Below, one piece after another: positions 1 through 64,000 of a DNA stretch of 64,000 nucleotides. Every line of letters begins with the position of its first letter. Position 1 is the first letter of the stretch. The notes under the pieces were generated by a model, which saw nothing but the letters and a program-made list of their open reading frames with translations, had not been told where the DNA came from and ran no database searches. The position numbers and the translations under genes are program-made. The DNA comes from Clavibacter capsici (lineage in GTDB: Bacteria; Actinomycetota; Actinomycetes; Actinomycetales; Microbacteriaceae): positions 1,922,001-1,986,000 of the forward strand of contig NZ_CP012573.1 of assembly GCF_001280205.1 (NCBI RefSeq), read 5' to 3'.

Positions 1-144
1 CGCGTCGGACGGCACCGCAGGTCGGGATCCGCGGCGGCGCGGCGCGGGCGCGTCGCCCTCGGCGGGGCCCGCGCCGGCGCCGGGTCCTCCGGGCGCGGGC
101 TGGCGCGGGACCCGGGGCCGGTCGAAGCCCTCGGGCCGCTTCAC
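1..144 (-). CDS. ftsQ: FtsQ cell-division protein, N-terminal fragment cut by window edge
   Basis: A GTG at 142-144 overlaps the murC stop by four bases (GTGA) and opens a frame with no stop through base 1, giving 48 residues. The fragment is rich in Pro, Arg and Ala, begins with [15 protein letters not shown], and looks like the disordered cytoplasmic tail that precedes the single membrane segment and POTRA domain of actinobacterial FtsQ. FtsQ is a divisome scaffold that recruits FtsL/FtsB and FtsW/FtsI. The identification rests mainly on position, since ftsQ follows murC in actinobacterial dcw clusters. No conserved domain is visible in the part present. Confidence 0.65.
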
Positions 145-1571
145 TCGCGGGGCCGGGGGGACGCGGCGGGCTCGTCGGACGCGGCGGTGCCCTCGAGCGC
201 GCCGACGACCTGCGGGATGATCCGGTACACGTCGCCGCAGCTCAGGGTCACGATGAAGTCGCCGTCGCGCGCGATCTCGGCGGCGCGGTCGGCGGCCCGC
301 TGCCAGTCGGGCAGGTAGTCGACGCGGCTCGCGTCCTGGAAGCGCTCCGAGACGAGGGCGCCGGTCACGCCGGGGATCGGGTCCTCGCGGGCGCCGAAGA
401 CGTCGAGCACGATGGTGTGGTCGGCGAGCTCCTCGTAGACGCGCGCGAAGTCGCCGGCCATCATCTGCGTGCGGCTGTAGAGGTGAGGCTGGTGCACGGC
501 GATGATCCGACCCTCCCCCACGACCGTGCGGGCGGCCTCGAGGGCGGCGCGCACCTCGGTCGGGTGGTGCGCGTAGTCGTCGTAGACGCTCACGCCGCGG
601 ACCTCCGCGTGCAGCTCGAAGCGGCGGCCGGTGCCGGAGAAGCCGGCGAGGCCCGCGATCGCGTCGTCGGGATCCACGCCGAGGCCGACGAGCACCGCGT
701 AGGCGCCCGCGGCGTTGATCGCGTTGTGGCGGCCGGGGACGCGGAGCGCGGCGCGGCGGGCGACGCCGTCGTGCGTGATCGTGAAGGCGACGGGACCGTC
801 GGTGACGATGTCGGAGATGCGGACGTCCGCGGCCGGGTCCTCGCCGAACGTGACGACGCGTCCCTCGATGCGCGCGGTGACGCGACGGGCGCCGGGGTCG
901 TCGCTCGAGATCACGACGAGCTCGGACGCGGCCGACGCGAAGCGGACGAACGCGTCGTCGAAGGCCTCGTGCGAGCCGTAGTGGTCGAGGTGGTCCGCGT
1001 CGACGTTGGTGATGAGCGCGACGGCCGTGTCGTAGAGGAGGAACGAGCCGTCGGACTCGTCGGCCTCCACGACGAAGAGCTCCTCGGACCCGGGGGCGCT
1101 CGAGACGCCGATGCCGCCGATCACGCCGCCGTTGACGAACGACGGGTCGCGGCCCGCCTCGAGGAGCGCGGTCACGATCATGCCGGTGGACGTGGTCTTC
1201 CCGTGCGCGCCCGCGACGGCGACGAGGCGCTGGCCGCTGATGAGCCAGGCGAGCGCCTGCGAGCGGTGCAGGATCGGCAGGCCCCGCTCCTTCGCGAGCA
1301 CGTACTCGGGGTTGTCCTGCCAGAGCGCGCCCGTGACCACGAGCGCCTCGGCGTCGCCCACGTGCGCGGCGTCGTGGCCGACGTGGATCTCCGCGCCGAG
1401 CTCCCGGAGCGCCTGCACGGCGTCGGAGTCGCGGGAGTCGGATCCCGTGACGCGGTGGCCCGCGGCGAGGAACAGGCGCGCGATGCCGCTCATGCCGGAC
1501 CCGCCGATGCCCACGAAGTGGACGCGGCCGAGCTCGGTCGGGATGTCCATGGTCAGGTCGGGTGCGATCAC
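141..1571 (-). CDS. murC: UDP-N-acetylmuramate--L-alanine ligase
   Basis: Cytoplasmic Mur ligase that joins the first stem-peptide amino acid to UDP-MurNAc with ATP. The 476-residue length is normal. [13 protein letters not shown]-binding loop lies at 21-29, the ATP P-loop GAHGKTTS at 121-128, and the metal-binding EADESDGSF at 169-177. The start is GTG at 1571 because a GAGGAGA ribosome site lies just upstream; an internal ATG at residue 8 is less well placed. It sits 39 bases after murG and overlaps the presumed ftsQ start by four bases. If this is Clavibacter, whose stem peptide begins with glycine, the enzyme may prefer glycine to alanine; that is inference from the genus, not from the sequence. 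Confidence 0.96.
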
Positions 1572-1610
1572 GTGCGGTCTCCTCGGGAGGGTGGGAAGCG
1601 GGGCGGGCGG

Positions 1611-2711
1611 TCAGCGCCGCGCAACGGGCCCGGACGGGCGGGCGGCGAGGGCGTCGCGGACGAGGTCGGCCATGCGGGCGGCGCCGTCGCGCGTGCCGAC
1701 GGACGCGGACGCGTCCGACATGCGGGCGAGCGCCGCCGGGTCGGACAGGAGCGGCAGCACGTGCGCGAGCACCCAGTCGGGCGTGAAGTCGGCGTCGGCC
1801 ACGACGATGCCGCCGCCGGCCGCGACCACGCCGCGGACGTTGACGGCCTGCTCGCCGTTGCCCACGGGGTACGGCACGTAGACCGCGGGGACGCCGACGG
1901 CCGTGAGCTCGGAGAGCGCACCGGCGCCCGCGCGCGAGACGACGAGGTCGGCCGCCGCGATGGCGAGCTCCATCCGGTCGGAGTAGCCGACCACGTGGTA
2001 GCGCTCGACGCCCGGGTCGGTGAACTCCTGGGCGCCGCCGACGATGTGGAGGATCTGCGCGCCGGTGGCGGTGATGCGCTCGGCCACCTGCACGACCGTG
2101 CGGTTGAGGCTGCGTGCTCCGGTGGATCCGCCCGTGACGAGGAGCGTCGGCCGGTCGGCGTCGAGGCCGAGCTCGGCGCGCGCGGCGGCGCGCACGGCAT
2201 CGCGGTCGAGGGTCGCGATCTCCCGGCGGAGCGGCATGCCGACCACCTGCGCGCGCGGCAGCACGGTGTCGGGGAAGGTGATCCCGACCGCGGTGGCCAC
2301 GCGCGCGCCCAGGCGGTTCGCGAGGCCGGGCGAGGCGTTCGCCTCGTGCACGACGACCGGGACGCCCGAGCGGCGGGCGGCGAGGTAGGCGGGCGCGGCC
2401 GCGTAGCCGCCGAAGCCCACGACCACGTCGACGCCGCGCTCCGCGATCATGCGGCGGATCTGCGCGACGGCCCGCGTGAACGCCGGCGCGAACGCCACGG
2501 CGGCCCGGTTCGGCCGACGCGGGAAGGGCAGGCGCGCGATCGTGAGCAGCTCGTAGCCCCGCGCCGGGACGAGCCGGGACTCGAGCCCCTCGCGCGTGCC
2601 GAGCACGAGGATCGTCGCCTCCGGCTCGCGCGAGCGCAGCTCGTCGGCGACCGCGAGCAGCGGGTTGACGTGGCCCGCCGTGCCGCCGCCGGCCAGCAGG
2701 TAGACGGTCAC
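1611..2711 (-). CDS. murG: UDP-GlcNAc:undecaprenyl-PP-MurNAc-pentapeptide transferase
   Basis: GT28 glycosyltransferase that converts lipid I to lipid II on the inner face of the membrane. The 366-residue protein starts with the glycine-rich GGGTAGHVNP loop at residues 8-17, has a second GGSTGARSLN loop at the C-domain entry, and the nucleotide-binding stretch GAGALSELTAVGVPAV. I chose the GTG at 2709-2711 because it overlaps the ftsW stop by four bases (GTGA) and the family N-terminus begins there; the open frame extends far upstream only as an artefact of high GC. It follows ftsW, the gene for the polymerase that uses its product. Confidence 0.95.
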   Translation of the reverse strand: MTVYLLAGGGTAGHVNPLLAVADELRSREPEATILVLGTREGLESRLVPARGYELLTIARLPFPRRPNRAAVAFAPAFTRAVAQIRRMIAERGVDVVVGFGGYAAAPAYLAARRSGVPVVVHEANASPGLANRLGARVATAVGITFPDTVLPRAQVVGMPLRREIATLDRDAVRAAARAELGLDADRPTLLVTGGSTGARSLNRTVVQVAERITATGAQILHIVGGAQEFTDPGVERYHVVGYSDRMELAIAAADLVVSRAGAGALSELTAVGVPAVYVPYPVGNGEQAVNVRGVVAAGGGIVVADADFTPDWVLAHVLPLLSDPAALARMSDASASVGTRDGAARMADLVRDALAARPSGPVARR

Positions 2712-3994
2712 GAGCGCATCCCGATGACGGCCGGGATGACGTCCGGCGACTCCTCGGTCGTGGGACGCCGGGCGAAGCCGAGCACGATGCCCATCGCCAC
2801 GAGCGTGGTCACGAGCGACGAGCCACCCGACGACACGAACGGCAAGGGCACCCCGAGCACCGGCAGCAGGTTGAGCACGACGGCGATGTTGACGAAGGCC
2901 TGCACGATGATCCAGGTCATGACGGCGCCGGTGGCGACGCGCGCGAACGTGTCGGTGTTGGCGCGGATCACGCGGATGAAGCCGATCGCGAGCACCACGA
3001 AGAGCAGGATCACGACGATCGCGCCGATGAGGCCGAGCTCCTCGCCGATGATGGCGAAGATGTAGTCGTTGTCGGCCTCGGGCAGCCACATCCACTTGGC
3101 CTTCGAGTTGCCGAGCCCGACGCCGAAGACCCCGCCGGCCGCCAGCGCGTAGAGGCCGTGCGTGGACTGCCAGCAGCCGCCCGCGTAGTCGCACTGCCCG
3201 GTGAGGAACTCGGTGACGCGACGCATGCGGCTGTCGCTGATGACGGTCATGAGGACCGCGAGCACGGAGCCGATGGTGAGCATGAGCGTGAGCTTGCCGA
3301 TCGGGATGCCCGCGAAGAAGAGGGCGCCGAGCACGATGCTCGCCATGATGATCACGGTCCCGAGGTCGCCGCCGAGCGCCACGAGCCCGACCGAGCCGCC
3401 CGCGACGGGCAGCACGGGGATGAGGATGTGCGGCCAGGTGCGCAGCAGGTGGCGCTTCCTCGCGAGGATGAACGCCAGCCAGATCACGAGGCCCACCTTG
3501 ATGAGCTCGGCGGGCTGGAAGGTGGTGCCGGCGATGCGGATCCAGCCGATGTTCTCGCCCACCTTCACGCCCATGGGGCCGAAGACGAGCAGCTGCACGG
3601 CGGAGGCCGCGAGCAGGAGGACCCACGCCCAGCGCTTCCAGAACATGGGCGGGACGAGCGAGACGAGCAGCATGAGCGGCACGCCGATGAGCGCGAACAT
3701 GCCCTGCTTGAGGAAGATGCCGAAGAAGCCTCCGCCGGCGACGAACGAGTCGATGCTCGAGGACGACAGCACCATCACGAGGCCGAAGACCACCAGGAAC
3801 AGCGTCGTGCCGAGGAGCAGGAAGTAGGAGCCGCTCTCCGCGTGGAAGGCGCGACCGAGGTGGATCCGGGCGGCGAGGCCGCGACGCTGCGTCCCCTCCT
3901 GCGCGTCCTCGGCGGGAGGCTGGGTGCGCGGGCCGCGGGGGCCCGGCGCGTCAGCCGCGCGAGGGATCCGCGTCGTTCTCGGGGGCAGTGTCAT
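2708..3994 (-). CDS. ftsW: SEDS peptidoglycan glycosyltransferase FtsW
   Basis: Septal peptidoglycan polymerase of the SEDS family, a multi-pass membrane protein of about 428 residues acting with FtsI. An N-terminal cytoplasmic tail of about 50 residues precedes roughly ten hydrophobic segments. Family landmarks include GGDLGT in the middle, the extracellular GLGNSKAKWMWLPEADNDYIFAIIGEE region (first half GLGNSKAKWMWLPE), and the C-terminal LPFVSSGGSS motif. Start: ATG at 3994, because GGGAGGTG lies six bases upstream; a GTG nine bases earlier falls inside that ribosome site. It overlaps the 3' end of murD by 44 bases. The alternative RodA assignment is unlikely given the dcw context. Confidence 0.94.
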   Translation of the reverse strand: MTLPPRTTRIPRAADAPGPRGPRTQPPAEDAQEGTQRRGLAARIHLGRAFHAESGSYFLLLGTTLFLVVFGLVMVLSSSSIDSFVAGGGFFGIFLKQGMFALIGVPLMLLVSLVPPMFWKRWAWVLLLAASAVQLLVFGPMGVKVGENIGWIRIAGTTFQPAELIKVGLVIWLAFILARKRHLLRTWPHILIPVLPVAGGSVGLVALGGDLGTVIIMASIVLGALFFAGIPIGKLTLMLTIGSVLAVLMTVISDSRMRRVTEFLTGQCDYAGGCWQSTHGLYALAAGGVFGVGLGNSKAKWMWLPEADNDYIFAIIGEELGLIGAIVVILLFVVLAIGFIRVIRANTDTFARVATGAVMTWIIVQAFVNIAVVLNLLPVLGVPLPFVSSGGSSLVTTLVAMGIVLGFARRPTTEESPDVIPAVIGMRS

Positions 3995-5495
3995 CCGCCG
4001 CACCTCCCAGGTGGTGGTCGACCGCGGCGCGGAATCGGCGCCCGCGGTCGGCGTAGTCGGTGAATTGGTCCATGGATGCCGCTGCCGGTGCCAGCAGGAC
4101 GGTGTCGCCCTCGCGGGCCACGTCCGCCGCGAGCCGCACCGCGGTCCGCATGACCTGTTCAGTGTCGCTCTCGGCCACCTCGAGGACGGTGACGTCGGGC
4201 GCGTGTCGCCCGAATGCCGCGAGGACCTCGTGGCGCTCGGCCCCGATGACCACGGCGGCCCGGAGCCGGCGCGCGTGGGCCCGGATCAGCTCGTCGAGCT
4301 CGACGCCCTTGAGCAGCCCGCCGACGACCCAGACGACCGAGGGGAACGCCGCGAGCGACGCGGAGGCCGCGTGCGGGTTGGTGGCCTTGGAGTCGTCGAC
4401 GAACGCGACGCCGTCCCGCTCGCCGATCCGCTCGATGCGGTGGCTGTCGAGCTCGAAGCGCAGGAGCGCCTGGCGCACGACGGCGGGCGAGACGCCGTAG
4501 GAGCGCGCGAGCGCGGCGGCCGCGAGGATGTTCTGGACGATGTGGGGCGCGGCCAGCCCCACCTCGCGCAGCTCGTCGAGGGTCGTCAGCTCGAGCGCGG
4601 ACGTGAGGCGCTCCTCGAGGAACGCGCGGTCGCAGAGGATCCCGTCGACGATGCCGAGGTCGCTTGGGCCCGGGGCGTCGAGGCCGAAGCCGATGGCGCG
4701 CGCGCCGTCCTGCACGTCGGCGTCGCGGAGCGCGTCCTCGGTGGCGCGGTCGGCGCGGTTGTAGACGCAGGCGACGCGCGTGTCCGCGTAGACCCGGCCC
4801 TTGGCGGCGGCGTAGGCCGCGCGCGACCCGTGCCACTCGAGGTGGTCGTCGGCGAGGTTGAGGAACGCGCTCGAGTACGGGCGCACCTCGCGCATGTAGT
4901 GCAGCTGGTGGCTGGACAGCTCGACGACGAGCACGTCGAAGCCGTCCGGGTGGCGCACCACGTCGAGGACGGGCAGGCCGATGTTGCCGCACGGGACGGC
5001 GCGCACGCCGCCCTCCTGCAGGAGCGCGGCCGTGAGCTGCGTGGTGGTGGTCTTGCCGTTGGTGCCGGTGATGGTGATCCACTCGGCCGGCGTGCCGGTC
5101 TTGTCGCGCACGCGCCAGGCCAGCTCGATGTCGCCCCACAGCGGGATGTGCGCTTCCGTCGCCCAGGCGGGCAGCGGGTGGGTCGGCGCGTAGCCGGGCG
5201 ACACGACGACGAGCTCGGGCGCGAAGGCCACGAGCTCCGCGGGGACGGGCTCCTCCTCGGTCGGCCGCACGAGCCGGCCGCCGATCACGTCGAGCAGGGC
5301 CAGCCGCTCGGGCGACGCGTCGGAGGCGACCACGAGCACGTCGGCGCCGAGCTCGACGAGCGTGTCCGCCACCGAGAAGCCCGTGCGGCCGAGGCCGAGG
5401 ACGGCGACGCGGAGGCCGGTCCAGTCGTCATGCCAGCTGTGCAGGGAGTCGGGGCGCGCGAGCGTCCGTCCGTCGTCGAGGGGAGCGTCCGTCAT
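3951..5495 (-). CDS. murD: UDP-N-acetylmuramoylalanine--D-glutamate ligase
   Basis: Cytoplasmic Mur ligase adding D-glutamate to the UDP-MurNAc stem. The predicted 514 residues are a little longer than usual for the family. The N-terminal VAVLGLGRTGFSV loop binds UDP, and ITGTNGKTTTTQL is the ATP P-loop. NLADDHLEWHG supplies the conserved His/Asp cluster. The ATG at 5495 starts two bases after the mraY stop; a second in-frame ATG at 5513 would overlap mraY by 16 bases and cannot be excluded. The 3' end overlaps ftsW. Confidence 0.94.
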   Translation of the reverse strand: MTDAPLDDGRTLARPDSLHSWHDDWTGLRVAVLGLGRTGFSVADTLVELGADVLVVASDASPERLALLDVIGGRLVRPTEEEPVPAELVAFAPELVVVSPGYAPTHPLPAWATEAHIPLWGDIELAWRVRDKTGTPAEWITITGTNGKTTTTQLTAALLQEGGVRAVPCGNIGLPVLDVVRHPDGFDVLVVELSSHQLHYMREVRPYSSAFLNLADDHLEWHGSRAAYAAAKGRVYADTRVACVYNRADRATEDALRDADVQDGARAIGFGLDAPGPSDLGIVDGILCDRAFLEERLTSALELTTLDELREVGLAAPHIVQNILAAAALARSYGVSPAVVRQALLRFELDSHRIERIGERDGVAFVDDSKATNPHAASASLAAFPSVVWVVGGLLKGVELDELIRAHARRLRAAVVIGAERHEVLAAFGRHAPDVTVLEVAESDTEQVMRTAVRLAADVAREGDTVLLAPAAASMDQFTDYADRGRRFRAAVDHHLGGAADDTAPENDADPSRG

Positions 5496-5497
5496 CT

Positions 5498-6607
5498 CTA
5501 CTGCGTGATCCATTCCAGGTAGAACGTGCCGACGCCGGCCGCGACCAGCAGCCCGGCGATGATCCAGAAGCGCACGACGACCGTGACCTCCGCCCAGCCC
5601 TTCAGCTCGAAGTGGTGGTGGAGCGGGCTCATCAGGAAGATGCGCTTGCCGTGCGTGAGCTTGAAGTAGATGCGCTGCAGGATCACCGAGCCCGCGACGA
5701 TCACGAACAGGCCGCCGATGAAGACGAGCAGGAGCTCGGTGCGGCTGAGGATGGCGAGGGCCGCGAGGGCGCCGCCGAGGCCGAGCGAGCCGGTGTCGCC
5801 CATGAAGATCTGCGCGGGCGAGGTGTTCCACCAGAGGAAGCCGATGAGCGCTCCCACGATGGACGCCGCGATGATCGCGAGGTCGAGGGGGCTCGCCACC
5901 TCGTAGCAGCGGTACTCGTTCTGGTAGCTGGAGACGCTGTCGCACGACTGGTTGAACTGCCAGAAGCCGATGATGACGTAGGAGCCGATCGAGAAGATCG
6001 AGGCGCCCGCGGCCAGGCCGTCGAGCCCGTCGGCCACGTTCACGCCGTTCGAGGTGCTCGCGACGATGAGGCAGATCCACACGATGAACAGCGCCGTGCC
6101 GATGACCGCGCCGAGCGCCATGAAGTCGAGCGGCAGGTCGCGGAACAGGCTGATGGCCGTGGACGCGGGCGTGAGGCCCGAGACGGGGTCGCGCAGCGTG
6201 ATGGCGAGCACCGCGAACACCGCGGCGACGAGCACCTGGCCGGCGATCTTCTGCCAGCCGCCGAGCCCGAGCGACTGCTGCTTGCGGGTCTTCAGGTAGT
6301 CGTCGAGGAAGCCGACGAAGCCGAGGCCCACCATCATGAAGACGACCAGCAGGCCGGACGGGGTCACGGGGTCGAAGCGGATCCCGTCCCACGTGAGCAG
6401 GTGCCCCACGAAGTACCCGAAGACGCTCGCCAGGATGATGACGATGCCGCCCATGGTGGCCGTGCCGCGCTTGGTGTGGTGCGACTGCGGACCGTCGTCG
6501 CGGATGAACTGGCCCCACTGCAGCCGGTGGAACAGCTTGATGAACAGCGGCGTCAGGAAGAGCGTGAAGACGAGCGAGATGGCGCCCGCGCCGAGCAGGG
6601 CTACCAC
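5498..6607 (-). CDS. mraY: Phospho-MurNAc-pentapeptide transferase MraY
   Basis: Integral membrane enzyme that transfers phospho-MurNAc-pentapeptide to undecaprenyl phosphate to make lipid I. The 369-residue protein has about ten hydrophobic segments. Catalytic landmarks are all present: FLDDYLK near residue 100 (the DDxxK aspartates), [13 protein letters not shown] in the middle, [12 protein letters not shown], and the C-terminal [12 protein letters not shown] histidine motif. The start is GTG at 6607, overlapping the murF stop by seven bases, with GGGAGAAG upstream. A long periplasmic loop with two cysteines ([18 protein letters not shown]) interrupts the membrane segments, as in other actinobacterial MraY proteins. 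Confidence 0.96.
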
Positions 6608-8010
6608 GAGTACTTCTCCCCCAGCTCGTCGCCGAGGAAGCGGAGCCCCGCGGAGTTGGACGACTTGACGAGCACGAGGTCGCCGTCGCGGAGGATCCGG
6701 TCGAGGATCTCGCGGGCCTCGGCGGCGTCCTCGGCGAAGATCGACTCGCCGTCCCAGGAGCCCTGCGCGATCGCCTCCAGGTGCAGGCGGCGCGCGGGCC
6801 GGCCGACCACCACGAGCTGGCCGATGTTGAGGCGCACCGCGAGGAGGCCCACGCGGTCGTGCTCCTCCTCCGAGAACTCGCCGAGCTCGCTCATCTCGCC
6901 GAGGACCGCGACCGTGCGCTGCTCCGGGCCGCGGATCTGCGCGAGCGTGCGGAGGGCGGCCGCCATGGAGTCGGGGCTCGCGTTGTAGGCGTCGTTGATG
7001 ACGGTGACGCCGTTGCCGCCGAGCACCTCCATGCGCCAGCGCTCGGCGCGCTGCACGGTCTGCAGGGCGGAGACGATGGCGTCGCCGTCGACGCCGAGCG
7101 CCCAGGCGCCCGCCGCCGCGGCCAGCGCGTTCGTGACGTGGTGCTCGCCGAGCACGCGGAAGGAGACAGGACGGGTGGATCCGTCGGGCAGGTGCAGCGT
7201 GAAGGTCGTGCCCGCGGCGGACGCCTGGACGTCGGTCGCGCGGACGGCCGCGCGCGCGTCCCGGCCGAACCAGAGCACGGGCGCCCGGGTCTTGTCGCTC
7301 ATGGACGAGACCCGCGGGTCGTCGGCGTTGAGCACGGCCGTGTCCTCGGGCAGGAGGTCCTTGACCATCTCGGTCTTGGTGACGAGCGTCTGCTCGATGC
7401 CGCCGAAGCCGCCCGCGTGCGCGAGGCCCACGGTGAGGACGATGCCCACGTCCGGCTTCGCCATGCGGATGAGCCGCGTGATCTCGCCGAGCCCGCTCGC
7501 GCCCATCTCGGCCACGAGGAAGCGCGTCGTGCGCGTGACCTTGAGCATGGTGAGCGGCGCGCCGACCTCGTTGTTGAACGACGCGACGGGCGAGACCGTC
7601 TCGCCCTGCGTCTCGAGGATCGCGTGCAGCAGGTTCTTGGTGGTGGTCTTGCCGTTGGATCCGGTGACCGCGACCATGCGCAGGTCGCCGAGCGCGCGCA
7701 CCCGGGCCACGACCTCGTGCGCCAGCCGGCCGAGCGCATCCACCACGTCGGGCACGAGCACCTGCGGCACCGGGAGGTCGAGCTCGCGCTCGACGAGGAG
7801 CAGGGCGGCGCCCGCCTCGACGGCCTTCGGCGCGAACAGGTGCCCGTCGGTCTCCTCGCCGGGCTTGGCGACGAAGATCCCGCCGGGCGCGATGAGGCGG
7901 CTGTCGGTGTCGACCGCGCCGTCGACGACGGTCTGCGCGGTGGCGTCGCCGCGCAGCAGGAGGCGGCCGTCGACCGCCTCGGCGATCTCGGCGAGGGTGA
8001 GGGCGATCAT
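6601..8010 (-). CDS. murF: UDP-MurNAc-tripeptide--D-alanyl-D-alanine ligase
   Basis: Final cytoplasmic Mur ligase, adding D-Ala-D-Ala to the stem tripeptide. It has 469 residues and the usual three domains: [15 protein letters not shown] at the N-terminus, the ATP loop [14 protein letters not shown] near residues 112-125, and [13 protein letters not shown] in the C-terminal domain, a family signature. The ATG at 8010 is used; the frame is open further upstream only by compositional chance. Just one base separates it from the murE stop, and its own 3' end overlaps mraY, so translation of the three genes is probably coupled. Confidence 0.95.
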
Positions 8011-8011
8011 G

Positions 8012-9565
8012 TCAGCTCCAGCCTGCGTCGCGGAGGGCCGCGCGCGCGTCGTCACGGGCGGAGAACGGGATCTTGCGCCCGGCCACCTCGTGGTAGTCCT
8101 CGTGCCCGGGTCCGGCGACGAGGATGGTGTCCCCCTCGCCGACCAGCGACACCGCCGTGCGGATCGCGGTGGCGGGGTCGGGCACCTCGTGGATCTCGCG
8201 GTCGGGGACCGCGGCCCGCGCACCCGCGATGAGCGAGGCCCGGATCGACGCCGGGTCCTCGTAGCGCGGGTGGTAGTCCGTGATGACCACGACGTCGGCG
8301 AGCCGGGCCGCGATGGCGCCCATCTCGGCCCGCTTCGTGGTGTCGCGGTCGCCGTCGGCACCGAAGACCATGACGAGCCTCCCCGGCGTGAACGGGCGCA
8401 GCGCCTGCAGCGTCTGCTCGAACGCGTCGGGCGTGTGGCCGTAGTCGACGAAGAAGAGGGGACCCGTCTCGCCCGACACGCGCTCGGCGCGGCCGGGGAT
8501 GTAGGCCTGGATCCCGCCGTCGCGGTCGAGCACGTGCGCCACCGCGTCGAGGTCGTAGCCGGACTCGACGAGCATGACGATGGCGAGCCCCGCGTTGGCG
8601 GCCATGAACCAGCCGGGCACGGGCACGCGCGAGACGAGCACGCGGTTGTCCGGGCCCTCGAGGCGGAAGCCCGTGGAGTCCGGCGTCTGCTCGAGCACCG
8701 TGACGGTCCAGTCAGCCTCGACGCCGGGCTTCGAGGCGATCGTGGTCATCGGGATCCGCGACCCCTCGACGATGCGCTGGCCCCACTCCGTGTCGAGCGA
8801 CACGACGCCGCGGCGCGCGCGGTCGGGGTCGAAGAACGCGGCCTTGGCCTCGAAGTACTCCTCGAAGTCGGCGTAGTCGTCCAGGTGGTCGTGGCTCAGG
8901 TTGATGAAGGCCGCCACGTCGAACACGAGGCCGTCGACACGGTGGCGCGACAGCGCCTGCGCCGACACCTCGATCGTGACCGCGCGGACCTCGGCCTCGC
9001 GCATGCGCGCGAGGAGCGCGTGCAGCTCGCTCGCCTCGGGCGTGGTGAGGCGGCTCGTGATGCTCTCCTCGCCGATGCGGCGCTCGGCCGTGGAGGTGAG
9101 GCCCGTGACGACACCGAGCTGGCGGAGCAGGCCGTCGAGCAGGTAGACCACGCTCGTCTTGCCGTTGGTGCCCGTGACGCCGTAGAGCGTCGCCGGGTTC
9201 TCCTCCGAGCGGTGGACCCATGCGGCGACGTCGCCGAGGGCCGCGCGCGGGTCGGGGGTGAGGATCACGGGCAGCCCGGACGCCTGCGCGTCGGCGAGGC
9301 CGTCGGGGTCGGTGAGGACCGCGACCGCGCCGCTCTCCGCGGCGGCCGCGGCGAAGCGGGCGCCGTGCGCACGCGCACCGCGCAGACCCACGTAGAGGTC
9401 GCCCGGCTGCACGTCGTCCGAGGAGAGGGTGACGCCCGTGACCTCCACGTCGTCCACGTCGCCGACGACGTCGAGCGCGAAGTCGCGCACGAGGCCGGAC
9501 AGCGACCGTGCGACGGGATGCTCGGGGCGGAGGGCGGGAGTGGCAGGGGAGGTCATCGCCCTCAT
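8012..9565 (-). CDS. murE: UDP-MurNAc-L-alanyl-D-glutamate ligase MurE with atypical acceptor motif
   Basis: Mur ligase that adds the third stem residue. About 517 residues, with the P-loop GVTGTNGKTS at 129-138, the IEVSAQALSRHRV stretch after residue 198, and NLSHDHLDDY. In meso-diaminopimelate enzymes the acceptor side chain is read by a DNPR motif; here the aligned place (residues 431-434, bases 8264-8275) is Tyr-His-Pro-Arg in TDYHPRYEDP. This fits an organism that puts diaminobutyrate, not diaminopimelate, at position three. The start is uncertain: ATG at 9565, or ATG at 9556 with GAGGG just upstream. It begins within four bases of the ftsI stop. Identity is firm; the acceptor is inferred. 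Confidence 0.93.
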   Translation of the reverse strand: MRAMTSPATPALRPEHPVARSLSGLVRDFALDVVGDVDDVEVTGVTLSSDDVQPGDLYVGLRGARAHGARFAAAAAESGAVAVLTDPDGLADAQASGLPVILTPDPRAALGDVAAWVHRSEENPATLYGVTGTNGKTSVVYLLDGLLRQLGVVTGLTSTAERRIGEESITSRLTTPEASELHALLARMREAEVRAVTIEVSAQALSRHRVDGLVFDVAAFINLSHDHLDDYADFEEYFEAKAAFFDPDRARRGVVSLDTEWGQRIVEGSRIPMTTIASKPGVEADWTVTVLEQTPDSTGFRLEGPDNRVLVSRVPVPGWFMAANAGLAIVMLVESGYDLDAVAHVLDRDGGIQAYIPGRAERVSGETGPLFFVDYGHTPDAFEQTLQALRPFTPGRLVMVFGADGDRDTTKRAEMGAIAARLADVVVITDYHPRYEDPASIRASLIAGARAAVPDREIHEVPDPATAIRTAVSLVGEGDTILVAGPGHEDYHEVAGRKIPFSARDDARAALRDAGWS

Positions 9566-9568
9566 CTC

Positions 9569-11350
9569 TCAGTAGGTCGTCGGGAGGTTCGGGGACGGCA
9601 CGCTGGAGGGCGGGACCCGGTAGGTCTTCAGGACCTGGGACATGATCTTCTGGAAGACCGGCGCCGCGGCCGCCGAGGACTTCATGGTATCCGGATTGGC
9701 CAGGCTGATCGACACGACGTACTGGGGGTCCTCGGCCGGCGCGAGCCCGGCGATCGACACCAGGTAGTTCTTGCCGTACTTGCCGTCGGCCTCCGCCACC
9801 TGCGCGGTGCCGGACTTCGCGGCGACCCGGTAGCCCGGGATCGTGAGGTCCTTGGAGAGGTGGCCGTCGGTGACGACCGTCTCGAGCATGTTGACGGTCG
9901 TGTCCGCCGCCTGCGGGGAGATGACCTGCGTGCCCGTGGTGTCCGGCTGGTCCGTCATGGTGCCGTCCGCGGCCTTGCAGCCGGAGACGAGCGACAGCGG
10001 CAGCTTCACGCCGTGGTTGCCGATGGTCTGGTAGATGCTCGCGACCTGCAGCGCCGTGGTCGTGAGGCCCTGGCCGAACATGGTCGCGTAGTTGGTCTGC
10101 GGGTCCCACTCCTGCCACGGGCGCACGAGGCCGCTGCTCTCGCCGGGGAAGTCGATGGCCGTCTTCTCGCCGACGCCGAACGCCTTGAGGTAGTCGTAGC
10201 GGTCCGAGGCGGGCAGGCGCTCGCCCAGCGCGGAGATGCCCGTGTTGGAGGAGTCCATGAGCACGCCCGCGAGCGTGAAGTGCAGGTCGGGGTGCACGTA
10301 GCTGTCGCTGAGCTTCACGTCCGGTCGCGTGAACGTGTAGGGCGCGACGACGCGGCTGGAGGCGTCCGCCTTGCCCGAGTCGACGAGCGCCGCGGCGGTC
10401 ACGGCCTTGAGCGTGGATCCCGGCTCGAACGGCGACCCGAAGGCCCGGCTCCCCCGGTCGGCGGGCTTCGTCGCCGAGACGTCGTTGGGATCCACGGACG
10501 GGTACTCGGCGACCGCGAGCACCTTGCCCGTCTTCACCTCGACGATCGTCGCGTGCCCGTAGTCGGCGCCGACCTTCACGGCCTGCTCGGCCACCGCGGT
10601 CTGCGCGAAGTACTCGAGGTCGGTGTCGATGTTGGTCATCACGTCGCTGCCGTCCACGGCCTTCTGCTGCGTGACCGTGCTGCCGGCGATCGGCACGCCG
10701 TCGGCGCCCCGCTCGTACGTCTGCGCGCCGTCCTGGGCGGCGAGGCACGAGTCGTACTCCTGCTCGAGGCCGGCCTTGATCGTCCCGTCGCCGGCGATGT
10801 AGCCGAGGATGCTGCCCGCGATCTGCCCGTTGGGGTACGTGCGGCTCGACACGGCCTGGAAGTAGATCCACGGGATCTTCAGGTCGCGGATGGCGAGGTA
10901 GGCGTCGGCGTCGACGCCCTTCGTCACGTAGGCGAACAGCGACTTCGGGTCCTTGGCGAGCGCCCCCGTGATGAGCCCGTCGATCTCCTCGGGCTTCTGC
11001 CCGGTGATGGCGCCGAGCTGCGACTCGGCCTCGGCGAGCGACACGGCCTGCTTGGCGGGCTTGCCGTCGTCGCCGGTCACCGTCCGCGTGAAGTCGCCGG
11101 CCTTGGACGGGTCCATCGTCACGTCGTAGCGGAGGACGCTGCCGGCGAGGACCTTGCCCTGGGCGTCGTAGATGCTGCCGCGCACGCCCGGGAGGGTCTG
11201 CGAGATCGCCCGCTTGCCGAGCGCCGCCTCGTTGAGCTCGGTGGCCTGCACGACCTGGATGTCGATGAGCTTCACGACGAACACCCCGATGACGGCGAGG
11301 ATCGCGATGAGCGAGAAGGCGATGCGCCGTCGGTTCGAGATCGTGGTCAC
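9569..11350 (-). CDS. ftsI: Penicillin-binding protein 3, septal transpeptidase FtsI
   Basis: Class B penicillin-binding protein that crosslinks septal peptidoglycan. A short cytoplasmic tail is followed by one membrane anchor at about residues 10-30, a PBP dimerisation domain, and a transpeptidase domain with the three catalytic motifs: STLK at 312-315 (nucleophile Ser312), SSN in MDSSNTG, and KSGTAQ. There are no PASTA repeats. The start is GTG at 11350 with GAGAGGAA upstream. It lies 91 bases after the ftsL-like gene and directly before murE. At 593 residues it is normal for actinobacterial FtsI/PbpB. Confidence 0.95.
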   Translation of the reverse strand: MTTISNRRRIAFSLIAILAVIGVFVVKLIDIQVVQATELNEAALGKRAISQTLPGVRGSIYDAQGKVLAGSVLRYDVTMDPSKAGDFTRTVTGDDGKPAKQAVSLAEAESQLGAITGQKPEEIDGLITGALAKDPKSLFAYVTKGVDADAYLAIRDLKIPWIYFQAVSSRTYPNGQIAGSILGYIAGDGTIKAGLEQEYDSCLAAQDGAQTYERGADGVPIAGSTVTQQKAVDGSDVMTNIDTDLEYFAQTAVAEQAVKVGADYGHATIVEVKTGKVLAVAEYPSVDPNDVSATKPADRGSRAFGSPFEPGSTLKAVTAAALVDSGKADASSRVVAPYTFTRPDVKLSDSYVHPDLHFTLAGVLMDSSNTGISALGERLPASDRYDYLKAFGVGEKTAIDFPGESSGLVRPWQEWDPQTNYATMFGQGLTTTALQVASIYQTIGNHGVKLPLSLVSGCKAADGTMTDQPDTTGTQVISPQAADTTVNMLETVVTDGHLSKDLTIPGYRVAAKSGTAQVAEADGKYGKNYLVSIAGLAPAEDPQYVVSISLANPDTMKSSAAAAPVFQKIMSQVLKTYRVPPSSVPSPNLPTTY

Positions 11351-11441
11351 TCGGGGGTTCCTCTCGGGGCCTGCGGGGCGGTGCGGTGCTCGGTCGGAGC
11401 GGTGTCCGGCGTCGGTCGCGTCCCCGTCACGGGGAGCACGA

Positions 11442-12116
11442 TCAGCGGGTCTGCGGGGTCGGGATCGACGTGGCCGACGCTAGCCCGGAGGCCGGGCTGG
11501 GCGCGGGAGGCGCGCTCGGGGTGCCGGCCGTCACGCCGCCCGCCGCCTCGGCCGAGCCGGGGATGGCGGATCCGGGGTCGGTCGTCGCCGCCCCGTCCTG
11601 CGCTGTCGCGGCCTCCAGGGCCGCCGCGCGCTTGGCCGGGTCGCTCTCCACGGTCAGCGGCACGCCCGTGAGGAGCGCGTTGCCGATGAGGGTGTCGGCG
11701 GTGAGCGCCGTGGTCGCGCCGTCCTTCGCCTGGGGGGTGCCCTGGATGGTGCCGTCGAGCGAGAGGAAGGAGGGCGACGCGCTGGCGACCATGCCGAGCG
11801 CCTGGGCGTTGCGCGCCAGGTTCTGCGGCGACGACAGCCGGTCGACGTCCTCGGTCAGCGACTGGTGCGTGCGGTCGAGCTCCCTCTGCTGCTGCTGGAG
11901 GGACTGGATCGCGTACGCGCCGTCCGACAGCCCGATCGAGAGCAGGAGCTGCGCGAGGAGCACGGTGAACAGCCCGCCGACGACGATGAGCGCGTAGACC
12001 GTGCGCGGTCGCGCGCGACGCTGTCCGCGCGTGGCGACGACCTCGATGTGGCGGGTGGCGGGCTCGGCGGACGGCCGGATCCGGGGACGCGCGGTCGCGC
12101 GTGCTGCATCGGTCAT
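11442..12116 (-). CDS. ftsL: FtsL-like septum protein
   Basis: Bitopic membrane protein of 224 residues lying between rsmH and ftsI, the standard place for ftsL. A basic cytoplasmic tail (RGQRRARPR) precedes one membrane segment at about residues 41-63. A short coiled-coil like stretch rich in Gln, Leu and Glu follows ([16 protein letters not shown]), then a variable, low-complexity Ala/Pro/Thr C-terminus of about 90 residues. FtsL acts with FtsB and FtsQ to activate FtsWI. The ATG overlaps the rsmH stop by four bases (ATGA). Sequence conservation is weak in this family, so topology and position carry the call. Confidence 0.8.
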
Positions 12117-13069
12117 GCGTGTCGCCTCCTGGCTCGTTCGGCGGCGCGCAACCGGACGGATGCGGCGCGGGGGTTCTGGGCGATCTCGTGCTGGTCCGCG
12201 AGCTCGGCGCCCCGGACGAGGAGCTTCAGCTCGGGTCGGTGCTCGGGCAGCTCGACGGGGAGCCCCACGGGTGCGGTGCTCGTGGACCGGGCGCGCAGCT
12301 CGCGCTTGACGATGCGGTCCTCGAGCGACTGGTACGACTCGACGACCACGCGGCCGCCGACGGCCAGCCGGTCGATCGCGGCCGGCATGGCTCGGGCGAG
12401 CACGCTGAGCTCCTGGTTGACCTCGATGCGCAGCGCCTGGAAGACGCGCTTGGCCGGGTGCCCGGCGCGCTGCACCGCCGCGGGCGTCGCCTGCTGGATG
12501 ATCTCCACCAGTCGCGCCGACGTCGTGATGGGCTCGACCTCACGCGCCTGGACGATGCGGCTGGCGTAGCGCGGGGCGAGCTTCTCCTCGCCGTAGTCGT
12601 AGAAGATCCGGCGCAGCTCGAGCTCGTCGTACTCCGCGACCACCTGCGCGGCGGTGAGTCCGGCGGTGCCGTCCATGCGCATGTCGAGCGGCGCGTCCTG
12701 CGAGTAGGAGAAGCCGCGCTCCACCCGGTCGAGCTGGAGGGACGAGACGCCCAGGTCGAAGAACACGCCCTGGACCTCGCCGATGCCGAGGCCATCGAGC
12801 GCGCGCCCGATGCCGTCGTAGACGGTGTGCACGAGGTGCACCCGGTCGCCGAAGCGCGCGAGCCGCTCCCCCGCGATGGCGAGGGCGTCGGGGTCGCGGT
12901 CGAGGCCGACGAGGCGCAGCCCGGGGAGCGCGTCGAGGAACGCCTCCGAGTGGCCGGCCATCCCGAGGGTGGCGTCGACCAGCACGGCGCCCTCGCCCTG
13001 GAGGGCGGGGGCGAGCAGCTCGAGGCAGCGCTCCAGGAGCACGGGGGTGTGGATGTCGTCGATGGCCAT
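12113..13069 (-). CDS. rsmH: 16S rRNA (cytosine-1402-N4) methyltransferase
   Basis: SAM-dependent methyltransferase (formerly MraW) that modifies C1402 of 16S rRNA in the ribosomal P site. The 318-residue length is typical. [13 protein letters not shown] opens the protein, [15 protein letters not shown] at about 31-45 is the SAM loop, GLDRDPDA the acidic loop, [12 protein letters not shown] a family signature, and VEVNQEL-type REVN appears as [11 protein letters not shown]. It is the second gene of the dcw operon, about 100 bases after mraZ, and overlaps the ftsL-like gene by four bases. Confidence 0.96.
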
Positions 13070-13172
13070 GGCGACCCGATGCCCTGTCCGCGGCTCCTGA
13101 TCCCCATCCGTCCCGACCTGCCACCGGGGAAGTGCGGCAGGGCGTCGGACGGCTGGGAGTCAGGGGCCGGGG

Positions 13173-13604
13173 TCAGAACAGTCCGGGGATCACCTCCTCC
13201 GCGGTGTCGGCGAACGCGCTCTCGTTGGCGGTCAGGTACTCGTCCCACGTGCCGGCATCCCAGATCTCGACGCGGCTGCCCGCGCCGATGACCGCGAGCT
13301 CGCGGTCCAGGCCCGCGTAGGTGCGGAGCGCCTGCGGGATCGTGATGCGGTGCTGCTTGTCCGGCGTCTCGGCGTTCGCCCCGGACAGGAAGACGCGCAT
13401 GTAGTCGCGGGCCTGCTTGCTCGCGAGCGGCGCCTGCCGCATGCGGTCGTGCAGCTCCTCGAACTCGCGCGTCGTGAAGACGTAGATGCAGCGGTCCTGA
13501 CCGCGCGTCATCACGACGCCGCCCTCGAGCTCGTCGCGGAACTTCGCGGGGAGGATGAGCCGCCCCTTGTCGTCGAGACGAGGCGAGTGGGTGCCGAGGA
13601 ACAC
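13173..13604 (-). CDS. mraZ: Transcriptional regulator MraZ
   Basis: First gene of the dcw operon, encoding a 143-residue DNA-binding protein made of two AbrB/SpoVT-like halves. [16 protein letters not shown] near residue 12 and [13 protein letters not shown] near residue 82 are the two DxxxR swapped-hairpin motifs. MraZ forms ring-shaped oligomers and binds repeated boxes ahead of its own gene. The start is GTG at 13604 with AGGGGGTG upstream. A triple GTGGAG repeat lies 41-66 bases upstream of the start and is the likely autoregulatory operator. Confidence 0.96.
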
Positions 13605-13644
13605 ACCGACACCCCCTGTCTCTCCGGCCGTGGTTCAGGACTTG

Positions 13645-13670
13645 CTCCACTTTACTCCACAGCCCTCCAC
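13645..13670 (-). promoter_or_regulatory. Candidate MraZ operator: three GTGGAG repeats, 10-base period
   Basis: On the minus strand GTGGAG occurs at 13665-13670, 13655-13660 and 13645-13650, each exactly ten bases apart (one helical turn), 41-66 bases upstream of the mraZ start. A further GGTGG lies just upstream. MraZ proteins in other bacteria bind tandem G-rich boxes with ten-base spacing in front of mraZ, so this is very likely the operator. The middle spacer TAAAGT could also serve as part of a -10 element; that is not certain. Confidence 0.75.
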
Positions 13671-13795
13671 CCACCGCTAGGAGGCGCGGGTTAATTCCCC
13701 GTGCGCGGCCCCCGATCCCCGTGGCCATGCGGCCTGGCATGCGGGGAGGGATGTGGAGGGGATCACGTCCACCGGCGCGCCGCGGGGACGCAGAA

Positions 13796-13833
13796 GCGCC
13801 CTCCGGGTGATCCGAGGACCATCCGGAGGGCGC
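13796..13833. terminator. Strong hairpin between DUF3040 gene and mraZ promoter
   Basis: Perfect 11-base inverted repeat (13796-13806 with 13823-13833) around a 16-base loop. It is the second of two hairpins in the 339-base space between the DUF3040 gene and mraZ. Besides these hairpins and the MraZ boxes I see no gene in that space. It may back up the terminator at 13869-13901 and shield the dcw promoter from read-through. Confidence 0.55.
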
Positions 13834-13868
13834 CGGGGAGGGATGGGGAGCGGCGGCGGAGACGACGG

Positions 13869-13901
13869 AAGGGGCCGATCCCGGTTCGGGATCGGCCCCT
13901 T
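13869..13901 (-). terminator. Intrinsic-type terminator after DUF3040 gene
   Basis: Perfect 14-base inverted repeat (13869-13882 with 13888-13901) around five bases, starting 43 bases after the DUF3040 stop codon in its transcription direction. There is only a short T run after the stem, as is common in high-GC actinobacteria. Confidence 0.7.
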
Positions 13902-13943
13902 CGGGTCGAGTGGAGGGCGGTGGAGAGCCGCCTCAGCGGGTGG

Positions 13944-14339
13944 TCAGTCCTGACCGCCCTGGCGCTTCTCCCACCGCTCGTTGATGCGGTCCATGAAGGA
14001 GGACGTCGAGGCGGGGCGCTTGCCCGTCCCGCGACCGGTGGCACGGGATCCGCTCGGGGCGGACGCGTCGACGACGGTGCCCCGCGGGCTGAAGACGAAG
14101 AGCGCTCCGACGATCATGACCGCGAAGCCGAGGACGCCGATGATGGCCAGCTTGGTGATGACGCCGGCCGCCAGCGCGGCGATGCCGAGCACGATGACGA
14201 GAACCCCGACGACGACCATGGTGTAGTTGGGTCTGCTGCGGCGGCCGCTGACGGTCGCCACAAAGTCTGCGTCGTTGTGATAGAGGCTTCGCTCCATCTC
14301 CTCCAGCAGGCGCTGCTCTTGCTCGGAAAGCGGCATCAT
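13944..14339 (-). CDS. DUF3040 small membrane protein
   Basis: A 131-residue protein of the actinobacterial DUF3040 family. The N-terminal MPLSEQEQRLLEEMERSLY helix is the family signature. Two hydrophobic segments follow at about 42-62 and 64-85, then a basic Ser/Thr-rich tail. Function is unknown; its regular position next to the dcw cluster suggests a link to the envelope or division. Two adjacent ATG codons (14339 and 14336) are possible starts. It is transcribed away from the polyprenyl synthase gene and ends at a hairpin. Confidence 0.85.
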   Translation of the reverse strand: MMPLSEQEQRLLEEMERSLYHNDADFVATVSGRRSRPNYTMVVVGVLVIVLGIAALAAGVITKLAIIGVLGFAVMIVGALFVFSPRGTVVDASAPSGSRATGRGTGKRPASTSSFMDRINERWEKRQGGQD

Positions 14340-14404
14340 GTTCCCCTCAGGCTCGGGACGACGCGTTGGTGTTCACCTGTGGATTCTAGCTCCCTGCCCC
14401 TGGC

Positions 14405-14410
14405 TAGGCT
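14405..14410 (+). promoter_or_regulatory. Leaderless-type -10 box TAGGCT
   Basis: TAGGCT is followed by six bases and the GTG start at 14417. With the usual 6-7 base distance from a -10 box to the transcript start, the message would begin at the start codon. No ribosome site is present. Confidence 0.6.
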
Positions 14411-14416
14411 AGGCGG

Positions 14417-15538
14417 GTGCCCGAAAGCGACCGCCTCGTCAGCCACGTCCAGACCCGCCTCGACGACTTCCTGACGACGCAGGCGGCGGGACTCCGGGAG
14501 ATCAGCCCGGATCTTGTGCCCATCCACGAGTTCTCCTCGGATCTGCTGAGAGGCGGGAAGCGGTTCCGCGCGCAGTTCTGCTACTGGGGCTGGCGCTCCG
14601 TCATCGACCTCGAGCCGTCCCCTGCCGGGCGCCCCCAGGGCGAGGAGCGGCCGGGCTACCGCGCCGTCGTCGGGGTGGCCGCGGGACTCGAGATCTTCCA
14701 CGCCGCGGCGCTCGTGCACGACGACATCATCGACCGCTCCGACACCCGGCGCGGGCGACCCGCCGCCCACCGCCGGCTCGAGCAGCTGCACGCGGCGAGC
14801 GGCTGGGGCGGATCCTCGGCGGGCTTCGGCGAGGCCGGAGCCATCCTGCTGGGCGATCTGCTCCTCGGCTGGAGCGACGAGCTCCTCATCGACTCGCTCC
14901 TGGCGCTGGCGGACGGCTCCTCCGCGCGGGCCGCCCGCGCCGAGCTCGCCACCATGCGCACGCAGGTGACGCTCGGCCAGTACCTCGACGTGCTCGAGGA
15001 GGTCGCGTGGCCCACCGTGCCCGAGGACGACACCCTCGCGCGCGCCCACAACGTGATCGTCTACAAGTCGGCCAAGTACAGCATCGAGGCCCCGCTGGTG
15101 GTCGGTGCGAGCCTCGCGGGCGCCTCCCCCGAGCAGGTCGCGGCCCTCCGAGCGGTGGGCCTCCCCCTCGGGATCGCGTTCCAGCTGCGCGACGACGTGC
15201 TCGGGGTCTTCGGCGACAGCGAGGTGACGGGCAAGCCCAGCGGCGACGACCTCCGCGAGGGGAAGCGCACCGTGCTCATCGCCCTCGCCCGACGGCGGCT
15301 GCCGGACGGCGTGCGGCGCACCGTGGACGCGCTGCTGGGCGACCCGGACCTGGACGACGAGCAGATCCGTGCGCTCCAGTCGATCCTGCGCGAGAGCGGC
15401 GCCCTCGACGAGGTCGAGGGCATGATCGCCCGCCATGTCCGGGAGTCGCTCACGGCCCTGCGCGAGGCGCCGATCGGCGCGCGAGCGCGGAACCAGCTCG
15501 AGCTGCTCGTCGACAGCGTCACGCGACGCGTCACCTGA
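14417..15538 (+). CDS. Polyprenyl diphosphate synthase (IdsA-like)
   Basis: Trans-prenyltransferase of 373 residues that condenses isopentenyl diphosphate with allylic diphosphates. The first aspartate motif DDIIDRSD is at 102-109 and the second DDVLGVFGD at 259-267; GGKRFRAQ at 47-54 is the basic substrate-binding stretch. In Mycobacterium the equivalent gene (idsA2, Rv2173) has the same neighbours. The product chain length cannot be read with certainty; geranylgeranyl or a longer precursor for menaquinone or carotenoids is plausible. The start is a GTG with no ribosome site, placed six bases after a TAGGCT box. Confidence 0.88.
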   Translation: MPESDRLVSHVQTRLDDFLTTQAAGLREISPDLVPIHEFSSDLLRGGKRFRAQFCYWGWRSVIDLEPSPAGRPQGEERPGYRAVVGVAAGLEIFHAAALVHDDIIDRSDTRRGRPAAHRRLEQLHAASGWGGSSAGFGEAGAILLGDLLLGWSDELLIDSLLALADGSSARAARAELATMRTQVTLGQYLDVLEEVAWPTVPEDDTLARAHNVIVYKSAKYSIEAPLVVGASLAGASPEQVAALRAVGLPLGIAFQLRDDVLGVFGDSEVTGKPSGDDLREGKRTVLIALARRRLPDGVRRTVDALLGDPDLDDEQIRALQSILRESGALDEVEGMIARHVRESLTALREAPIGARARNQLELLVDSVTRRVT

Positions 15539-15598
15539 TCCCGGCGGTCCGCCCCGTCCAGGAGCGCGGCGCGAGCGCGCGACGCGACCGGGGACGGG

Positions 15599-15940
15599 TC
15601 AGGCGCTCGCCTGCGCCACGCGCCGCACCTCGGCCTTGCGACCGGCGAGGAGGGCGTCGACGGGTGCGGCACCGAGGCTGGGCTCCTCCGTGAGGAGCCA
15701 CTCCATGGCCTCGTCGTCCGTGAAGCCGTTGTCCCCGAGCACGATGATCGTGCCCCGGAGCTCCGACAGCGGCTCGCCGTCGCGCAGGAACACGGCCGGC
15801 ACCTTGAGCACGCCGTCGAGGCGCACGGCCAGCAGGCGCCGGTCCTCGATGAGGCGTCGCACCCGGCTGACGGTGAGACCCAGGAGGTCGACGAGATCGG
15901 GGACGGTCAACCACTCACGGTCGGCATAGGGCTCGTTCAC
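15599..15940 (-). CDS. Rv2175c-family DNA-binding protein
   Basis: A 113-residue protein with an N-terminal winged-helix/excisionase-like helix-turn-helix (LTVPDLVDLLGLTVSRVRRL at about 11-30), followed by the conserved stretch VPAVFLRDGEPL and a C-terminal helical part. In M. tuberculosis Rv2175c binds DNA and is phosphorylated by the neighbouring kinase PknL, which reduces binding; here the kinase gene lies 1.6 kb away with the same neighbours. The start is GTG at 15940. It is divergent from the LysM gene, leaving a 220-base shared upstream region. Confidence 0.85.
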   Translation of the reverse strand: MNEPYADREWLTVPDLVDLLGLTVSRVRRLIEDRRLLAVRLDGVLKVPAVFLRDGEPLSELRGTIIVLGDNGFTDDEAMEWLLTEEPSLGAAPVDALLAGRKAEVRRVAQASA

Positions 15941-16160
15941 GTCTCACATGCTGGCACGTCCCGGAGCGGGCACGGCGCGCGCCACCCCGAGACCACCGCG
16001 GGACGGGTGACGGCGGTGGATCCGGCTGCCTATCCGCCGAAGACGCGTGTCGCTGTTCACTCCAGTCACATCCGTCACTTATGTGCGCTTTGCTCCACCT
16101 GCGTGTTAACGTGGAACACCTGCATCAGGGAATCGTGCACGACGGCCGGAGTAGACCAAC

Positions 16161-17450
16161 ATGCCCATGACCGAACCCACCCCTCCTCGCGACCCCAGCC
16201 GGTCCTCGGACACCTCGACCGGACGCTCGTCCACCCGCCGCTCGAAGGCGCTCCTCGCGACCATGCCGATCGTGCTGGTCGGCTCGCTCGCGGTGAGCCT
16301 CGGCATGGCGACGCCGGCGGAGGCCGCTCCCGTGAAGCGGGTGCCGAAGGCCAAGTCGGGCCCCACCCAGACCAAGCTCCCCCGCGTCGCGGCACCCGCC
16401 GTCGCGTCGACAGCCGCCGCGTCGACGGCCGCGCCCACCGTCGCCGCACCGGCGACGTACGTGGTCGAGCAGGGCGACACGGTCTCCGGCATCGCCGGCC
16501 GCTTCGGCATCTCCACCGCCTCGGTGCTCGCGCAGAACGGCCTCGGCTGGAAGACCACCATCTTCCCCGGGCAGACGCTGACCCTCGGAGGGTCGGGCTC
16601 GGCCCAGGCCGCCGCCCCCGCCGCGTCGTCGGGCTCCGGCTCGAGCTACACCGTCGTCGCGGGCGACACGGTCTCCGGCATCGCGGGCAAGCACGGCGTC
16701 TCCACGTCGGCCGTGCTGCAGGCGAACGGCCTCCAGGCGACCACCACGATCTTCCCCGGCGAGAAGCTGACCATCCCGGGCGCCTCCGCATCCGCCGCTC
16801 CCGCCGCTCCCGCGGTGCCGGCCAGCGCCTCCCCCGCCGCCAAGCAGGGCCTCTCCGGCACGTACACGATCGAGACCGGCGACACGCTGCACAGCATCGC
16901 CCAGGCCTCCGGCGTGACGGTCCAGGACCTCCTGAACGCCAACGGCCTCAACTGGTCGAGCATCATCTACGCGGGCAGCAGGCTGACCATCCCGCACGCC
17001 TCCACCTCGGTGGTGCAGGTCGCGTCGCTCAGCGGCACGACGATCATGACCGACGAGATGCGCGCCAACGCGCGGGTCATCGTCTCGGAGGGGCGCAAGG
17101 CGGGGGTCAGCGACTACGGCCTGGTCATCGCGCTCGCGACGGCGGCGCAGGAGTCCACGCTCCGCAACCTCGACTGGGGCGACCGCGACTCCATCGGCCT
17201 GTTCCAGCAGCGCCCGAGCCAGGGCTGGGGCCAGCCCGCCGACCTCCACGACCCGGTCTACGCGTCGCGGGCGTTCTTCGGCGGCAGCGTCAACCCGAAC
17301 CCCGGCGCCACGCGCGGTCTCCTCGACATCCCCGGCTGGAAGTCGATGACCGTCACGCAGGCGGCGCAGGCCGTGCAGTACTCGGCCTACCCGGACGCGT
17401 ACGCGAAGTGGGAGGCGTCCGCCTGGGCGTGGCTCGACGAGATCGGCTGA
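16161..17450 (+). CDS. Secreted protein with three LysM domains and a lytic-transglycosylase-like C-terminus
   Basis: Predicted exported cell-wall protein of 429 residues. A basic N-region (STRRSK) and hydrophobic core lead to an AEAAP-type signal cleavage near residue 56. Three LysM repeats follow, each with a GDT core: YVVEQGDTVSGIAGRFG, YTVVAGDTVSGIAGKHG and YTIETGDTLHSIAQASG, separated by Ala/Ser/Pro linkers. The C-terminal 130 residues contain AAQESTLRN and SIGLFQQRPSQGWG, which resemble a goose-lysozyme or Rpf-like muralytic fold with a candidate catalytic Glu in AAQES. It lies between the PknL target gene and the kinase, suggesting the kinase locus monitors or remodels peptidoglycan. 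GGAG sits upstream of ATG 16161; ATG 16167 is an alternative. Confidence 0.87.
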   Translation: MPMTEPTPPRDPSRSSDTSTGRSSTRRSKALLATMPIVLVGSLAVSLGMATPAEAAPVKRVPKAKSGPTQTKLPRVAAPAVASTAAASTAAPTVAAPATYVVEQGDTVSGIAGRFGISTASVLAQNGLGWKTTIFPGQTLTLGGSGSAQAAAPAASSGSGSSYTVVAGDTVSGIAGKHGVSTSAVLQANGLQATTTIFPGEKLTIPGASASAAPAAPAVPASASPAAKQGLSGTYTIETGDTLHSIAQASGVTVQDLLNANGLNWSSIIYAGSRLTIPHASTSVVQVASLSGTTIMTDEMRANARVIVSEGRKAGVSDYGLVIALATAAQESTLRNLDWGDRDSIGLFQQRPSQGWGQPADLHDPVYASRAFFGGSVNPNPGATRGLLDIPGWKSMTVTQAAQAVQYSAYPDAYAKWEASAWAWLDEIG

Positions 17451-17520
17451 CGCCCATCCGCGTGCGCACCCGCGCGACGGCGCACCGGTGTGCCGGGGAG
17501 GCCGCGGCACCGGCGATCCC

Positions 17521-17526
17521 TAGAAT
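17521..17526 (+). promoter_or_regulatory. Leaderless-type -10 box TAGAAT
   Basis: TAGAAT is followed by six bases and the GTG start of the kinase gene at 17533, with no ribosome site between. Confidence 0.62.
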
Positions 17527-17532
17527 CGTCCA

Positions 17533-19482
17533 GTGACCTCCAGCCCGACCGACCCCATGATCGGCCGTCTCCTCGACGGCAGGTACCAGGTCAGGTCCCG
17601 CATCGCGCGCGGGGGCATGGCGACCGTGTACGTCGCCACCGACCTGCGCCTGGAGCGTCGCGTGGCCGTCAAGGTCATGCACGGGCACCTCGCGGACGAC
17701 AGCGCGTTCCGCGACCGGTTCATCCAGGAGGCGCGCTCGGCCGCGCGGCTGGCGCACCCCAACGTCGTCAACGTCTTCGACCAGGGGCAGGACTCCGACA
17801 TGGCATACCTCGTCATGGAGTACCTGCCCGGGATGACGCTGCGCGAGCTGCTGCAGGAGTACGAGCGGCTGACGCCCGAGCAGACCCTCGACATCCTCGA
17901 GGCCGTGCTCTCCGGGCTCGCCGCCGCCCACAAGGCCGGCATCGTCCACCGCGACCTCAAGCCGGAGAACGTCCTGCTCGCCGACGACGGGCGCATCAAG
18001 ATCGGCGACTTCGGCCTGGCGCGCGCCGTCAGCGCCAACACGGCGACCGGGCAGGCGCTGCTCGGCACGATCGCGTACCTGTCCCCCGAGCTCGTCACCC
18101 GCGGCATCGCCGACACCCGCAGCGACATCTACGCGGTCGGGATCATGATGTACGAGATGCTCGCCGGGGAGCAGCCCTTCAAGGGCGAGCAGCCGATGCA
18201 GATCGCGTACCAGCACGCGAACGACCAGGTGCCGACCCCCAGCACCGCGAACGCGTCCGTGCCCGTCGAGCTCGACGAGCTCGTGCTCTGGGCCACCGCC
18301 CGGGATCCCGAGCAGCGCCCCCGCGACGCACGAGCCCTCCTCGACGAGCTCTACGCGGTGCAGAACCGGCTCGACGCCCGGTCCGGCGACCCCGCGCCGC
18401 TCCAGCGGACGGTGGTCTTCCCGAGCGCGCCCGCGCTGCCCCCGGTCACGACCGGCGAGACGCAGGTCGTCGGCGGTCCTCCCGTCATGACGCGGCAGGA
18501 ACCCGAGCACGCGGAGCCGGAGTCCGTCACGGCCCTCGCCGCCGCCGGACAGCGCCGCCGCGCGCGCGGCTGGGTGCTCGCGCTCCTCATCGTGATGCTC
18601 GCCGCCCTCGCCGGCGGCACCGGCTGGTACTACGGCCAGGGGCCCGGCGCCCGCGTGCCCGTCCCGCGGGTGGCGGAGATGGCGGTGGATGACGCGGCGG
18701 GCACGCTGCAGGGCCAGGGGTTCGTGGTCGCGCGCGCCGAGGAGCCGAGCGTCGACGTCGCGGTCGGGCACGTCACGCGCAGCGTCCCGGCGTCCGGCAC
18801 GCCCGTCGACCAGGGATCCACCGTCACCCTCTACGCGTCCACCGGGCCGCAGCTCCTGGACGTGCCCGACGTGGTCGGCAGCACGGAGGGCGACGCGCGC
18901 ACACGGCTCGAGGGCGTGCCCTTCGTCGTGCAGGAGGCGACCATCCGGCAGTACGGCGACGCGGAGCAGGGGACGGTCGTCCAGGTGCTGGACGCGTCCG
19001 GCGCGCCGATCGGCGCCCAGTACCCGGAGCAGCAGCCGGTGACCCTGGTGGTCGCCGCCGGCCGGATCCCCGACGTCCACGGCCGCTCGGTGGACCAGGC
19101 CGTGGCCGCGCTCGCGCAGGCCGGCCTCGTGGGCGAGCCCGGCAAGCAGAGCTTCAGCGACGACGTGGACAAGGGGGAGGTCATCTCGGTCTACCCCCTG
19201 GACCAGAACCCCGTCCGCTCGGGCCTCGACGGCGCGCCCGGCAGCAAGGTGGGCCTCGAGGTCTCGAAGGGGCCCGACCTCGTCGCCGTCCCCGGTGTCG
19301 TCGGGCTGACGCGCGACGAGGCGAAGGCGAAGCTCGACGCGGCCGGCTTCAAGTACGCGTACTCGGCGTTCTGGGACGCGCTGCCCAACAGCATCACGCG
19401 GGTGGCCTCCGCGAGCCCCGAGGCCGACGCGCTCGCCCGGCGCGGGTCGACGGTCAACCTCGGCATCACCGCCTCCGGCTGA
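17533..19482 (+). CDS. pknL: Serine/threonine protein kinase with four PASTA domains (PknL-type)
   Basis: Membrane receptor kinase of 649 residues. The kinase domain has the VAVK lysine at 47, HRDLKPEN at 139-146 and DFG at 159-161, and the activation loop ends in SPEL. A Pro-rich linker leads to one membrane segment at about 345-366. The external part carries four PASTA repeats starting near residue 375, which in this family bind muropeptides or lipid II. Context (polyprenyl synthase, Rv2175c-like protein, then aroG) matches mycobacterial pknL; mycobacterial PknL lacks PASTA repeats, whereas this one has them. The start is GTG at 17533, six bases after a TAGAAT box. A PknB-like role is an alternative, but the neighbours favour PknL. 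Confidence 0.92.
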   Translation: MTSSPTDPMIGRLLDGRYQVRSRIARGGMATVYVATDLRLERRVAVKVMHGHLADDSAFRDRFIQEARSAARLAHPNVVNVFDQGQDSDMAYLVMEYLPGMTLRELLQEYERLTPEQTLDILEAVLSGLAAAHKAGIVHRDLKPENVLLADDGRIKIGDFGLARAVSANTATGQALLGTIAYLSPELVTRGIADTRSDIYAVGIMMYEMLAGEQPFKGEQPMQIAYQHANDQVPTPSTANASVPVELDELVLWATARDPEQRPRDARALLDELYAVQNRLDARSGDPAPLQRTVVFPSAPALPPVTTGETQVVGGPPVMTRQEPEHAEPESVTALAAAGQRRRARGWVLALLIVMLAALAGGTGWYYGQGPGARVPVPRVAEMAVDDAAGTLQGQGFVVARAEEPSVDVAVGHVTRSVPASGTPVDQGSTVTLYASTGPQLLDVPDVVGSTEGDARTRLEGVPFVVQEATIRQYGDAEQGTVVQVLDASGAPIGAQYPEQQPVTLVVAAGRIPDVHGRSVDQAVAALAQAGLVGEPGKQSFSDDVDKGEVISVYPLDQNPVRSGLDGAPGSKVGLEVSKGPDLVAVPGVVGLTRDEAKAKLDAAGFKYAYSAFWDALPNSITRVASASPEADALARRGSTVNLGITASG

Positions 19483-19516
19483 GACGGCTCGCGCAGCCGC
19501 CGGCGCGCCCACCGGA

Positions 19517-19562
19517 GACGACGATGCCCCGCGGTCCTCGAGGACCGCGGGGCATCGTCGTC
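19517..19562. terminator. Bidirectional terminator between convergent kinase and aroG genes
   Basis: A perfect palindrome: bases 19517-19539 are the exact reverse complement of 19540-19562 (23 base pairs, no unpaired loop in the repeat). It fills most of the 88 bases between the two convergent stop codons, so it should end transcription from both sides. Confidence 0.8.
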
Positions 19563-19570
19563 GGAGCGGG

Positions 19571-20941
19571 TCAGCCGCGGGCGGCGGCGAGCTCCTCCGC
19601 GACGAGGAACGCGAGCTCGAGGCTCTGCATGTGGTTGAGGCGCGGGTCGCACAGGGACTCGTAGCGCGTGGCGAGCGTGGCCTCGTCGATGTGCTCGGAT
19701 CCGCCGAGGCACTCGGTGACGTCGTCGCCGGTGAGCTCGATGTGGATCCCGCCCGGGTGCGTGCCGGCGGCGCGGTGCGCCTGGAAGAAGCCCTGCACCT
19801 CGTCGACCACGTCGTCGAAGCGCCGGGTCTTGTAGCCCGTGGGCGTGGTGAGCCCGTTGCCGTGCATCGGGTCGGTGACCCATAGCGGGTTCGCGTCGGA
19901 CGCCTTCACGGCCTCGAGCAGGGGCGGCAGCGCGTCGCGGATCTTCCCGGCGCCCATGCGCGTGATGAAGGTGAGGCGTCCGGGCTCCCGCTCCGGGTCG
20001 AGCTTCTCGATGAGCTCGTGCACCGTCTCGGGCGTCGTCGACGGGCCGAGCTTCACGCCCAGCGGGTTGCGGACGCGCGAGAGGAAGTCGACGTGCGCGC
20101 CGTCGAGGTCGCGCGTGCGCTCCCCGATCCAGATGAAGTGCGCCGAGGTGTTGTACGGCGTGCCCGTGCGCGAGTCGATGCGGGTCATGGGCCGCTCGTA
20201 GTCCATGAGCAGGCCCTCGTGGCCGGTGTAGAACTCGACGCGCTTGAGGTCGTCGAAGTCGGCGCCGGCGGCCTCCATGAACTTGATGGCGCGGTCGATG
20301 TCGCGGGCCAGCTGCTCGTAGCGCTGGTTGGCCGGGTTCGCGGCGAAGCCCTTGTTCCAGCTGTGCACCTCGCGGAGGTCGGCGAAGCCGCCCTGCGTGA
20401 ACGCGCGGATGAGGTTCAGCGTGGAGGCCGCCGTGTGGTACCCCTTCACGAGGCGCGCGGGATCCGCCGCACGGGACTCGGGCGTGAAGTCGTACCCGTT
20501 GACGATGTCGCCCCGGTACGCGGGCAGTGTGAGGTCGCCGCGCGTCTCGGAGTCGCTCGAACGGGGCTTGGCGAACTGGCCGGCCATGCGCCCCATCTTC
20601 ACGACGGGCATGGCCGCGCCGTAGGTGAGGACCACGGCCATCTGCAGCACGGTCTTGACGCGGTTGCGGATCGCGTCGGCCGTCGCGCCCGCGAAGGTCT
20701 CGGCGCAGTCGCCGCCCTGCAGGAGGAACGCGCGACCGTCCGCGGCGGCGGCGAGACGGGAGCGCAGCAGGTCGACCTCGCCCGCGAACACCAGCGGCGG
20801 CAGCAGCGCGATCTCGGCGGAGGCGGCGTGGACGGCCGCGGCGTCCGGCCACTGCGGCTGCTGCTTGACCTCGAGCGTGCGCCAGTGGTCGAGTCCCGCG
20901 AGGACGTCGGGGTGGGCGGGGACGAGGTGCTCAGATGCCAC
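19571..20941 (-). CDS. aroG: Class II 3-deoxy-7-phosphoheptulonate synthase
   Basis: First enzyme of the shikimate pathway, condensing phosphoenolpyruvate and erythrose-4-phosphate to DAHP. The 456-residue protein is of the plant-type class II family found in actinobacteria: LLQGGDCAETF at about 73-83 supplies the metal-binding Cys, KMGRMAGQFAKPRS the PEP-binding residues, and WVTDPMHGN and HIELTGDDVTECLGG further metal and phosphate ligands. The start is GTG at 20941. In M. tuberculosis aroG (Rv2178c) also follows the pknL locus. It is convergent with the kinase gene. Confidence 0.95.
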   Translation of the reverse strand: MASEHLVPAHPDVLAGLDHWRTLEVKQQPQWPDAAAVHAASAEIALLPPLVFAGEVDLLRSRLAAAADGRAFLLQGGDCAETFAGATADAIRNRVKTVLQMAVVLTYGAAMPVVKMGRMAGQFAKPRSSDSETRGDLTLPAYRGDIVNGYDFTPESRAADPARLVKGYHTAASTLNLIRAFTQGGFADLREVHSWNKGFAANPANQRYEQLARDIDRAIKFMEAAGADFDDLKRVEFYTGHEGLLMDYERPMTRIDSRTGTPYNTSAHFIWIGERTRDLDGAHVDFLSRVRNPLGVKLGPSTTPETVHELIEKLDPEREPGRLTFITRMGAGKIRDALPPLLEAVKASDANPLWVTDPMHGNGLTTPTGYKTRRFDDVVDEVQGFFQAHRAAGTHPGGIHIELTGDDVTECLGGSEHIDEATLATRYESLCDPRLNHMQSLELAFLVAEELAAARG

Positions 20942-21000
20942 GGTGGGATCCCGGTTCGTGTCGTGCGCGAGGTGCGCGGTGGAGGCGGTGCGGGAGACGG

Positions 21001-21690
21001 TCAGCGGGCCGCGCTCGCGCGCTTCTCCTTGACCGAGGTCGCATAGACGTCGACGTACTCCTGGCCGCTCAGCCTCGAGAGCTCGTACATGATCTCGTCG
21101 GTGATGGAGCGGAGGATGAAGCGGTCTCCCTCGAGGCCGGCGAACCTACTGAAATCTAGCGGCTCGCCGATGACCACACCAATCCGGCGGACCTTGGGGA
21201 TGCGGGTGCCGATGGGCATGACCTTCTCGGTGTCGATCATCGCGATCGGGACGACCGGGACCTCGCCCTCGAGGATCATGCGGGCCACGCCCGTGCGGCC
21301 GCGGTACATCTTGCCGTCGGGGCTGCGGGTGCCCTCGGGGTAGATGCCGAGCATGCGCCCCTCGGCGAGCACGCGGAGGCCCGTGTTGAGCGAGGCCTCC
21401 GACGCCTTGCCGCCCGAGCGGTCGATGGGGAGCATCCCCGTGGCGGTGAAGAACATCTTCGTGGCCCAGCCCTTGAGGCCCGTGCCCGTGAAGTAGTCGC
21501 TCTTCGCGAGGAAGACGAGGTTGCGGTCGACCAGCAGCGGGAGGAACACCGAGTCGATGAACGAGAGGTGGTTGCTCGCGAGGATCACGCCGCCCTTGGC
21601 GGGGATGTTCTCGAGGCCCGTGACCCAGGGGCGGAAGGTGCTCCGCAGGAGGGGTCCGGCGACCAGGTTCTTCATGAACCAGTAGAACAT
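21001..21690 (-). CDS. 1-acylglycerol-3-phosphate O-acyltransferase (PlsC family)
   Basis: Membrane-associated acyltransferase of 229 residues, likely making phosphatidic acid for phospholipid synthesis. The catalytic NHLSFID (HxxxxD) motif is at about 40-46 and the glycerophosphate-binding YPEGTRS motif at about 116-122. The ATG at 21690 has AAGGTGG upstream, and a TATGCT box lies about 40 bases further upstream. The M. tuberculosis counterpart is Rv2182c, in the same relative position after aroG. The substrate could also be another lysolipid; the family call is firm. Confidence 0.9.
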   Translation of the reverse strand: MFYWFMKNLVAGPLLRSTFRPWVTGLENIPAKGGVILASNHLSFIDSVFLPLLVDRNLVFLAKSDYFTGTGLKGWATKMFFTATGMLPIDRSGGKASEASLNTGLRVLAEGRMLGIYPEGTRSPDGKMYRGRTGVARMILEGEVPVVPIAMIDTEKVMPIGTRIPKVRRIGVVIGEPLDFSRFAGLEGDRFILRSITDEIMYELSRLSGQEYVDVYATSVKEKRASAAR

Positions 21691-21764
21691 CGGGTGGCCA
21701 CCTTCCGGGCGGGGTCGGGATCCAGCATAGCCAGCGGAGCCGCTGGCGCCCGGCAGGCGCGGGG

Positions 21765-22730
21765 TCAGGCCCCGTGGCGCAGGGCGGCCGCGTGGAGCCG
21801 GGCGAGGTCCGCGGCGCCCACGACGCCGGCGTCGTTGACGAGCTCGGCGATGCGGAACTCCGGCTCGGGGTGGTAGCCGCGTGCGGGCAGGTGCGCGACG
21901 TACGCCTCGCGGATGGGGTCGAGCAGCAGGTCGCCGGCCTGGGCGACGCCGCCGCCGATCACGAACATCTGCGGGTCGAGGATGGCGCCGATGCTCGCGG
22001 CGGCCTCCCCCAGCCAGCCGCCGAGGCGACGGAGGGCGAGGAGCGCTCCGGGGTCGCCGGCCTGGATGAGGTCGCTGACGTCGTGACCGGTGAGCGTACC
22101 CACCTCCCGGCGGCGGGCCGCGAGGCCCTCGCCGTGCGTGCCGCCCAGGTCGGCGAGCTCGTCGGCGGTGCGCAGGAGCGCGCGGCCGGATCCGTACTGC
22201 TCGATGCAGCCGCGGGCGCCGCAGCCGCAGGGCAGGCCGTCGGGCACGACGCGCATGTGGCCGAGCTCGGCACCCGCGCCGAAGCCGCCGCGGAAGAGCC
22301 GGTCGTCCGCCACGATGGCGCCGCCCACGCCCGTGCCGATGGTGAGGGTGACCATGTCGCTGACCAGGCGGCCCGCGCCGTAGCGGAACTCGGCCCAGCC
22401 CGCGGCGTTCGCGTCGTTCTCGATGACGATGGGCAGGTCGATCCGGCCGCGCAGCTTCTCGCGCACCGGCTCGTTGCGCCAGTTGATGTTCGGGGCGTAG
22501 TAGACGGTGGACTGCGCGGCGTCGATGAAGCCGGCGGCCGCGACGCCGACCGCGACCACGTCGGGGTGCTGCGCGCGGAGCCGCGCGACCATGCCGACGA
22601 CCGCCTCGACGATCGCCTCCGGGCTGCTGGCCTCGGTGGGCGTCCGCTCCTCGGCGGCGATGACGCCGAGCTCGTCGACCACCGCTCCCGCGATCTTGGT
22701 CCCGCCGATGTCGATCCCTATTGCATGCAC
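21765..22730 (-). CDS. ROK-family glucokinase
   Basis: Sugar kinase of 321 residues. GIDIGGTKIAG at 5-15 is the phosphate-binding loop, TIGTGVGGA the second one, and CGCGARGCIEQYGSG the zinc-binding ROK signature. ENDANAAGWAE holds the catalytic Asp. Glucose is the likely substrate by comparison with actinobacterial glucokinases, although N-acetylmannosamine or polyphosphate-dependent variants are not excluded. GGAAGGG precedes the ATG, and a TAGGAT box on the same strand at 22769-22764 is a plausible -10. It is divergent from the acyl-CoA ligase gene. Confidence 0.88.
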   Translation of the reverse strand: MHAIGIDIGGTKIAGAVVDELGVIAAEERTPTEASSPEAIVEAVVGMVARLRAQHPDVVAVGVAAAGFIDAAQSTVYYAPNINWRNEPVREKLRGRIDLPIVIENDANAAGWAEFRYGAGRLVSDMVTLTIGTGVGGAIVADDRLFRGGFGAGAELGHMRVVPDGLPCGCGARGCIEQYGSGRALLRTADELADLGGTHGEGLAARRREVGTLTGHDVSDLIQAGDPGALLALRRLGGWLGEAAASIGAILDPQMFVIGGGVAQAGDLLLDPIREAYVAHLPARGYHPEPEFRIAELVNDAGVVGAADLARLHAAALRHGA

Positions 22731-22863
22731 TCCGCGGGCCCTTCCTCATCGTCTCGCCCGTCGATCCTACTGACGTGCCCGACGCCCCCGACCGGGGACG
22801 AGCGCCCGGCGACCGCGCGACGTTACTCTGGGAGCATCCATTTCCGGTACCGAGGGAGTTGCC

Positions 22864-24690
22864 GTGGAACAGCACACCATGCCCGCCGTCGTCGAGGCCA
22901 GACCCGACGACAACATCACCGACGTCCTGGTGCACCGCGTGAGGACGAGCCCCGACGCTCCGCTGTTCTCGCTGCCGGACGGGGACGGGGGCTGGAGCGA
23001 CGTCACGGCGTCCGAGTTCCACCGGCAGGTCATCGCGCTGGCCAAGGGGCTCGTCGCGTCGGGGATCCAGCCGGGCGACCGGATCGGCATGATGTGCCGC
23101 ACGCGCTACGAGTGGACGCTCGTCGACTTCGCCGTCTTCTTCGCCGGCGCCGTGCTCGTGCCCGTCTACGAGACCTCCTCCCCCGGCCAGGTGCACTGGA
23201 ACATGCAGGACTCCGGCAGCGTCGCCGTGATCCTGGAGTCCGCCGAGCACTTCTCCCGCTTCGACGAGGTCCACCCGGAGCTGCCGGCCGTGCACCACGT
23301 GTGGCAGATCGACCTCGGCGACCTCGACAAGCTCGCCGAGCAGGGCGTCGACGTGCCGGACGCCGAGATCGAGAGGCGGCGGAACCTCGCGGTCGGCTCC
23401 GACATGGCGACCCTGATCTACACGTCCGGCACCACCGGGCGCCCCAAGGGCTGCATCCTCACGCACGCGAACTTCGTCGAGCTCGCGCGGAACGCCGAGG
23501 TCGCGATGGAGGAGGTCGTGCAGGTGGGCGCCTCGACGCTGCTGTTCATCACCACGGCGCACGTCTTCGCGCGCTTCATCTCGATCCTCAACGTGCAGGC
23601 CGGCGTGAAGACCGGGCACCAGGCCGACACGACGCAGCTGCTGCCCGCGCTCGCGTCGTTCCGCCCGACCTTCCTCCTCGCGGTGCCGCGCGTGTTCGAG
23701 AAGGTCTACAACTCCTCGGAGCAGAAGGCGGAGGGCGCCGGCCGCGGCAAGGTCTTCCGGAAGGCCGCCGAGGTCGCCCACGCGCACTCGGTGGCGGTCG
23801 ACGCCGGCAGGGTGCCGTTCGCGCTGAAGGCGCAGTACAAGCTGTTCGACGCGCTCGTGTACTCGAAGATCCGGCAGGCGATGGGCGGACGCGTGCGGTA
23901 CGCCGTGAGCGGATCCGCGCCCCTCGGGCTCCGCCTCGGCCACTTCTACCGGTCCCTGGGCCTCACGATCCTCGAGGGCTACGGCCTCACGGAGACGACG
24001 GCGCCGGTGAGCGTGAACCTCGTGAAGGGCTTCCGGATCGGCACGGTGGGACCCGCGCTGCCCGGCGTCTCCACCCGGATCACCGACGACGGCGAGATCG
24101 AGGTCAAGGGCGTCAACGTCTTCGACGGCTACTGGCAGGACGAGGAGGCCACCGCGGCCGTCTTCGACGACGGCTGGTTCCGCACGGGCGACCTGGGCAG
24201 GTACGACGCCGACGGCTACCTCACGATCACGGGCCGGAAGAAGGAGATCATCGTCACCGCCGGCGGCAAGAACGTCGCGCCGGCCGCGCTCGAGGACCCC
24301 ATCCGCGCGAACCCGCTCGTCGGGCAGGTCGTGGTGGCGGGCGACCGGCGGCCGTTCATCTCGGCGCTCATCACGCTGGATCCGGAGATGCTCAAGGTCT
24401 GGCTGGGGAACAACGGGCAGGACCCCGCGATGACGCTCGAGCAGGCGTCGCAGAACCCGGCCGTGCTCGCCGAGGTGCAGCGCGCCGTCGACGCGGCCAA
24501 CGCGACGGTGTCGCGCGCGGAGTCGATCCGGAAGTTCGTCGTGCTGCCGGTGGAGCTCACGGAGGCGGCCGGGCACCTGACGCCGAAGCTCAGCATCAAG
24601 CGCCAGGTGGTGCTCGAGGCCTTCGCCGACGTGATCACGCGGATCTACGAGGCGGCGCCGACCACCGAGGGGCACTCGCTGGTCCACTGA
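22864..24690 (+). CDS. Long-chain fatty-acid--CoA ligase (FadD15-like)
   Basis: AMP-forming acyl-CoA synthetase of 608 residues. LIYTSGTTGRPKGC is the ATP/AMP loop, EGYGLTETTAPVS the A5 adenylate motif, FRTGDLG the A7 motif, and GRKKEIIVTAGGKNVAP the A8 hinge and A10-proximal region. The long form with KLFDALVYSKIRQAMGG is typical of long-chain ligases that activate fatty acids for membrane lipid synthesis or degradation. The start is GTG at 22864 with GAGGGAG upstream and a TACTCT box at 22823-22828. M. tuberculosis has fadD15 (Rv2187) close to the same gene block. Confidence 0.92.
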   Translation: MEQHTMPAVVEARPDDNITDVLVHRVRTSPDAPLFSLPDGDGGWSDVTASEFHRQVIALAKGLVASGIQPGDRIGMMCRTRYEWTLVDFAVFFAGAVLVPVYETSSPGQVHWNMQDSGSVAVILESAEHFSRFDEVHPELPAVHHVWQIDLGDLDKLAEQGVDVPDAEIERRRNLAVGSDMATLIYTSGTTGRPKGCILTHANFVELARNAEVAMEEVVQVGASTLLFITTAHVFARFISILNVQAGVKTGHQADTTQLLPALASFRPTFLLAVPRVFEKVYNSSEQKAEGAGRGKVFRKAAEVAHAHSVAVDAGRVPFALKAQYKLFDALVYSKIRQAMGGRVRYAVSGSAPLGLRLGHFYRSLGLTILEGYGLTETTAPVSVNLVKGFRIGTVGPALPGVSTRITDDGEIEVKGVNVFDGYWQDEEATAAVFDDGWFRTGDLGRYDADGYLTITGRKKEIIVTAGGKNVAPAALEDPIRANPLVGQVVVAGDRRPFISALITLDPEMLKVWLGNNGQDPAMTLEQASQNPAVLAEVQRAVDAANATVSRAESIRKFVVLPVELTEAAGHLTPKLSIKRQVVLEAFADVITRIYEAAPTTEGHSLVH

Positions 24691-24698
24691 TCCCGACG

Positions 24699-24726
24699 GT
24701 CGGCCCGCGCGAGCGCGCGGGCCGAC
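24699..24726. terminator. Bidirectional terminator between acyl-CoA ligase and def
   Basis: Perfect 12-base stem (24699-24710 with 24715-24726) and a four-base loop, in the 43 bases between two convergent stop codons. Confidence 0.75.
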
Positions 24727-24733
24727 GTCGTGC

Positions 24734-25225
24734 TCAGAACCAGTCGGACTCGCGCACCTGCTTCATGGCCTCGCGGCGCCGCTGCTTGTCGAGCCGGTCG
24801 AGGTAGACGAGGCCGTCGAGGTGGTCGACCTCGTGCTGGAAGGCCTGCGCGAGCACGCCCGTGCCCTCGATGCGGACGGGCTTCCCGTCGAGGTCGAGCC
24901 CCGAGATGACGGCCTCGGGGTGGCGCATGGTCGGGAACCAGAGGCCCGGGACCGAGAGGCACCCCTCGTCGACGAGCACGGCCTCGCCGCGGAGCTCCTC
25001 GATCACGGGGTTCAGGACGTAGCCGAACGCCGGGCCCACGTTGTAGCTGAAGGCACGGAGGTTGACGCCGATCTGCGCGGCCGCCACCCCGGCGCGGCCG
25101 TCGGGGCGCACGCTGTCGAGGAGGTCCTCGACCAGGGCGCGGACGCCCTCGTCGATCTCGTGGATCTCCGACGAGACGGTCTTCAGCACCGGATCGCCGA
25201 ACAGGCGGATCTGTCGTTCAGTCAT
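24734..25225 (-). CDS. def: Peptide deformylase
   Basis: Metalloenzyme that removes the N-formyl group from new proteins. It has 163 residues counted from MTERQIRLFGDPVL. All three motifs are present: GVAAAQIGVN (motif 1), EGCLSVPG with the metal-binding Cys (motif 2) and QHEVDHLDG with the HExxH zinc site (motif 3). The ATG at 25225 was chosen because the family N-terminus begins there and AGAGA lies just upstream; the frame stays open 24 codons further but that extension is Pro/Arg-rich and not family-like. It lies 31 bases after the mycothione reductase stop. Confidence 0.96.
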   Translation of the reverse strand: MTERQIRLFGDPVLKTVSSEIHEIDEGVRALVEDLLDSVRPDGRAGVAAAQIGVNLRAFSYNVGPAFGYVLNPVIEELRGEAVLVDEGCLSVPGLWFPTMRHPEAVISGLDLDGKPVRIEGTGVLAQAFQHEVDHLDGLVYLDRLDKQRRREAMKQVRESDWF

Positions 25226-25256
25226 TCTCTGCTTCCGTGGGTGGTGGGGCGGCGGG

Positions 25257-26729
25257 TCAGGATCGACCGGCCCCCTCGGGCGCGACGCCTCCCCCATTCT
25301 CCCGTGCCCAGTCGGCCACCGCGGACTCGGCGCTGAGCAGCGCGTTCTCGACGACCTCGGTGACGGCCGGGTGCGGCCAGTACTGCGCCCGCGCGAGGCC
25401 GGTGACGCGGTGGCCGAGGCTCGCGGCCGTGAGCAGCGGCTGGATGAGCGCGGCCGAGTCCGAGCCGATGATGTGCGCGCCGAGGATCGTGCCGCCGTCG
25501 CGCGGATCCACGACGAGCTTGCAGAAGGACGTCGTGTCCTCGAGCGCCCAGCCCCAGGCCGTGGACGAGTACGGCTGCTCGATCGTGACCACGGGACCCG
25601 CCTCGCGCGCCTCCGCCTCCGTGAGCCCGAACGAGCCGATCTGCGGGCGCGAGAACACGGCCTGCGGCACCGGGCCCGGCGCTCCGCCGACGAGGTCGTC
25701 CGGGTGCAGCAGGTTGTGCTGCACGACGCGGGCCTGGTGGTTGGCCACGTGCTTGAGCTGGTGGTCGGAGCTGATGTCGCCGAGCGCGAAGACGCCGGGC
25801 ACGGGCTCGCCGTCCGCGAGCACGCGCTGCTGCGCGTCGACGACGATGCGGCCGTCCGCGTGCAGGTCGTAGCCGGCGTTCGCGACCGCGAGCGTGTCCG
25901 TGTTCGGCACGCGGCCGAGCGCCACGAGCACGGCCTCCGTCTCGACCAGGTGGCCGGACGCGAGGCGCGAGCGGAGCACGTCGCCGTCGCGCTCGATCTC
26001 CTCCACCTCGCAGTCGGTGATGACGTCCCACTGCGTGCGCGCGAGCGTCGTGAAGCGCGTGGAGACGTCCTGGTCGAGGTTGCCGAGGAGGTGCGCGGAG
26101 CGGGCGACCTGCGTCACGTGCACGCCGAGGTGGCTGAAGACGTGCGCGAACTCCGCGGCCACGTAGCCGCCGCCCACGATGAGCAGCGAGGCGGGCAGCG
26201 CGGCGATGCGCATGATCGAGTCGGAGTCGTGGATGTCCGGGTCCGGCGCGTAGACCGCGGGCAGCGGGCGCGGACGCGAGCCGGCCGCCAGCACGATGCG
26301 GTCGGCGGTGATGCGCTGGCCGCTCGCGGACACGAGGACGCCCGGCGCCTCGAACCCCACGCTCTCGCGCAGCAGCGTGACGTTCTCGGAGCCGCTCTCG
26401 CGCCACTCGCGGCCGCCCTCGCTGATGGCGTCGATGCGCCCGAAGACGCGGGCGCTGATGGCCGGCCAGTCGACGGCGTCCACCGACGCCCGGATGCCGA
26501 GGGCCGCGCCGTCGCGGGTCTCCGCGGCGACGTCGGCCACGTGCACGAGCATCTTGGTGGGGATGCACCCCGCGTTGAGGCACGTGCCGCCGAAGTGCGC
26601 GCCGTCGTCGACGAGGAGCACGCGCTGGTCGGCGAAGCGCTCGTCGACGATGGAGTTGCCGGATCCGCCGCCCACGACCACGAGGTCGTAGTGCTCGTCC
26701 TGCTGCGGGTCCTGGTCCGTGGGGGTCAT
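25257..26729 (-). CDS. mtr: Mycothione reductase
   Basis: NADPH-dependent flavoprotein disulfide reductase that recycles mycothiol disulfide, the redox buffer of actinobacteria. Of 490 residues: the FAD loop VVGGGSGN at 18-25, the redox-active GGTCLNAGCIPTKM with Cys50 and Cys55, the NADPH loop VGGGYVAAEFAHVF, ALGDISSDHQLKHVANHQARVVQ (first part ALGDISSDHQLKH), and the C-terminal HPAVTEVVENALL with the catalytic His-Glu pair. Generic lipoamide dehydrogenase is the usual automatic name, but GSGNSI near the N-terminus, GRIDAI, and the KHVANH and RAQYWPHPA stretches match mycothione reductase far better. It is 15 bases after the pyruvate carboxylase stop. Confidence 0.88.
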   Translation of the reverse strand: MTPTDQDPQQDEHYDLVVVGGGSGNSIVDERFADQRVLLVDDGAHFGGTCLNAGCIPTKMLVHVADVAAETRDGAALGIRASVDAVDWPAISARVFGRIDAISEGGREWRESGSENVTLLRESVGFEAPGVLVSASGQRITADRIVLAAGSRPRPLPAVYAPDPDIHDSDSIMRIAALPASLLIVGGGYVAAEFAHVFSHLGVHVTQVARSAHLLGNLDQDVSTRFTTLARTQWDVITDCEVEEIERDGDVLRSRLASGHLVETEAVLVALGRVPNTDTLAVANAGYDLHADGRIVVDAQQRVLADGEPVPGVFALGDISSDHQLKHVANHQARVVQHNLLHPDDLVGGAPGPVPQAVFSRPQIGSFGLTEAEAREAGPVVTIEQPYSSTAWGWALEDTTSFCKLVVDPRDGGTILGAHIIGSDSAALIQPLLTAASLGHRVTGLARAQYWPHPAVTEVVENALLSAESAVADWARENGGGVAPEGAGRS

Positions 26730-26744
26730 CCGGTGGCTCTTCTC

Positions 26745-29700
26745 TCAGTTCTCGACGACCACGAGCAGGTCGCCCGCGTCGACCTGCTGGGTGGTGGGGA
26801 CGGCGAGGCGCGCGACGCGGCCCGCGACGGGCGAGGTGATGGCCGCCTCCATCTTCATCGCCTCGATCGACGCGACCGGCTGGCCGGCGGCGACGACCGC
26901 GCCCTCCTCGACCTTGAGGGTCACCACGCCCGAGAACGGCGCGGACACGTGGCCCGGCTTCGCGGGGTCGCCCTTCTCGGCCGCGACGGCGGTGACCGCG
27001 ATGCCGCGGTCGCGCACGAAGACGGGACGCAGCTGTCCGTTCATGACGACCATGACGGTGCGCATGCCCGACGCGTCCGCCTCGCCGACGGCCTCGAGCC
27101 CGATGAGCACCTCGACGCCCCGCCCGATGCGGACAACGTGCTCCTGGCCCGGCCGCAGGCCGTGCAGGTAGTCCTCGGTGTCGAGCACGGACAGGTCGCC
27201 GAAGAGCTCGCGGATGGTCTCGAACTGCTCGGTGGGCTGCGGGAACAGGAGGCGGTTGAGCGTGTGCCGCCGGGCGGCGCCGGGGACCTCGAGCGCCCGC
27301 CGGTCGTCGTCGGACAGCGGCGTCACGCCGATGCGCACGTCGCGGCCCTGGAGGACGCGCGTGCGGAACGGCTCCGGCCAGCCGCCCGGGAGGTCGCCCA
27401 GCTCCCCCGCCATGAAGCCGACGACGGAGTCGGGGATGTCGTAGTCCTGCGGGTTCCGCTCGAAGTCGGCCGGGTCGGCCTTCGCGGCGGCGAGCTGGAG
27501 CGCGAGGTCGCCGACGACCTTCGACGACGGGGTGACCTTCGGGATCCGGCCGAGGATCCGGTCGGCCGCGGCGTACATGTCCTCGATGAGCTCGAAGTCG
27601 TCGGCGAGCCCGAGGGCGATGGCCTGCTGGCGCAGGTTCGAGAGCTGCCCGCCCGGGATCTCGTGCCGGTACACGCGGCCCGTGGGGCCCGCGAGCCCGG
27701 ACTCGAACGGGCGGTAGAGGCGGCGCACCGCCTCCCAGTACGGCTCGAGGTCGCTCACCGCGTCCAACGAGAGGCCGGTGTCGCGCTCGGTGTCGGCGAG
27801 GGCCGCGACGAGCGCGGAGGCGGATGGCTGGCTCGTGGTGCCCGACATGGGCGCGCTCGCGACGTCGACCGCGTCCGCGCCCGCGCGGCTCGCGGCGAGC
27901 AGCGTCGCGAGCTGGCCGCCCGCGGTGTCGTGCGTGTGCACGTGCACCGGCAGGTCGAACTCGCGGCGGAGGGCGGTGACGAGGAGCTCGGCGGCGGCCG
28001 GGCGCAGGAGCCCGGCCATGTCCTTGATCGCGAGGACGTGCGCGCCGGCGGCCACGCTGCGCTCCGCGAGGCCCAGGTAGTGGTCGAGCGTGTAGAGGTC
28101 CTCGGCCGGATCCAGCAGGTTGCCCGTGTAGCAGAGGGCGACCTCGGCGACGGTGGTGCCGGTGGCGAGCACGGCGTCGATGGCCGGGCGCATCCGCTCG
28201 ACGTCGTTGAGCGCGTCGAAGATGCGGAAGACGTCGACGCCCGTGGCGGCCGCCTCCTGCACGAACGCGTCGGTGACCTCCGTCGGGTACGGCGTGTAGC
28301 CGACGGTGTTCGCGCCGCGCAGGAGCATCTGGATCGCGACGTTCGGCAGCGCCTCGCGGAGCGACGCGAGCCGCTCCCACGGGTCCTCCCCGAGGAAGCG
28401 GAGCGCCACGTCGTAGGTGGCGCCGCCCCAGGCCTCGACCGAGAGGAGCTCGGGCGTCGTGCGGGCGACGTACGGGGCGACGGCCACGAGGTCGCGGGTG
28501 CGGACGCGCGTGGCGAGCAGCGACTGGTGGGCGTCGCGGAACGTCGTGTCGGTCACGGCGAGGGCCGTCTGCGCGCGCAGCGCCTCCGCGAAGCCGCGCG
28601 GGCCGAGCTCGAGCAGGCGCTGTCGGGATCCCGCGGGCGCCGGCACCCGGAGGTCGACGTCGGGCAGCTTGTCGACGGGGCGGACGACGGCGGTGCGCGG
28701 TCCGTTCGGCTGGTTGACCGTGACGTCGGCGAGCCAGTTGAGGATCCGCGTGCCCCGGTCCTTCGAGACGTTGCTGCGCACGAGGCCCGGTCGCTCGTCG
28801 ATGAAGGAGGTGCTGAGGTCGCCCGCCTGGAACGCCGGGTCGTCGAGCACCGCCTGCAGGAACGGGATGTTCGTGGAGACGCCGCGGATCCGGAACTCGG
28901 CGAGGGCGCGCTTGGCCCGGGTGACGGCGGCAGGGAAGTCGCGGCCGCGGCACGTGAGCTTCGCGAGCATGGAGTCGAAGTGGGGGCTGATCTGCGCGCC
29001 GGTGGCGACCGTGCCGCCGTCGATGCGGATCCCGCCGCCGCCCGGCGACCGGTAGGTGGTGATCTTGCCGGTGTCGGGCCGGAAGCCCTGCGCCGGGTCC
29101 TCCGTCGTGATGCGGCACTGGAGCGCGGCGCCGTGCAGCACGATGTCGTCCTGCGCGAGCCCCAGGTCGGCGAGGCTCTCCCCCGCGGCGATGCGCATCT
29201 GCGACTGCACGAGGTCGACGTCCGTGACCTCCTCGGTCACCGTGTGCTCGACCTGGATGCGCGGGTTCATCTCGATGAAGACGTGCTGCCCGGCGCGCGG
29301 CCCCTCCGTGTCGAGCAGGAACTCCACCGTGCCGGCGTTGACGTAGCCGATGCTCCGGGCGAACGCGACGGCGTGCGCGTGCATGGCGTCGCGGATCGCC
29401 GGGTCGAGGCCGGGCGCCGGCGCGATCTCCACGACCTTCTGGTGCCGGCGCTGCACGGAGCAGTCGCGCTCGAAGAGGTGGACGGTCTCGCCGGTGGCGT
29501 CCGCGAGGATCTGCACCTCGATGTGCCGGGGCCGGAGCACCGCCTGCTCGAGGAACATGGTCGGGTCGCCGAACGCGCTGTCCGCCTCGCGCATGGCGGC
29601 CCGCAGCGCGTCCTCGAGGTCCTCCGCGCGCTCGACGCGGCGCATGCCCCGGCCGCCGCCGCCCGCGACGGCCTTGGCGAAGATCGGGAAGCCGATGTCC

Positions 29701-30146
29701 TCGGCCTGGCGGAGGAGGAGCTCGACGTCCGTCGACGGCGGGGTCGACGCGAGCACGGGCACTCCCGCCGCGGTCGCGTGCTCCTTCGCGGTGACCTTGT
29801 TGCCCGCCATCTCCAGCACGTCCGACCCGGGGCCGATGAAGGCGATGCCGTTCTCGGCGGCCGCACGCGCCAGGCCCGGGTTCTCCGACAGGAATCCGTA
29901 CCCCGGGTAGATCGCGTCCGCGCCCGACTCCTTCGCCACGCGGATGATCTCGTCGACGTCGAGGTAGGCCCGGACCGGGTGCCCCTCCTCCCCGATGCGG
30001 TAGGCCTCGTCGGCCTTCAGGCGGTGCAGGGAGTGCCGGTCCTCGTGCGGGTACACCGCCACCGTGCGGGCTCCCAGCTCGACGGCGGCGCGGAACGCGC
30101 GGATCGCGATCTCCCCGCGGTTGGCGACCAGGATCTTCTCGAACAT
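26745..30146 (-). CDS. pyc: Pyruvate carboxylase
   Basis: Biotin enzyme that carboxylates pyruvate to oxaloacetate, the main anaplerotic step. The 1133-residue single chain has the biotin carboxylase domain first (MFEKILVANRGEIAIRAFRA, GYGFLSENP, GGGGRGMRRV ATP loop), then the carboxyltransferase domain (TTFRDAHQSLLATRVRT with metal-binding Asp, and HTHDTAGG), and a C-terminal biotinyl domain with EAMKMEA, where the biotinylated lysine is about residue 1098. The ATG at 30146 is the conserved start. It reads away from the parA gene, leaving a 79-base divergent promoter region. Confidence 0.96.
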   Translation of the reverse strand: MFEKILVANRGEIAIRAFRAAVELGARTVAVYPHEDRHSLHRLKADEAYRIGEEGHPVRAYLDVDEIIRVAKESGADAIYPGYGFLSENPGLARAAAENGIAFIGPGSDVLEMAGNKVTAKEHATAAGVPVLASTPPSTDVELLLRQAEDIGFPIFAKAVAGGGGRGMRRVERAEDLEDALRAAMREADSAFGDPTMFLEQAVLRPRHIEVQILADATGETVHLFERDCSVQRRHQKVVEIAPAPGLDPAIRDAMHAHAVAFARSIGYVNAGTVEFLLDTEGPRAGQHVFIEMNPRIQVEHTVTEEVTDVDLVQSQMRIAAGESLADLGLAQDDIVLHGAALQCRITTEDPAQGFRPDTGKITTYRSPGGGGIRIDGGTVATGAQISPHFDSMLAKLTCRGRDFPAAVTRAKRALAEFRIRGVSTNIPFLQAVLDDPAFQAGDLSTSFIDERPGLVRSNVSKDRGTRILNWLADVTVNQPNGPRTAVVRPVDKLPDVDLRVPAPAGSRQRLLELGPRGFAEALRAQTALAVTDTTFRDAHQSLLATRVRTRDLVAVAPYVARTTPELLSVEAWGGATYDVALRFLGEDPWERLASLREALPNVAIQMLLRGANTVGYTPYPTEVTDAFVQEAAATGVDVFRIFDALNDVERMRPAIDAVLATGTTVAEVALCYTGNLLDPAEDLYTLDHYLGLAERSVAAGAHVLAIKDMAGLLRPAAAELLVTALRREFDLPVHVHTHDTAGGQLATLLAASRAGADAVDVASAPMSGTTSQPSASALVAALADTERDTGLSLDAVSDLEPYWEAVRRLYRPFESGLAGPTGRVYRHEIPGGQLSNLRQQAIALGLADDFELIEDMYAAADRILGRIPKVTPSSKVVGDLALQLAAAKADPADFERNPQDYDIPDSVVGFMAGELGDLPGGWPEPFRTRVLQGRDVRIGVTPLSDDDRRALEVPGAARRHTLNRLLFPQPTEQFETIRELFGDLSVLDTEDYLHGLRPGQEHVVRIGRGVEVLIGLEAVGEADASGMRTVMVVMNGQLRPVFVRDRGIAVTAVAAEKGDPAKPGHVSAPFSGVVTLKVEEGAVVAAGQPVASIEAMKMEAAITSPVAGRVARLAVPTTQQVDAGDLLVVVEN

Positions 30147-30212
30147 GGCGGGGCCTCTCGTCGGATGGGGCTCGGGCACCCCCGCGTTTAGGTCTTCCCA
30201 GAGTATCGACGG

Positions 30213-30218
30213 TAGCCT
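30213..30218 (+). promoter_or_regulatory. Leaderless-type -10 box TAGCCT
   Basis: TAGCCT is followed by seven bases and the GTG start of the ParA gene at 30226, with no ribosome site between. Confidence 0.6.
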
Positions 30219-30225
30219 CTCCCTC

Positions 30226-31038
30226 GTGCATGTACTGAGCGTCAGCTCCCTCAAGGGGGGCGTGGGCAAGACCACAGTGACCCTGGGACTGGCGTCCGCC
30301 GCCTTCTCCCGCGGCTTGAGGACCCTCGTGGTCGATCTCGACCCGCAAGCCGACGTGTCCACGGGCATGGACATCCAGGTCGCCGGCCACCTCAACGTCG
30401 CCGACGTCCTCGCCTCCCCCAAGGAGAAGATCGTCCGCGCGGCCATCGCGCCGAGCGGCTGGACCAAGGGCCGCACGGGCACCATCGACGTCATGATCGG
30501 CAGCCCGTCCGCCATCAACTTCGACGGCCCGCACCCGAGCATCCGCGACATCTGGAAGCTCGAGGAGGCGCTCGCCAACGTCGAGGCCGACTACGACCTC
30601 GTCCTCATCGACTGCGCCCCGTCGCTCAACGCCCTCACGCGCACCGCGTGGGCGGCCAGCGACCGCGTCACGGTCGTCACCGAGCCCGGCCTCTTCTCCG
30701 TCGCCGCCGCGGACCGGGCGCTCCGCGCGATCGAGGAGATCCGCCGCGGCCTCTCCCCGCGCCTCCAGCCCCTCGGCATCATCGTCAACCGCGCCCGCGT
30801 GCAGTCGCTCGAGCACCAGTTCCGCATCAAGGAGCTCCGCGACATGTTCGGCCCGCTCGTGCTGAGCCCGCAGCTGCCCGAGCGCACGTCGCTCCAGCAG
30901 GCGCAGGGCGCCGCCAAGCCGCTGCACGTGTGGCCCGGCGAGAGCGCGCAGGAGATGGCGCGCAACTTCGACCAGCTGCTGGAGCGCATCATGCGCACCG
31001 CGAAGATCGGCGACTACGCGGAGAACGCCACGCGCTGA
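30226..31038 (+). CDS. Orphan ParA-family ATPase
   Basis: Deviant Walker ATPase of about 270 residues. The signature KGGVGKTTVTLGLA is at about 11-24, VVDLDPQADVSTG is the Walker A' region, and LVLIDCAPSLNALT the Walker B region. No ParB gene or parS-like site is near, so this is not the chromosome-segregation ParA but an orphan relative of the kind that positions other cargo. It starts at GTG 30226 (the open frame begins earlier but the protein family begins here), seven bases after a TAGCCT box. Neighbours are pyc (divergent) and the MerR / FtsR / GarA group (convergent). Confidence 0.85.
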   Translation: MHVLSVSSLKGGVGKTTVTLGLASAAFSRGLRTLVVDLDPQADVSTGMDIQVAGHLNVADVLASPKEKIVRAAIAPSGWTKGRTGTIDVMIGSPSAINFDGPHPSIRDIWKLEEALANVEADYDLVLIDCAPSLNALTRTAWAASDRVTVVTEPGLFSVAAADRALRAIEEIRRGLSPRLQPLGIIVNRARVQSLEHQFRIKELRDMFGPLVLSPQLPERTSLQQAQGAAKPLHVWPGESAQEMARNFDQLLERIMRTAKIGDYAENATR

Positions 31039-31055
31039 TCCGATCGCACGCACGC

Positions 31056-31082
31056 ACGCCGCTCCTCCTCGAGGGGCGGCGT
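31056..31082. terminator. Terminator between convergent parA-like and merR genes
   Basis: Twelve-base stem with one G-U pair (31056-31067 with 31071-31082) and a three-base loop, 18 bases after the ParA stop. Confidence 0.6.
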
Positions 31083-31134
31083 CCGTCGTCCCGGGCCCGG
31101 CCCGACGAGGGACGGGCGCTGCGGGGGTTCGGGC

Positions 31135-31677
31135 CTAGGAGGCCTTGACGGCGCGACGGGCGGCGAGCTCGTCCGTGGGGTCGACGGTCTGGGTGTCGAT
31201 CTCGACGAGGGAGTGCTCGACCTCGCGGAGGACCTTGCCGACGGCGATGCCGAACACGCCCTGGCCGCGGCTCACGAGGTCGATGACCTCGTCGTTGCTG
31301 GTGCAGAGGTAGACGCTGGCGCCGTCGCTCATGAGCGTGGTCTGCGCGAGGTCGACGACGCCGGACTCGCGGAGCTGGTTCACGGCGGTGCGGATCTGCT
31401 GCAGGGAGATGCCGGTGTCGAGGAGGCGCTTCACGAGCTTGAGGACCAGGATGTCCCGGAAGCCGTAGAGGCGCTGCGTGCCGGAGCCGGAGGCGCCGCG
31501 GACGGTGGGCTCCACGAGGCCGGTGCGGGCCCAGTAGTCGAGCTGGCGGTAGGTGATCCCCGCGGCCCGGGCGGCGACGGCGCCGCGGTAGCCCGCGCTC
31601 GCGTCCATCTCCGGGAGGCCGTCGGTGAACAGCAGGCCGAGGTCGTAGCGCCCGGAGTCCGGGGTGGAGTCGCTCAT
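31135..31677 (-). CDS. MerR-family regulator (Rv1830-like)
   Basis: Transcription factor of 180 residues. The MerR winged-helix region is around residues 35-90, with the recognition stretch ITYRQLDYWARTGLVEP and RLYGFRDILVLKLVKRLLDTG. The C-terminal part (SVYLCTSNDEVIDLVSRGQGVFGIAVG, starting SVYLCTSNDEV) is the domain shared with M. tuberculosis Rv1830 (McdR), and no metal-binding cysteine loop is present. The ATG at 31677 has GGAAGG upstream; a GTG at 31692 overlaps that site. Rv1830 lies next to the ftsR and garA homologues, as here. The 265 bases to the ftsR stop contain a TACCGT box (minus strand, about 31762-31757) but no gene. Confidence 0.85.
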   Translation of the reverse strand: MSDSTPDSGRYDLGLLFTDGLPEMDASAGYRGAVAARAAGITYRQLDYWARTGLVEPTVRGASGSGTQRLYGFRDILVLKLVKRLLDTGISLQQIRTAVNQLRESGVVDLAQTTLMSDGASVYLCTSNDEVIDLVSRGQGVFGIAVGKVLREVEHSLVEIDTQTVDPTDELAARRAVKAS

Positions 31678-31942
31678 CGTTCTGCCTTCCACCCCACAGC
31701 GCTCGCCCCGGTGGGGGTCGTGGGCTGCTCGGGTCGGTTCGTCGGGATCGTGTTCTCACGGTAGCGGGGCCCGCGGGCCCGATCAACGACATCCGGCGGA
31801 AGCGCCCGGCGTGTCGTCCCGGCCCTCCCTCGCGCCCCCGTGAGGGGTGCTCGTGGACCGGTCCCGGCGGGTCCCTCCGACGTGCGGACGGCCCCGTGCG
31901 GGCACGTCAGTCTACGGGTCGGGCCCGTCGTCGCGAGCGCCC

Positions 31943-32644
31943 TCAGGACGAGAGCCGGCCGAGCGCCGAGCGGATGAGGCTCCCCCGCACGACCTCGAGC
32001 TGCGTGGCGATCTCCCGCGCGAGCTCGGCCGCGTGGGCCCGGCTCGAGGCGTCGCGGCGGCGCGACACCGGCACGAGGGCCGACTCGATGAGGCTGAGCT
32101 CGCGCTCCGCCGCCTGGCGGAAGCCGCGGAGGTGGCGCGGCTCGATGCCGGTGCGCTGCAGCTCGACGAGAGCGCGCATCACCTGCACGGCCTCCTCGCC
32201 GTAGACCTCCGCGGGCATGAGCACGCCCGCGGTGATGGCGTCGCCGAGCAGCGGCGCGGTCGCGCCGGACTCGCGCACGAGCTCCGCGCGGCTGTAGCGC
32301 CGCTCCTGGTCGAGCATGGAGGTGGGCGGCGTCGTGGCCGCGCCGGGGAGCGCGGGCGACAGGCCGGCGTCGAGGTCGCGGAGGTAGGCGCGGATGACCT
32401 TCAGCGGCAGGTAGTGGTCGCGCTGCATCCCGAGGACGGTGCGGAGGCGCTCCACGTCGGCGGGGCTGAACTTGCGGTAGCCGGACTCCGTGCGGGACGG
32501 CTGCACGAGTCCCTGCTCCTCGAGGAAGCGGAGCTTGCTGTTCGTGAGATCGGGGAACTCCGGCGTGAGGCGCGCGAGCACCTGCCCGATGCTGAGGAGA
32601 CCGGGGGTGCGGGCTGGCGTCGACCGGGCGGCGGACGCCGGCAC
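31943..32644 (-). CDS. ftsR: MerR-family cell-division regulator FtsR
   Basis: A 233-residue MerR-type regulator matching Rv1828 / FtsR, which in corynebacteria activates ftsZ. LLSIGQVLARLTPEFPDLTN and SKLRFLEEQGLVQPSRTESG form the DNA-binding head, followed by KFSPADVERLRTVLGMQRD. A variable linker and a C-terminal helical domain (EEAVQVMRALVELQRTGIEP) complete it. The start is the GTG whose first base is the last base of the garA stop codon (32644), so translation is tightly coupled to garA. The garA-ftsR pairing is conserved in actinobacteria. Confidence 0.88.
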   Translation of the reverse strand: MPASAARSTPARTPGLLSIGQVLARLTPEFPDLTNSKLRFLEEQGLVQPSRTESGYRKFSPADVERLRTVLGMQRDHYLPLKVIRAYLRDLDAGLSPALPGAATTPPTSMLDQERRYSRAELVRESGATAPLLGDAITAGVLMPAEVYGEEAVQVMRALVELQRTGIEPRHLRGFRQAAERELSLIESALVPVSRRRDASSRAHAAELAREIATQLEVVRGSLIRSALGRLSS

Positions 32645-33126
32645 TACTCGATCGTCCGGCCGGCGAGGTCGGCGCGCGAGGCGTAGAACGTGAGGCGGAA
32701 CTTGCCCACCTGCACCTCGGCACCGTCCTGCAGGAGCGCCGTGTCGATGCGGACGCCGTCGAAGTAGGTGCCGTTGAGCGAGCCGAGGTCCTTGACCTGG
32801 AACGACGTGCCCTGTCGGACGAACTCCGCGTGACGGCGGGAGACGGTGACGTCGTCGAGGAAGATGTCGGCGTCGGGGTGACGGCCGGCGACCGTGACGT
32901 CGGCATCGAGGAGGAAGCGCGCCCCCTGGTTCGGGCCGCGGCGGACGACGAGGAGGGCGGAGCCCGAGGGGAGCGCCGTGACAGCGTCCTTCTCCTCGGC
33001 CGAGACGGCGTTGTCGAGGCCCGCGAGCGCGGCGCCGAGCTCGTCGCGGAAGGTGGCCGTGGTGTCCGTGCTCGTGTACTGCTCGGGCACGCGCGTGGCG
33101 CCGTGACCCTCTTCGCGTCCATCCAT
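32644..33126 (-). CDS. garA: FHA-domain regulator GarA
   Basis: Cytoplasmic phosphothreonine-binding protein of 160 residues. In mycobacteria and corynebacteria (OdhI) it inhibits 2-oxoglutarate dehydrogenase and glutamate dehydrogenase until a PknB/PknG-type kinase phosphorylates an N-terminal threonine. The N-terminal TSTDTTATF at about 19-27 corresponds to that phosphorylated ETTS-like motif; the FHA domain has AGRHPDADIFLDDVTVSRRH and SLNGTYFDG. The ATG at 33126 has a perfect AGGAGGT (33133-33139) upstream, and TACGCT at 33155-33150 is a plausible -10. Upstream lies a terminator for dctA. Confidence 0.93.
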   Translation of the reverse strand: MDGREEGHGATRVPEQYTSTDTTATFRDELGAALAGLDNAVSAEEKDAVTALPSGSALLVVRRGPNQGARFLLDADVTVAGRHPDADIFLDDVTVSRRHAEFVRQGTSFQVKDLGSLNGTYFDGVRIDTALLQDGAEVQVGKFRLTFYASRADLAGRTIE

Positions 33127-33171
33127 GGTCGTACCTCCTGTGACCTGACAGCGTAACGGATCGGACACGGC

Positions 33172-33207
33172 CGGGACCACGCCCGGATCCGCCCGGGCGT
33201 GGTCCCG
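33172..33207 (-). terminator. Terminator after the dicarboxylate transporter gene
   Basis: Perfect 15-base stem (33172-33186 with 33193-33207) and a six-base loop, starting seven bases after the dctA stop on the minus strand and just ahead of the garA promoter. Confidence 0.8.
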
Positions 33208-33213
33208 CCGCGG

Positions 33214-34602
33214 TCAGCGGGCGGTGGCGCGCGGCGGCTCGTCGCCGAACCCGGCCGAGCGCGTGACGTCCGCCTCGAGGGCCTCGGCGGGCGTCGCCTG
33301 CTCGGCCTCGTGCTCGGTGCCCATGCTCTTCTCGTCGAACGGGTCGCCGCCGCCGAGGACGAGGGCGACCCGGTCGGCGTCGATGCCGCGCGTCCACGTG
33401 CCGATGAGGAGCGTGGCGACCGCGTTGCCGGTGAAGTTCGTGAGGGCGCGCGCCTCCGACATGAAGCGGTCGATGCCGACGATGAGGCCGACGCCGTCCA
33501 CGAGGTCGGGGCGGTGCGACTGCAGGCCGCCCGCGAGGGTCGCGAGGCCGGCGCCCGTGACGCCCGCGGCGCCCTTCGACGCGATGATCATGAACACCAG
33601 CAGCGAGACCTGCTCGCCGAGCGCCAGGGGGCTGCCGAGCGCGCTGGCGATGAACAGCGACGCCATCGTCAGGTAGATGGCCGTGCCGTCGAGGTTGAAC
33701 GAGTAGCCCGTGGGGACCGTGATGCCGACGACGGGCTTCGAGACGCCGACGTGCTCCATCTTCGCGATGAGCCGGGGCAGCGCGACCTCGGACGAGGACG
33801 TCGACACGATGAGCAGGTACTCGCGGCCGAGGTAGCGCATGAGCTTGAAGATGCTGACCCGCGCGACGAACCACAGCAGGGTGCCGAGCACCACGACGAT
33901 GAAGAGCGCGCAGGTGATGTAGAAGCCGATCATGAGGGTCGCGAGGCTGATGACCGCCTGGAACCCGGTGGCGCCGACGACCGCGGCGATGGCGCCGAAC
34001 GCACCGAGCGGGGCGACCCACATCACCATGCTGAGGATGCGGAACACGAGGATCTGGATGTTGCGGATCCCCTCGAGCACCGGCTCGCCGCGCTTGCCGA
34101 GCTGCTGCAGCGCGAAGCCCACGAGGAGCGCGACGAAGAGGGTCTGCAGGATGCTGCCCGAGGTGAGCGACGACAGCAGCGACGTGGGGATGATCGAGAG
34201 GAGGAAGTCCTTCTCGTCGGTCGCCTCCGTCGAACCCTCCGGCGCGCGCAGGCCGCTGAGGTCGAGGCCCTCGCCCGGGTGGATGAGGTTGCCGACGAGG
34301 AGGCCGATCGCGAGGGCGAACGTCGACATGACGATGAAGTAGAGGAGCGCGAGCCCGCCCACCCGGCCGACCGTGGCGGCCTTCGCGACCGAGCCGACGC
34401 CGAGGACGATGGTGCAGAAGATGATGGGGGCGATCATCATCTTGATGAGCGCGACGAACGCGTCGCCGATCGGCTTCAGGGCCACGCCCGTCTCGGGGGC
34501 GACGAGGCCGACGGTGACGCCGAGGAGCACCGCGACGATGACCGCGATGTAGAGGTAGTGCTGCCGGTCCAGGCGGCGGAGCGCGGCGATGGGGTTGGTC
34601 AT
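33214..34602 (-). CDS. dctA: C4-dicarboxylate:cation symporter DctA
   Basis: Secondary transporter of the DAACS/GltP family, 462 residues with about eight membrane helices and two re-entrant loops. Landmarks are KMMIAPIIFCTIVLG in the first third, TSSSEVALPRLI (serine-rich HP1 loop), PTGYSFNLDGTAIYLT (TM7 with the NLDGT cation site) and SKGAAGVTGAG (HP2). Fumarate, succinate or malate are the likely substrates. AAGGACG precedes the ATG. It is divergent from a CitA/DcuS-type two-component pair, which probably controls it. Confidence 0.9.
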   Translation of the reverse strand: MTNPIAALRRLDRQHYLYIAVIVAVLLGVTVGLVAPETGVALKPIGDAFVALIKMMIAPIIFCTIVLGVGSVAKAATVGRVGGLALLYFIVMSTFALAIGLLVGNLIHPGEGLDLSGLRAPEGSTEATDEKDFLLSIIPTSLLSSLTSGSILQTLFVALLVGFALQQLGKRGEPVLEGIRNIQILVFRILSMVMWVAPLGAFGAIAAVVGATGFQAVISLATLMIGFYITCALFIVVVLGTLLWFVARVSIFKLMRYLGREYLLIVSTSSSEVALPRLIAKMEHVGVSKPVVGITVPTGYSFNLDGTAIYLTMASLFIASALGSPLALGEQVSLLVFMIIASKGAAGVTGAGLATLAGGLQSHRPDLVDGVGLIVGIDRFMSEARALTNFTGNAVATLLIGTWTRGIDADRVALVLGGGDPFDEKSMGTEHEAEQATPAEALEADVTRSAGFGDEPPRATAR

Positions 34603-34692
34603 GGGACGTCCTTGTCTCGTGAGCGGCGCCGACGCCGGGGGTGCGGCAGACGGTCCTCGACAGGATGTCCCACGCGCGGGGTGCGACCGGCG

Positions 34693-34710
34693 TTGTGTTC
34701 ATAATGTTCC
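34693..34710. promoter_or_regulatory. AT-rich island in the dctA / sensor-kinase divergent region
   Basis: Within the 142-base divergent region the stretch TTGTGTTCATAATGTTCC stands out as AT-rich against about 73 percent GC. It holds CATAAT, a good -10 candidate, and a partial inverted repeat around TTCATAATG. CitB/DcuR-type regulators bind AT-rich sites, so it may be promoter and operator together. This is a guess from composition and position. Confidence 0.4.
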
Positions 34711-34744
34711 TGCCGGGGTGACGGTGCGGAGGCGGGGAGGCAGC

Positions 34745-36463
34745 ATGGCGCGACGCGCGCTCGCCGACCGCATCCGCCGCCGGCGCCCGGGGCTCCCGCG
34801 CGGGATCGCCGCGCGTCTGCTCGTGGTCCAGCTCGCGGTCCTGCTGCTGGTCGCCGTCGTCGCGACGGCGGCGCTGTGGGCGGACTCGCGCCAGCGCGCC
34901 GAGCAGGCCGCGGCCGACCGCAGCCTCGCCGTCGCGACGACCGTGGCCGACTCGCCGCGCGTGGCCGAGGGGCTCGCGTCCGCGGATCCCACGGGCGCGC
35001 TCCTCGCCTACTCGCTCGACGTGACGCGCGACACCGGCGTCGACTTCGTCACGATCATGGACCGCGACACCGTGCGCGTCACCCACCCCGACCCGGACGA
35101 GATCGGCCGCAGGTACCTCGGCACCACGGGGCCCGCGCTCGCCGGGCGGTCGCTGACCGAGACGTTCACGGGCACGCTCGGGCCGAGCGTCCGCGCGGTG
35201 GTGCCGGTGCGGAACGCGGACGGCGGCATCGTAGGGCTGGTCGCGGCCGGGGTCACCGTCGACCGCGTCACCGGCGTGCTCGTCGCGCGCCTCCCCGGGC
35301 TCGTCGGCACGGTCGGGGCGCTGGCGCTCCTGCTCGCGGCCGGGGCCGTGCTCCTCAGCCGGTCGCTCGAGCGCACGACGTGGGGCCTCGGGCCCGAGGA
35401 GATGGCGCGCATGCTCGCGTACTACGAGTCGGTGCTGCACTCGGTCGGCGAGGGCATCGTGCTCGTCGACCGCGACCGACGGCTCGTGCTCCACAACGAC
35501 CAGGCGGCGGAGCTGCTCGACCTCGACCTGGATCCGGCAGCGGGGCCCGTCGAGGTCGCCGAGCTCGGGCTGCCCGACGCGATCGAGCGGCTGCTGGCGT
35601 CGGGGACGACGGCCGACGAGGTCGTGCACCTGCCGTCCGGGCGCGTGCTCGTCGTCACGCAGCGGCCCGCGCTGCCCACGGGCCGCACCGGGATCGCGGC
35701 CCGGCTCGGCACGGTGACGACGCTGCGGGACCGGACGGAGGTCCAGCGCCTGTCGGGCGAGCTGGCGACCCTCCGGACGCTCGCCGACGCGATGCGCGCG
35801 CAGACCCACGAGTTCGCGAACCGGCTGCACACCATCGTCTCGCTCATCGAGCTGGAGCGGCCGCGCGAGGCCCTGGCGCTCGCGACGGCGGAGCTGGAGA
35901 CCGACAGGCGCGCCTCCGAGGGCGGGCTGGCGGAGGAGGCGGATCCCGTGGTGCGGGCCCTCGTGCGCGGGAAGGCCGCGCAGGCCGCCGAGCGCGGCGT
36001 CGAGCTGACCGTGCGCGTCGCCGACGGGACGGGCGACCCCGGCGTGCCCGCGCCGGAGCTCGTGACGATCGTGGGCAACCTCGTCGACAACGCCATCGAC
36101 GCCGCCGCCGACCCCTCCGTCGCGACCGCGCGCGGCGACGACCGCGGGCGCGTCGAGCTGTCGCTGTCGCGCACCGCGCAGGGCGCGCTCGTCATCGAGG
36201 TGGCGGACGACGGCCCGGGGGTGGATCCCGCGGTGCGGCCGCACGTGCTGGACTTCGGGGTGACCACCAAGACGGGCGACGACGGGCCGCGCGGCGTGGG
36301 CCTCGCGCTCGTGGCGCGCTCGGCCGCGCGGCTGGGCGGCCTCGTCGAGGTGGGCGATGCGGAGGCGCGGCTGGGCGGCGCGCGCGTCCGGGTCGAGCTG
36401 CCGGCGGATCCCGCCGGGTCGGCCGACGACGCGGACGCCCGTGCCCGCGGGGTGCGCGCGTGA
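34745..36463 (+). CDS. CitA/DcuS-family sensor histidine kinase
   Basis: Membrane sensor kinase of 572 residues. A first membrane helix lies at about 22-45, an extracellular PDC-type sensor domain at about 46-180 (with RYLGTTGPALAGRS), a second helix at about 183-203, a cytoplasmic PAS domain starting ESVLHSVGEGIVLVDRDRR, and a HisKA_7-type H-box QTHEFANRLHTIVSLIEL with the phospho-accepting His. The ATPase has GNLVDNAID, DDGPGVD and GVGLALV. Such kinases sense external citrate or C4-dicarboxylates. GGGGAGG precedes the ATG. The response regulator overlaps its 3' end. Confidence 0.9.
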   Translation: MARRALADRIRRRRPGLPRGIAARLLVVQLAVLLLVAVVATAALWADSRQRAEQAAADRSLAVATTVADSPRVAEGLASADPTGALLAYSLDVTRDTGVDFVTIMDRDTVRVTHPDPDEIGRRYLGTTGPALAGRSLTETFTGTLGPSVRAVVPVRNADGGIVGLVAAGVTVDRVTGVLVARLPGLVGTVGALALLLAAGAVLLSRSLERTTWGLGPEEMARMLAYYESVLHSVGEGIVLVDRDRRLVLHNDQAAELLDLDLDPAAGPVEVAELGLPDAIERLLASGTTADEVVHLPSGRVLVVTQRPALPTGRTGIAARLGTVTTLRDRTEVQRLSGELATLRTLADAMRAQTHEFANRLHTIVSLIELERPREALALATAELETDRRASEGGLAEEADPVVRALVRGKAAQAAERGVELTVRVADGTGDPGVPAPELVTIVGNLVDNAIDAAADPSVATARGDDRGRVELSLSRTAQGALVIEVADDGPGVDPAVRPHVLDFGVTTKTGDDGPRGVGLALVARSAARLGGLVEVGDAEARLGGARVRVELPADPAGSADDADARARGVRA

Positions 36464-37173
36464 TCCGCGTCCTGGTCGTCGACGACGACGTGCTGACCGC
36501 GGAGGCGCACGCCCTCTACGTGGGGCGGCTCGACGGCTTCGAGGTGGCCGCCGTCGCGCACACCGGCGGCGAGGCGCTGCGGCTGGTGGCGGAGGCCGGG
36601 CCCGAGGGGATCGACCTCGTCCTCCTCGACATGACCCTGCCCGACCTGCACGGCCTCGAGGTCTGCCGGCGGCTGCGGGCCGCGGGACGCGCGACCGACG
36701 TCGTCGCCGTGACCGCCGTGCGCGACCAGGCCGTGGTGCGCAGCTCCGTGACGGCGGGCATCGTCCAGTACCTCATCAAGCCGTTCACCTTCGCGGCCTT
36801 CGCGGAGAAGATGGCGGCGTACGTCGGCTACCGCGAGGGCCTCGGCGCGGGCAGCGGCAGCACCACGCAGCTGCAGGTGGACCGGGCGCTCGCGGCGCTG
36901 CGCTCCCCCGCGTCCGACGCCCGGCTGCCCAAGGGCATGTCGGCGGAGACGCTCGACCTCGTGCGCGGGATCGCGCGGGGCGACGGGGCGCCGGCCCGCG
37001 ACGCGGACGGCGCCGAGGGCGTCTCCGCCGCCGAGGTCTCCGGCGCGCTCGACGTGTCGCGCGTCACCGCGCGCCGCTACCTCGAGTACCTCGCCGACGT
37101 CGGCCAGGTGGAGCGGGTGCCGCGCTACGGGACGCCCGGCCGACCCGAGCTCGGCTACCGCTGGACGAGCTGA
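36460..37173 (+). CDS. CitB/DcuR-family response regulator
   Basis: A 237-residue response regulator. The receiver domain has the acidic pair VVDDD at 7-10, the phospho-accepting Asp57 in LVLLDMTLPD, and IKPFTF with the conserved Lys. The C-terminal DNA-binding part contains SAAEVSGALDVSRVTARRYL, a helix-turn-helix typical of the CitB group. The start GTG overlaps the kinase stop by four bases (GTGA). The likely target is the divergent dctA promoter. Confidence 0.9.
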   Translation: MIRVLVVDDDVLTAEAHALYVGRLDGFEVAAVAHTGGEALRLVAEAGPEGIDLVLLDMTLPDLHGLEVCRRLRAAGRATDVVAVTAVRDQAVVRSSVTAGIVQYLIKPFTFAAFAEKMAAYVGYREGLGAGSGSTTQLQVDRALAALRSPASDARLPKGMSAETLDLVRGIARGDGAPARDADGAEGVSAAEVSGALDVSRVTARRYLEYLADVGQVERVPRYGTPGRPELGYRWTS

Positions 37174-37266
37174 CGCACCGTACGGCACGGGCACCCCGCG
37201 CGCGACCCCCGGGGCGGATCCGCCCGCTCCGGTGACGATGTCGCCGCCCCGTGCGAGTCTCGGAGC

Positions 37267-38313
37267 ATGAGACGCACGATCCTCCCGCCGTACCTGCTGA
37301 CCCGCCTCGCCGAGGCCGACCCCGAGCGCATGTCCGCCGCGCGGCAGGCCGCCCGCCGCGCCCTCCGCGACCAGGGGCCCCTCATCCACGACCGGCGCGG
37401 ACCCGGTGCCGCGCCCGACGAGGCGGCGCTCCGGGAGCGCGACCCGTCGGGGATCCACCGCACGATCTCGGACGCGGCGAACCGCGAGGAGCTGCCCGGC
37501 CGCACGGTGCGCGTCGAGGGCGCGCCCGACACGGGCGACGCGGAGGTGGACGAGGCGTACGCCGGGCTCGGCGCCACCTACTCCCTCTTCTCCGAGGTCT
37601 ACGGGCGGGAGTCGCTCGACGACCGCGGCCTGCCGCTGCTCGCGACCGTGCACTACGGCGAGGAGTACGACAACGCGTTCTGGGACGGCACGCGCATGGT
37701 CTTCGGCGACGGCGACGGCGAGGTGTTCGCGCCGTTCACGCGCTCGCTCACGGTCATCGGGCACGAGCTGACCCACGGGGTCACCGAGCTCACGCTCGGG
37801 CTCGTCTACCAGGGGCAGTCGGGCGCGCTCAACGAGTCGATCTCCGACGTGTTCGGCGTGCTCGTGGAGCAGCACTCTCTCGGCCAGACGGCGGACGAGG
37901 CCACCTGGCTCGTCGGCGCGGAGCTGTTCCTCGACCGCTCCACGGGCGTCGCGCTGCGCTCGATGCGCGCGCCCGGCACCGCCTACGACGACGACGTGCT
38001 CGGGAAGGACCCGCAGCCCGGGCACATGGACGACTACGTGGAGACCCGGGAGGACAACGGCGGCGTCCACATCAACTCCGGGATCCCGAACCGCGCCTTC
38101 TTCCTCGCCGCCACGGCCATCGGGGGCGAGGCGTGGGAGGGCGCGGGCCGCGTCTGGTACGACGTGATCGAGACCGGCGCCGTGCGCGCCGACGCCGACT
38201 TCCGGACGTTCGCACGGGCCACGATCGAGGCCGCGTCGGCGCGGTACGGTGGGGGCGCGTCCGAGGTCGCCGCGGTCCAGGCGGCGTGGGAGGGCGTCGG
38301 GATCGAGGTCTAG
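37267..38313 (+). CDS. M4-family metallopeptidase, protealysin-like
   Basis: Zinc protease of 348 residues. The zinc site HELTH is at 166-170 with the third ligand Glu190 in ALNESISD, and the C-terminal GVHINSGIPNRAF carries the active-site region. It has no signal peptide; instead a short propeptide starts with PPYLL at 7-11, the hallmark of protealysin-type precursors, which are found inside the cell or exported by an unknown route. An emfourin-like inhibitor gene begins immediately after its stop. GAGTCT six bases ahead of the ATG resembles the leaderless boxes of neighbouring genes, with G in place of T. Confidence 0.9.
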   Translation: MRRTILPPYLLTRLAEADPERMSAARQAARRALRDQGPLIHDRRGPGAAPDEAALRERDPSGIHRTISDAANREELPGRTVRVEGAPDTGDAEVDEAYAGLGATYSLFSEVYGRESLDDRGLPLLATVHYGEEYDNAFWDGTRMVFGDGDGEVFAPFTRSLTVIGHELTHGVTELTLGLVYQGQSGALNESISDVFGVLVEQHSLGQTADEATWLVGAELFLDRSTGVALRSMRAPGTAYDDDVLGKDPQPGHMDDYVETREDNGGVHINSGIPNRAFFLAATAIGGEAWEGAGRVWYDVIETGAVRADADFRTFARATIEAASARYGGGASEVAAVQAAWEGVGIEV

Positions 38314-38586
38314 GTGGAGATCGCCGTGTCGCGCACGGGCGGGATGGCGGGCATGACCCGCACCTGGTCGGTGCGCGTGGACGACGACGCGTCCGAGTGG
38401 GGCGACCTCGTCGACGCCTGCCCGTGGGACGAGCCCGCCGTGCCCACGCCCGGCGCCGACCGCTTCGTCTACCTCGTGCGGGCGGGCGACCGCGAGGCGC
38501 GCCTCGGCGAGGCCGCCGTCGACGGGCCGTGGCGTCGGCTCGTCGACCGGGTGCGGGACGCGTCCCGTGAGAGCCTCGGAGGATGA
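38314..38586 (+). CDS. Emfourin-like inhibitor of M4 protease
   Basis: A 90-residue protein whose GTG start follows the protease stop with no gap. MEIAVSRTGGMAGMTRTW at the N-terminus and the DDASEWGDLVDAC centre match the layout of emfourin, the inhibitor encoded next to protealysin in Serratia. The tight coupling suggests one-to-one production that keeps the protease silent in the cytoplasm. Family assignment is from pattern and context; a direct comparison was not possible. Confidence 0.75.
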   Translation: MEIAVSRTGGMAGMTRTWSVRVDDDASEWGDLVDACPWDEPAVPTPGADRFVYLVRAGDREARLGEAAVDGPWRRLVDRVRDASRESLGG

Positions 38587-39442
38587 CGCCGCCTCCCTCC
38601 GCCGACGACCGCTACGGACACGACGTGCTCGCCGCCGGCTGGCGCGGGCCCGCGAAGGCGAGGCCCCGCCCGCAGGATGCTACGCGCGACCTCGTGGTCG
38701 AGGAGCTGTCCACCGGGTTCTGCGGCGCGATCGTGCGCGTCGAGTCGGGCATGGTCGTGCTCGAGGACTACAAGCGCACGCAGCGCACGTTCCCGCTCGG
38801 CGGGTCCTTCCTGCTCGAGGGCGAGCCCGTCGCGCTGCGCGTCCCCCGCGCCGCTCCCGCCGGCCCGCGCGCACCGCGTCCGGGTCGCTCGCGGTCGCCG
38901 ACCGGCAGGCGCGCGTGGCCCTGCCCAGCCGGATCTTCGTGGAGGGCCGGCACGACGCCGAGCTCGTGGAGAAGGTGTGGGGCGAGGACCTCCGCATCGA
39001 GGGCGTGGTCGTCGAGTACCTCGAGGGCGTCGACCACCTCGACGAGGAGCTCGACCGGTTCCGGCCCGGGAAGGGCCGCCGCGTCGGCGTGCTCGTCGAC
39101 CACCTCGTGCCCGGATCCAAGGAGAGCCGCATCGCCGAGGCCGTCGCCCGCGGGCCGCACCGGGCGCACGCGCTCGTCGTCGGCCACCCCTACGTCGACG
39201 TGTGGCAGTCGGTGAAGCCCGCGCGGCTGGGCCTCCGCGAGTGGCCGGTGATCCCCCGGAACGTGGAGTGGAAGCACGGCATCTGCGCCGCGCTCGGCTG
39301 GCCGCACGCCGAGCAGGCCGACATCGCGCGCGCCTGGCAGCGGATCCTCGGCCAGGTGCGCTCGTACCAGGACCTCGAGCCCGCGCTCCTCGGCCGCGTC
39401 GAGCAGCTCATCGACTTCGTCACGGATCCCGCCGGCCGCTAG
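38583..39442 (+). pseudogene. DUF3097 gene broken by a one-base frameshift
   Basis: The N-terminal part reads from ATG 38583 (overlapping the emfourin stop by four bases) through VVEELSTGFCGAIVRVE and FPLGGSFLLEGEPVALRV. Near 38842-38874 the family sequence jumps to another frame, continuing ASGSLAVADRQARVALPS, then FVEGRHDAELVEKVW, VGVLVDHLVPGSKESRIAEA and WKHGICAALGWPH to the TAG at 39440-39442. One base appears to be missing between the halves; a run of five C lies at 38842-38846. DUF3097 proteins are about 270 residues, and the VEGRHDAELVEK and VLVDHLVPGSK parts look Toprim-like. The function is unknown. It could be a true pseudogene or a sequencing error. Confidence 0.8.
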
Positions 39443-39452
39443 CCGCGCGGGC

Positions 39453-40526
39453 TCACGCGGGCGCGGCCGCCGTCTCGCCGAGCCGCACGTGCACGGGCAG
39501 CAGCACGTCCGCCGGCGCCCGGCCGGCGAGCAGCTCGCCCACCATCCGACCGGCGTGGACCCCGCGGTCGTGCAGCGGCTGCTCGACGGTCGTGAGACGC
39601 CGCTCGAGCCACGGCAGGTGCGCGCCGTCGAAGCCCGTGACCGTGAGGTCCTCCGGCACGCGCAGGCCCCGGGCCGCGGCGGCGCGGATGGCGCTCGCGG
39701 CGAGCATGTCGTTCTGGGCGAGGATCGCCGTCGGCCGCGACGGCAGGTCGAGCAGCACGCCGGCGGCGGCCTCCCCCGCCTCCAGGTCGCGCCCGCCCGC
39801 CTCGACGCGGACGGCGTCGGGGAACACGCTGCGCGCGGCGCGGAGCCGCTCGCGGATGGTGCGGTTGACGATCTCCTCGAGGTCGCGCCCGACCGGGATC
39901 ACGGGTCCCGGCGGGCCGTCCTCCTCGATGCGCGTGGTGCGCATCAGCACGCCCACGCGACGGTGGCCGAGGGCGCGCACGTGCCGGGCCAGCTCGCCCA
40001 TGCCGCGCGCGTCGTCGATGTCGACCACGGCCACGCCCTCCCCGTGCGGGCCCTCGACGCCGACCATGGGGATCCGGCGGGCGCGCAGGCCCGGCAGGAG
40101 CGCGTCCACCTCCTCGCCGCGGGTGAGGAACACGACGGCGTCGACGGGCATGCCCTCGAGCAGCGGCGCGGATCCGGCGCGCGGCTCGCGACGCCCCGGC
40201 AGCAGCAGCTGCCCCACGTCGAGCTCGTCGAGCGCCTCGCTGAGGCCCGCCATGGTCGCGAGCGCGACCGGGCTCTGGAACGCCCGCCGGATGCTGCCGG
40301 CCACGACGACGCCGACGATGCCGGACCGGCCGCTCTTCAGGGAGCGGGCGGTGGGATCCGGCCCCGCGTAGCCGATGCTGGCCGCGGCGCGCAGGATCCG
40401 GGCGCGCGTGGCCGGCGTGATCGATCCGGTGCTGCGATACGCGAGCGACGCCGTGGAGGTGGAGACGCCCGCGAGGGCGGCCACGTCGGCGAGGGTCACG
40501 GAGGTGCGGGGCGGGTGGCTCCTCAT
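39453..40526 (-). CDS. LacI-family transcriptional regulator
   Basis: Repressor-type protein of 357 residues. The LacI helix-turn-helix VTLADVAALAGVSTSTASLA begins near residue 9, followed by the hinge LRAAASIGYAGPDPTARSLKSG, then a periplasmic-binding-like effector domain (GIVGVVVAGS, and ILAQNDMLAASAIRAAAARG at the C-terminal half). The ATG at 40526 lies seven bases after TAGGGT on the minus strand, so it is probably leaderless. It is divergent from the ABC importer operon with tandem inverted repeats between, and is its likely regulator; the effector may be the imported compound or inositol. Confidence 0.9.
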   Translation of the reverse strand: MRSHPPRTSVTLADVAALAGVSTSTASLAYRSTGSITPATRARILRAAASIGYAGPDPTARSLKSGRSGIVGVVVAGSIRRAFQSPVALATMAGLSEALDELDVGQLLLPGRREPRAGSAPLLEGMPVDAVVFLTRGEEVDALLPGLRARRIPMVGVEGPHGEGVAVVDIDDARGMGELARHVRALGHRRVGVLMRTTRIEEDGPPGPVIPVGRDLEEIVNRTIRERLRAARSVFPDAVRVEAGGRDLEAGEAAAGVLLDLPSRPTAILAQNDMLAASAIRAAAARGLRVPEDLTVTGFDGAHLPWLERRLTTVEQPLHDRGVHAGRMVGELLAGRAPADVLLPVHVRLGETAAAPA

Positions 40527-40533
40527 GCGGATC

Positions 40534-40539
40534 ACCCTA
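40534..40539 (-). promoter_or_regulatory. Leaderless-type -10 box TAGGGT for lacI-type gene
   Basis: On the minus strand TAGGGT is followed by seven bases and the ATG of the LacI gene at 40526. Confidence 0.6.
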
Positions 40540-40628
40540 TTGAGGCCCTGGCGGCCGCCGCGCGCGTTCGTCGCCGGGGAGCCCGATCGCCATGCCCCGT
40601 TCACCCCGGCGCCACCGCCGCCCCTCAC

Positions 40629-40653
40629 CATCGAAACGATGCGATCCGCATCG
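40629..40653. promoter_or_regulatory. Candidate LacI operator: two adjoining inverted repeats
   Basis: CATCG-AAA-CGATG (40629-40641) overlaps CGATGCG-ATC-CGCATCG (40637-40653). Both repeats are perfect, and they lie 28-52 bases before the GTG of the solute-binding protein gene and about 100 bases from the LacI gene. LacI-family operators are palindromes of this size with CG-rich centres. No other feature is seen in the 154-base divergent region apart from the LacI -10 box. Confidence 0.6.
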
Positions 40654-40680
40654 CTCCCCCAGCAGAAGGACACCCGAACA

Positions 40681-41847
40681 GTGATCCCCCGCCGTCACCT
40701 CCTCGCCCTCGCCGCCGCCGCGTCCGCCGCGGTCGCGCTCGCCGGCTGCGCTCCCACCACGAGCACGCAGGCCCAGGCCCAGAACCACGCCGTCACCGAC
40801 GCCTCGGGCAGCGCCCGCGTCTTCATCTCCGGTGACACCAACGTCAAGGCCCTCTGGGACGACGGGATCATCCCCGCGTTCGAGAAGGCGAACCCCGGCG
40901 CGTCCGTCACCACGACGCTCGACCTCCACGGCGAGCACGACGCCCAGACCATGGCCACGCTCACGAGCTCGGTGCAGGGCGGATCCGACCCCGGCTACGA
41001 CCTCATCGACGCGGGCTTCACCGCGGCGGCCGGCACCGGGGGGCTCCTCGCGCCCGTCTCGGCCGACACCATCCCGAACCTCGCGACCGTGCCCGACGCG
41101 ACCGTGCAGTCCGGCGGCGGCTTCGGGATCCCCTACCGCGCCTCCTCCGTGCTCCTCGCCTACGACTCCACGAAGGTGACCGACCCGCCCAAGACGCTCT
41201 CCGACCTGCTCTCCTGGATCCAGGCCAACCCGGGCCAGTTCGCCTACAACTCCCCCTCCACCGGCGGATCCGGCGCGGCCTTCGTCACGACCGTCCTCGA
41301 CACCCACCTCGACGACGCCACGCGCGAGAAGATGACGACCGGCTACGACCAGTCGCTCGAGGGCGCGTGGGACGCGGGCTTCGACCAGCTCAAGGGCCTG
41401 AACGCCTCCATGTACCAGGGCGGCGTCTACCCGAACGGCAACAACCAGGTGCTCGACCTCCTCGGCACGGGCGCCATCGAGATGGCCCCCGTCTGGAGCG
41501 ACCAGGTCATCACGGCGCAGAAGTCGGGCACGCTGCCCGTGACCGTCAAGTACGCGCAGATCTCCGACCCGGCGTTCACGGGCCACGCGTCCTTCCTCGG
41601 GATCCCGAAGACGGCCGAGCACGCGGACGTCGCGCAGAAGCTCGCCGACTACGTGCTCTCCGCGGAGGGCCAGGGCATCATCGCCAGCACCATCGCGGGC
41701 TACCCCGTCATCTCGCTCGACCAGGTGCCCGCGGACCTGAAGGACCAGTTCGCCTCGGCCGACCCGTCCACGCTCCGCCCCGGCTACTACAGCCAGATGG
41801 CGTCGGACATGTCGAACCTCTGGGACCAGAAGGTCCCCGGCCAGTGA
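40681..41847 (+). CDS. ABC transporter solute-binding lipoprotein
   Basis: Extracellular solute-binding protein of 388 residues, anchored as a lipoprotein. The signal sequence has a PRRHLLAL stretch, a hydrophobic core and the lipobox LAGC at about residues 20-23. The mature part looks like the iron/polyamine/phosphonate class of binding proteins (GIPYRASSVLLAYDSTKV, FAYNSPSTGGSGAAF). It begins a five-gene operon with two permeases, an ATPase and a phosphodiesterase-phosphatase fusion. The start is GTG at 40681; AGAAGGA lies 10-15 bases upstream. An upstream ATG at 40639 falls inside the operator repeats and is less likely. The substrate is inferred from the last gene as a glycerophosphodiester. 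Confidence 0.88.
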   Translation: MIPRRHLLALAAAASAAVALAGCAPTTSTQAQAQNHAVTDASGSARVFISGDTNVKALWDDGIIPAFEKANPGASVTTTLDLHGEHDAQTMATLTSSVQGGSDPGYDLIDAGFTAAAGTGGLLAPVSADTIPNLATVPDATVQSGGGFGIPYRASSVLLAYDSTKVTDPPKTLSDLLSWIQANPGQFAYNSPSTGGSGAAFVTTVLDTHLDDATREKMTTGYDQSLEGAWDAGFDQLKGLNASMYQGGVYPNGNNQVLDLLGTGAIEMAPVWSDQVITAQKSGTLPVTVKYAQISDPAFTGHASFLGIPKTAEHADVAQKLADYVLSAEGQGIIASTIAGYPVISLDQVPADLKDQFASADPSTLRPGYYSQMASDMSNLWDQKVPGQ

Positions 41848-42797
41848 CGTCCGTCCGGACGGCGGCCCCCGCCGCCCGGGCCGTCAGCGCGCGGCGGGTC
41901 TCCCCCGAGACCCGCCGCGCCGGCGTCGGCCTGGCGCTCGCCCTCCCGCCCGCGCTGCTGCTCGCGTTCTTCGTCGGGATCCCCGTCGTGCTCGCGATCG
42001 GCTTCAGCCTCGGCCACACGGGCGGCCTCAACAGGACCATCGCCACCATCGGCCTCGGCACGCGCACCGCGACGAGCTGGTGGGGCACCCTCGACGCCTA
42101 CGTCGACGTGTTCGGCGACCCGCGCTTCCTCCGCGACCTGGGCGTCACGGTGCTCGTGACCGTGCTCTCCACCGCGATCGTCATCGCCCTCTCGCTCGCG
42201 ATCGCGCTCAACCTCCGCCTGCGCGGCGGACGGCTGGCGTCGGTCTTCGCCGGGCTCGCGATCGTGCCGCTGTTCATCCCCGTCGTCATCGCGTCGTGGG
42301 CGATCCTCACCTTCTACTCGGGCGACGGCTTCGTCCGCACGGTCTTCGCGCTCCTCGGCCTCGACGGGCCGACGTGGGGCTACACGACGGTCGCGGTCGT
42401 CATCGGATCCGTGTGGACGAGCCTCCCGTTCGCCACGCTCATGGCGACCTCCGGCGTGCAGGGCATCCCCGACGCCATGATCGAGGCCGCGCGAGACGCG
42501 GGCGCCTCGACGTGGGCCATCGTCACGCGGGTGCTCGTGCCGCTCGCCGCGATCCCGCTCGTGATCGCGACGACGTTCACGGCGATCGGCGTCCTCGGCT
42601 CCTTCACGGTGCCGTACTTCACGGGGCCGAACGCGCCCAGCATGCTCGGCGTCGACATCTCGAAGTACTTCACGGGCTTCAACCACCCGCAGCAGTCGAT
42701 CGTGATGGCGGTCGTGGTGTTCGTGCTCGCGTCGGGGATCGCGTTCCTCTACGTGCGCGCCAACTTCCGCTCCGCGAAGAAGGAGGGCCGGGTCTGA
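41844..42797 (+). CDS. ABC transporter permease, first subunit
   Basis: Inner-membrane permease of 317 residues with six predicted helices. The EAA loop, which docks on the ATPase, reads EAARDAGASTWAIVTRVLVP. The start is GTG at 41844, overlapping the binding-protein stop by four bases (GTGA). Its family is the one found in spermidine, iron and phosphonate importers. Confidence 0.9.
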   Translation: MTSVRTAAPAARAVSARRVSPETRRAGVGLALALPPALLLAFFVGIPVVLAIGFSLGHTGGLNRTIATIGLGTRTATSWWGTLDAYVDVFGDPRFLRDLGVTVLVTVLSTAIVIALSLAIALNLRLRGGRLASVFAGLAIVPLFIPVVIASWAILTFYSGDGFVRTVFALLGLDGPTWGYTTVAVVIGSVWTSLPFATLMATSGVQGIPDAMIEAARDAGASTWAIVTRVLVPLAAIPLVIATTFTAIGVLGSFTVPYFTGPNAPSMLGVDISKYFTGFNHPQQSIVMAVVVFVLASGIAFLYVRANFRSAKKEGRV

Positions 42798-43612
42798 TGC
42801 GCGCGCTCCTCTCCGCCCGCGGGTGGATGCAGGCGGCCCTGTTCGCGGTCGTCGCCGTCTTCATCCTCGGCCCGCTCCTGTGGCTCGCCGCGCACGCGTT
42901 CGCGACGAGCTGGGACTACCCGAGCCTCGTCCCCGCCGGGCTCACGCTGCACTGGTGGTCCGTCGTGTTCGAGGACGCGGAGCTCGCCGCCGCCGTCCGC
43001 AACTCGCTGTACTTCGCGCCCATCACGGTGCTCGTCTCGGCGCTCGTCTGCCTGCCGGCCGCCTACGCGTTCTCGCGCTTCTCGTTCCCCGGCCGGCGGA
43101 TCCTGCTGGTCGGCCTGTTCGCCACCAACGCGTTCCCCAAGATGGGCCTCTTCGTCTCGATGGCGTCGCTGTTCTACGGGCTGCACCTCATGAACACGGT
43201 CACGGGCATCGTCATCGTGCAGCTCATCGGCACGGTCGTGTTCATGACGTGGATCCCGGCCGCCGCGTTCAGCGCCGTGCCGCGCTCCCTCGAGGAGGCC
43301 GCGCGCGACGCCGGCGCCGGACGCGTGCGCACCTTCCTGCACGTGACCCTGCCGCTCGCGCTGCCGGGGATCCTCGTGGCCGTGCTCATGTCCTTCCTCG
43401 CCGCGTTCGACGAGGCGCAGGGCACCTACCTCGTGGGTGCGCCCGTCTACATGACGATGCCGACCGAGATGTACTCGCTCGTCCTCAACCACCCGAAGCA
43501 GGTCGCCGCCGTGTTCGCGATCCTCCTCTCCGTCCCCTCCGTCGCCCTCCTCCTGCTCGCCCGCCGCCACATCATGGGCGGGCGTCTGGCCGAGGGCTTC
43601 CAGATCCGTTAG
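42797..43612 (+). CDS. ABC transporter permease, second subunit
   Basis: Permease of 271 residues with about six helices and the EAA loop EEAARDAGAGRVRTFLHVTLP. The ATG shares its A with the stop codon of the first permease (TGATG), which implies coupled translation and equal amounts of the two subunits. YLVGAPVYMTMPTEMYSLV in the last third is typical of the polyamine/phosphonate group. Confidence 0.9.
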   Translation: MRALLSARGWMQAALFAVVAVFILGPLLWLAAHAFATSWDYPSLVPAGLTLHWWSVVFEDAELAAAVRNSLYFAPITVLVSALVCLPAAYAFSRFSFPGRRILLVGLFATNAFPKMGLFVSMASLFYGLHLMNTVTGIVIVQLIGTVVFMTWIPAAAFSAVPRSLEEAARDAGAGRVRTFLHVTLPLALPGILVAVLMSFLAAFDEAQGTYLVGAPVYMTMPTEMYSLVLNHPKQVAAVFAILLSVPSVALLLLARRHIMGGRLAEGFQIR

Positions 43613-43619
43613 GCCGGCC

Positions 43620-44777
43620 ATGACCGCATCCGCTCCCTCCCCCACCACCGTCGCGCCGTCGCGCGCCGACGACGGCACCGCGACCGCCCCGGCGTCCGGG
43701 CTCGTCGTCGCCGGGCTCTCCAAGGACCTCGGCGGCCGCACCATCGTCGACGACCTCCACCTCGACGTCGCGCGCGGCGAGCTCGTCGCGCTCCTCGGCC
43801 CCTCCGGCTGCGGCAAGACCACGACGCTCCGCATGATCGCCGGCTTCCTCGAGCCCGACCGCGGATCCGTCGTCATCGGCGGCCGCGACGTCACCGCGTC
43901 CGGCCCCGACAAGCGGCCGAGCGCGATGGTGTTCCAGAACTACGCGCTCTGGCCGCACCTCACGGTGTTCAAGAACGTGGCGTTCCCGCTGACGCTCCGG
44001 AAGCTGCCGAAGGACGAGGTCGCCCGCCGCGTGATGGCCGCGCTCGAGACCGTGAACCTCGCGCACCACGCCCACTCGCGTCCCGCGCACATCTCCGGCG
44101 GGGAGCAGCAGCGCGCCGCGCTCGCCCGCGCCATCGTGCAGGAGCCCGACCTGCTGCTCCTCGACGAGCCGCTGTCGAACCTGGACGCGAAGCTGCGCGT
44201 GAAGGTGCGCGAGGAGATCCGCGACATCCAGCAGCGGCTCGGGATCACGACCGTCATGGTCACGCACGACCAGGACGAGGCGCTCGCGATCTCCGACCGC
44301 GTCGCCGTGATGCACCAGGGGCGCATCGAGCAGCTCTCGGCCCCGACGGAGCTGTACGCGCGGCCCCGGACCCTCGTGGTGGCGTCGTTCATCGGCAGCA
44401 TGAACCTGCTGCCGGCGCCGCGGCTGCCCGGTGCCGGGCCCGACGCGCTCGGCGCCGCCGCCCCCGCGGCGTTCGTCCCGACCTCCGCCGACCGGGACGT
44501 CTGGGCCGTCCGGCCCGAGGACGTCGCCTACGCGCCGCGCGAGGACCGGCCGGAGGCCGCCGCGGTCGCCGTGGCGGTCCGCCGCGTCCTCCCGCACGGC
44601 CACTTCCAGGAGCTCGTGCTCGACGCGGGCGGCGTGGAGGTCCGCGCGGTCGTCACCGGATCCGCGCCCGCCGTCGGCGAGGCTGGCACCGTGACGCTCC
44701 GGGACGTGCGGCACTACCGCGACGGGATCCTGGTCGACGAGCGCGCCGCGCCCGCCGCCGTGGACGCCGTCCGATGA
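43620..44777 (+). CDS. ABC transporter ATP-binding protein
   Basis: ATPase of 385 residues. Walker A is GPSGCGKTT near residue 61, the signature is ISGGEQQRAALAR, and Walker B LLLLDEPLSNLDAKLR is followed by the VTHDQDEAL switch. The C-terminal 120 residues form a TOBE-type regulatory domain (VWAVRPEDV). It follows the second permease by seven bases and overlaps the next gene by four. Confidence 0.93.
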   Translation: MTASAPSPTTVAPSRADDGTATAPASGLVVAGLSKDLGGRTIVDDLHLDVARGELVALLGPSGCGKTTTLRMIAGFLEPDRGSVVIGGRDVTASGPDKRPSAMVFQNYALWPHLTVFKNVAFPLTLRKLPKDEVARRVMAALETVNLAHHAHSRPAHISGGEQQRAALARAIVQEPDLLLLDEPLSNLDAKLRVKVREEIRDIQQRLGITTVMVTHDQDEALAISDRVAVMHQGRIEQLSAPTELYARPRTLVVASFIGSMNLLPAPRLPGAGPDALGAAAPAAFVPTSADRDVWAVRPEDVAYAPREDRPEAAAVAVAVRRVLPHGHFQELVLDAGGVEVRAVVTGSAPAVGEAGTVTLRDVRHYRDGILVDERAAPAAVDAVR

Positions 44778-46372
44778 CCGCCGCGACCGCCCACCGCGGC
44801 GACTCCTCCCGGCACCGCGAGAACACGCTCGCCGCCATCCGATCCGCGGCCGAGGCCGGCGCCCGGACGGTCGAGGTGGACGTGCACGTGACGCGCGACG
44901 GCGCCGTCGTCCTCCTCCACGACGACACGCTCGAGCGCCTCTGGGGCGTCGACGTGCGTATCGCCGACGTGGACCTCGCCGACGCGCGGGCGCTCGGCGG
45001 CGGCGACCTCCGGATCCCGCTCCTCGCCGACGCCCTCGAGCTGCTCGCCGGCACCGACGTGGAGCTCGTGATCGACATGGCGTCCGGGGATCCGGCCGCC
45101 GCGGCCCACGCGGTCGTCGCGTCCGCGCCGCGCGCGCCCCGGGTCGCCTGGTGCGGGCACCTCGACGGCATGCGCCTCATCCGCGAGCTCGACCCGTCCG
45201 CGGCGATCTGGCTGCCGTGGGCCGACGTCCGGCCGCCCACCGCGGACGACCTGGCCGAGCTCCGGCCGGCCGTCGTCAACATGCCGCACCTCCTCGTCGG
45301 GCCCGCGCTCGTGGACGCGGTGCACGCGCTGGGCGCGCAGGTGGCCGCCTGGACCGTGGACGAGCCCGCGCAGATGGAGTGGCTCGCGTCGATCGGCGTG
45401 GACGCGATCACCACGAACCAGCTGCCGACGCTCCTCGACGTGCTCGCGCGCCGCGCCGCGGATCCGGCCGCAGCCGACGCCCGCGCGACCTCCCCCGACG
45501 CCGAACGCGCCCGTGCCCGCTCGGCGGCGCGCGCGCTCGCCGAGCGCGCCGTGCACCACGTGCGCTCCCACGCGGTCGGCACCGTGACGACGAAGGCGAA
45601 CCCCGCCGACCACGTCACGGAGATCGACCGGGCCGTCGAGCGCGACGTGCGCGCGGTCGTCGCGGCGCAGTTCCCGCACCACGTGCTCGTCGGGGAGGAG
45701 TACGGCGGCGAGGCCGTGCCCGGCCGGCCGTGCTGGTACCTCGACCCCGTCGACGGCACCGCGAACCTCGCGAACGGCGTGCCGTGGACGAGCTTCTCGC
45801 TCGCCCTCGTCGTGGACGGCGACCCCGTGGTGGGCGTCGTCGCGGATCCCTGGCGCGGCACGGTCGTCGAGGCCGCGGCGGGCCGCGGGGCCTGGTCCGC
45901 CGGCGCGCGCCTCGACCTCGCGGCCGCCCCGGGCGGCGTGCACGCGCCCGACGCGGATCCCCTCCGCGGCCGGATGGTGAGCACCGAGCTCGCGGGCCAC
46001 GCGCCGTGGCCGGGCATGCTGCCGCTCCTCGACGCGCTCGCGGCGCGGTACTGCACGCTGCGGATCATGGGATCCGGCACGCTCACGGTCGCCGGCATCG
46101 CGCTCGGCCACGGCGCGGGCGCGGTCATCGGCTCGTTCGGGCCCGTCGACCACCTCGCGGCCACGCTGATCGTGCGCGAGGCGGGCGGCGTGGTGCTCGA
46201 CGCGGACGGCGAGGACACGCTGTTCCCGGCGTCGGGCGGCGTGCTCGCTGCGCGCGACCGGCCGACCGCGCTGGCCCTGCACGCGCTCTGGCGCGCGGGC
46301 ATCGTCGAGGCGGCCTCCGCGGTGCTCCCGGCGGGCGCGACGGCGGCGTCGGTCCCCGCTCCGGCGGCCTAG
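44774..46372 (+). CDS. Fused glycerophosphodiester phosphodiesterase and inositol-monophosphatase-family phosphatase
   Basis: A 532-residue cytoplasmic protein joining two enzymes. Residues about 5-235 are a GDPD TIM barrel: AHRGDSSRHRENT at 6-18, EVDVHVTRDG and LLHDDTLERL carry the catalytic His, Glu and Asp residues. Residues about 255-520 are an IMPase fold: NPADHVTEIDRAVE, GEEYGG, WYLDPVDGTANLANG (metal site) and the late motif VDHLAATLIVREAGG, where the usual WDxA tryptophan is replaced by Val. Together they could split glycerophosphoinositol to inositol phosphate and glycerol, then release inositol. No signal peptide is present, so it acts on imported substrate. It overlaps the ATPase gene by four bases and shares a CTAG stop with the convergent Nudix gene. 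Confidence 0.9.
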   Translation: MTAATAHRGDSSRHRENTLAAIRSAAEAGARTVEVDVHVTRDGAVVLLHDDTLERLWGVDVRIADVDLADARALGGGDLRIPLLADALELLAGTDVELVIDMASGDPAAAAHAVVASAPRAPRVAWCGHLDGMRLIRELDPSAAIWLPWADVRPPTADDLAELRPAVVNMPHLLVGPALVDAVHALGAQVAAWTVDEPAQMEWLASIGVDAITTNQLPTLLDVLARRAADPAAADARATSPDAERARARSAARALAERAVHHVRSHAVGTVTTKANPADHVTEIDRAVERDVRAVVAAQFPHHVLVGEEYGGEAVPGRPCWYLDPVDGTANLANGVPWTSFSLALVVDGDPVVGVVADPWRGTVVEAAAGRGAWSAGARLDLAAAPGGVHAPDADPLRGRMVSTELAGHAPWPGMLPLLDALAARYCTLRIMGSGTLTVAGIALGHGAGAVIGSFGPVDHLAATLIVREAGGVVLDADGEDTLFPASGGVLAARDRPTALALHALWRAGIVEAASAVLPAGATAASVPAPAA

Positions 46373-47325
46373 CCCGCGTCGCGGTCCGTGCGCGCGTCGA
46401 GCAGCGCACGGATCCGGCCGGGGCCCAGCACGCGCGCGCCGAGTCCCTCGACCCGGTCGGCGAGCCCGCGGTCGGCCGTCACCACGACGACCTCGCGGCC
46501 CGCGGCCCGGGCCTCGGCCACGACGCGCACGACCTCGCCGTCGCCGTCCGCGGGCGCCGGGACCACCGCCACCCCGGGCGCACGGAGCGTCGGCGGCGCG
46601 TCCTCGCCGACGGATCCCGCGGGCAGGGACGCGTCGCGTGCCCGCCCCTCCACCACGGCCACGACGTCCGGCCAGCGCACGGCGCCCGGCAGGCCGAGGT
46701 CGGCGGCGGGCAGGCCGTCGCGGGCCAGCAGGTCGAGCTCGGCGAGGAGGCGGGAGGTGGATCCGGCGCGGTCGCGCCACCAGCCGTCCGGCCGGGAGCC
46801 GAGCAGGTTCGCGACGTCGACCACGAGCGTCACCTCGCGCGCGAGCTCCGCGCGCAGCATGGGCCAGGATCCCCCGAAGCCCGGGTGCAGCGGCAGCCCC
46901 GACACCTCCTCGACGGGCACCCAGCGCAGCTCGATGCTCTCGGCGTCGGCGACGCGCGGCTCGAAGGGGCGGATGGTGCGCGCGGTGACGGTGGCGTAGC
47001 TCCAGAAGCCGAGGTCGAGGACGGTGGCGAGCACCGGCCGGATCCCGGCGGACGGCACCCCCGCCTCCTCGGCCGCCTCGCGCGCGGCGCCGTCGACCGC
47101 GGACTCGCCCGCGTGCCGCGCCCCGCCCGGCAGGCCCCACGTGCCGCCGTGGTGGCTCCACGCGACGCGGTGCTGCAGCAGCACGCCGCGATCCGGGTCG
47201 TGCACGAGGAGGCCCGCGGCGCCGAACGCGCCCCAGAAGCGCTGGCCGTCGGGGCCCTCGACCCACGCGTCCCCGCTGTCGCGATGCGCGCCGCGCGGGG
47301 GCTCGGGCGGGAGCGGGTCGGTCAT
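46369..47325 (-). CDS. Nudix hydrolase fused to a NYN/YacP-like nuclease domain
   Basis: A 318-residue protein of two parts. Residues about 25-150 are a Nudix domain with GGARHAGESAVDGAAREAAE, completed by EAGV (the Gx5Ex7REUxEExGU box). After about residue 160, LVVDVANLLGSRPDGWWRD and VVTADRGLADRVEGLGARV look like a PIN/NYN ribonuclease fold with its acidic residues. It may hydrolyse a damaged nucleotide or an RNA-cap like group and act on RNA; no substrate can be assigned. It ends at the same CTAG as the phosphodiesterase fusion and is transcribed toward it. Confidence 0.8.
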   Translation of the reverse strand: MTDPLPPEPPRGAHRDSGDAWVEGPDGQRFWGAFGAAGLLVHDPDRGVLLQHRVAWSHHGGTWGLPGGARHAGESAVDGAAREAAEEAGVPSAGIRPVLATVLDLGFWSYATVTARTIRPFEPRVADAESIELRWVPVEEVSGLPLHPGFGGSWPMLRAELAREVTLVVDVANLLGSRPDGWWRDRAGSTSRLLAELDLLARDGLPAADLGLPGAVRWPDVVAVVEGRARDASLPAGSVGEDAPPTLRAPGVAVVPAPADGDGEVVRVVAEARAAGREVVVVTADRGLADRVEGLGARVLGPGRIRALLDARTDRDAG

Positions 47326-47353
47326 GGATCCACCATCTCACGCGCGCCTTCGA

Positions 47354-47359
47354 TAGCGT
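47354..47359 (+). promoter_or_regulatory. Leaderless-type -10 box TAGCGT
   Basis: TAGCGT is followed by six bases and the ATG at 47366, with no ribosome site. Confidence 0.55.
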
Positions 47360-47365
47360 CGGGGC

Positions 47366-47845
47366 ATGTCGTGCATCAGGTTCACCACCGCCGCGCAGCT
47401 CGAGGCCCTGCACCGGACCGCGCCCGCCGTCCTCACCGCGGAGCAGGCCGCCGCGCTGCATCCCGCGCCCGAGGTCACGCCCAGCAAGATCCGCCGCCTG
47501 CGCCTGCTCTCCGAGCACCGCGACCCGAAGGTGCGCGAGAGCGTCGCCAGCAGCCTGCACGCGCCGCTCGACGTGCAGCGGGCGCTCGCGCGGGACGCCG
47601 ACGAGGGGGTCCGCGCGTGCCTCGCCCGCAACCCGCACGCGCCGGCGGCCGTGCTCACGATGCTGGTGGGCGACACCTCCGAGCGCGTGCGCTCCTGGCT
47701 CGCCGTGAACGACGCGACGCCACAGGCCGCCGTCGCGATGCTCGAGTGCGACGAGTCCCCCGCCGTGCGCGACCTCCTGCGCTGGCGCGAGGCGCACATC
47801 GAGGCGCCGGCCGAGCCGGAGCCCTCCGAGGTCGTCGCCCGCTGA
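47366..47845 (+). CDS. Leucine-rich-variant (LRV) repeat protein
   Basis: A 159-residue soluble protein with about three tandem helical repeats of 24 residues, each with a D-x-x-VR-x-x-x-A pattern: DPKVRESVASSLHAP, DEGVRACLARNPHAP, SERVRSWLAVNDATP, and a degenerate SPAVRDLLRWR. Such repeats form curved protein-binding surfaces; the function here is unknown. It is a single-gene unit, probably leaderless (TAGCGT six bases ahead of the ATG), divergent from the Nudix gene. Confidence 0.75.
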   Translation: MSCIRFTTAAQLEALHRTAPAVLTAEQAAALHPAPEVTPSKIRRLRLLSEHRDPKVRESVASSLHAPLDVQRALARDADEGVRACLARNPHAPAAVLTMLVGDTSERVRSWLAVNDATPQAAVAMLECDESPAVRDLLRWREAHIEAPAEPEPSEVVAR

Positions 47846-47885
47846 TCGCGGGGCGCCGGCCCCGGCGGGCGTCACCGGATGCGGG

Positions 47886-48893
47886 TCAGGCCCGCCCCTC
47901 CGCCACGTCGCGCGCCTTCGCCGTGCTGCGGCGGTCGCCCGGGTAGTGCACGGGCCGCATGCCGAGCACGATCTTGCCGCGCGCGTGGCGGCGCTCCAGG
48001 TCGTCGAACGCGTCCTGCACCTCGGCCAGCGGGTAGTAGCCGGAGACGAGCACGTCGACCTCGCGCTTGGCCGCGAGCTCGGCGACGGTCGCGAGCGTGC
48101 GCGACCGGTGCACGTCGTCCTCGTCGACGGGCGGCAGCACCGCCTCGAGCTCCAGCTCGCGGCGGTCGTCGCTCGAGCTGAAGCGCTTGCCGGCGACGCC
48201 GAGCTCCTCCGCGACGGCCTCGCCGCCGCCGAAGTTGTCGATGAAGCCCTGCACGCCGTTCGGCGCGGCCGCGCGGATCCGCTCGGCCAGGCCGTCGCCG
48301 TAGACGACCGGGGTGACGCCCACCTGGCGCAGGTAGTCGAAGTTCCGCTCGCCGCACGTGCCGATCACCCGGGCGCCGCGCCGCATCGCGAGCTGCGCCT
48401 GGATGCTGCCGACGCCGCCGGCCGCCGCCGTGACGACGAGCGTGTCGCCCTCGCCGATGGCGACGGCGTGCAGCACGTCGTGCGCGACGAGGCCCGCGAG
48501 GAAGAGGCCGCCCGCGACCTCCCACGGGAGCTGCGCGGGCTTCAGGACGACGTTGCCCGCGGGCACGACCACGTGCGTCGCGTGCGCCGCCATGACCGTG
48601 TGGCCGAGGACGTCCTGCCCCTTGCGGAACCGGGTCACGCCCTCGCCGACGGCCGCGATGCAGCCGGCGAAGTCGCTGCCCTGCCCGTTCGGGAAGGACG
48701 TCGGCACCTCGTCGGGGAACCGCCCCTGCCGGATGTAGGCCTCGATGTGGTTGATGCCCGCCGCGAAGACCTCGACGAGGACCTCGCCGGGCCCGGGCGA
48801 CGGGCGCGGCACGTCGACGACCTCGAGGACGTCGACGCCGCCGAATGACCCGAACTGCACCTGCTGGCTGGTGGATCGCGATGAAGGGCTCAT
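47886..48893 (-). CDS. Zinc-independent quinone oxidoreductase (MDR superfamily)
   Basis: NADPH-dependent oxidoreductase of about 335 residues. The N-terminal GroES-like domain has GINHIEAYIRQGRFP and GSDFAGCIAAVGEGV, and the Rossmann part has VTAAAGGVGSIQAQLA. The zinc-binding cysteines of alcohol dehydrogenases are missing, as in quinone oxidoreductases (QorA-like). The ATG at 48893 is preferred; ATG 48902 and a longer frame are possible. It stands alone, convergent with the LRV gene. The natural substrate is unknown. Confidence 0.85.
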   Translation of the reverse strand: MSPSSRSTSQQVQFGSFGGVDVLEVVDVPRPSPGPGEVLVEVFAAGINHIEAYIRQGRFPDEVPTSFPNGQGSDFAGCIAAVGEGVTRFRKGQDVLGHTVMAAHATHVVVPAGNVVLKPAQLPWEVAGGLFLAGLVAHDVLHAVAIGEGDTLVVTAAAGGVGSIQAQLAMRRGARVIGTCGERNFDYLRQVGVTPVVYGDGLAERIRAAAPNGVQGFIDNFGGGEAVAEELGVAGKRFSSSDDRRELELEAVLPPVDEDDVHRSRTLATVAELAAKREVDVLVSGYYPLAEVQDAFDDLERRHARGKIVLGMRPVHYPGDRRSTAKARDVAEGRA

Positions 48894-49009
48894 GCGCGTC
48901 ATCCTGCCGCGCGAGCCCGCGACGCGCGAGGACACGGAGGGGATCGTGAGACCTCGTTCGTAGACTGGAGCACGCGGGGGTGCAGGGAGTCGGCCGCGAA
49001 CGGAGTCAC

Positions 49010-49771
49010 GTGCAGAGGATCCTCGGTGCCGTGCGCCTGGTCGCCGCGCTGGTGGCCGTCGTCGCGCTCGTCGGGGACTTCGACTACGTGCAGGGCTTCA
49101 CGACCTTCGCCGCCGAGAACTGGTTCAGCTACTTCACCACCCAGAGCGCCATGGCCGGCGTCGTCGTCCTCGCCGCGTCGGGCGTGCACGCGCTCCGCGG
49201 CGGCGTCGAGCCGCCGCTCATGGCGGCCGTCCGCGCCGTGGTGACCAGCTACGTGGTCGTGTCCGGCGTGGTCTTCGGCCTCATCGTGCTGGAGTCGAGC
49301 TCGCAGGCGTACTACGTCGAGGTGCCGTGGTCGAGCCGCCTGCTGCACTTCGTGCTCCCCGCGTACGCGCTCCTCGACTGGACCCTCGCGCCCGGCCGCC
49401 CGCGCGTGACCTGGAAGGCCGTGGGCTGGGCGATGCTGTTCCCCGTCCTGTGGTGCGCGTTCACGGAGGTCCGCGGCCCGCGCGTCGGCTGGTACCCCTA
49501 CTTCTTCCTCGACCCCGCGCAGGTGGGCGTGCCGCTCGGGATCGCGGCGTGGCTCGCGCTCGTGGCGGGCGTGCTGGCGGGCGTGACGGCCGTCGTGGTG
49601 GCGCTCAGCCGCGTCCGACCCGCGATCGCCGTGCCACGCGGACGGGCGCACCGGGACCATCGGGCGACGGACGCGGCGACGTCCGAGGACGGGGCGCAGC
49701 GCCTGTCCGCGCACGCATCGCCATCGACGCCGACGCCGACGCCGCGCGAGACGGCGCCCGCCGAGCGCTGA
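49010..49771 (+). CDS. Pr6Pr-family membrane protein
   Basis: Membrane protein with about six hydrophobic segments, the first at the N-terminus (RILGAVRLVAALVAVVALVG). FTTQSAMAGVVVL, WSSRLLHFVLPAYALLDW and GWYPYFFLDP are the conserved Pr6Pr stretches. The C-terminal 45 residues are hydrophilic with a Ser-Pro-Thr repeat. Function is unknown for the family. GTG 49010 has CGGAG upstream and a TAGACT box at 48961-48966 would give a leader of about 35 bases; a GTG at 48980 is in frame and possible. Confidence 0.75.
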   Translation: MQRILGAVRLVAALVAVVALVGDFDYVQGFTTFAAENWFSYFTTQSAMAGVVVLAASGVHALRGGVEPPLMAAVRAVVTSYVVVSGVVFGLIVLESSSQAYYVEVPWSSRLLHFVLPAYALLDWTLAPGRPRVTWKAVGWAMLFPVLWCAFTEVRGPRVGWYPYFFLDPAQVGVPLGIAAWLALVAGVLAGVTAVVVALSRVRPAIAVPRGRAHRDHRATDAATSEDGAQRLSAHASPSTPTPTPRETAPAER

Positions 49772-49818
49772 GATCCCGCGTCCGTGACGCGCGGACGCCG
49801 GCGTGCGAGCCTGGGTGC

Positions 49819-50565
49819 ATGACCGCCGCCGACGCTCCCCGCCCGCCGGAGGACGACTCCCGTCCCGCCCTCGCGCTGCGCTGGCCCTCCGTGATGACGC
49901 GCGACGGGGATCCGGAGGCCGCGGTCGTCGACGTGGTGAACGTCGGGGCCGCGCGGTGGATCCCCCGGGACGGCGACGCCTTCCTCGCGTTCGGCGCGTT
50001 CACGGAGCCCCACGCCCCCGTCCCCCGCATCGCCTTCGCCTTCGCGGGCGGACCGCGGGGCGCGGTGGCGCTGGACCCCGGCGACCGCACGCGCGTGCGG
50101 GTCGCGATCCCGGACGGCGACTGGGCGGAGCTGCGCCCCGGGCCGCACGACCTCCACGCCGCGCTCGTCGGCCCGCACGCGCGGCGGCCCGACCCCCTCC
50201 GCGTCAGCGTCACGGCCGAGGCGGTCGCGCGACGCCGGGCCGCCACCGCCGCCACCCGGGGCGGTCCCCCGACGGAGGAGGACCTGCGCCGGTCGTACGA
50301 CGCGCGCATCGCGTGGCTGCGGACGCTCGTCGCGGCCGCCGACGCGCGCGAGCCCCTCGTCGCGGAGCTCGCCGGCGTCGCGTCCCGGGAGGACGCGGTG
50401 GGTCGGATCCGCACGCTGCTCGACCTCGACTCGGAGCACGCGCAGCTGCTCCTGCACACGCAGCTGCAAGACCTCACGCCGTACGCCGCGCAGGGGACCC
50501 GGCGCGAGATCGCGGACGCCGTGCTGCGGCGGGACGCGCTCCCGCCGGCGTCGGATCCGGACTAG
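49819..50565 (+). CDS. Protein of unknown function with a GyrA-like C-terminal segment
   Basis: A 248-residue protein I cannot name. The first 140 residues form a beta-rich, Ig-like looking part (ALRWPSVMTRDGDPEAAVVDV). The last 90 residues read like the tower/coiled-coil part of gyrase subunit A: YDARIAWLRTLVAAADAREP, REDAVGRIRTLLDLDSEHAQ and LLLHTQLQDLT, comparable with the GyrA pattern of a helical EGL..AL...DEVI...R stretch followed by QAQAILDLRLQKLTG. It has no catalytic Tyr. GAGCCT lies six bases ahead of the ATG. It ends in a CTAG shared with the convergent amine oxidase gene. Confidence 0.6.
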   Translation: MTAADAPRPPEDDSRPALALRWPSVMTRDGDPEAAVVDVVNVGAARWIPRDGDAFLAFGAFTEPHAPVPRIAFAFAGGPRGAVALDPGDRTRVRVAIPDGDWAELRPGPHDLHAALVGPHARRPDPLRVSVTAEAVARRRAATAATRGGPPTEEDLRRSYDARIAWLRTLVAAADAREPLVAELAGVASREDAVGRIRTLLDLDSEHAQLLLHTQLQDLTPYAAQGTRREIADAVLRRDALPPASDPD

Positions 50566-52070
50566 GGCGTCGGCGTCGCGCCGGGCTCGTCCGTGGGCGT
50601 CGCGGTCGGGCCAGGCGTCGTGAGGAGCTCGGGATCCATGAAGGGCACGAGCGTGCGCAGCGCGGCCGCCCGCAGCGCCTGGTCGTCCAGGGCCGCGACC
50701 CGCTCCGCGGCGGCCGCGCCGACCTCGGCCATGAGCACGGGCTCGCCCGAGACGGGCATGAGGTTGTACCAGCGCGTGAAGCTGCCGCCCGCGTCGTAGG
50801 AGGTCCAGACGGTGGCCGTGGTCGACCAGAACGGCTCGGCGAAGCGCATCCAGATCCGGTCGGCGCGGCCGGGGCCGAGCGCGCGGAGGGCGGCCTCGTG
50901 CGACGACGGCAGCGCCGGGTCGAACGCGATCGCGCCCTCCTGCAGGACGCCGAGCGGCACGGTGACGACGACGCGGTCCGCCGAGAGCGACTCGCCGGAG
51001 CCGAGCCGCAGGCCCACCCGGCCGTTGCCGTACGCGATGCGCGAGACGGTGGACTCCCGCAGCACGTCGATGTCCTGGTCGCGCAGCAGGTGCTGCACGA
51101 GGCCCGCGAACCCGCCCGTGACGGCGACGTTGCCGACGGGCGCCGGCTCGTCGAGGCCGTGCGCGGCGGAGAGCTCGTCGGGCGCGGCGCCGTGGGCGAT
51201 CGCGACGTCGGTGGCGAGCAGCGCGGCGAGGGAGGCGGCGGGCGACGCGGCTCCGCCCTCCGTGCTGAGGGCGTCGCCGCCCGTCGCGTGGAGGCCCGCC
51301 GCGAGGCTGACCGCGCCGGGCTCCGCGAGGGCGTGGGCGCGCGCGGCAGCTATCGCGTCGGATCCCGCGCTCGACGGGTCCAGGACCCGGCCGTCGGGGC
51401 CCCGGTGCTCGGCGACGAGCGCCAGGCCGTAGCGGGAGATGCCCGCCGCCCGGACGGCGTCGCGGAGGACGTCGTCGTGGTCGGCCGCGAGCCACAGCGC
51501 GCCGAGCTCGGCGGGATGCGGCCACCCGGTGCCGCCCACGCCGCCGGCCGCGCGGATCCGGCCGCCGAGGTCGGCACGGGCCTCGACGAGGACGACGTCG
51601 TGGCCCGCGTCGCGGAGGGCGCGCGCGGCGGCGGTGCCCGCGATGCCCGCGCCGATGACCGCGACGCGCTCGGAGCCGGCGCCCGCGCGATCCACCTCGG
51701 CCGCCGCGCGGAGACCCGAGGCGTACGCGCCCGCGACCGTGCCCGGGCGGTCGGCGCTCGTGGCCTCGCCGGCGAAGAACACGCGCTCCGACAGGGGGCG
51801 CGCGAGGGCCTCGCGGTCGGCGCTCGTGGCGCCGGGGCGGAGGAAGCTGCCGGAGCCGCGGGCGAAGGGATCCCCCGCCCAGTCGGACCGCGCGAACGCG
51901 ACCGGCTGCGGGAGGCCGGCGACGCCGGCGGTGGGCGTGGGAGTCGGCGTCGCGGAGGGCGTGGCCGTGGGGGTCGCGGGGCTGGGCGTCGTCCGCGTGC
52001 ACGCCGCGAGGCCGAGGAGCGAGAGTCCCGACGCGGACGCGGTGAGGAAGGTGCGGCGGGAGATCGACAT
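50562..52070 (-). CDS. Lipoprotein flavin amine oxidase with permuted domain order
   Basis: A 502-residue exported flavoprotein. SRRTFLTAS at 4-12 is a Tat signal and LAAC with Cys24 a lipobox, so it is a Tat-exported lipoprotein, followed by a Pro/Thr linker. The FAD loop VAVIGAGIAG is at 136-145 and VLVEARADLGGRI at 160-172, followed by the substrate part of a monoamine oxidase. Oddly, the segment that normally ends such enzymes (DWAGDPFARGSGSF at 63-76, FFAGEATS at 98-105, GTVAGAYASGLRAA at 110-123) comes before the FAD loop, and the C-terminus stops at LRTLVPF plus a Pro/Thr tail. This is the order expected of a circular permutation. The substrate is unknown. Confidence 0.85.
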   Translation of the reverse strand: MSISRRTFLTASASGLSLLGLAACTRTTPSPATPTATPSATPTPTPTAGVAGLPQPVAFARSDWAGDPFARGSGSFLRPGATSADREALARPLSERVFFAGEATSADRPGTVAGAYASGLRAAAEVDRAGAGSERVAVIGAGIAGTAAARALRDAGHDVVLVEARADLGGRIRAAGGVGGTGWPHPAELGALWLAADHDDVLRDAVRAAGISRYGLALVAEHRGPDGRVLDPSSAGSDAIAAARAHALAEPGAVSLAAGLHATGGDALSTEGGAASPAASLAALLATDVAIAHGAAPDELSAAHGLDEPAPVGNVAVTGGFAGLVQHLLRDQDIDVLRESTVSRIAYGNGRVGLRLGSGESLSADRVVVTVPLGVLQEGAIAFDPALPSSHEAALRALGPGRADRIWMRFAEPFWSTTATVWTSYDAGGSFTRWYNLMPVSGEPVLMAEVGAAAAERVAALDDQALRAAALRTLVPFMDPELLTTPGPTATPTDEPGATPTP

Positions 52071-52101
52071 GCTCGGGCCAGCGTACCGGGGAGCCGTCGC
52101 C

Positions 52102-52107
52102 TAGGGT
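52102..52107 (+). promoter_or_regulatory. Leaderless-type -10 box TAGGGT
   Basis: TAGGGT is followed by six bases and the ATG at 52114. It lies in the 43-base divergent region shared with the amine oxidase gene. Confidence 0.6.
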
Positions 52108-52113
52108 CGGAGC

Positions 52114-52533
52114 ATGCCCTCCGACGCCGAGCCGACCGTCGACGCCGGCGCGCAGGCCGCCGTCCGCGTGGACAGCTGGCTCTGGGCCGTGCGCGTCTAC
52201 AAGACGCGGTCGCAGGCGACGGCCGCGTGCCGGGCCGGGCACGTGCGGGTCGCCGACGAGCGCGTCAAGGCGTCGCAGTCGGTGCGACCGGGCGACGAGG
52301 TGCGGGTGCGGATCGCGGGCGCCGACCGGATCCTCGTGGTGCGCCGCACGCTCGTGAAGCGCGTGGGCCCCGCGGTCGCCGCGGAGGCGATGACCGACCT
52401 CACTCCCCCGCCGCCGCCGCGCGACGCCGCGCCCGCGACGGTCGTCCGCGACCGGGGCGCGGGGCGTCCGACGAAGCGCGACCGGCGCGAGATCGAGCGG
52501 CTGCGCGACCCCGAGGGGATCCGCGGGCGCTGA
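52114..52533 (+). CDS. S4-domain RNA-binding protein, Hsp15-like
   Basis: A 139-residue basic protein. The S4 domain fills residues about 18-75: VRVDSWLWAVRVYKTRSQAT, CRAGHVRVADERVKASQSV and RPGDEVRV match Hsp15 (HslR), which recycles stalled 50S subunits that carry peptidyl-tRNA. The C-terminus is Pro- then Arg-rich (RGAGRPTKRDRREIERL), a common RNA-contacting tail. Leaderless start six bases after TAGGGT. Confidence 0.88.
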   Translation: MPSDAEPTVDAGAQAAVRVDSWLWAVRVYKTRSQATAACRAGHVRVADERVKASQSVRPGDEVRVRIAGADRILVVRRTLVKRVGPAVAAEAMTDLTPPPPPRDAAPATVVRDRGAGRPTKRDRREIERLRDPEGIRGR

Positions 52534-52551
52534 CGGCGTCCGCCGCCGCCC

Positions 52552-53502
52552 CTACAGCCCGGCGGCGGCCGCGCGGCGCGCGTGCGCGAGCTCCGCGAGG
52601 ATCCGCGCCCGGAGCGCGTTCGACCGCTCCGCGAACCCGCGCTGCTCCGCCGCGTACCGGGCCTTGCCGGCGGGCTCCTCGATCCGCACGGCCTCGAGGC
52701 CGAGCCCCGACACGTCGTACGGGCTCGCGCGCATGTCGAGCGAGCGGATGTCGCGGGCCAGCTCGAACGCGTCGAGCAGCACCTCGCCGGCCAACAGCGG
52801 GCCGAGCTTGGTGGCCCACTTGTAGACGTCCATGCCCGCGTGCAGGCAGCCGGGCTGCTCGAGGTCGGGCTGCGTCTCGCGGGTGGGCGCGAGCGAGTTC
52901 CGCGGCACGGCCTCGGGCGTGAAGAAGCGGAAGGCGTCGATGTGCGTGCAGGCGAGCCTGTGCGACTCGACGACGTCGTCGGTGGCGGCGGACCCGAGGC
53001 GCAGCGGCAGCCGCTCGTGGCGCTGCTCGCCGGGCCCGACCCGGTAGACCATCGCCCACTCGTGCAGGCCGAAGCAGGAGAAGCGGCCGGGGCGCGAGGC
53101 GGTGCGGCCGAGGATCCGCTCGACGAAGGAGGCGGTGGATCCGCGCGCCGCGAGGTAGGCGGACGCGTCGACCCGGATGCCGTCGTCGTCGGCCACGTAC
53201 CAGCGCCAGGCCGCGCGCTCCTCGCCGGCCGCGCCCCGGAGCACGACGCCCGCGCCCGGGTGCCAGCGGCGCAGCAGCGACGGCTTGTGCGGGTAGTAGG
53301 TGAAGAGGAAGTCGTCGACCTCGTGGGTGCGGCCGGCGAGGCGGCGCTCGCGGAAGCCCGCGGAGAAGGCGTCGGCGCGCTCCGCATGGCGGGCGGCCCG
53401 GTCGCGCCAGGCGGCGGGATCCAGGACCACGGGCAGGGCGCGCGCCCCGCCGCCGGTCGCCGGCGCCGCCGGGGAAGGCGCGGGGTCGGCGGCGATGGTC
53501 AT
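52552..53502 (-). CDS. Conserved actinobacterial protein usually named 3-methyladenine DNA glycosylase
   Basis: A 316-residue soluble protein. VDDFLFTYYPHKPSLLRRWHP (first part VDDFLFTYYPHKPSLL), RFSCFGLHEWAMVYR, ACTHIDAFRFFTPEA and QPGCLHAGMDVYKWATKLGP (first part QPGCLHAGMDVYKW) are family blocks. Databases commonly call this family 3-methyladenine DNA glycosylase, but I see no helix-hairpin-helix or AlkA/Tag signature, so the enzymatic claim is doubtful. Conserved His and Cys residues suggest a metal or catalytic site. The ATG at 53502 lies six bases after a TAGCCT box. Confidence 0.7.
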   Translation of the reverse strand: MTIAADPAPSPAAPATGGGARALPVVLDPAAWRDRAARHAERADAFSAGFRERRLAGRTHEVDDFLFTYYPHKPSLLRRWHPGAGVVLRGAAGEERAAWRWYVADDDGIRVDASAYLAARGSTASFVERILGRTASRPGRFSCFGLHEWAMVYRVGPGEQRHERLPLRLGSAATDDVVESHRLACTHIDAFRFFTPEAVPRNSLAPTRETQPDLEQPGCLHAGMDVYKWATKLGPLLAGEVLLDAFELARDIRSLDMRASPYDVSGLGLEAVRIEEPAGKARYAAEQRGFAERSNALRARILAELAHARRAAAAGL

Positions 53503-53508
53503 CCGTCG

Positions 53509-53514
53509 AGGCTA
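53509..53514 (-). promoter_or_regulatory. Leaderless-type -10 box TAGCCT
   Basis: On the minus strand TAGCCT is followed by six bases and the ATG at 53502. Confidence 0.6.
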
Positions 53515-53581
53515 CCCGCGGGACCGGCCCGGATCCGCCCCGCGGCGCGGGAGTCCGGGCCCGCCGGGGCCCCCGCCCCGT

Positions 53582-53587
53582 TAGCAT
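53582..53587 (+). promoter_or_regulatory. Leaderless-type -10 box TAGCAT
   Basis: TAGCAT is followed by six bases and the ATG at 53594. Confidence 0.6.
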
Positions 53588-53593
53588 GGGCGC

Positions 53594-54028
53594 ATGGATG
53601 ACGACTCCCTCTTCACGCCTCCCGGCGTCGCCGGCTACACGATCACCGAGATCGTCGAGAGCGAGTCGGGTGGCGAGCCCCTCTTCGTCTCCGCGATCCA
53701 CCTCGACGGCGAGCACGTCGCCAACTGGATCTCCACCGATCTCGACGAGGACGACGGCATCGTCGCCGACCTCGACCACGCGTTCGGCGGCCCGGCCACC
53801 GACCGCATGTTCCGCCAGGCCGCGGCGATCTTCCCGGACGCCGTGCTGTCGGAGATCCTCCCCGAGCTCGTCAGCTTCCTCTGGGTCGTGGCCGACGTCG
53901 CGGGCGTCGCCGACGACCAGGACCTCGACTTCGAGGCCGCCATCCGCGTCGTCGCGGCCGAGGGCGACCTCGACGCGCAGGACCGCGACCTCCTCGGCCG
54001 GCTCGACAGCCTCAAGCGCATCGACTGA
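53594..54028 (+). CDS. Acidic protein of unknown function
   Basis: A 144-residue, strongly acidic soluble protein with no motif I recognise. A beta-type start (GYTITEIVESESGGEPLFVS) leads to an all-helical second half. Codon use is like that of its neighbours, so it is likely a real gene. It stands alone, with a leaderless start six bases after a TAGCAT box, divergent from the gene at 52552-53502. Confidence 0.7.
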   Translation: MDDDSLFTPPGVAGYTITEIVESESGGEPLFVSAIHLDGEHVANWISTDLDEDDGIVADLDHAFGGPATDRMFRQAAAIFPDAVLSEILPELVSFLWVVADVAGVADDQDLDFEAAIRVVAAEGDLDAQDRDLLGRLDSLKRID

Positions 54029-54085
54029 CCCTCCCCCGCAGCATCCCCGGAGCCCCGCCCGCCTGACGCGCGCGGGGCTCCGGCG

Positions 54086-54091
54086 TACGGT
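54086..54091 (+). promoter_or_regulatory. Leaderless-type -10 box TACGGT
   Basis: TACGGT is followed by six bases and the ATG at 54098. Confidence 0.55.
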
Positions 54092-54097
54092 CGGATG

Positions 54098-54355
54098 ATG
54101 AGCGACTCCGACATCGATCCCCTGTCCACCGTCCAGGGCGCCCCCGGCGTCACGCAGGACATGCCCGGCGAAGCCGACTCCGACGCGAGCGTCGGCGGCA
54201 CGGTGCCCGACGGCGAGAGCATCCAGCACGTCGACGACGACGAGGCGCCCGGCGACGGCGGGCTCTCGAGCGGCGGCGACTCCCTCGGCTCCGACGAGGA
54301 CGCGGCCGACACGGGTGCGGGCACGGGCGACGCGCCCACCGACCTGCCCGCCTGA
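54098..54355 (+). CDS. Small disordered acidic protein
   Basis: An 85-residue protein made almost only of Asp, Glu, Gly, Ser, Ala, Pro and Thr, with no lysine or arginine and a single histidine. No fold is expected. The ATG at 54098 sits six bases after TACGGT; an ATG at 54095 is also in frame. A strong terminator follows, which supports a real short transcript. The function is unknown; similar acidic tails act as stress, desiccation or nucleic-acid-mimic proteins, but nothing here proves that. Confidence 0.6.
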   Translation: MSDSDIDPLSTVQGAPGVTQDMPGEADSDASVGGTVPDGESIQHVDDDEAPGDGGLSSGGDSLGSDEDAADTGAGTGDAPTDLPA

Positions 54356-54370
54356 TCTCCCCGCACCGCA

Positions 54371-54405
54371 CGAGGGCCCGCCGCGACGACCGCGGCGGGC
54401 CCTCG
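54371..54405. terminator. Bidirectional terminator
   Basis: Perfect 15-base stem (54371-54385 with 54391-54405) and a five-base loop, between the convergent small acidic gene and the J-domain gene. Confidence 0.82.
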
Positions 54406-54439
54406 TCACGCGCGGCGCCGGCGCGGTGCGGCGTCGGAC

Positions 54440-55420
54440 TCAGCCCGCGTCGGGCCCCAGCAGCGTCAGCCGCTCGCGGAGGAGCGCGCGGACGGCGTAG
54501 GGATCCGCGACGCTGAGCCGCCCCTCCTCCGAGACACCGTCGCGCAGCACGAGCGGCAGGACGGATCGGCGGACGACGAGCGCCCCACGGTTGCGCCCGC
54601 GCTCCACGCGCTCGACCGGCTGCGCGAGCGCGTCGTCCGGCACGACCACCACGGCGGCCGCGAAGCGCACGCCCGCCGAGGCCGCGAGGGAGCGCGCCGT
54701 GCCGACCAGCCACGCGACGGGCGCGTCGCCGGGCGCGAACGCGCCGTCGGGATCCGGCACCACCGGCTGCAGCTCCCCGCGGACGAGCTGCACGGCCTGG
54801 CCCCAGTCCTCGGAGCTGAGCGCGAAGAGGCCCGCGGGCGCCAGCACGACGTGGTCGACCTTGCCCTGCCCGGCGAGCGGACGCACGTCGTGGAAGATCG
54901 TCGCGCCCATGCCGAGCGACGCCGCGGCGCGCGCGGTCGCCTCCTCGGCGAGGGCCTTGGCCAGCAGCCAGCGGATCTCCCGCGGGGCGCGGCGCACGAG
55001 CTCGGGCGACCAGGGATCCACCCCGAGGTCGCCGCCGGGGGCGACGCCCTGCCACTCGGCGACGCGGTCGACGTAGTGGGCGCGGGCGAGCGCGCCGGCG
55101 ACGCCGTGCACGGTCGCGCCGAGGCGGGTGCCGGATCCGGGCGCGGGCGCGTAGCCGGCGTCGTCCGGGCCGAGGGCGTCGTCGTCCGACGCCGCCGCGC
55201 GGCCCTGCCCGCGGTCGTAGCGGGCGCGGTCGTCGGGATCCCCCACGAGCTCCCATGCGCGCTGCACCGCGTGGAACAGGTGCGCCTCGCCGCCCGTGTC
55301 CGGGTGGGTGGCGCGGACGAGCCGGCGGTACGCGGCGCGGAGGGCGGCGGTGTCGGCCGCGGGATCCACGCCCAGCACCTCGTACGGGGTGCGGTCGGCG
55401 GGGCTCCCCGCGCGGCTCAC
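54440..55420 (-). CDS. J-domain protein with a NERD-like C-terminal domain
   Basis: A 326-residue protein. Residues about 11-70 are a J domain: TPYEVLGVDPAADTAALRAA, YRRLVRATHPDTGG with the HPD tripeptide, then a helix IV region RARYDRG. A linker leads to a second domain (about 140-230) that looks like NERD: AEEATARAAASLG, VDHVVLAPAGLFALSSEDW and AVQLVRGELQPV. The NERD nuclease ETK-type lysine is replaced by SSEDW, so catalysis may be lost. The start is GTG at 55420, overlapping the Stealth gene stop (GTGA), so the two are made together. A DnaK client role is implied only by the J domain. Confidence 0.78.
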   Translation of the reverse strand: MSRAGSPADRTPYEVLGVDPAADTAALRAAYRRLVRATHPDTGGEAHLFHAVQRAWELVGDPDDRARYDRGQGRAAASDDDALGPDDAGYAPAPGSGTRLGATVHGVAGALARAHYVDRVAEWQGVAPGGDLGVDPWSPELVRRAPREIRWLLAKALAEEATARAAASLGMGATIFHDVRPLAGQGKVDHVVLAPAGLFALSSEDWGQAVQLVRGELQPVVPDPDGAFAPGDAPVAWLVGTARSLAASAGVRFAAAVVVVPDDALAQPVERVERGRNRGALVVRRSVLPLVLRDGVSEEGRLSVADPYAVRALLRERLTLLGPDAG

Positions 55421-57084
55421 TCCGCCGGGGTGGCCGGCGCCGCGGACGCGGCGGCCCGGTCGGCGACCTCCGCCTCCCAGGGCGCCGGGATGCCGTAGTA
55501 GCGCTCCAGGAAGTCCTGCACGCGCTCCTGGCGCTCGTCGGCCGGGACCTCGGGGAACGAGCCGTCGTTGAGGCAGAAGAAGTCCTGCGAGCGGCGCTTG
55601 AGGAGGCCGGGCAGCAGGTCGAGGCCCGCGCGCGACGTGGTGTCGACGTAGGTGACCTTGGCGCTCTCCTGCTGCACGGCCCGCGCGGTCATCTGCGCGT
55701 AGTAGTGGTACAGCGAGTTCGTGACCGAGATGTCGGTGCTGGAGCGGAAGCGGCTGAGCTGCGTGCGGTGGAAGTCCTCCGCGAACTCCCGCTCGAGCTC
55801 GAGCAGCACGCTCTTGCGCAGCGGCGTGGCCGCGTGCTCCAGGTGGCGGGTGATGAGGCGGCCGAAGCGGTCCATGAGCAGGCGCCGGTTGACGCGTGCC
55901 GAGTTCTCGAAGCCGCTGCGGTCGGAGTCGTTGTCGCCCAGGCCGATGCGCGTGGACGCCTCGATGAACTTGGTGATCCCGCCGGGCGAGAAGAACATGC
56001 CCGGCTGCACGGGGCGGCCGAAGAACATGTCGTCGTTCGAGTAGAGGAAGTGCTCGCTGAGCCCCGGGATGTGCTGCAGCTGCGACTCGACGGCCTGCGA
56101 GTTGTGCGTGGGCAGGGCGGCGGGATCCGTGAAGAACTCCTCGCTGCGCACGAACGTGACGCCCGGGTGGTCGGCGAGCCAGGCCGGCTTCGGGGAGTCG
56201 GTGACGATGAAGATCCGCCGCACCCACGGCGCGAAGAGGTAGACGGAGCGCAGCGCGTACTTGAGCTCGTCGATCTGGCGGAAGCGGGCCTCGGAGTCGT
56301 CGCCCTCGCCGACCACGACGTCCTTCATGCGCTCGGCGCGGCGCTTCTGGAACTCGGGGTCGTTGCCGTCGACCCAGGAGAAGACCATGTCGATGTCGAA
56401 GGTGATGTCGGACGCCTGCGCGTCGAACATGCCGCGGAGCGTCTTCCACTCGTGGCCGTACATCTCGACCGTGGTCGGCACGACCTCGGCGGCGGGCAGG
56501 ATCTCGCGCGTGAGCGAGTTCTCGACCGGCCAGACGATGGTCTCGCCCTCGAAGCGGAAGAACTGCAGCTCGACCGCGGTGGAGGCGCCGTACGCGAGGA
56601 GGCCGACCGGCTCGATCCGCGGGCGGTAGAGGCGGAAGATGCCGGCGTCGGGGTTGTCGGTGAGGCGGCCGTCGGCCACGAGCAGCGGCGGGCGGCGGCG
56701 GCCGTCGACGGTCTTCGCGTAGAGCGGCTCGTCGGCGCACGCGGCCACGAGGGCGCGCACCACGGTGTCGCGGTTCTGCACGTCGATGGCGATGACGGGG
56801 CGCTCGTCGTTGCCGCGGATCAGCCAGAAGTCGATGCCGGTCGCGAGCAGCGCGTCGCGGATGAAGAGGAGGTCGGTCACGAGCGCCTGGTGCGGCGTGA
56901 GCGTGCGGTTGACCAGGGTCGCGAGGCCCTTGCGGATGACGACGTCGGGCCGGTGGTGCGTGGTGGGCCACGTGGCGGGGGCGGGCGCGACCGCGTCGTC
57001 CTGGCGGGAGTACTCCTCCTCGCTGGTGGCCGGATCGACCGTCGGCTCGAGCGCTACGTTGAACTGCCGTGCGCTGCCCGCCAT
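55417..57084 (-). CDS. Stealth-family sugar-phosphate transferase
   Basis: A 555-residue protein with all main Stealth blocks: DMVFSWVDGNDPEF (CR1), RFRQIDELKYALRSVYLFAP and RRIFIVTDSPKP (CR2), HNSQAVESQLQHIPGL and EHFLYSNDDMFFGRP (CR3), and FFCLNDGS (CR4). Stealth enzymes transfer hexose-1-phosphate to build phosphodiester-linked capsular or cell-wall polysaccharide. About 230 N-terminal residues before CR1 contain a separate region (LLATGIDFWLIRGNDERPVI) seen in actinobacterial members. It is followed, with overlap, by the J-domain gene. The acceptor is unknown; a surface glycopolymer is likely. Confidence 0.88.
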   Translation of the reverse strand: MAGSARQFNVALEPTVDPATSEEEYSRQDDAVAPAPATWPTTHHRPDVVIRKGLATLVNRTLTPHQALVTDLLFIRDALLATGIDFWLIRGNDERPVIAIDVQNRDTVVRALVAACADEPLYAKTVDGRRRPPLLVADGRLTDNPDAGIFRLYRPRIEPVGLLAYGASTAVELQFFRFEGETIVWPVENSLTREILPAAEVVPTTVEMYGHEWKTLRGMFDAQASDITFDIDMVFSWVDGNDPEFQKRRAERMKDVVVGEGDDSEARFRQIDELKYALRSVYLFAPWVRRIFIVTDSPKPAWLADHPGVTFVRSEEFFTDPAALPTHNSQAVESQLQHIPGLSEHFLYSNDDMFFGRPVQPGMFFSPGGITKFIEASTRIGLGDNDSDRSGFENSARVNRRLLMDRFGRLITRHLEHAATPLRKSVLLELEREFAEDFHRTQLSRFRSSTDISVTNSLYHYYAQMTARAVQQESAKVTYVDTTSRAGLDLLPGLLKRRSQDFFCLNDGSFPEVPADERQERVQDFLERYYGIPAPWEAEVADRAAASAAPATPAE

Positions 57085-57222
57085 GGATCATCCCCTTGGT
57101 GCTTCTCGTGTGCTGATGGATGCGCCTGGCCCGGACGGGTGGCGACGGACCATCCTATCGAGCGACGGGGCGCGCCCCCGGTCGGGGGCGGCCGGCGGGT
57201 GCCGCGGCCAGCGTGCCTCGGG

Positions 57223-57936
57223 TCATCCCTCGACGTCGGCCGCGGGGAGGGCGTCGACCTCCCAGACCACCGGGGACTCGAGGAACGGGTGGGTGGCGGG
57301 ATCCGGTGCCTCGAGGATCGTGCGCGGGACGTCGTGCCAGCGCAGCTCCGCGAGCTCCTGGCCGACGGGGACCGCGTAGACGACGCACTCCATCCGCTCC
57401 TCGACGTCGTGGCCGTCCTCCAGGCGCAGGTCGGGGACCTCGTAGGGGCACTCGGCGTCGTCGGAGATGCCGCCGAGCTGGCGCTGGATGATGTCGACCT
57501 CGGTGCCGTCGGCGAGGAACGGGCGGAGGACGGGGCCGTTCTGCGGGCCGCGCTGGCCCTCGAGCCAGCGGGTCTGGACGAACGCGAAGTACGGGGTGCG
57601 GTCGGCGAACCGGGTGCCGTCCTCGTAGCCCGACCAGTAGGTGGGCTGGCCCTCGGCGACGCCCAGCAGGGTCGTGGCGATCACGCCCTCCGTCCCGCCG
57701 GCCTGGTCGGCGCTCGGCAGGGCGACCACCTCGCCCGCGGCGACGCGCTGGCCGGGGGTCGCCGTCGGCGCCTGGGCGGGGTCGATCGTCACGGCGTCGA
57801 ACGGCGCGGCGGGCGGGCCGTCGGGGCCGAAGGAGCAGCCCGCGAGGAGCAGGGACGCGGCGAGCGCGGATCCGGTCGCGACGAGCGCGGCGCGGCGGCG
57901 GGGACGGGCGGCGTGGGCGGTGGTGCGGATGGTCAT
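57223..57936 (-). CDS. Lipoprotein of unknown function
   Basis: A 237-residue predicted lipoprotein: a basic start (RPRRRAALVATGSALAASLL), then the lipobox LAGC at about 31-34. The mature part has beta-like sequence with a possible Cys pair (AECPYE and MECVVY) and YWSGYEDGTRFADRTPYFAF. No family is recognised. The ATG at 57936 has GGGGAG upstream. It lies between the Stealth gene and the divergent molybdenum hydroxylase operon. Confidence 0.7.
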   Translation of the reverse strand: MTIRTTAHAARPRRRAALVATGSALAASLLLAGCSFGPDGPPAAPFDAVTIDPAQAPTATPGQRVAAGEVVALPSADQAGGTEGVIATTLLGVAEGQPTYWSGYEDGTRFADRTPYFAFVQTRWLEGQRGPQNGPVLRPFLADGTEVDIIQRQLGGISDDAECPYEVPDLRLEDGHDVEERMECVVYAVPVGQELAELRWHDVPRTILEAPDPATHPFLESPVVWEVDALPAADVEG

Positions 57937-58113
57937 GGTCTCCCCGGGGTCTCCCCCCGAGCGTGGCAGCCCGGCCGCGAACGCGGCAAGTCGGGGGCGC
58001 GCTGGCGGGGGCGGGCGCGGGCGGATGCGAGGATCGCTGTCACACGCCCACGCACGACCGCGGTCCCCCTGGCGGATCCGCGGCCGTCGACCGGGACGCC
58101 CGGGAGGAGACCC

Positions 58114-59025
58114 ATGGACCAGCCGACCGTCCGCTCCGTCGTGCCCGCCCGGACGCGCGACGACCTCGCCGCCCTCGGGCCGACCGTGGCGGCGCTGGCC
58201 GGCGGATCCGGCGTCTTCGCCGAGCCGCACCCGCACCTCACCGGGCTCGTCGACCTGCACGCGCTCGGCTGGGCTCCGCTCGTCGTGACGGACGCCGGGC
58301 TCGAGATCGCCGCGACGTGCACCATCGCCGAGGTCGCCGGGATCCGGCCGCGCGACGGCTGGCTCGCGCATCCGCTCTTCCTCCAGGCGTGCACGGCGCT
58401 GTTCGGGTCGACGAAGATCTGGCGGGTCGCGACCGTGGGCGGCAACATCTGCTCGGCGCTCCCCGCCGGGCCGATGACCTCGCTCGCGTCCGCCCTCGAT
58501 GCGGAGGCGCTCGTCTGGCGGGCCGCGACGTCCGACGCCGCAGCCCACGACGAGCGGATGCCCGTGGCCGAGCTCGTGACCGGCGACCGCACGACTGCGC
58601 TGCGTCCCGGCGACGTGCTGCGCTCGATCCACGTGCCGGCGGCGTCGCTGCGCGCGCGGACGGCCTTCCGCAAGATCGCGCTGTCGCCCATCGGCCGGTC
58701 CGGCTCCGTGGTGATCGGGCGGCTCGACGAGGACGGCGCGTTCGCGCTCACCGTGACCGGGGCGACGCTCCGGCCCGAGCAGCTGCGCTACCCGTCGCTG
58801 CCCGCGGGCGCGGCGCTCGCGGACGACGTGCGGGGGATCGGATCCTGGTTCACCGACGCGCACGGGGCCGCCGACTGGCGCCGGGCCGTCAGCGCGCTGC
58901 TGGCGGAGGAGATCCGCGCGGAGCTGGCGGGCGACCCGTCGGGCGCGGGCGACGGACCGGCCTCCGGCGAGCGCGGCACCCCGCCCGGGGCCGCCGCCAC
59001 GACGACGGCGGGAGCGCGCGCGTGA
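58114..59025 (+). CDS. Molybdenum hydroxylase FAD-binding subunit
   Basis: FAD subunit of a xanthine-dehydrogenase-type enzyme, 303 residues. The conserved ATVGGNICSALPAGPM binds FAD, and GGSGVFAEPHP supplies the N-terminal flavin contact. The C-terminal CO-dehydrogenase flavoprotein domain contains AFRKIALSPIGRSGSV. The ATG at 58114 has GGGAGGAG upstream. It passes electrons from the FeS-molybdopterin subunit encoded next, with which it overlaps by four bases. The actual substrate (purine, aldehyde, nicotinate or other) cannot be read. Confidence 0.88.
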   Translation: MDQPTVRSVVPARTRDDLAALGPTVAALAGGSGVFAEPHPHLTGLVDLHALGWAPLVVTDAGLEIAATCTIAEVAGIRPRDGWLAHPLFLQACTALFGSTKIWRVATVGGNICSALPAGPMTSLASALDAEALVWRAATSDAAAHDERMPVAELVTGDRTTALRPGDVLRSIHVPAASLRARTAFRKIALSPIGRSGSVVIGRLDEDGAFALTVTGATLRPEQLRYPSLPAGAALADDVRGIGSWFTDAHGAADWRRAVSALLAEEIRAELAGDPSGAGDGPASGERGTPPGAAATTTAGARA

Positions 59026-61862
59026 GCATGACGGTGGACGGACGCGAGATCCCCGGCGAGCCCGCACCGGGTCAGAGCCTGCGCACCTGGCTCCGCGAGC
59101 ACGAGGTGTTCAGCGTGAAGAAGGGCTGCGACTCGGGCGACTGCGGGGCGTGCGCCGTGCTCCTCGACGGGGAGGCCGTGCACGCGTGCATCCTGCCGGC
59201 GTTCCGGGCCCAGGGGCGCGCGATCACGACGGCGGCGGGCCTCGGGACCCCGGGCGACCTGCACCCGGTGCAGGAGCGCTTCGTCGCGGCGGCCGGCTTC
59301 CAGTGCGGGTTCTGCACGCCCGGCATGGTGGTGACGGCGTCGACGCTGGAGGACGACCAGCTGGACGACCTGCCGCGCCTGATGAAGAGCAGCCTCTGCC
59401 GGTGCACGGGGTACCGGGCGATCGACGAGGCGATCCGCGGCGAGCACGGCGGCGCCGACCACGCCCACGGGGACGGCTGCGGCGGATCCCGGCCCGAGGG
59501 CCTCGGCCCGGTGCGGGCGACGGGATCCACGACCGCCGAGCGCGCGCAGACCGGCCGTGTCGGCACGTCGCTGCACGCCCCCGCGAGCGAGCGCGTGGTC
59601 AGCGGCCTCGAGCCGTACACGCTCGACGTCGCGGTCCCCGGCCTCCTGCACGCGAGCCTGGTGCGCAGCCCCCACCCGCACGCGCGCATCCTCGCCATCG
59701 ACGCGTCCGCGGCGCTCGCGCTCCCCGGTGTCCACGCGGTGCTCACCCACCACGACTCCCCCGCCACGCTCTACTCGTCCGCGCGCCACGAGGACCGCTT
59801 CGACGACCCCGACGACAGCCGCGTCTTCGACGACGTCGTGCGGTTCCGCGGCCAGCGCGTGGCCGCCGTGATCGCGGACGACGTCGGCATCGCGGAAGCC
59901 GCCGTGCGCCTGGTGCGCGTCGAGTACGAGGTCCTGCCCGCGGTGCACGATCCCGAGGAGGCCCGGCGTCCGGGCGCGCCGCTCGTGCACGGCGACAAGG
60001 ACGCGGCCGTCTCCCGGCTCGCCGACCCGCAGCGCAACATCGTCGCGGAGATGCACGGCGAGCACGGCGATGTCGCGGCGGGCCTCGCCCGGGCCGACGA
60101 GGTCGTGTCGGGCACGTGGTCCACGCAGCGCGTCGCGCACACGCATCTCGAGACGCACGCGACCGTCGGCTGGATGGAGGAGGGCCGCCTCGTCCTCCGC
60201 ACCAGCTCGCAGGTGCCGTTCCTCGTGCAGCGCGAGATCTGCCGGCTGTTCGAGCTCGCGCCGGAGGAGGTGCGCGTCTTCACGGCGCGCGTGGGCGGCG
60301 GGTTCGGCGGCAAGCAGGAGATCCTCACGGAGGACGTCGTGGCGCTCGCCGTGCTGGCGACCGGCCGCCCGGTGCAGCTGGAGTTCACGCGCTCCGACGA
60401 GTTCACGCTCTCCCCCGCCCGGCACCCGATGCGCGTGGGCGTCACGGTCGGCGCCACCTCCGACGGCGTCCTCACGGCGCTCGCGGTCGACGTGCTCAGC
60501 GACACGGGCGCGTACGGCAACCACGGCCCGGGTGTCATGTTCCACGGCTGCAACGAGTCGATCACCCTGTACCGCGCGCCCGCCAAGCGGGTGGACGCGC
60601 AGAGCGTCTACACGAACAACCTCCCCTCGGGCGCGTTCCGGGGCTACGGCCTGGGGCAGGTGGTCTTCGCGATCGAGTCCGCGCTCGACGAGCTGGCGCG
60701 GCGCCTCGGCGTCTCGGGCTTCGAGATCCGGCGCCGGAACGCCGTCGTGCCGGGCGACCCGCTGATCATCACGCACGCCGAGGGCCCGGACCTCGGCTTC
60801 GGCGGCAGCTACGGCCTCGACCAGTGCCTCGACCTCGCCGAGCAGGCCCTCGCCGACGGCGGCGGGGATCCCGTGCCGCCCGGCGACCGCTGGCTCGTGG
60901 GCGAGGGCATGGCGGCCGCGATGATCGCGACCATGCCGCCGCGCGGGCACTTCGCCGACGTGACCGTCGCGCTGGCCGCCGACGGCGTCGTGACGGTGTC
61001 GGTCGGCACCGCGGAGTTCGGCAACGGCACCACCACGGTGCACGCGCAGCTCGCCGCGACCGCGCTGGGGACGACGCCCGACCGGATCCGCATCCGCCAG
61101 TCCGACACCGACGTCACCCGCTACGACACGGGCGCCTTCGGCTCCGCGGGGACGGTCGTCGCGGGCAAGGCCGTGCACCGGGCCGCCACGGCGCTCGCCG
61201 ACCTGCTGCGCGAGGCCGCGTCGGCGCGCACGGGGATCCCCGGCGCCGCCTTCGCGCTCACGCCCGACGCGCTCGTCGCGGGCGACGTCTCCCTCCCCGT
61301 CGCCGAGCTGGTGGGCCCCGACGGCCTCGCCTCGGAGGCGCACGAGGACGGCGCGCTCCGCTCCCTCGCGTTCAACGTGCACGCGTTCCGGGTGGCGGTG
61401 GATCCCGCGACCGGCGAGATCCGCATCCTCCGCTCCGTGCAGGCCGTGGACGCGGGCACCGTCATCAACCCGGCGCAGCTGCGCGGTCAGGTGGAGGGCG
61501 GGACGGCGCAGGCGCTCGGCACGGCCATGCACGAGGAGGTCGTGCACGACGGCGAGGGGCGGATCCTCACCGACGTGCTGCGGAACTACCACATCCCGCA
61601 GCTCGCCGACCTGCCCGTCACCGAGGTGCTGTTCGCGGACACGCACGACGACCTCGGGCCGCTCGGCGCGAAGTCGATGAGCGAGGCGCCGTACAACCCG
61701 GTCGCGCCCGCGCTCGCGAACGCGGTGCGCGACGCCATCGGCATCCGGCCGCACGACCTGCCGATGTCGCGCGACCGGGTGTGGCGGCTCCTCCACGGCG
61801 GCGGCCCGCAGCCGCGGTTCGACAGCCCGACGACGCTCGGGGAGCGCGGGACGCGGGAGTAG
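59022..61862 (+). CDS. Fused 2Fe-2S and molybdopterin-binding subunit of a xanthine-dehydrogenase-type enzyme
   Basis: A 946-residue fusion. Residues about 1-140 are the FeS part: plant-type ferredoxin cysteines at 36, 41, 44 and 56, and a second cluster at 95, 98, 126 and 128 (CGFC and CRCTG). A linker of about 35 residues leads to the molybdopterin domain (about 180-946) with GLEPYTLDV, RVGGGFGGKQEILTEDV, SGAFRGYGLGQVVFAIE (first part SGAFRGYGLGQVV) and the C-terminal LGAKSMSEAP carrying the putative catalytic Glu. The GTG start overlaps the FAD gene stop (GTGA); an ATG lies six bases further. Most homologues have separate FeS and Mo genes or all three fused, so this two-plus-one layout is less usual. 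Confidence 0.9.
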   Translation: MSMTVDGREIPGEPAPGQSLRTWLREHEVFSVKKGCDSGDCGACAVLLDGEAVHACILPAFRAQGRAITTAAGLGTPGDLHPVQERFVAAAGFQCGFCTPGMVVTASTLEDDQLDDLPRLMKSSLCRCTGYRAIDEAIRGEHGGADHAHGDGCGGSRPEGLGPVRATGSTTAERAQTGRVGTSLHAPASERVVSGLEPYTLDVAVPGLLHASLVRSPHPHARILAIDASAALALPGVHAVLTHHDSPATLYSSARHEDRFDDPDDSRVFDDVVRFRGQRVAAVIADDVGIAEAAVRLVRVEYEVLPAVHDPEEARRPGAPLVHGDKDAAVSRLADPQRNIVAEMHGEHGDVAAGLARADEVVSGTWSTQRVAHTHLETHATVGWMEEGRLVLRTSSQVPFLVQREICRLFELAPEEVRVFTARVGGGFGGKQEILTEDVVALAVLATGRPVQLEFTRSDEFTLSPARHPMRVGVTVGATSDGVLTALAVDVLSDTGAYGNHGPGVMFHGCNESITLYRAPAKRVDAQSVYTNNLPSGAFRGYGLGQVVFAIESALDELARRLGVSGFEIRRRNAVVPGDPLIITHAEGPDLGFGGSYGLDQCLDLAEQALADGGGDPVPPGDRWLVGEGMAAAMIATMPPRGHFADVTVALAADGVVTVSVGTAEFGNGTTTVHAQLAATALGTTPDRIRIRQSDTDVTRYDTGAFGSAGTVVAGKAVHRAATALADLLREAASARTGIPGAAFALTPDALVAGDVSLPVAELVGPDGLASEAHEDGALRSLAFNVHAFRVAVDPATGEIRILRSVQAVDAGTVINPAQLRGQVEGGTAQALGTAMHEEVVHDGEGRILTDVLRNYHIPQLADLPVTEVLFADTHDDLGPLGAKSMSEAPYNPVAPALANAVRDAIGIRPHDLPMSRDRVWRLLHGGGPQPRFDSPTTLGERGTRE

Positions 61863-61874
61863 CGGGGACGGCGA

Positions 61875-63158
61875 TCAGGCGGCGGCCCGGCGCCGACGGG
61901 CCCGCACGACCGCGCGCCCCACCACGCCGGCCAGCAGCACCCCGATCCCGACCGCGATGGACGTCACGGGCAGCGTCGCCACGAGCACCAGGCAACCGAC
62001 GACGCCGAGCACCTGGAGCGCCTTCGGGTAGCGCCGGTCGGCGCGCTCCTGGGTGAAGGCGGCGGCGTTGGCGACCACGTAGTAGAGCAGGACGCCGAAG
62101 GACGAGAAGCCGACGACGCCGCGGAGGTCCACCGTGAGCACGAGCGCCACGACGACCACGGCGACCGCGATCTCGGCCCGCTGCGGCACCCGGTACCGCG
62201 GGTGCACGACGGCTAGCGCCAGCGGCAGGTCGCCCTCGCGGGCCATCGCGAGCGACGTGCGCCCGATCCCGGCGAGGAGCGCCAGCAGCGCCCCGAGACA
62301 GGCCGCGGCCGCCCCGATCCCGACGACGGGCACCGCCCACGCCCAGCCCGCGTCGCGCACGACGTCGGCCAGCGGCGCGGTGGATCCGCCGAGCCGCGCC
62401 TCCCCGAGCACCCCGAGGAGCGTCACGGCCACCAGCGCGTAGACGACGAGGGCGCCGCCGAGCGCGAGGAGGATCGCGCGCGGGATGGTGCGGGCGGGAT
62501 CCCGCACCTCCTCCCCCATGGTCGCGATGCGCGCGTAGCCCGCGAAGGCGAAGAACAGCAGGCCGGCGGACTGGAGGACGCCGTAGGGGGTCGTGTCGAC
62601 GACGCCCGCGACGGGTCCGGCGGCGGCTCCCAGCCCGCCCTCGACGAGGCCGGCCACGAGCACGAGGGCGATGACCGCGAGGACCACCGTGATGATCACG
62701 CGCGCGAGCCGGGCCGTGCGGGTCACTCCGAGGCAGCCGACGACCGCCAGGGCCGTCACGGCGAGCGCGGCGACGGGCCGCTGCCAGGCCGCCGGCACCG
62801 CGTACGCGGCGAACGTGAGGGCCATGGCGGCGCAGCTCGCGGTCTTGCCGATGACGAACGACCAGCCCGCGAGGAAGCCCGGCCACTCGCCCAGCCGCTC
62901 CCGGCCGTAGAGGTACGAGCCGCCGGACGACGGGTAGCGGGCGGCGAGCTGGGCGGACGCGGTGGCGTTGCAGAACGCGACGACGGCCGCGATCGCGAGG
63001 CCGACGAGGAGGCCGCCGCCTGCCGCGCGGGCGGCGGCGGGCATGACGGCGAAGATCCCGGCGCCGATCATCGCGCCGAGCCCGAGCACCGTGGCGTCGA
63101 GCAGGCCGAGGCGGCGCGCGAGGCCGGGCGGGGCGGCGGGCGTGGGCACGGTGGTCAT
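61875..63158 (-). CDS. APC-family amino acid/purine permease
   Basis: Membrane transporter of 427 residues with about twelve helices. GLGAMIGAGIFAV in helix 1 and FAFAGYARIATMGEEVRDPARTIP (core GYARIATMGEEVRDP) are APC-family signatures. The substrate could be an amino acid, amine or purine-related compound. The XdhC gene overlaps its start by four bases (ATGA), and both converge on the molybdenum hydroxylase operon, hinting that it imports a substrate or precursor for that pathway. That link is inference. Confidence 0.85.
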   Translation of the reverse strand: MTTVPTPAAPPGLARRLGLLDATVLGLGAMIGAGIFAVMPAAARAAGGGLLVGLAIAAVVAFCNATASAQLAARYPSSGGSYLYGRERLGEWPGFLAGWSFVIGKTASCAAMALTFAAYAVPAAWQRPVAALAVTALAVVGCLGVTRTARLARVIITVVLAVIALVLVAGLVEGGLGAAAGPVAGVVDTTPYGVLQSAGLLFFAFAGYARIATMGEEVRDPARTIPRAILLALGGALVVYALVAVTLLGVLGEARLGGSTAPLADVVRDAGWAWAVPVVGIGAAAACLGALLALLAGIGRTSLAMAREGDLPLALAVVHPRYRVPQRAEIAVAVVVVALVLTVDLRGVVGFSSFGVLLYYVVANAAAFTQERADRRYPKALQVLGVVGCLVLVATLPVTSIAVGIGVLLAGVVGRAVVRARRRRAAA

Positions 63159-64000
63159 GGGCTCTCCCGGTGGATGGGTCCGGCGGTCGTGGTCAGCGGG
63201 GCGCCGTCGGTGCCGGCGCGCGCGGCGAGCACCTCGGCGAGGATCGAGACGGCCGTCTCCTGCGGTGTGCTCGCGCCGATGTCGAGCCCGATGGGCGACC
63301 GCAGGCGCGCGAGCTCGTCGCCGGTCAGCCCCTCCGCGACGAGCAGCGCCCGGCGGCGCACGTCGGTGGCGCGGGATCCCATCGCCCCCACGAACGCGAC
63401 CGGCAGCCGGAGGGCCTCCACCAGGAGCGGCACGTCGAAGCGGTCGTCGTGGGTGAGCACGCAGATCACGGTGCGGGCGTCCACCTCGGTCCGGGCCAGG
63501 TACTCGTCGGGCCACTCGGCGACGACCTCGTGCGCCGACGGGAAGCGCGCGCGGGTCGCGAAGGCGGGCCGGGCGTCGCACACCGTGACGCGGTAGCCGA
63601 GGAGCGCCCCCGCGTCGGCGAGGGCGGCGGAGAAGTCGACGGCGCCGAAGACGAGCAGCCGGGGCGGCGGGGCGGCGACGAGGTGCAGCACGCGCGCGGG
63701 GCCGTCGGCGCAGTCGACCTCCGTCGTGCCCGAGCGTCCCGAGGCGAGGCGCGCGGCGAGCTCGGCGCGGATCCGCCGGGCGGGGTCGGCGCCGAGCGCT
63801 GCGTCGGCCGCGGGGTCGGGTGCGGCGGTGATCCACGTGCCGACGGCCGGCCCCTCGGGCACGAGCGCGAGGGAGGCGGCGCGGCCGGCGCGGGCGTCCT
63901 CGAGCGCGGTGCGTACGGCGGCGGGGATCGGCGACCGCGCGGCGCCGGCGGGGGCCAGCTCCACGACGACCACGCCGATCCGCCCGCCGCACATGAGGCC
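63155..64000 (-). CDS. xdhC: XdhC-family molybdenum cofactor maturation protein, 5' end cut off
   Basis: The visible 281 residues run off the window edge, so the N-terminal part (normally about 85 residues with the first XdhC motif) is missing. CGGRIGVVVVEL just inside the edge, LLVFGAVDFSAALADAGALLGY and VCDARPAFATRARFPSAHEVV (core VCDARPAFATRARFPSA), LTHDDRFDVPLL, and GAMGSRATDVRRR plus IGLDIGASTPQETAVSI (core IGLDIGASTPQE) are the Rossmann part of XdhC/CoxF, which sulfurates and inserts the cofactor for xanthine-dehydrogenase-type enzymes. It is in an operon with the APC permease and faces the hydroxylase genes. Confidence 0.9.
   Translation of the reverse strand, partial: GLMCGGRIGVVVVELAPAGAARSPIPAAVRTALEDARAGRAASLALVPEGPAVGTWITAAPDPAADAALGADPARRIRAELAARLASGRSGTTEVDCADGPARVLHLVAAPPPRLLVFGAVDFSAALADAGALLGYRVTVCDARPAFATRARFPSAHEVVAEWPDEYLARTEVDARTVICVLTHDDRFDVPLLVEALRLPVAFVGAMGSRATDVRRRALLVAEGLTGDELARLRSPIGLDIGASTPQETAVSILAEVLAARAGTDGAPLTTTAGPIHRESP

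Follow-up and report, generated by a model that had tools for sequence, protein, structure and literature searches.

A probable natural circular permutant of the flavin-containing amine oxidase fold in Clavibacter and other bacteria

In flavin-containing amine oxidases the conserved segments follow one linear order, with the Rossmann FAD loop (block F) foremost, the remaining FAD and substrate domains (block M) behind it, and the block carrying the FAGE motif (block B) at the C-terminus. A gene of Clavibacter capsici encodes a protein in which block B precedes the FAD loop, and the question raised by this locus is whether such an order represents a natural circular permutation, an artefact of assembly, or an unrelated domain placed in front of a truncated enzyme. 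The window analysed here is a stretch of 64,000 nucleotides from contig NZ_CP012573.1, to which all coordinates refer. Translation of 50562-52070 on the minus strand gives a frame of 502 aa that starts with MSISRRTFL and continues to LAAC, and its parts are listed below.

50562..52070 (-), whole gene of the circularly permuted flavin amine oxidase, order B-F-M, 502 aa in one frame
51999..52070 (-), residues 1-24, twin-arginine signal (SRRTFL) and lipobox LAAC (21-24) with Cys24, predicted from the sequence and a pattern scan over representatives
51912..51998 (-), residues 25-53, Pro/Thr/Ser-rich tether, seen in the sequence, with a like stretch in other Microbacteriaceae members
51693..51911 (-), residues 54-126, block B, the C-terminal block of the family, now foremost (LSD2 alignment, block HMMs, residue conservation)
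51678..51692 (-), residues 127-131, new join from block B to the FAD Rossmann strand (block HMMs)
51474..51677 (-), residues 132-199, block F, Rossmann FAD loop with VIGAGIAG, E163 and GGR 169-171 (PF01593, LSD2 alignment, block HMMs)
51135..51473 (-), residues 200-312, interval from F to M, where much of the substrate domain is expected, judging by position within the family
50637..51134 (-), residues 313-478, block M, remaining FAD and substrate domains (PF01593, LSD2 alignment, block HMMs)
50856..50858 (-), codon of Arg405, which stands where the family has its flavin-facing Lys (MAO A Lys305; alignments)
50565..50636 (-), residues 479-502, Pro/Thr C-terminal tail, seen in the sequence of Clavibacter and some relatives

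Membership in the family was addressed with a profile search, in which PF01593 (Amino_oxidase) matched the 502-aa protein at 6.1e-49 with 167.9 bits, compared to a curated cut-off of 19.8. The match falls into three separate stretches, the best of which places residues 313-478 on profile positions 199-365 of 443. The same profile matched all 49 aligned permuted proteins (E<=0.001), and no NCBIfam family scored above its cut-off for the window protein among the best 25 of 111 matches. The order of the blocks is illustrated by a phmmer comparison with LSD2 (histone demethylase 1B, 4gu0_A). Residues 134-172 (F) align to 337-375 (i-Evalue 0.074), residues 316-476 (M) to 528-693 (2.7e-14) and residues 53-126 (B) to 700-773 (3.5e-8), i.e. 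the order is B-F-M in the window protein and F-M-B in LSD2. The F and B matches, far apart in LSD2 at the two ends of the matched region, lie side by side in the permuted protein. Conversely, the alignment points 476/693 (end of M) and 53/700 (start of B) are almost adjacent in LSD2 yet mark the far ends of the permuted chain, just as had been proposed when the chain was said to end where the terminal block would start. According to the block HMMs, B covers 54-126, F 132-199 and M 313-478 (positions taken from locus L153 minus 10 upstream residues), and the original prediction of a terminal block at 60-123 and an FAD loop at 136-145 was accurate within a few residues. Block B contains the motifs W64..DP..GS, FFAGEAT and PGTVAGA..SG, while the GxGxxG Rossmann loop of block F is followed by the expected E and GGR. 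On account of its B-F-M order the protein is filed as a permuted variant of PF01593. Each parent segment occurs once, in rotated order, with the old ends joined, and at the level of sequence the C-terminal-block-first order is a circular permutation.

Loci from other genomes were classified with the same block HMMs, which replaced a regex classification that proved too strict. Among 215 loci, 116 were permuted, 91 canonical and 8 unassigned, with none mixed; as several loci repeat one gene, these totals count loci rather than genes. The first batch of 199 contributed 112 permuted, 79 canonical and 8 unassigned loci, and a later batch of 16 another 4 permuted and 12 canonical ones. In 110 permuted loci the join between B and F measures 4-13 residues, with the median and both quartiles at 5, and the tail after M comprises 0-34 residues (median 7). 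The loop at the cut site spans 2-80 residues in 79 canonical loci (median 13), and the cut thus sits in a loop that tolerates changes in length. The notion that both new ends are Pro/Thr linkers held for the N-terminal tether, whereas the C-terminal tail is limited to Clavibacter and some relatives.

Conservation at the cofactor site was compared between 43 permuted and 30 canonical rows. G140, G142, G145, E163, G169, G170 and R171 of block F occur in 43/43 permuted rows. In the moved block, G101, E102 and A115 are invariant on both sides (43/43 and 30/30), G119 is found in 42/43 permuted versus 30/30 canonical rows, and T111 in 38/43 versus 22/30. Tyr fills the aromatic position behind GS in 25/30 canonical compared to 18/43 permuted rows; the window protein has Gly74 there. 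The moved-block residues that we take to face FAD, with LSD1 and polyamine oxidase structures in mind, are the E of FAGE and the T and A of GTVxGA; these are about equally conserved in permuted and canonical rows.

The rearranged gene recurs well beyond the window. In Clavibacter the whole gene is present in 17/18 genomes at 80-100% identity, and the remaining genome (G003, a draft of about 620 contigs) gave a weak partial match only. The B-F-M order was found in the 17 full-length Clavibacter loci and in L001-L010, which include relatives in Naasia, Microbacterium, Agromyces and a MAG labelled Nocardia; the remaining 56 of the 66 named loci are canonical by block HMMs. With a probe spanning the join (residues 55-200), join-crossing matches were obtained in at least 135 of 398 Microbacteriaceae genomes and 31 of the 85 genus groups sampled, these and the following genome counts being lower bounds because most genome searches, the Clavibacter search excepted, scored about 9-40 first-look candidates per genome. 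Six of the 135 genomes cover less of the probe (G326, G068, G373, G380, G294 and G029), and the match in G373 has an internal stop. A canonical-order relative, L142 of genome G703, also belongs to the Microbacteriaceae, i.e. both orders coexist in this family.

Outside the Microbacteriaceae, the permuted gene was detected in 11 other actinobacterial family groups: in 4/396 genomes of the order sample (f15 and f16, two each), in 14/394 of the class sample (f35, f37, f43, f48, f51 and f54; one gene is cut by a contig end) and in 4/296 of the phylum sample (f72, f80 twice, and f82). In Pseudomonadota, the phylum of the Reyranella locus L016, 3/229 genomes carry it. Samples of 131 Chloroflexota and 97 Myxococcota genomes yielded no permuted gene at E<=1e-20; the matches found there cover one block only or run past a stop (L213), and all fetched ones are canonical. 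The scores of profile A2 are bimodal, with confirmed permuted genes at 8.4e-34 or better and the others at 2.6e-25 or weaker. Most of the weaker matches comprise one block; a few nominally span the join, of which the fetched ones (L179, L213) have the canonical order. Weak spanners in the actinobacterial samples include G840 (36-150, at 7.9e-23) and G662 (2-120, with an internal stop), and the two that were fetched, L179 and L139, are canonical by block HMMs. Weak join-spanners such as G907 and G1107 were excluded from the permuted counts. Plasmids gave partial matches in 2 records, neither of which spans the join.

Two explanations would remove the need for a permuted enzyme. The idea that an ordinary gene was rearranged during assembly or sequencing has nothing to recommend it except the oddity itself, and the same join recurs in 17/18 Clavibacter genomes, in at least 135/398 from Microbacteriaceae, in other families and in another phylum. 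An assembly error is ruled out by these independent genomes, and its probability is practically nil. Because the same order recurs in so many related bacteria, it is a natural circular permutation; the suggested search for this order in other Microbacteriaceae did find it. Alternatively, the N-terminal block could be a separate accessory domain or a pseudo-copy, the true C-terminal block having been lost. The conservation of G101, E102, A115 and G119, about as high as in the canonical C-terminal block, argues against a block B that sits apart from FAD. Moreover, only a few residues, almost constant in number, connect the block to the Rossmann strand, and the search for a second terminal block returned no second copy of B or F in 191 classified frames. 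We regard this explanation as very unlikely. Block order, single copies, recurrence across genomes and the FAD-site residues retained in the moved block all point to the circular permutation that had been suspected from the window.

It is highly probable that the protein is a natural circular permutant of the flavin-containing amine oxidase fold (PF01593; polyamine oxidase/LSD1-like). The sequence shows the C-terminal block ahead of the Rossmann FAD loop, the old ends linked through about 5 residues and the new ends placed in the length-variable loop. In a Rossmann FAD domain, the helix that follows the FAGE strand brings the chain back to the side on which the first strand begins, and a turn of 5 residues could therefore produce an ordinary beta-alpha-beta crossover. 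We infer that the moved block keeps its usual strand and helix over FAD, and that this helix may run straight into the first Rossmann strand, which would leave fold and cofactor site intact. Synthesis and FAD loading probably take place in the cytoplasm, followed by Tat export of the folded protein, which is probably anchored by a lipidated Cys24 on the Pro/Thr tether. Its substrate is probably an amine.

The predicted export as a Tat lipoprotein, put forward together with the permutation, is supported by the motifs of the window protein, which combine a twin-arginine, a hydrophobic stretch and a lipobox Cys (SRRTFL...LAAC24). In a rough pattern scan, a Tat-like signal was recognised in 47/54 permuted versus 18/50 canonical representatives, and a lipobox in 39 versus 4 of the same sets. 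The seven permuted representatives lacking a signal are L009, L158, three f15/f16 rows and two Pseudomonadota rows, and L204 starts almost directly with block B. Predicted export is thus not tied to the permutation, which would not seem to need it. Some lineages probably acquired the tether, or else others lost it.

How often the permutation arose was addressed with trees of sequences rotated to canonical order. One large clade holds all Microbacteriaceae permuted rows of the tree and a second permuted clade consists of other actinobacteria, while a few single permuted rows stand on an unresolved backbone. The f15/f16 rows are joined with two Pseudomonadota rows at a support of 100/100. This grouping of L204 and L205 with L135, L137 and L138 would fit a transfer between phyla. 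The five proteins are also alike in having no recognised signal peptide and in keeping the flavin-facing Lys (see below).

One old permutation event is possible. The competing reading is that of several independent permutations at the same loop. It draws on the free trees, which need 4-5 label changes (bootstrap ranges 3-5 and 3-6), on the finding of a single origin in 0% of 200 bootstrap trees, and on the starred branches of the quick tree, which force at least 2 changes. An AU test left a single permuted clade unrejected, however, both for 43 versus 30 rows (p 0.13) and for a second set of 38 versus 28 rows (p 0.207). The permuted forms also have the same cut and a similar join in common, and the tree backbone is poorly resolved. 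We give repeated permutation somewhat less than an even chance. The fuller account, in which one ancient permutation founded a two-phylum lineage and the Microbacteriaceae form became a membrane-tethered, extracellular protein that lost the Lys and now acts as an amine dehydrogenase or flavin-based sensor, is tentative and stands well short of even.

The Lys in question faces the flavin; LSD1 Lys661 presumably occupies the same column as MAO A Lys305 and Arg405 of the window protein. It is present in 40/50 canonical rows and 20/51 permuted rows. Among Microbacteriaceae permuted rows only 3/32 have Lys, and 29/32 show a replacement (T, L, S, A, V, R, N or Q). In the other permuted rows Lys is retained in 17/19, the remaining two having R; L204-L206, inspected by eye, also have Lys, which brings the count to 20/22 permuted proteins outside the Microbacteriaceae. 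As 10/50 canonical rows have no Lys either, the residue, which is R405 in the window protein, is typical of the family rather than strictly defining. Because most permuted forms outside the Microbacteriaceae keep Lys, the permutation probably predates its loss.

With the O2-activating Lys replaced by Arg here and exchanged in most of the Microbacteriaceae branch, little or no H2O2 is expected. The window protein would be a poor oxidase that passes electrons to another acceptor in a dehydrogenase-like manner, or may have lost redox catalysis. In the latter case the Microbacteriaceae branch would be a catalytically dead lipoprotein, a scaffold or sensor that retains FAD binding. Its 29/32 representatives devoid of the flavin-facing Lys would fit this, as would the inactivity of K305R, the exchange to Arg, in human MAO A (PMC8009472). 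The same report describes K305M as reduced normally by substrate but slow to be reoxidised by O2, while other acceptors restore its turnover, so a variant devoid of this Lys can still oxidise substrate (PMC8009472). The key flavin-site residues of the branch, moreover, remain conserved. A dead protein is unlikely, albeit far from negligible. The Microbacteriaceae member L100 has Q in the Lys column, a residue tolerated by MAO A. For nicotine-degrading relatives, one study proposes that the mobility of this Lys sets oxidase versus cytochrome c dehydrogenase behaviour (PMC12272882).

The gene neighbourhood gave few hints of function. A convergent frame at 49830-50565 (+), about 244 aa with the start as taken, shares its last four bases with the end of the oxidase gene and has no Pfam or NCBIfam match. 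An S4-domain gene at 52114-52533 is divergent from the oxidase gene. A Pr6Pr-family membrane protein is encoded at 48980-49771 (+), as judged by NCBIfam NF038065 (4.2e-61; no Pfam match). Its gene adjoins the permuted gene convergently in L004, L008 and L010 (Naasia and Agromyces included), is one gene off in the window and about 5 kb off in L005, and no match was found in L006; in this listing the flanks of L007 and L009 are cut and the Clavibacter loci are left out. Such a neighbourhood suggests vertical inheritance rather than function. No cytochrome c family matched among the four window neighbours scanned, nor did these neighbours indicate a pathway for the substrate. Seven regions around permuted genes outside the Microbacteriaceae were compared with one another, not with the window, and beyond the oxidase two gene pairs matched (L216/L219 and L216/L217).

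In summary, the locus represents a real and widespread variant of a known enzyme family, permuted and apparently not described before, in which a key residue is in addition naturally absent. As a permutant kept over long evolution it shows which loop tolerates a cut, and it suggests that the C-terminal helix can feed the first Rossmann strand directly, which would be useful for engineering split or sensor forms. With the branch naturally devoid of the oxygen-activating Lys, the question of oxidase or dehydrogenase can be put to the test in variants supplied by nature. Permuted proteins of this kind may look like fragments to homology tools that chain domains in order. A survey of partial domains names circular permutations among the causes of false partial hits; its main text mentions neither 'oxidase' nor PF01593 (PMC4432964). 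Among the best 60 of 298 PDB matches no best stretch spans the permuted join. The original prediction knew of no circular permutation in this family, and indeed no description of a permuted flavin amine oxidase was found in the open-access literature, a scope that leaves out most subscription papers.

Many structures have been solved for the MAO/LSD1/polyamine-oxidase fold, a family of drug targets, and MAO A, NicA2 and the dehydrogenases related to NicA2 all have the canonical order. With LSD1/LSD2, spermine oxidase and polyamine oxidases the window protein shares the Rossmann FAD loop, the block of FFAGEAT and PGTVxGAxxSG, and the LGxG...V.L.F..FW region; it differs from them in its N-terminal position of the C-terminal block, in Arg405 and in lipoprotein export as predicted by motif. 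Human MAO A belongs to the same family and has the same Lys position; there the Lys is the native residue and the Lys305 variants lost it through engineering (PMC8009472), while in the window protein it was lost naturally. NicA2 and related flavin amine dehydrogenases that use cytochrome c are of the same superfamily, and their low use of O2 models the chemistry predicted here (PMC12272882). The NicA2-type reconstructed dehydrogenase ancestors of that work have a Lys that is present but mobile, compared to Arg405 in the window protein (PMC12272882). The circularly permuted SAM-dependent methyltransferases offer the parallel of a Rossmann-like fold that was naturally cut and rejoined with its binding mode kept, although their cofactor and family are unrelated to those of the flavin amine oxidases (PMC1282579).
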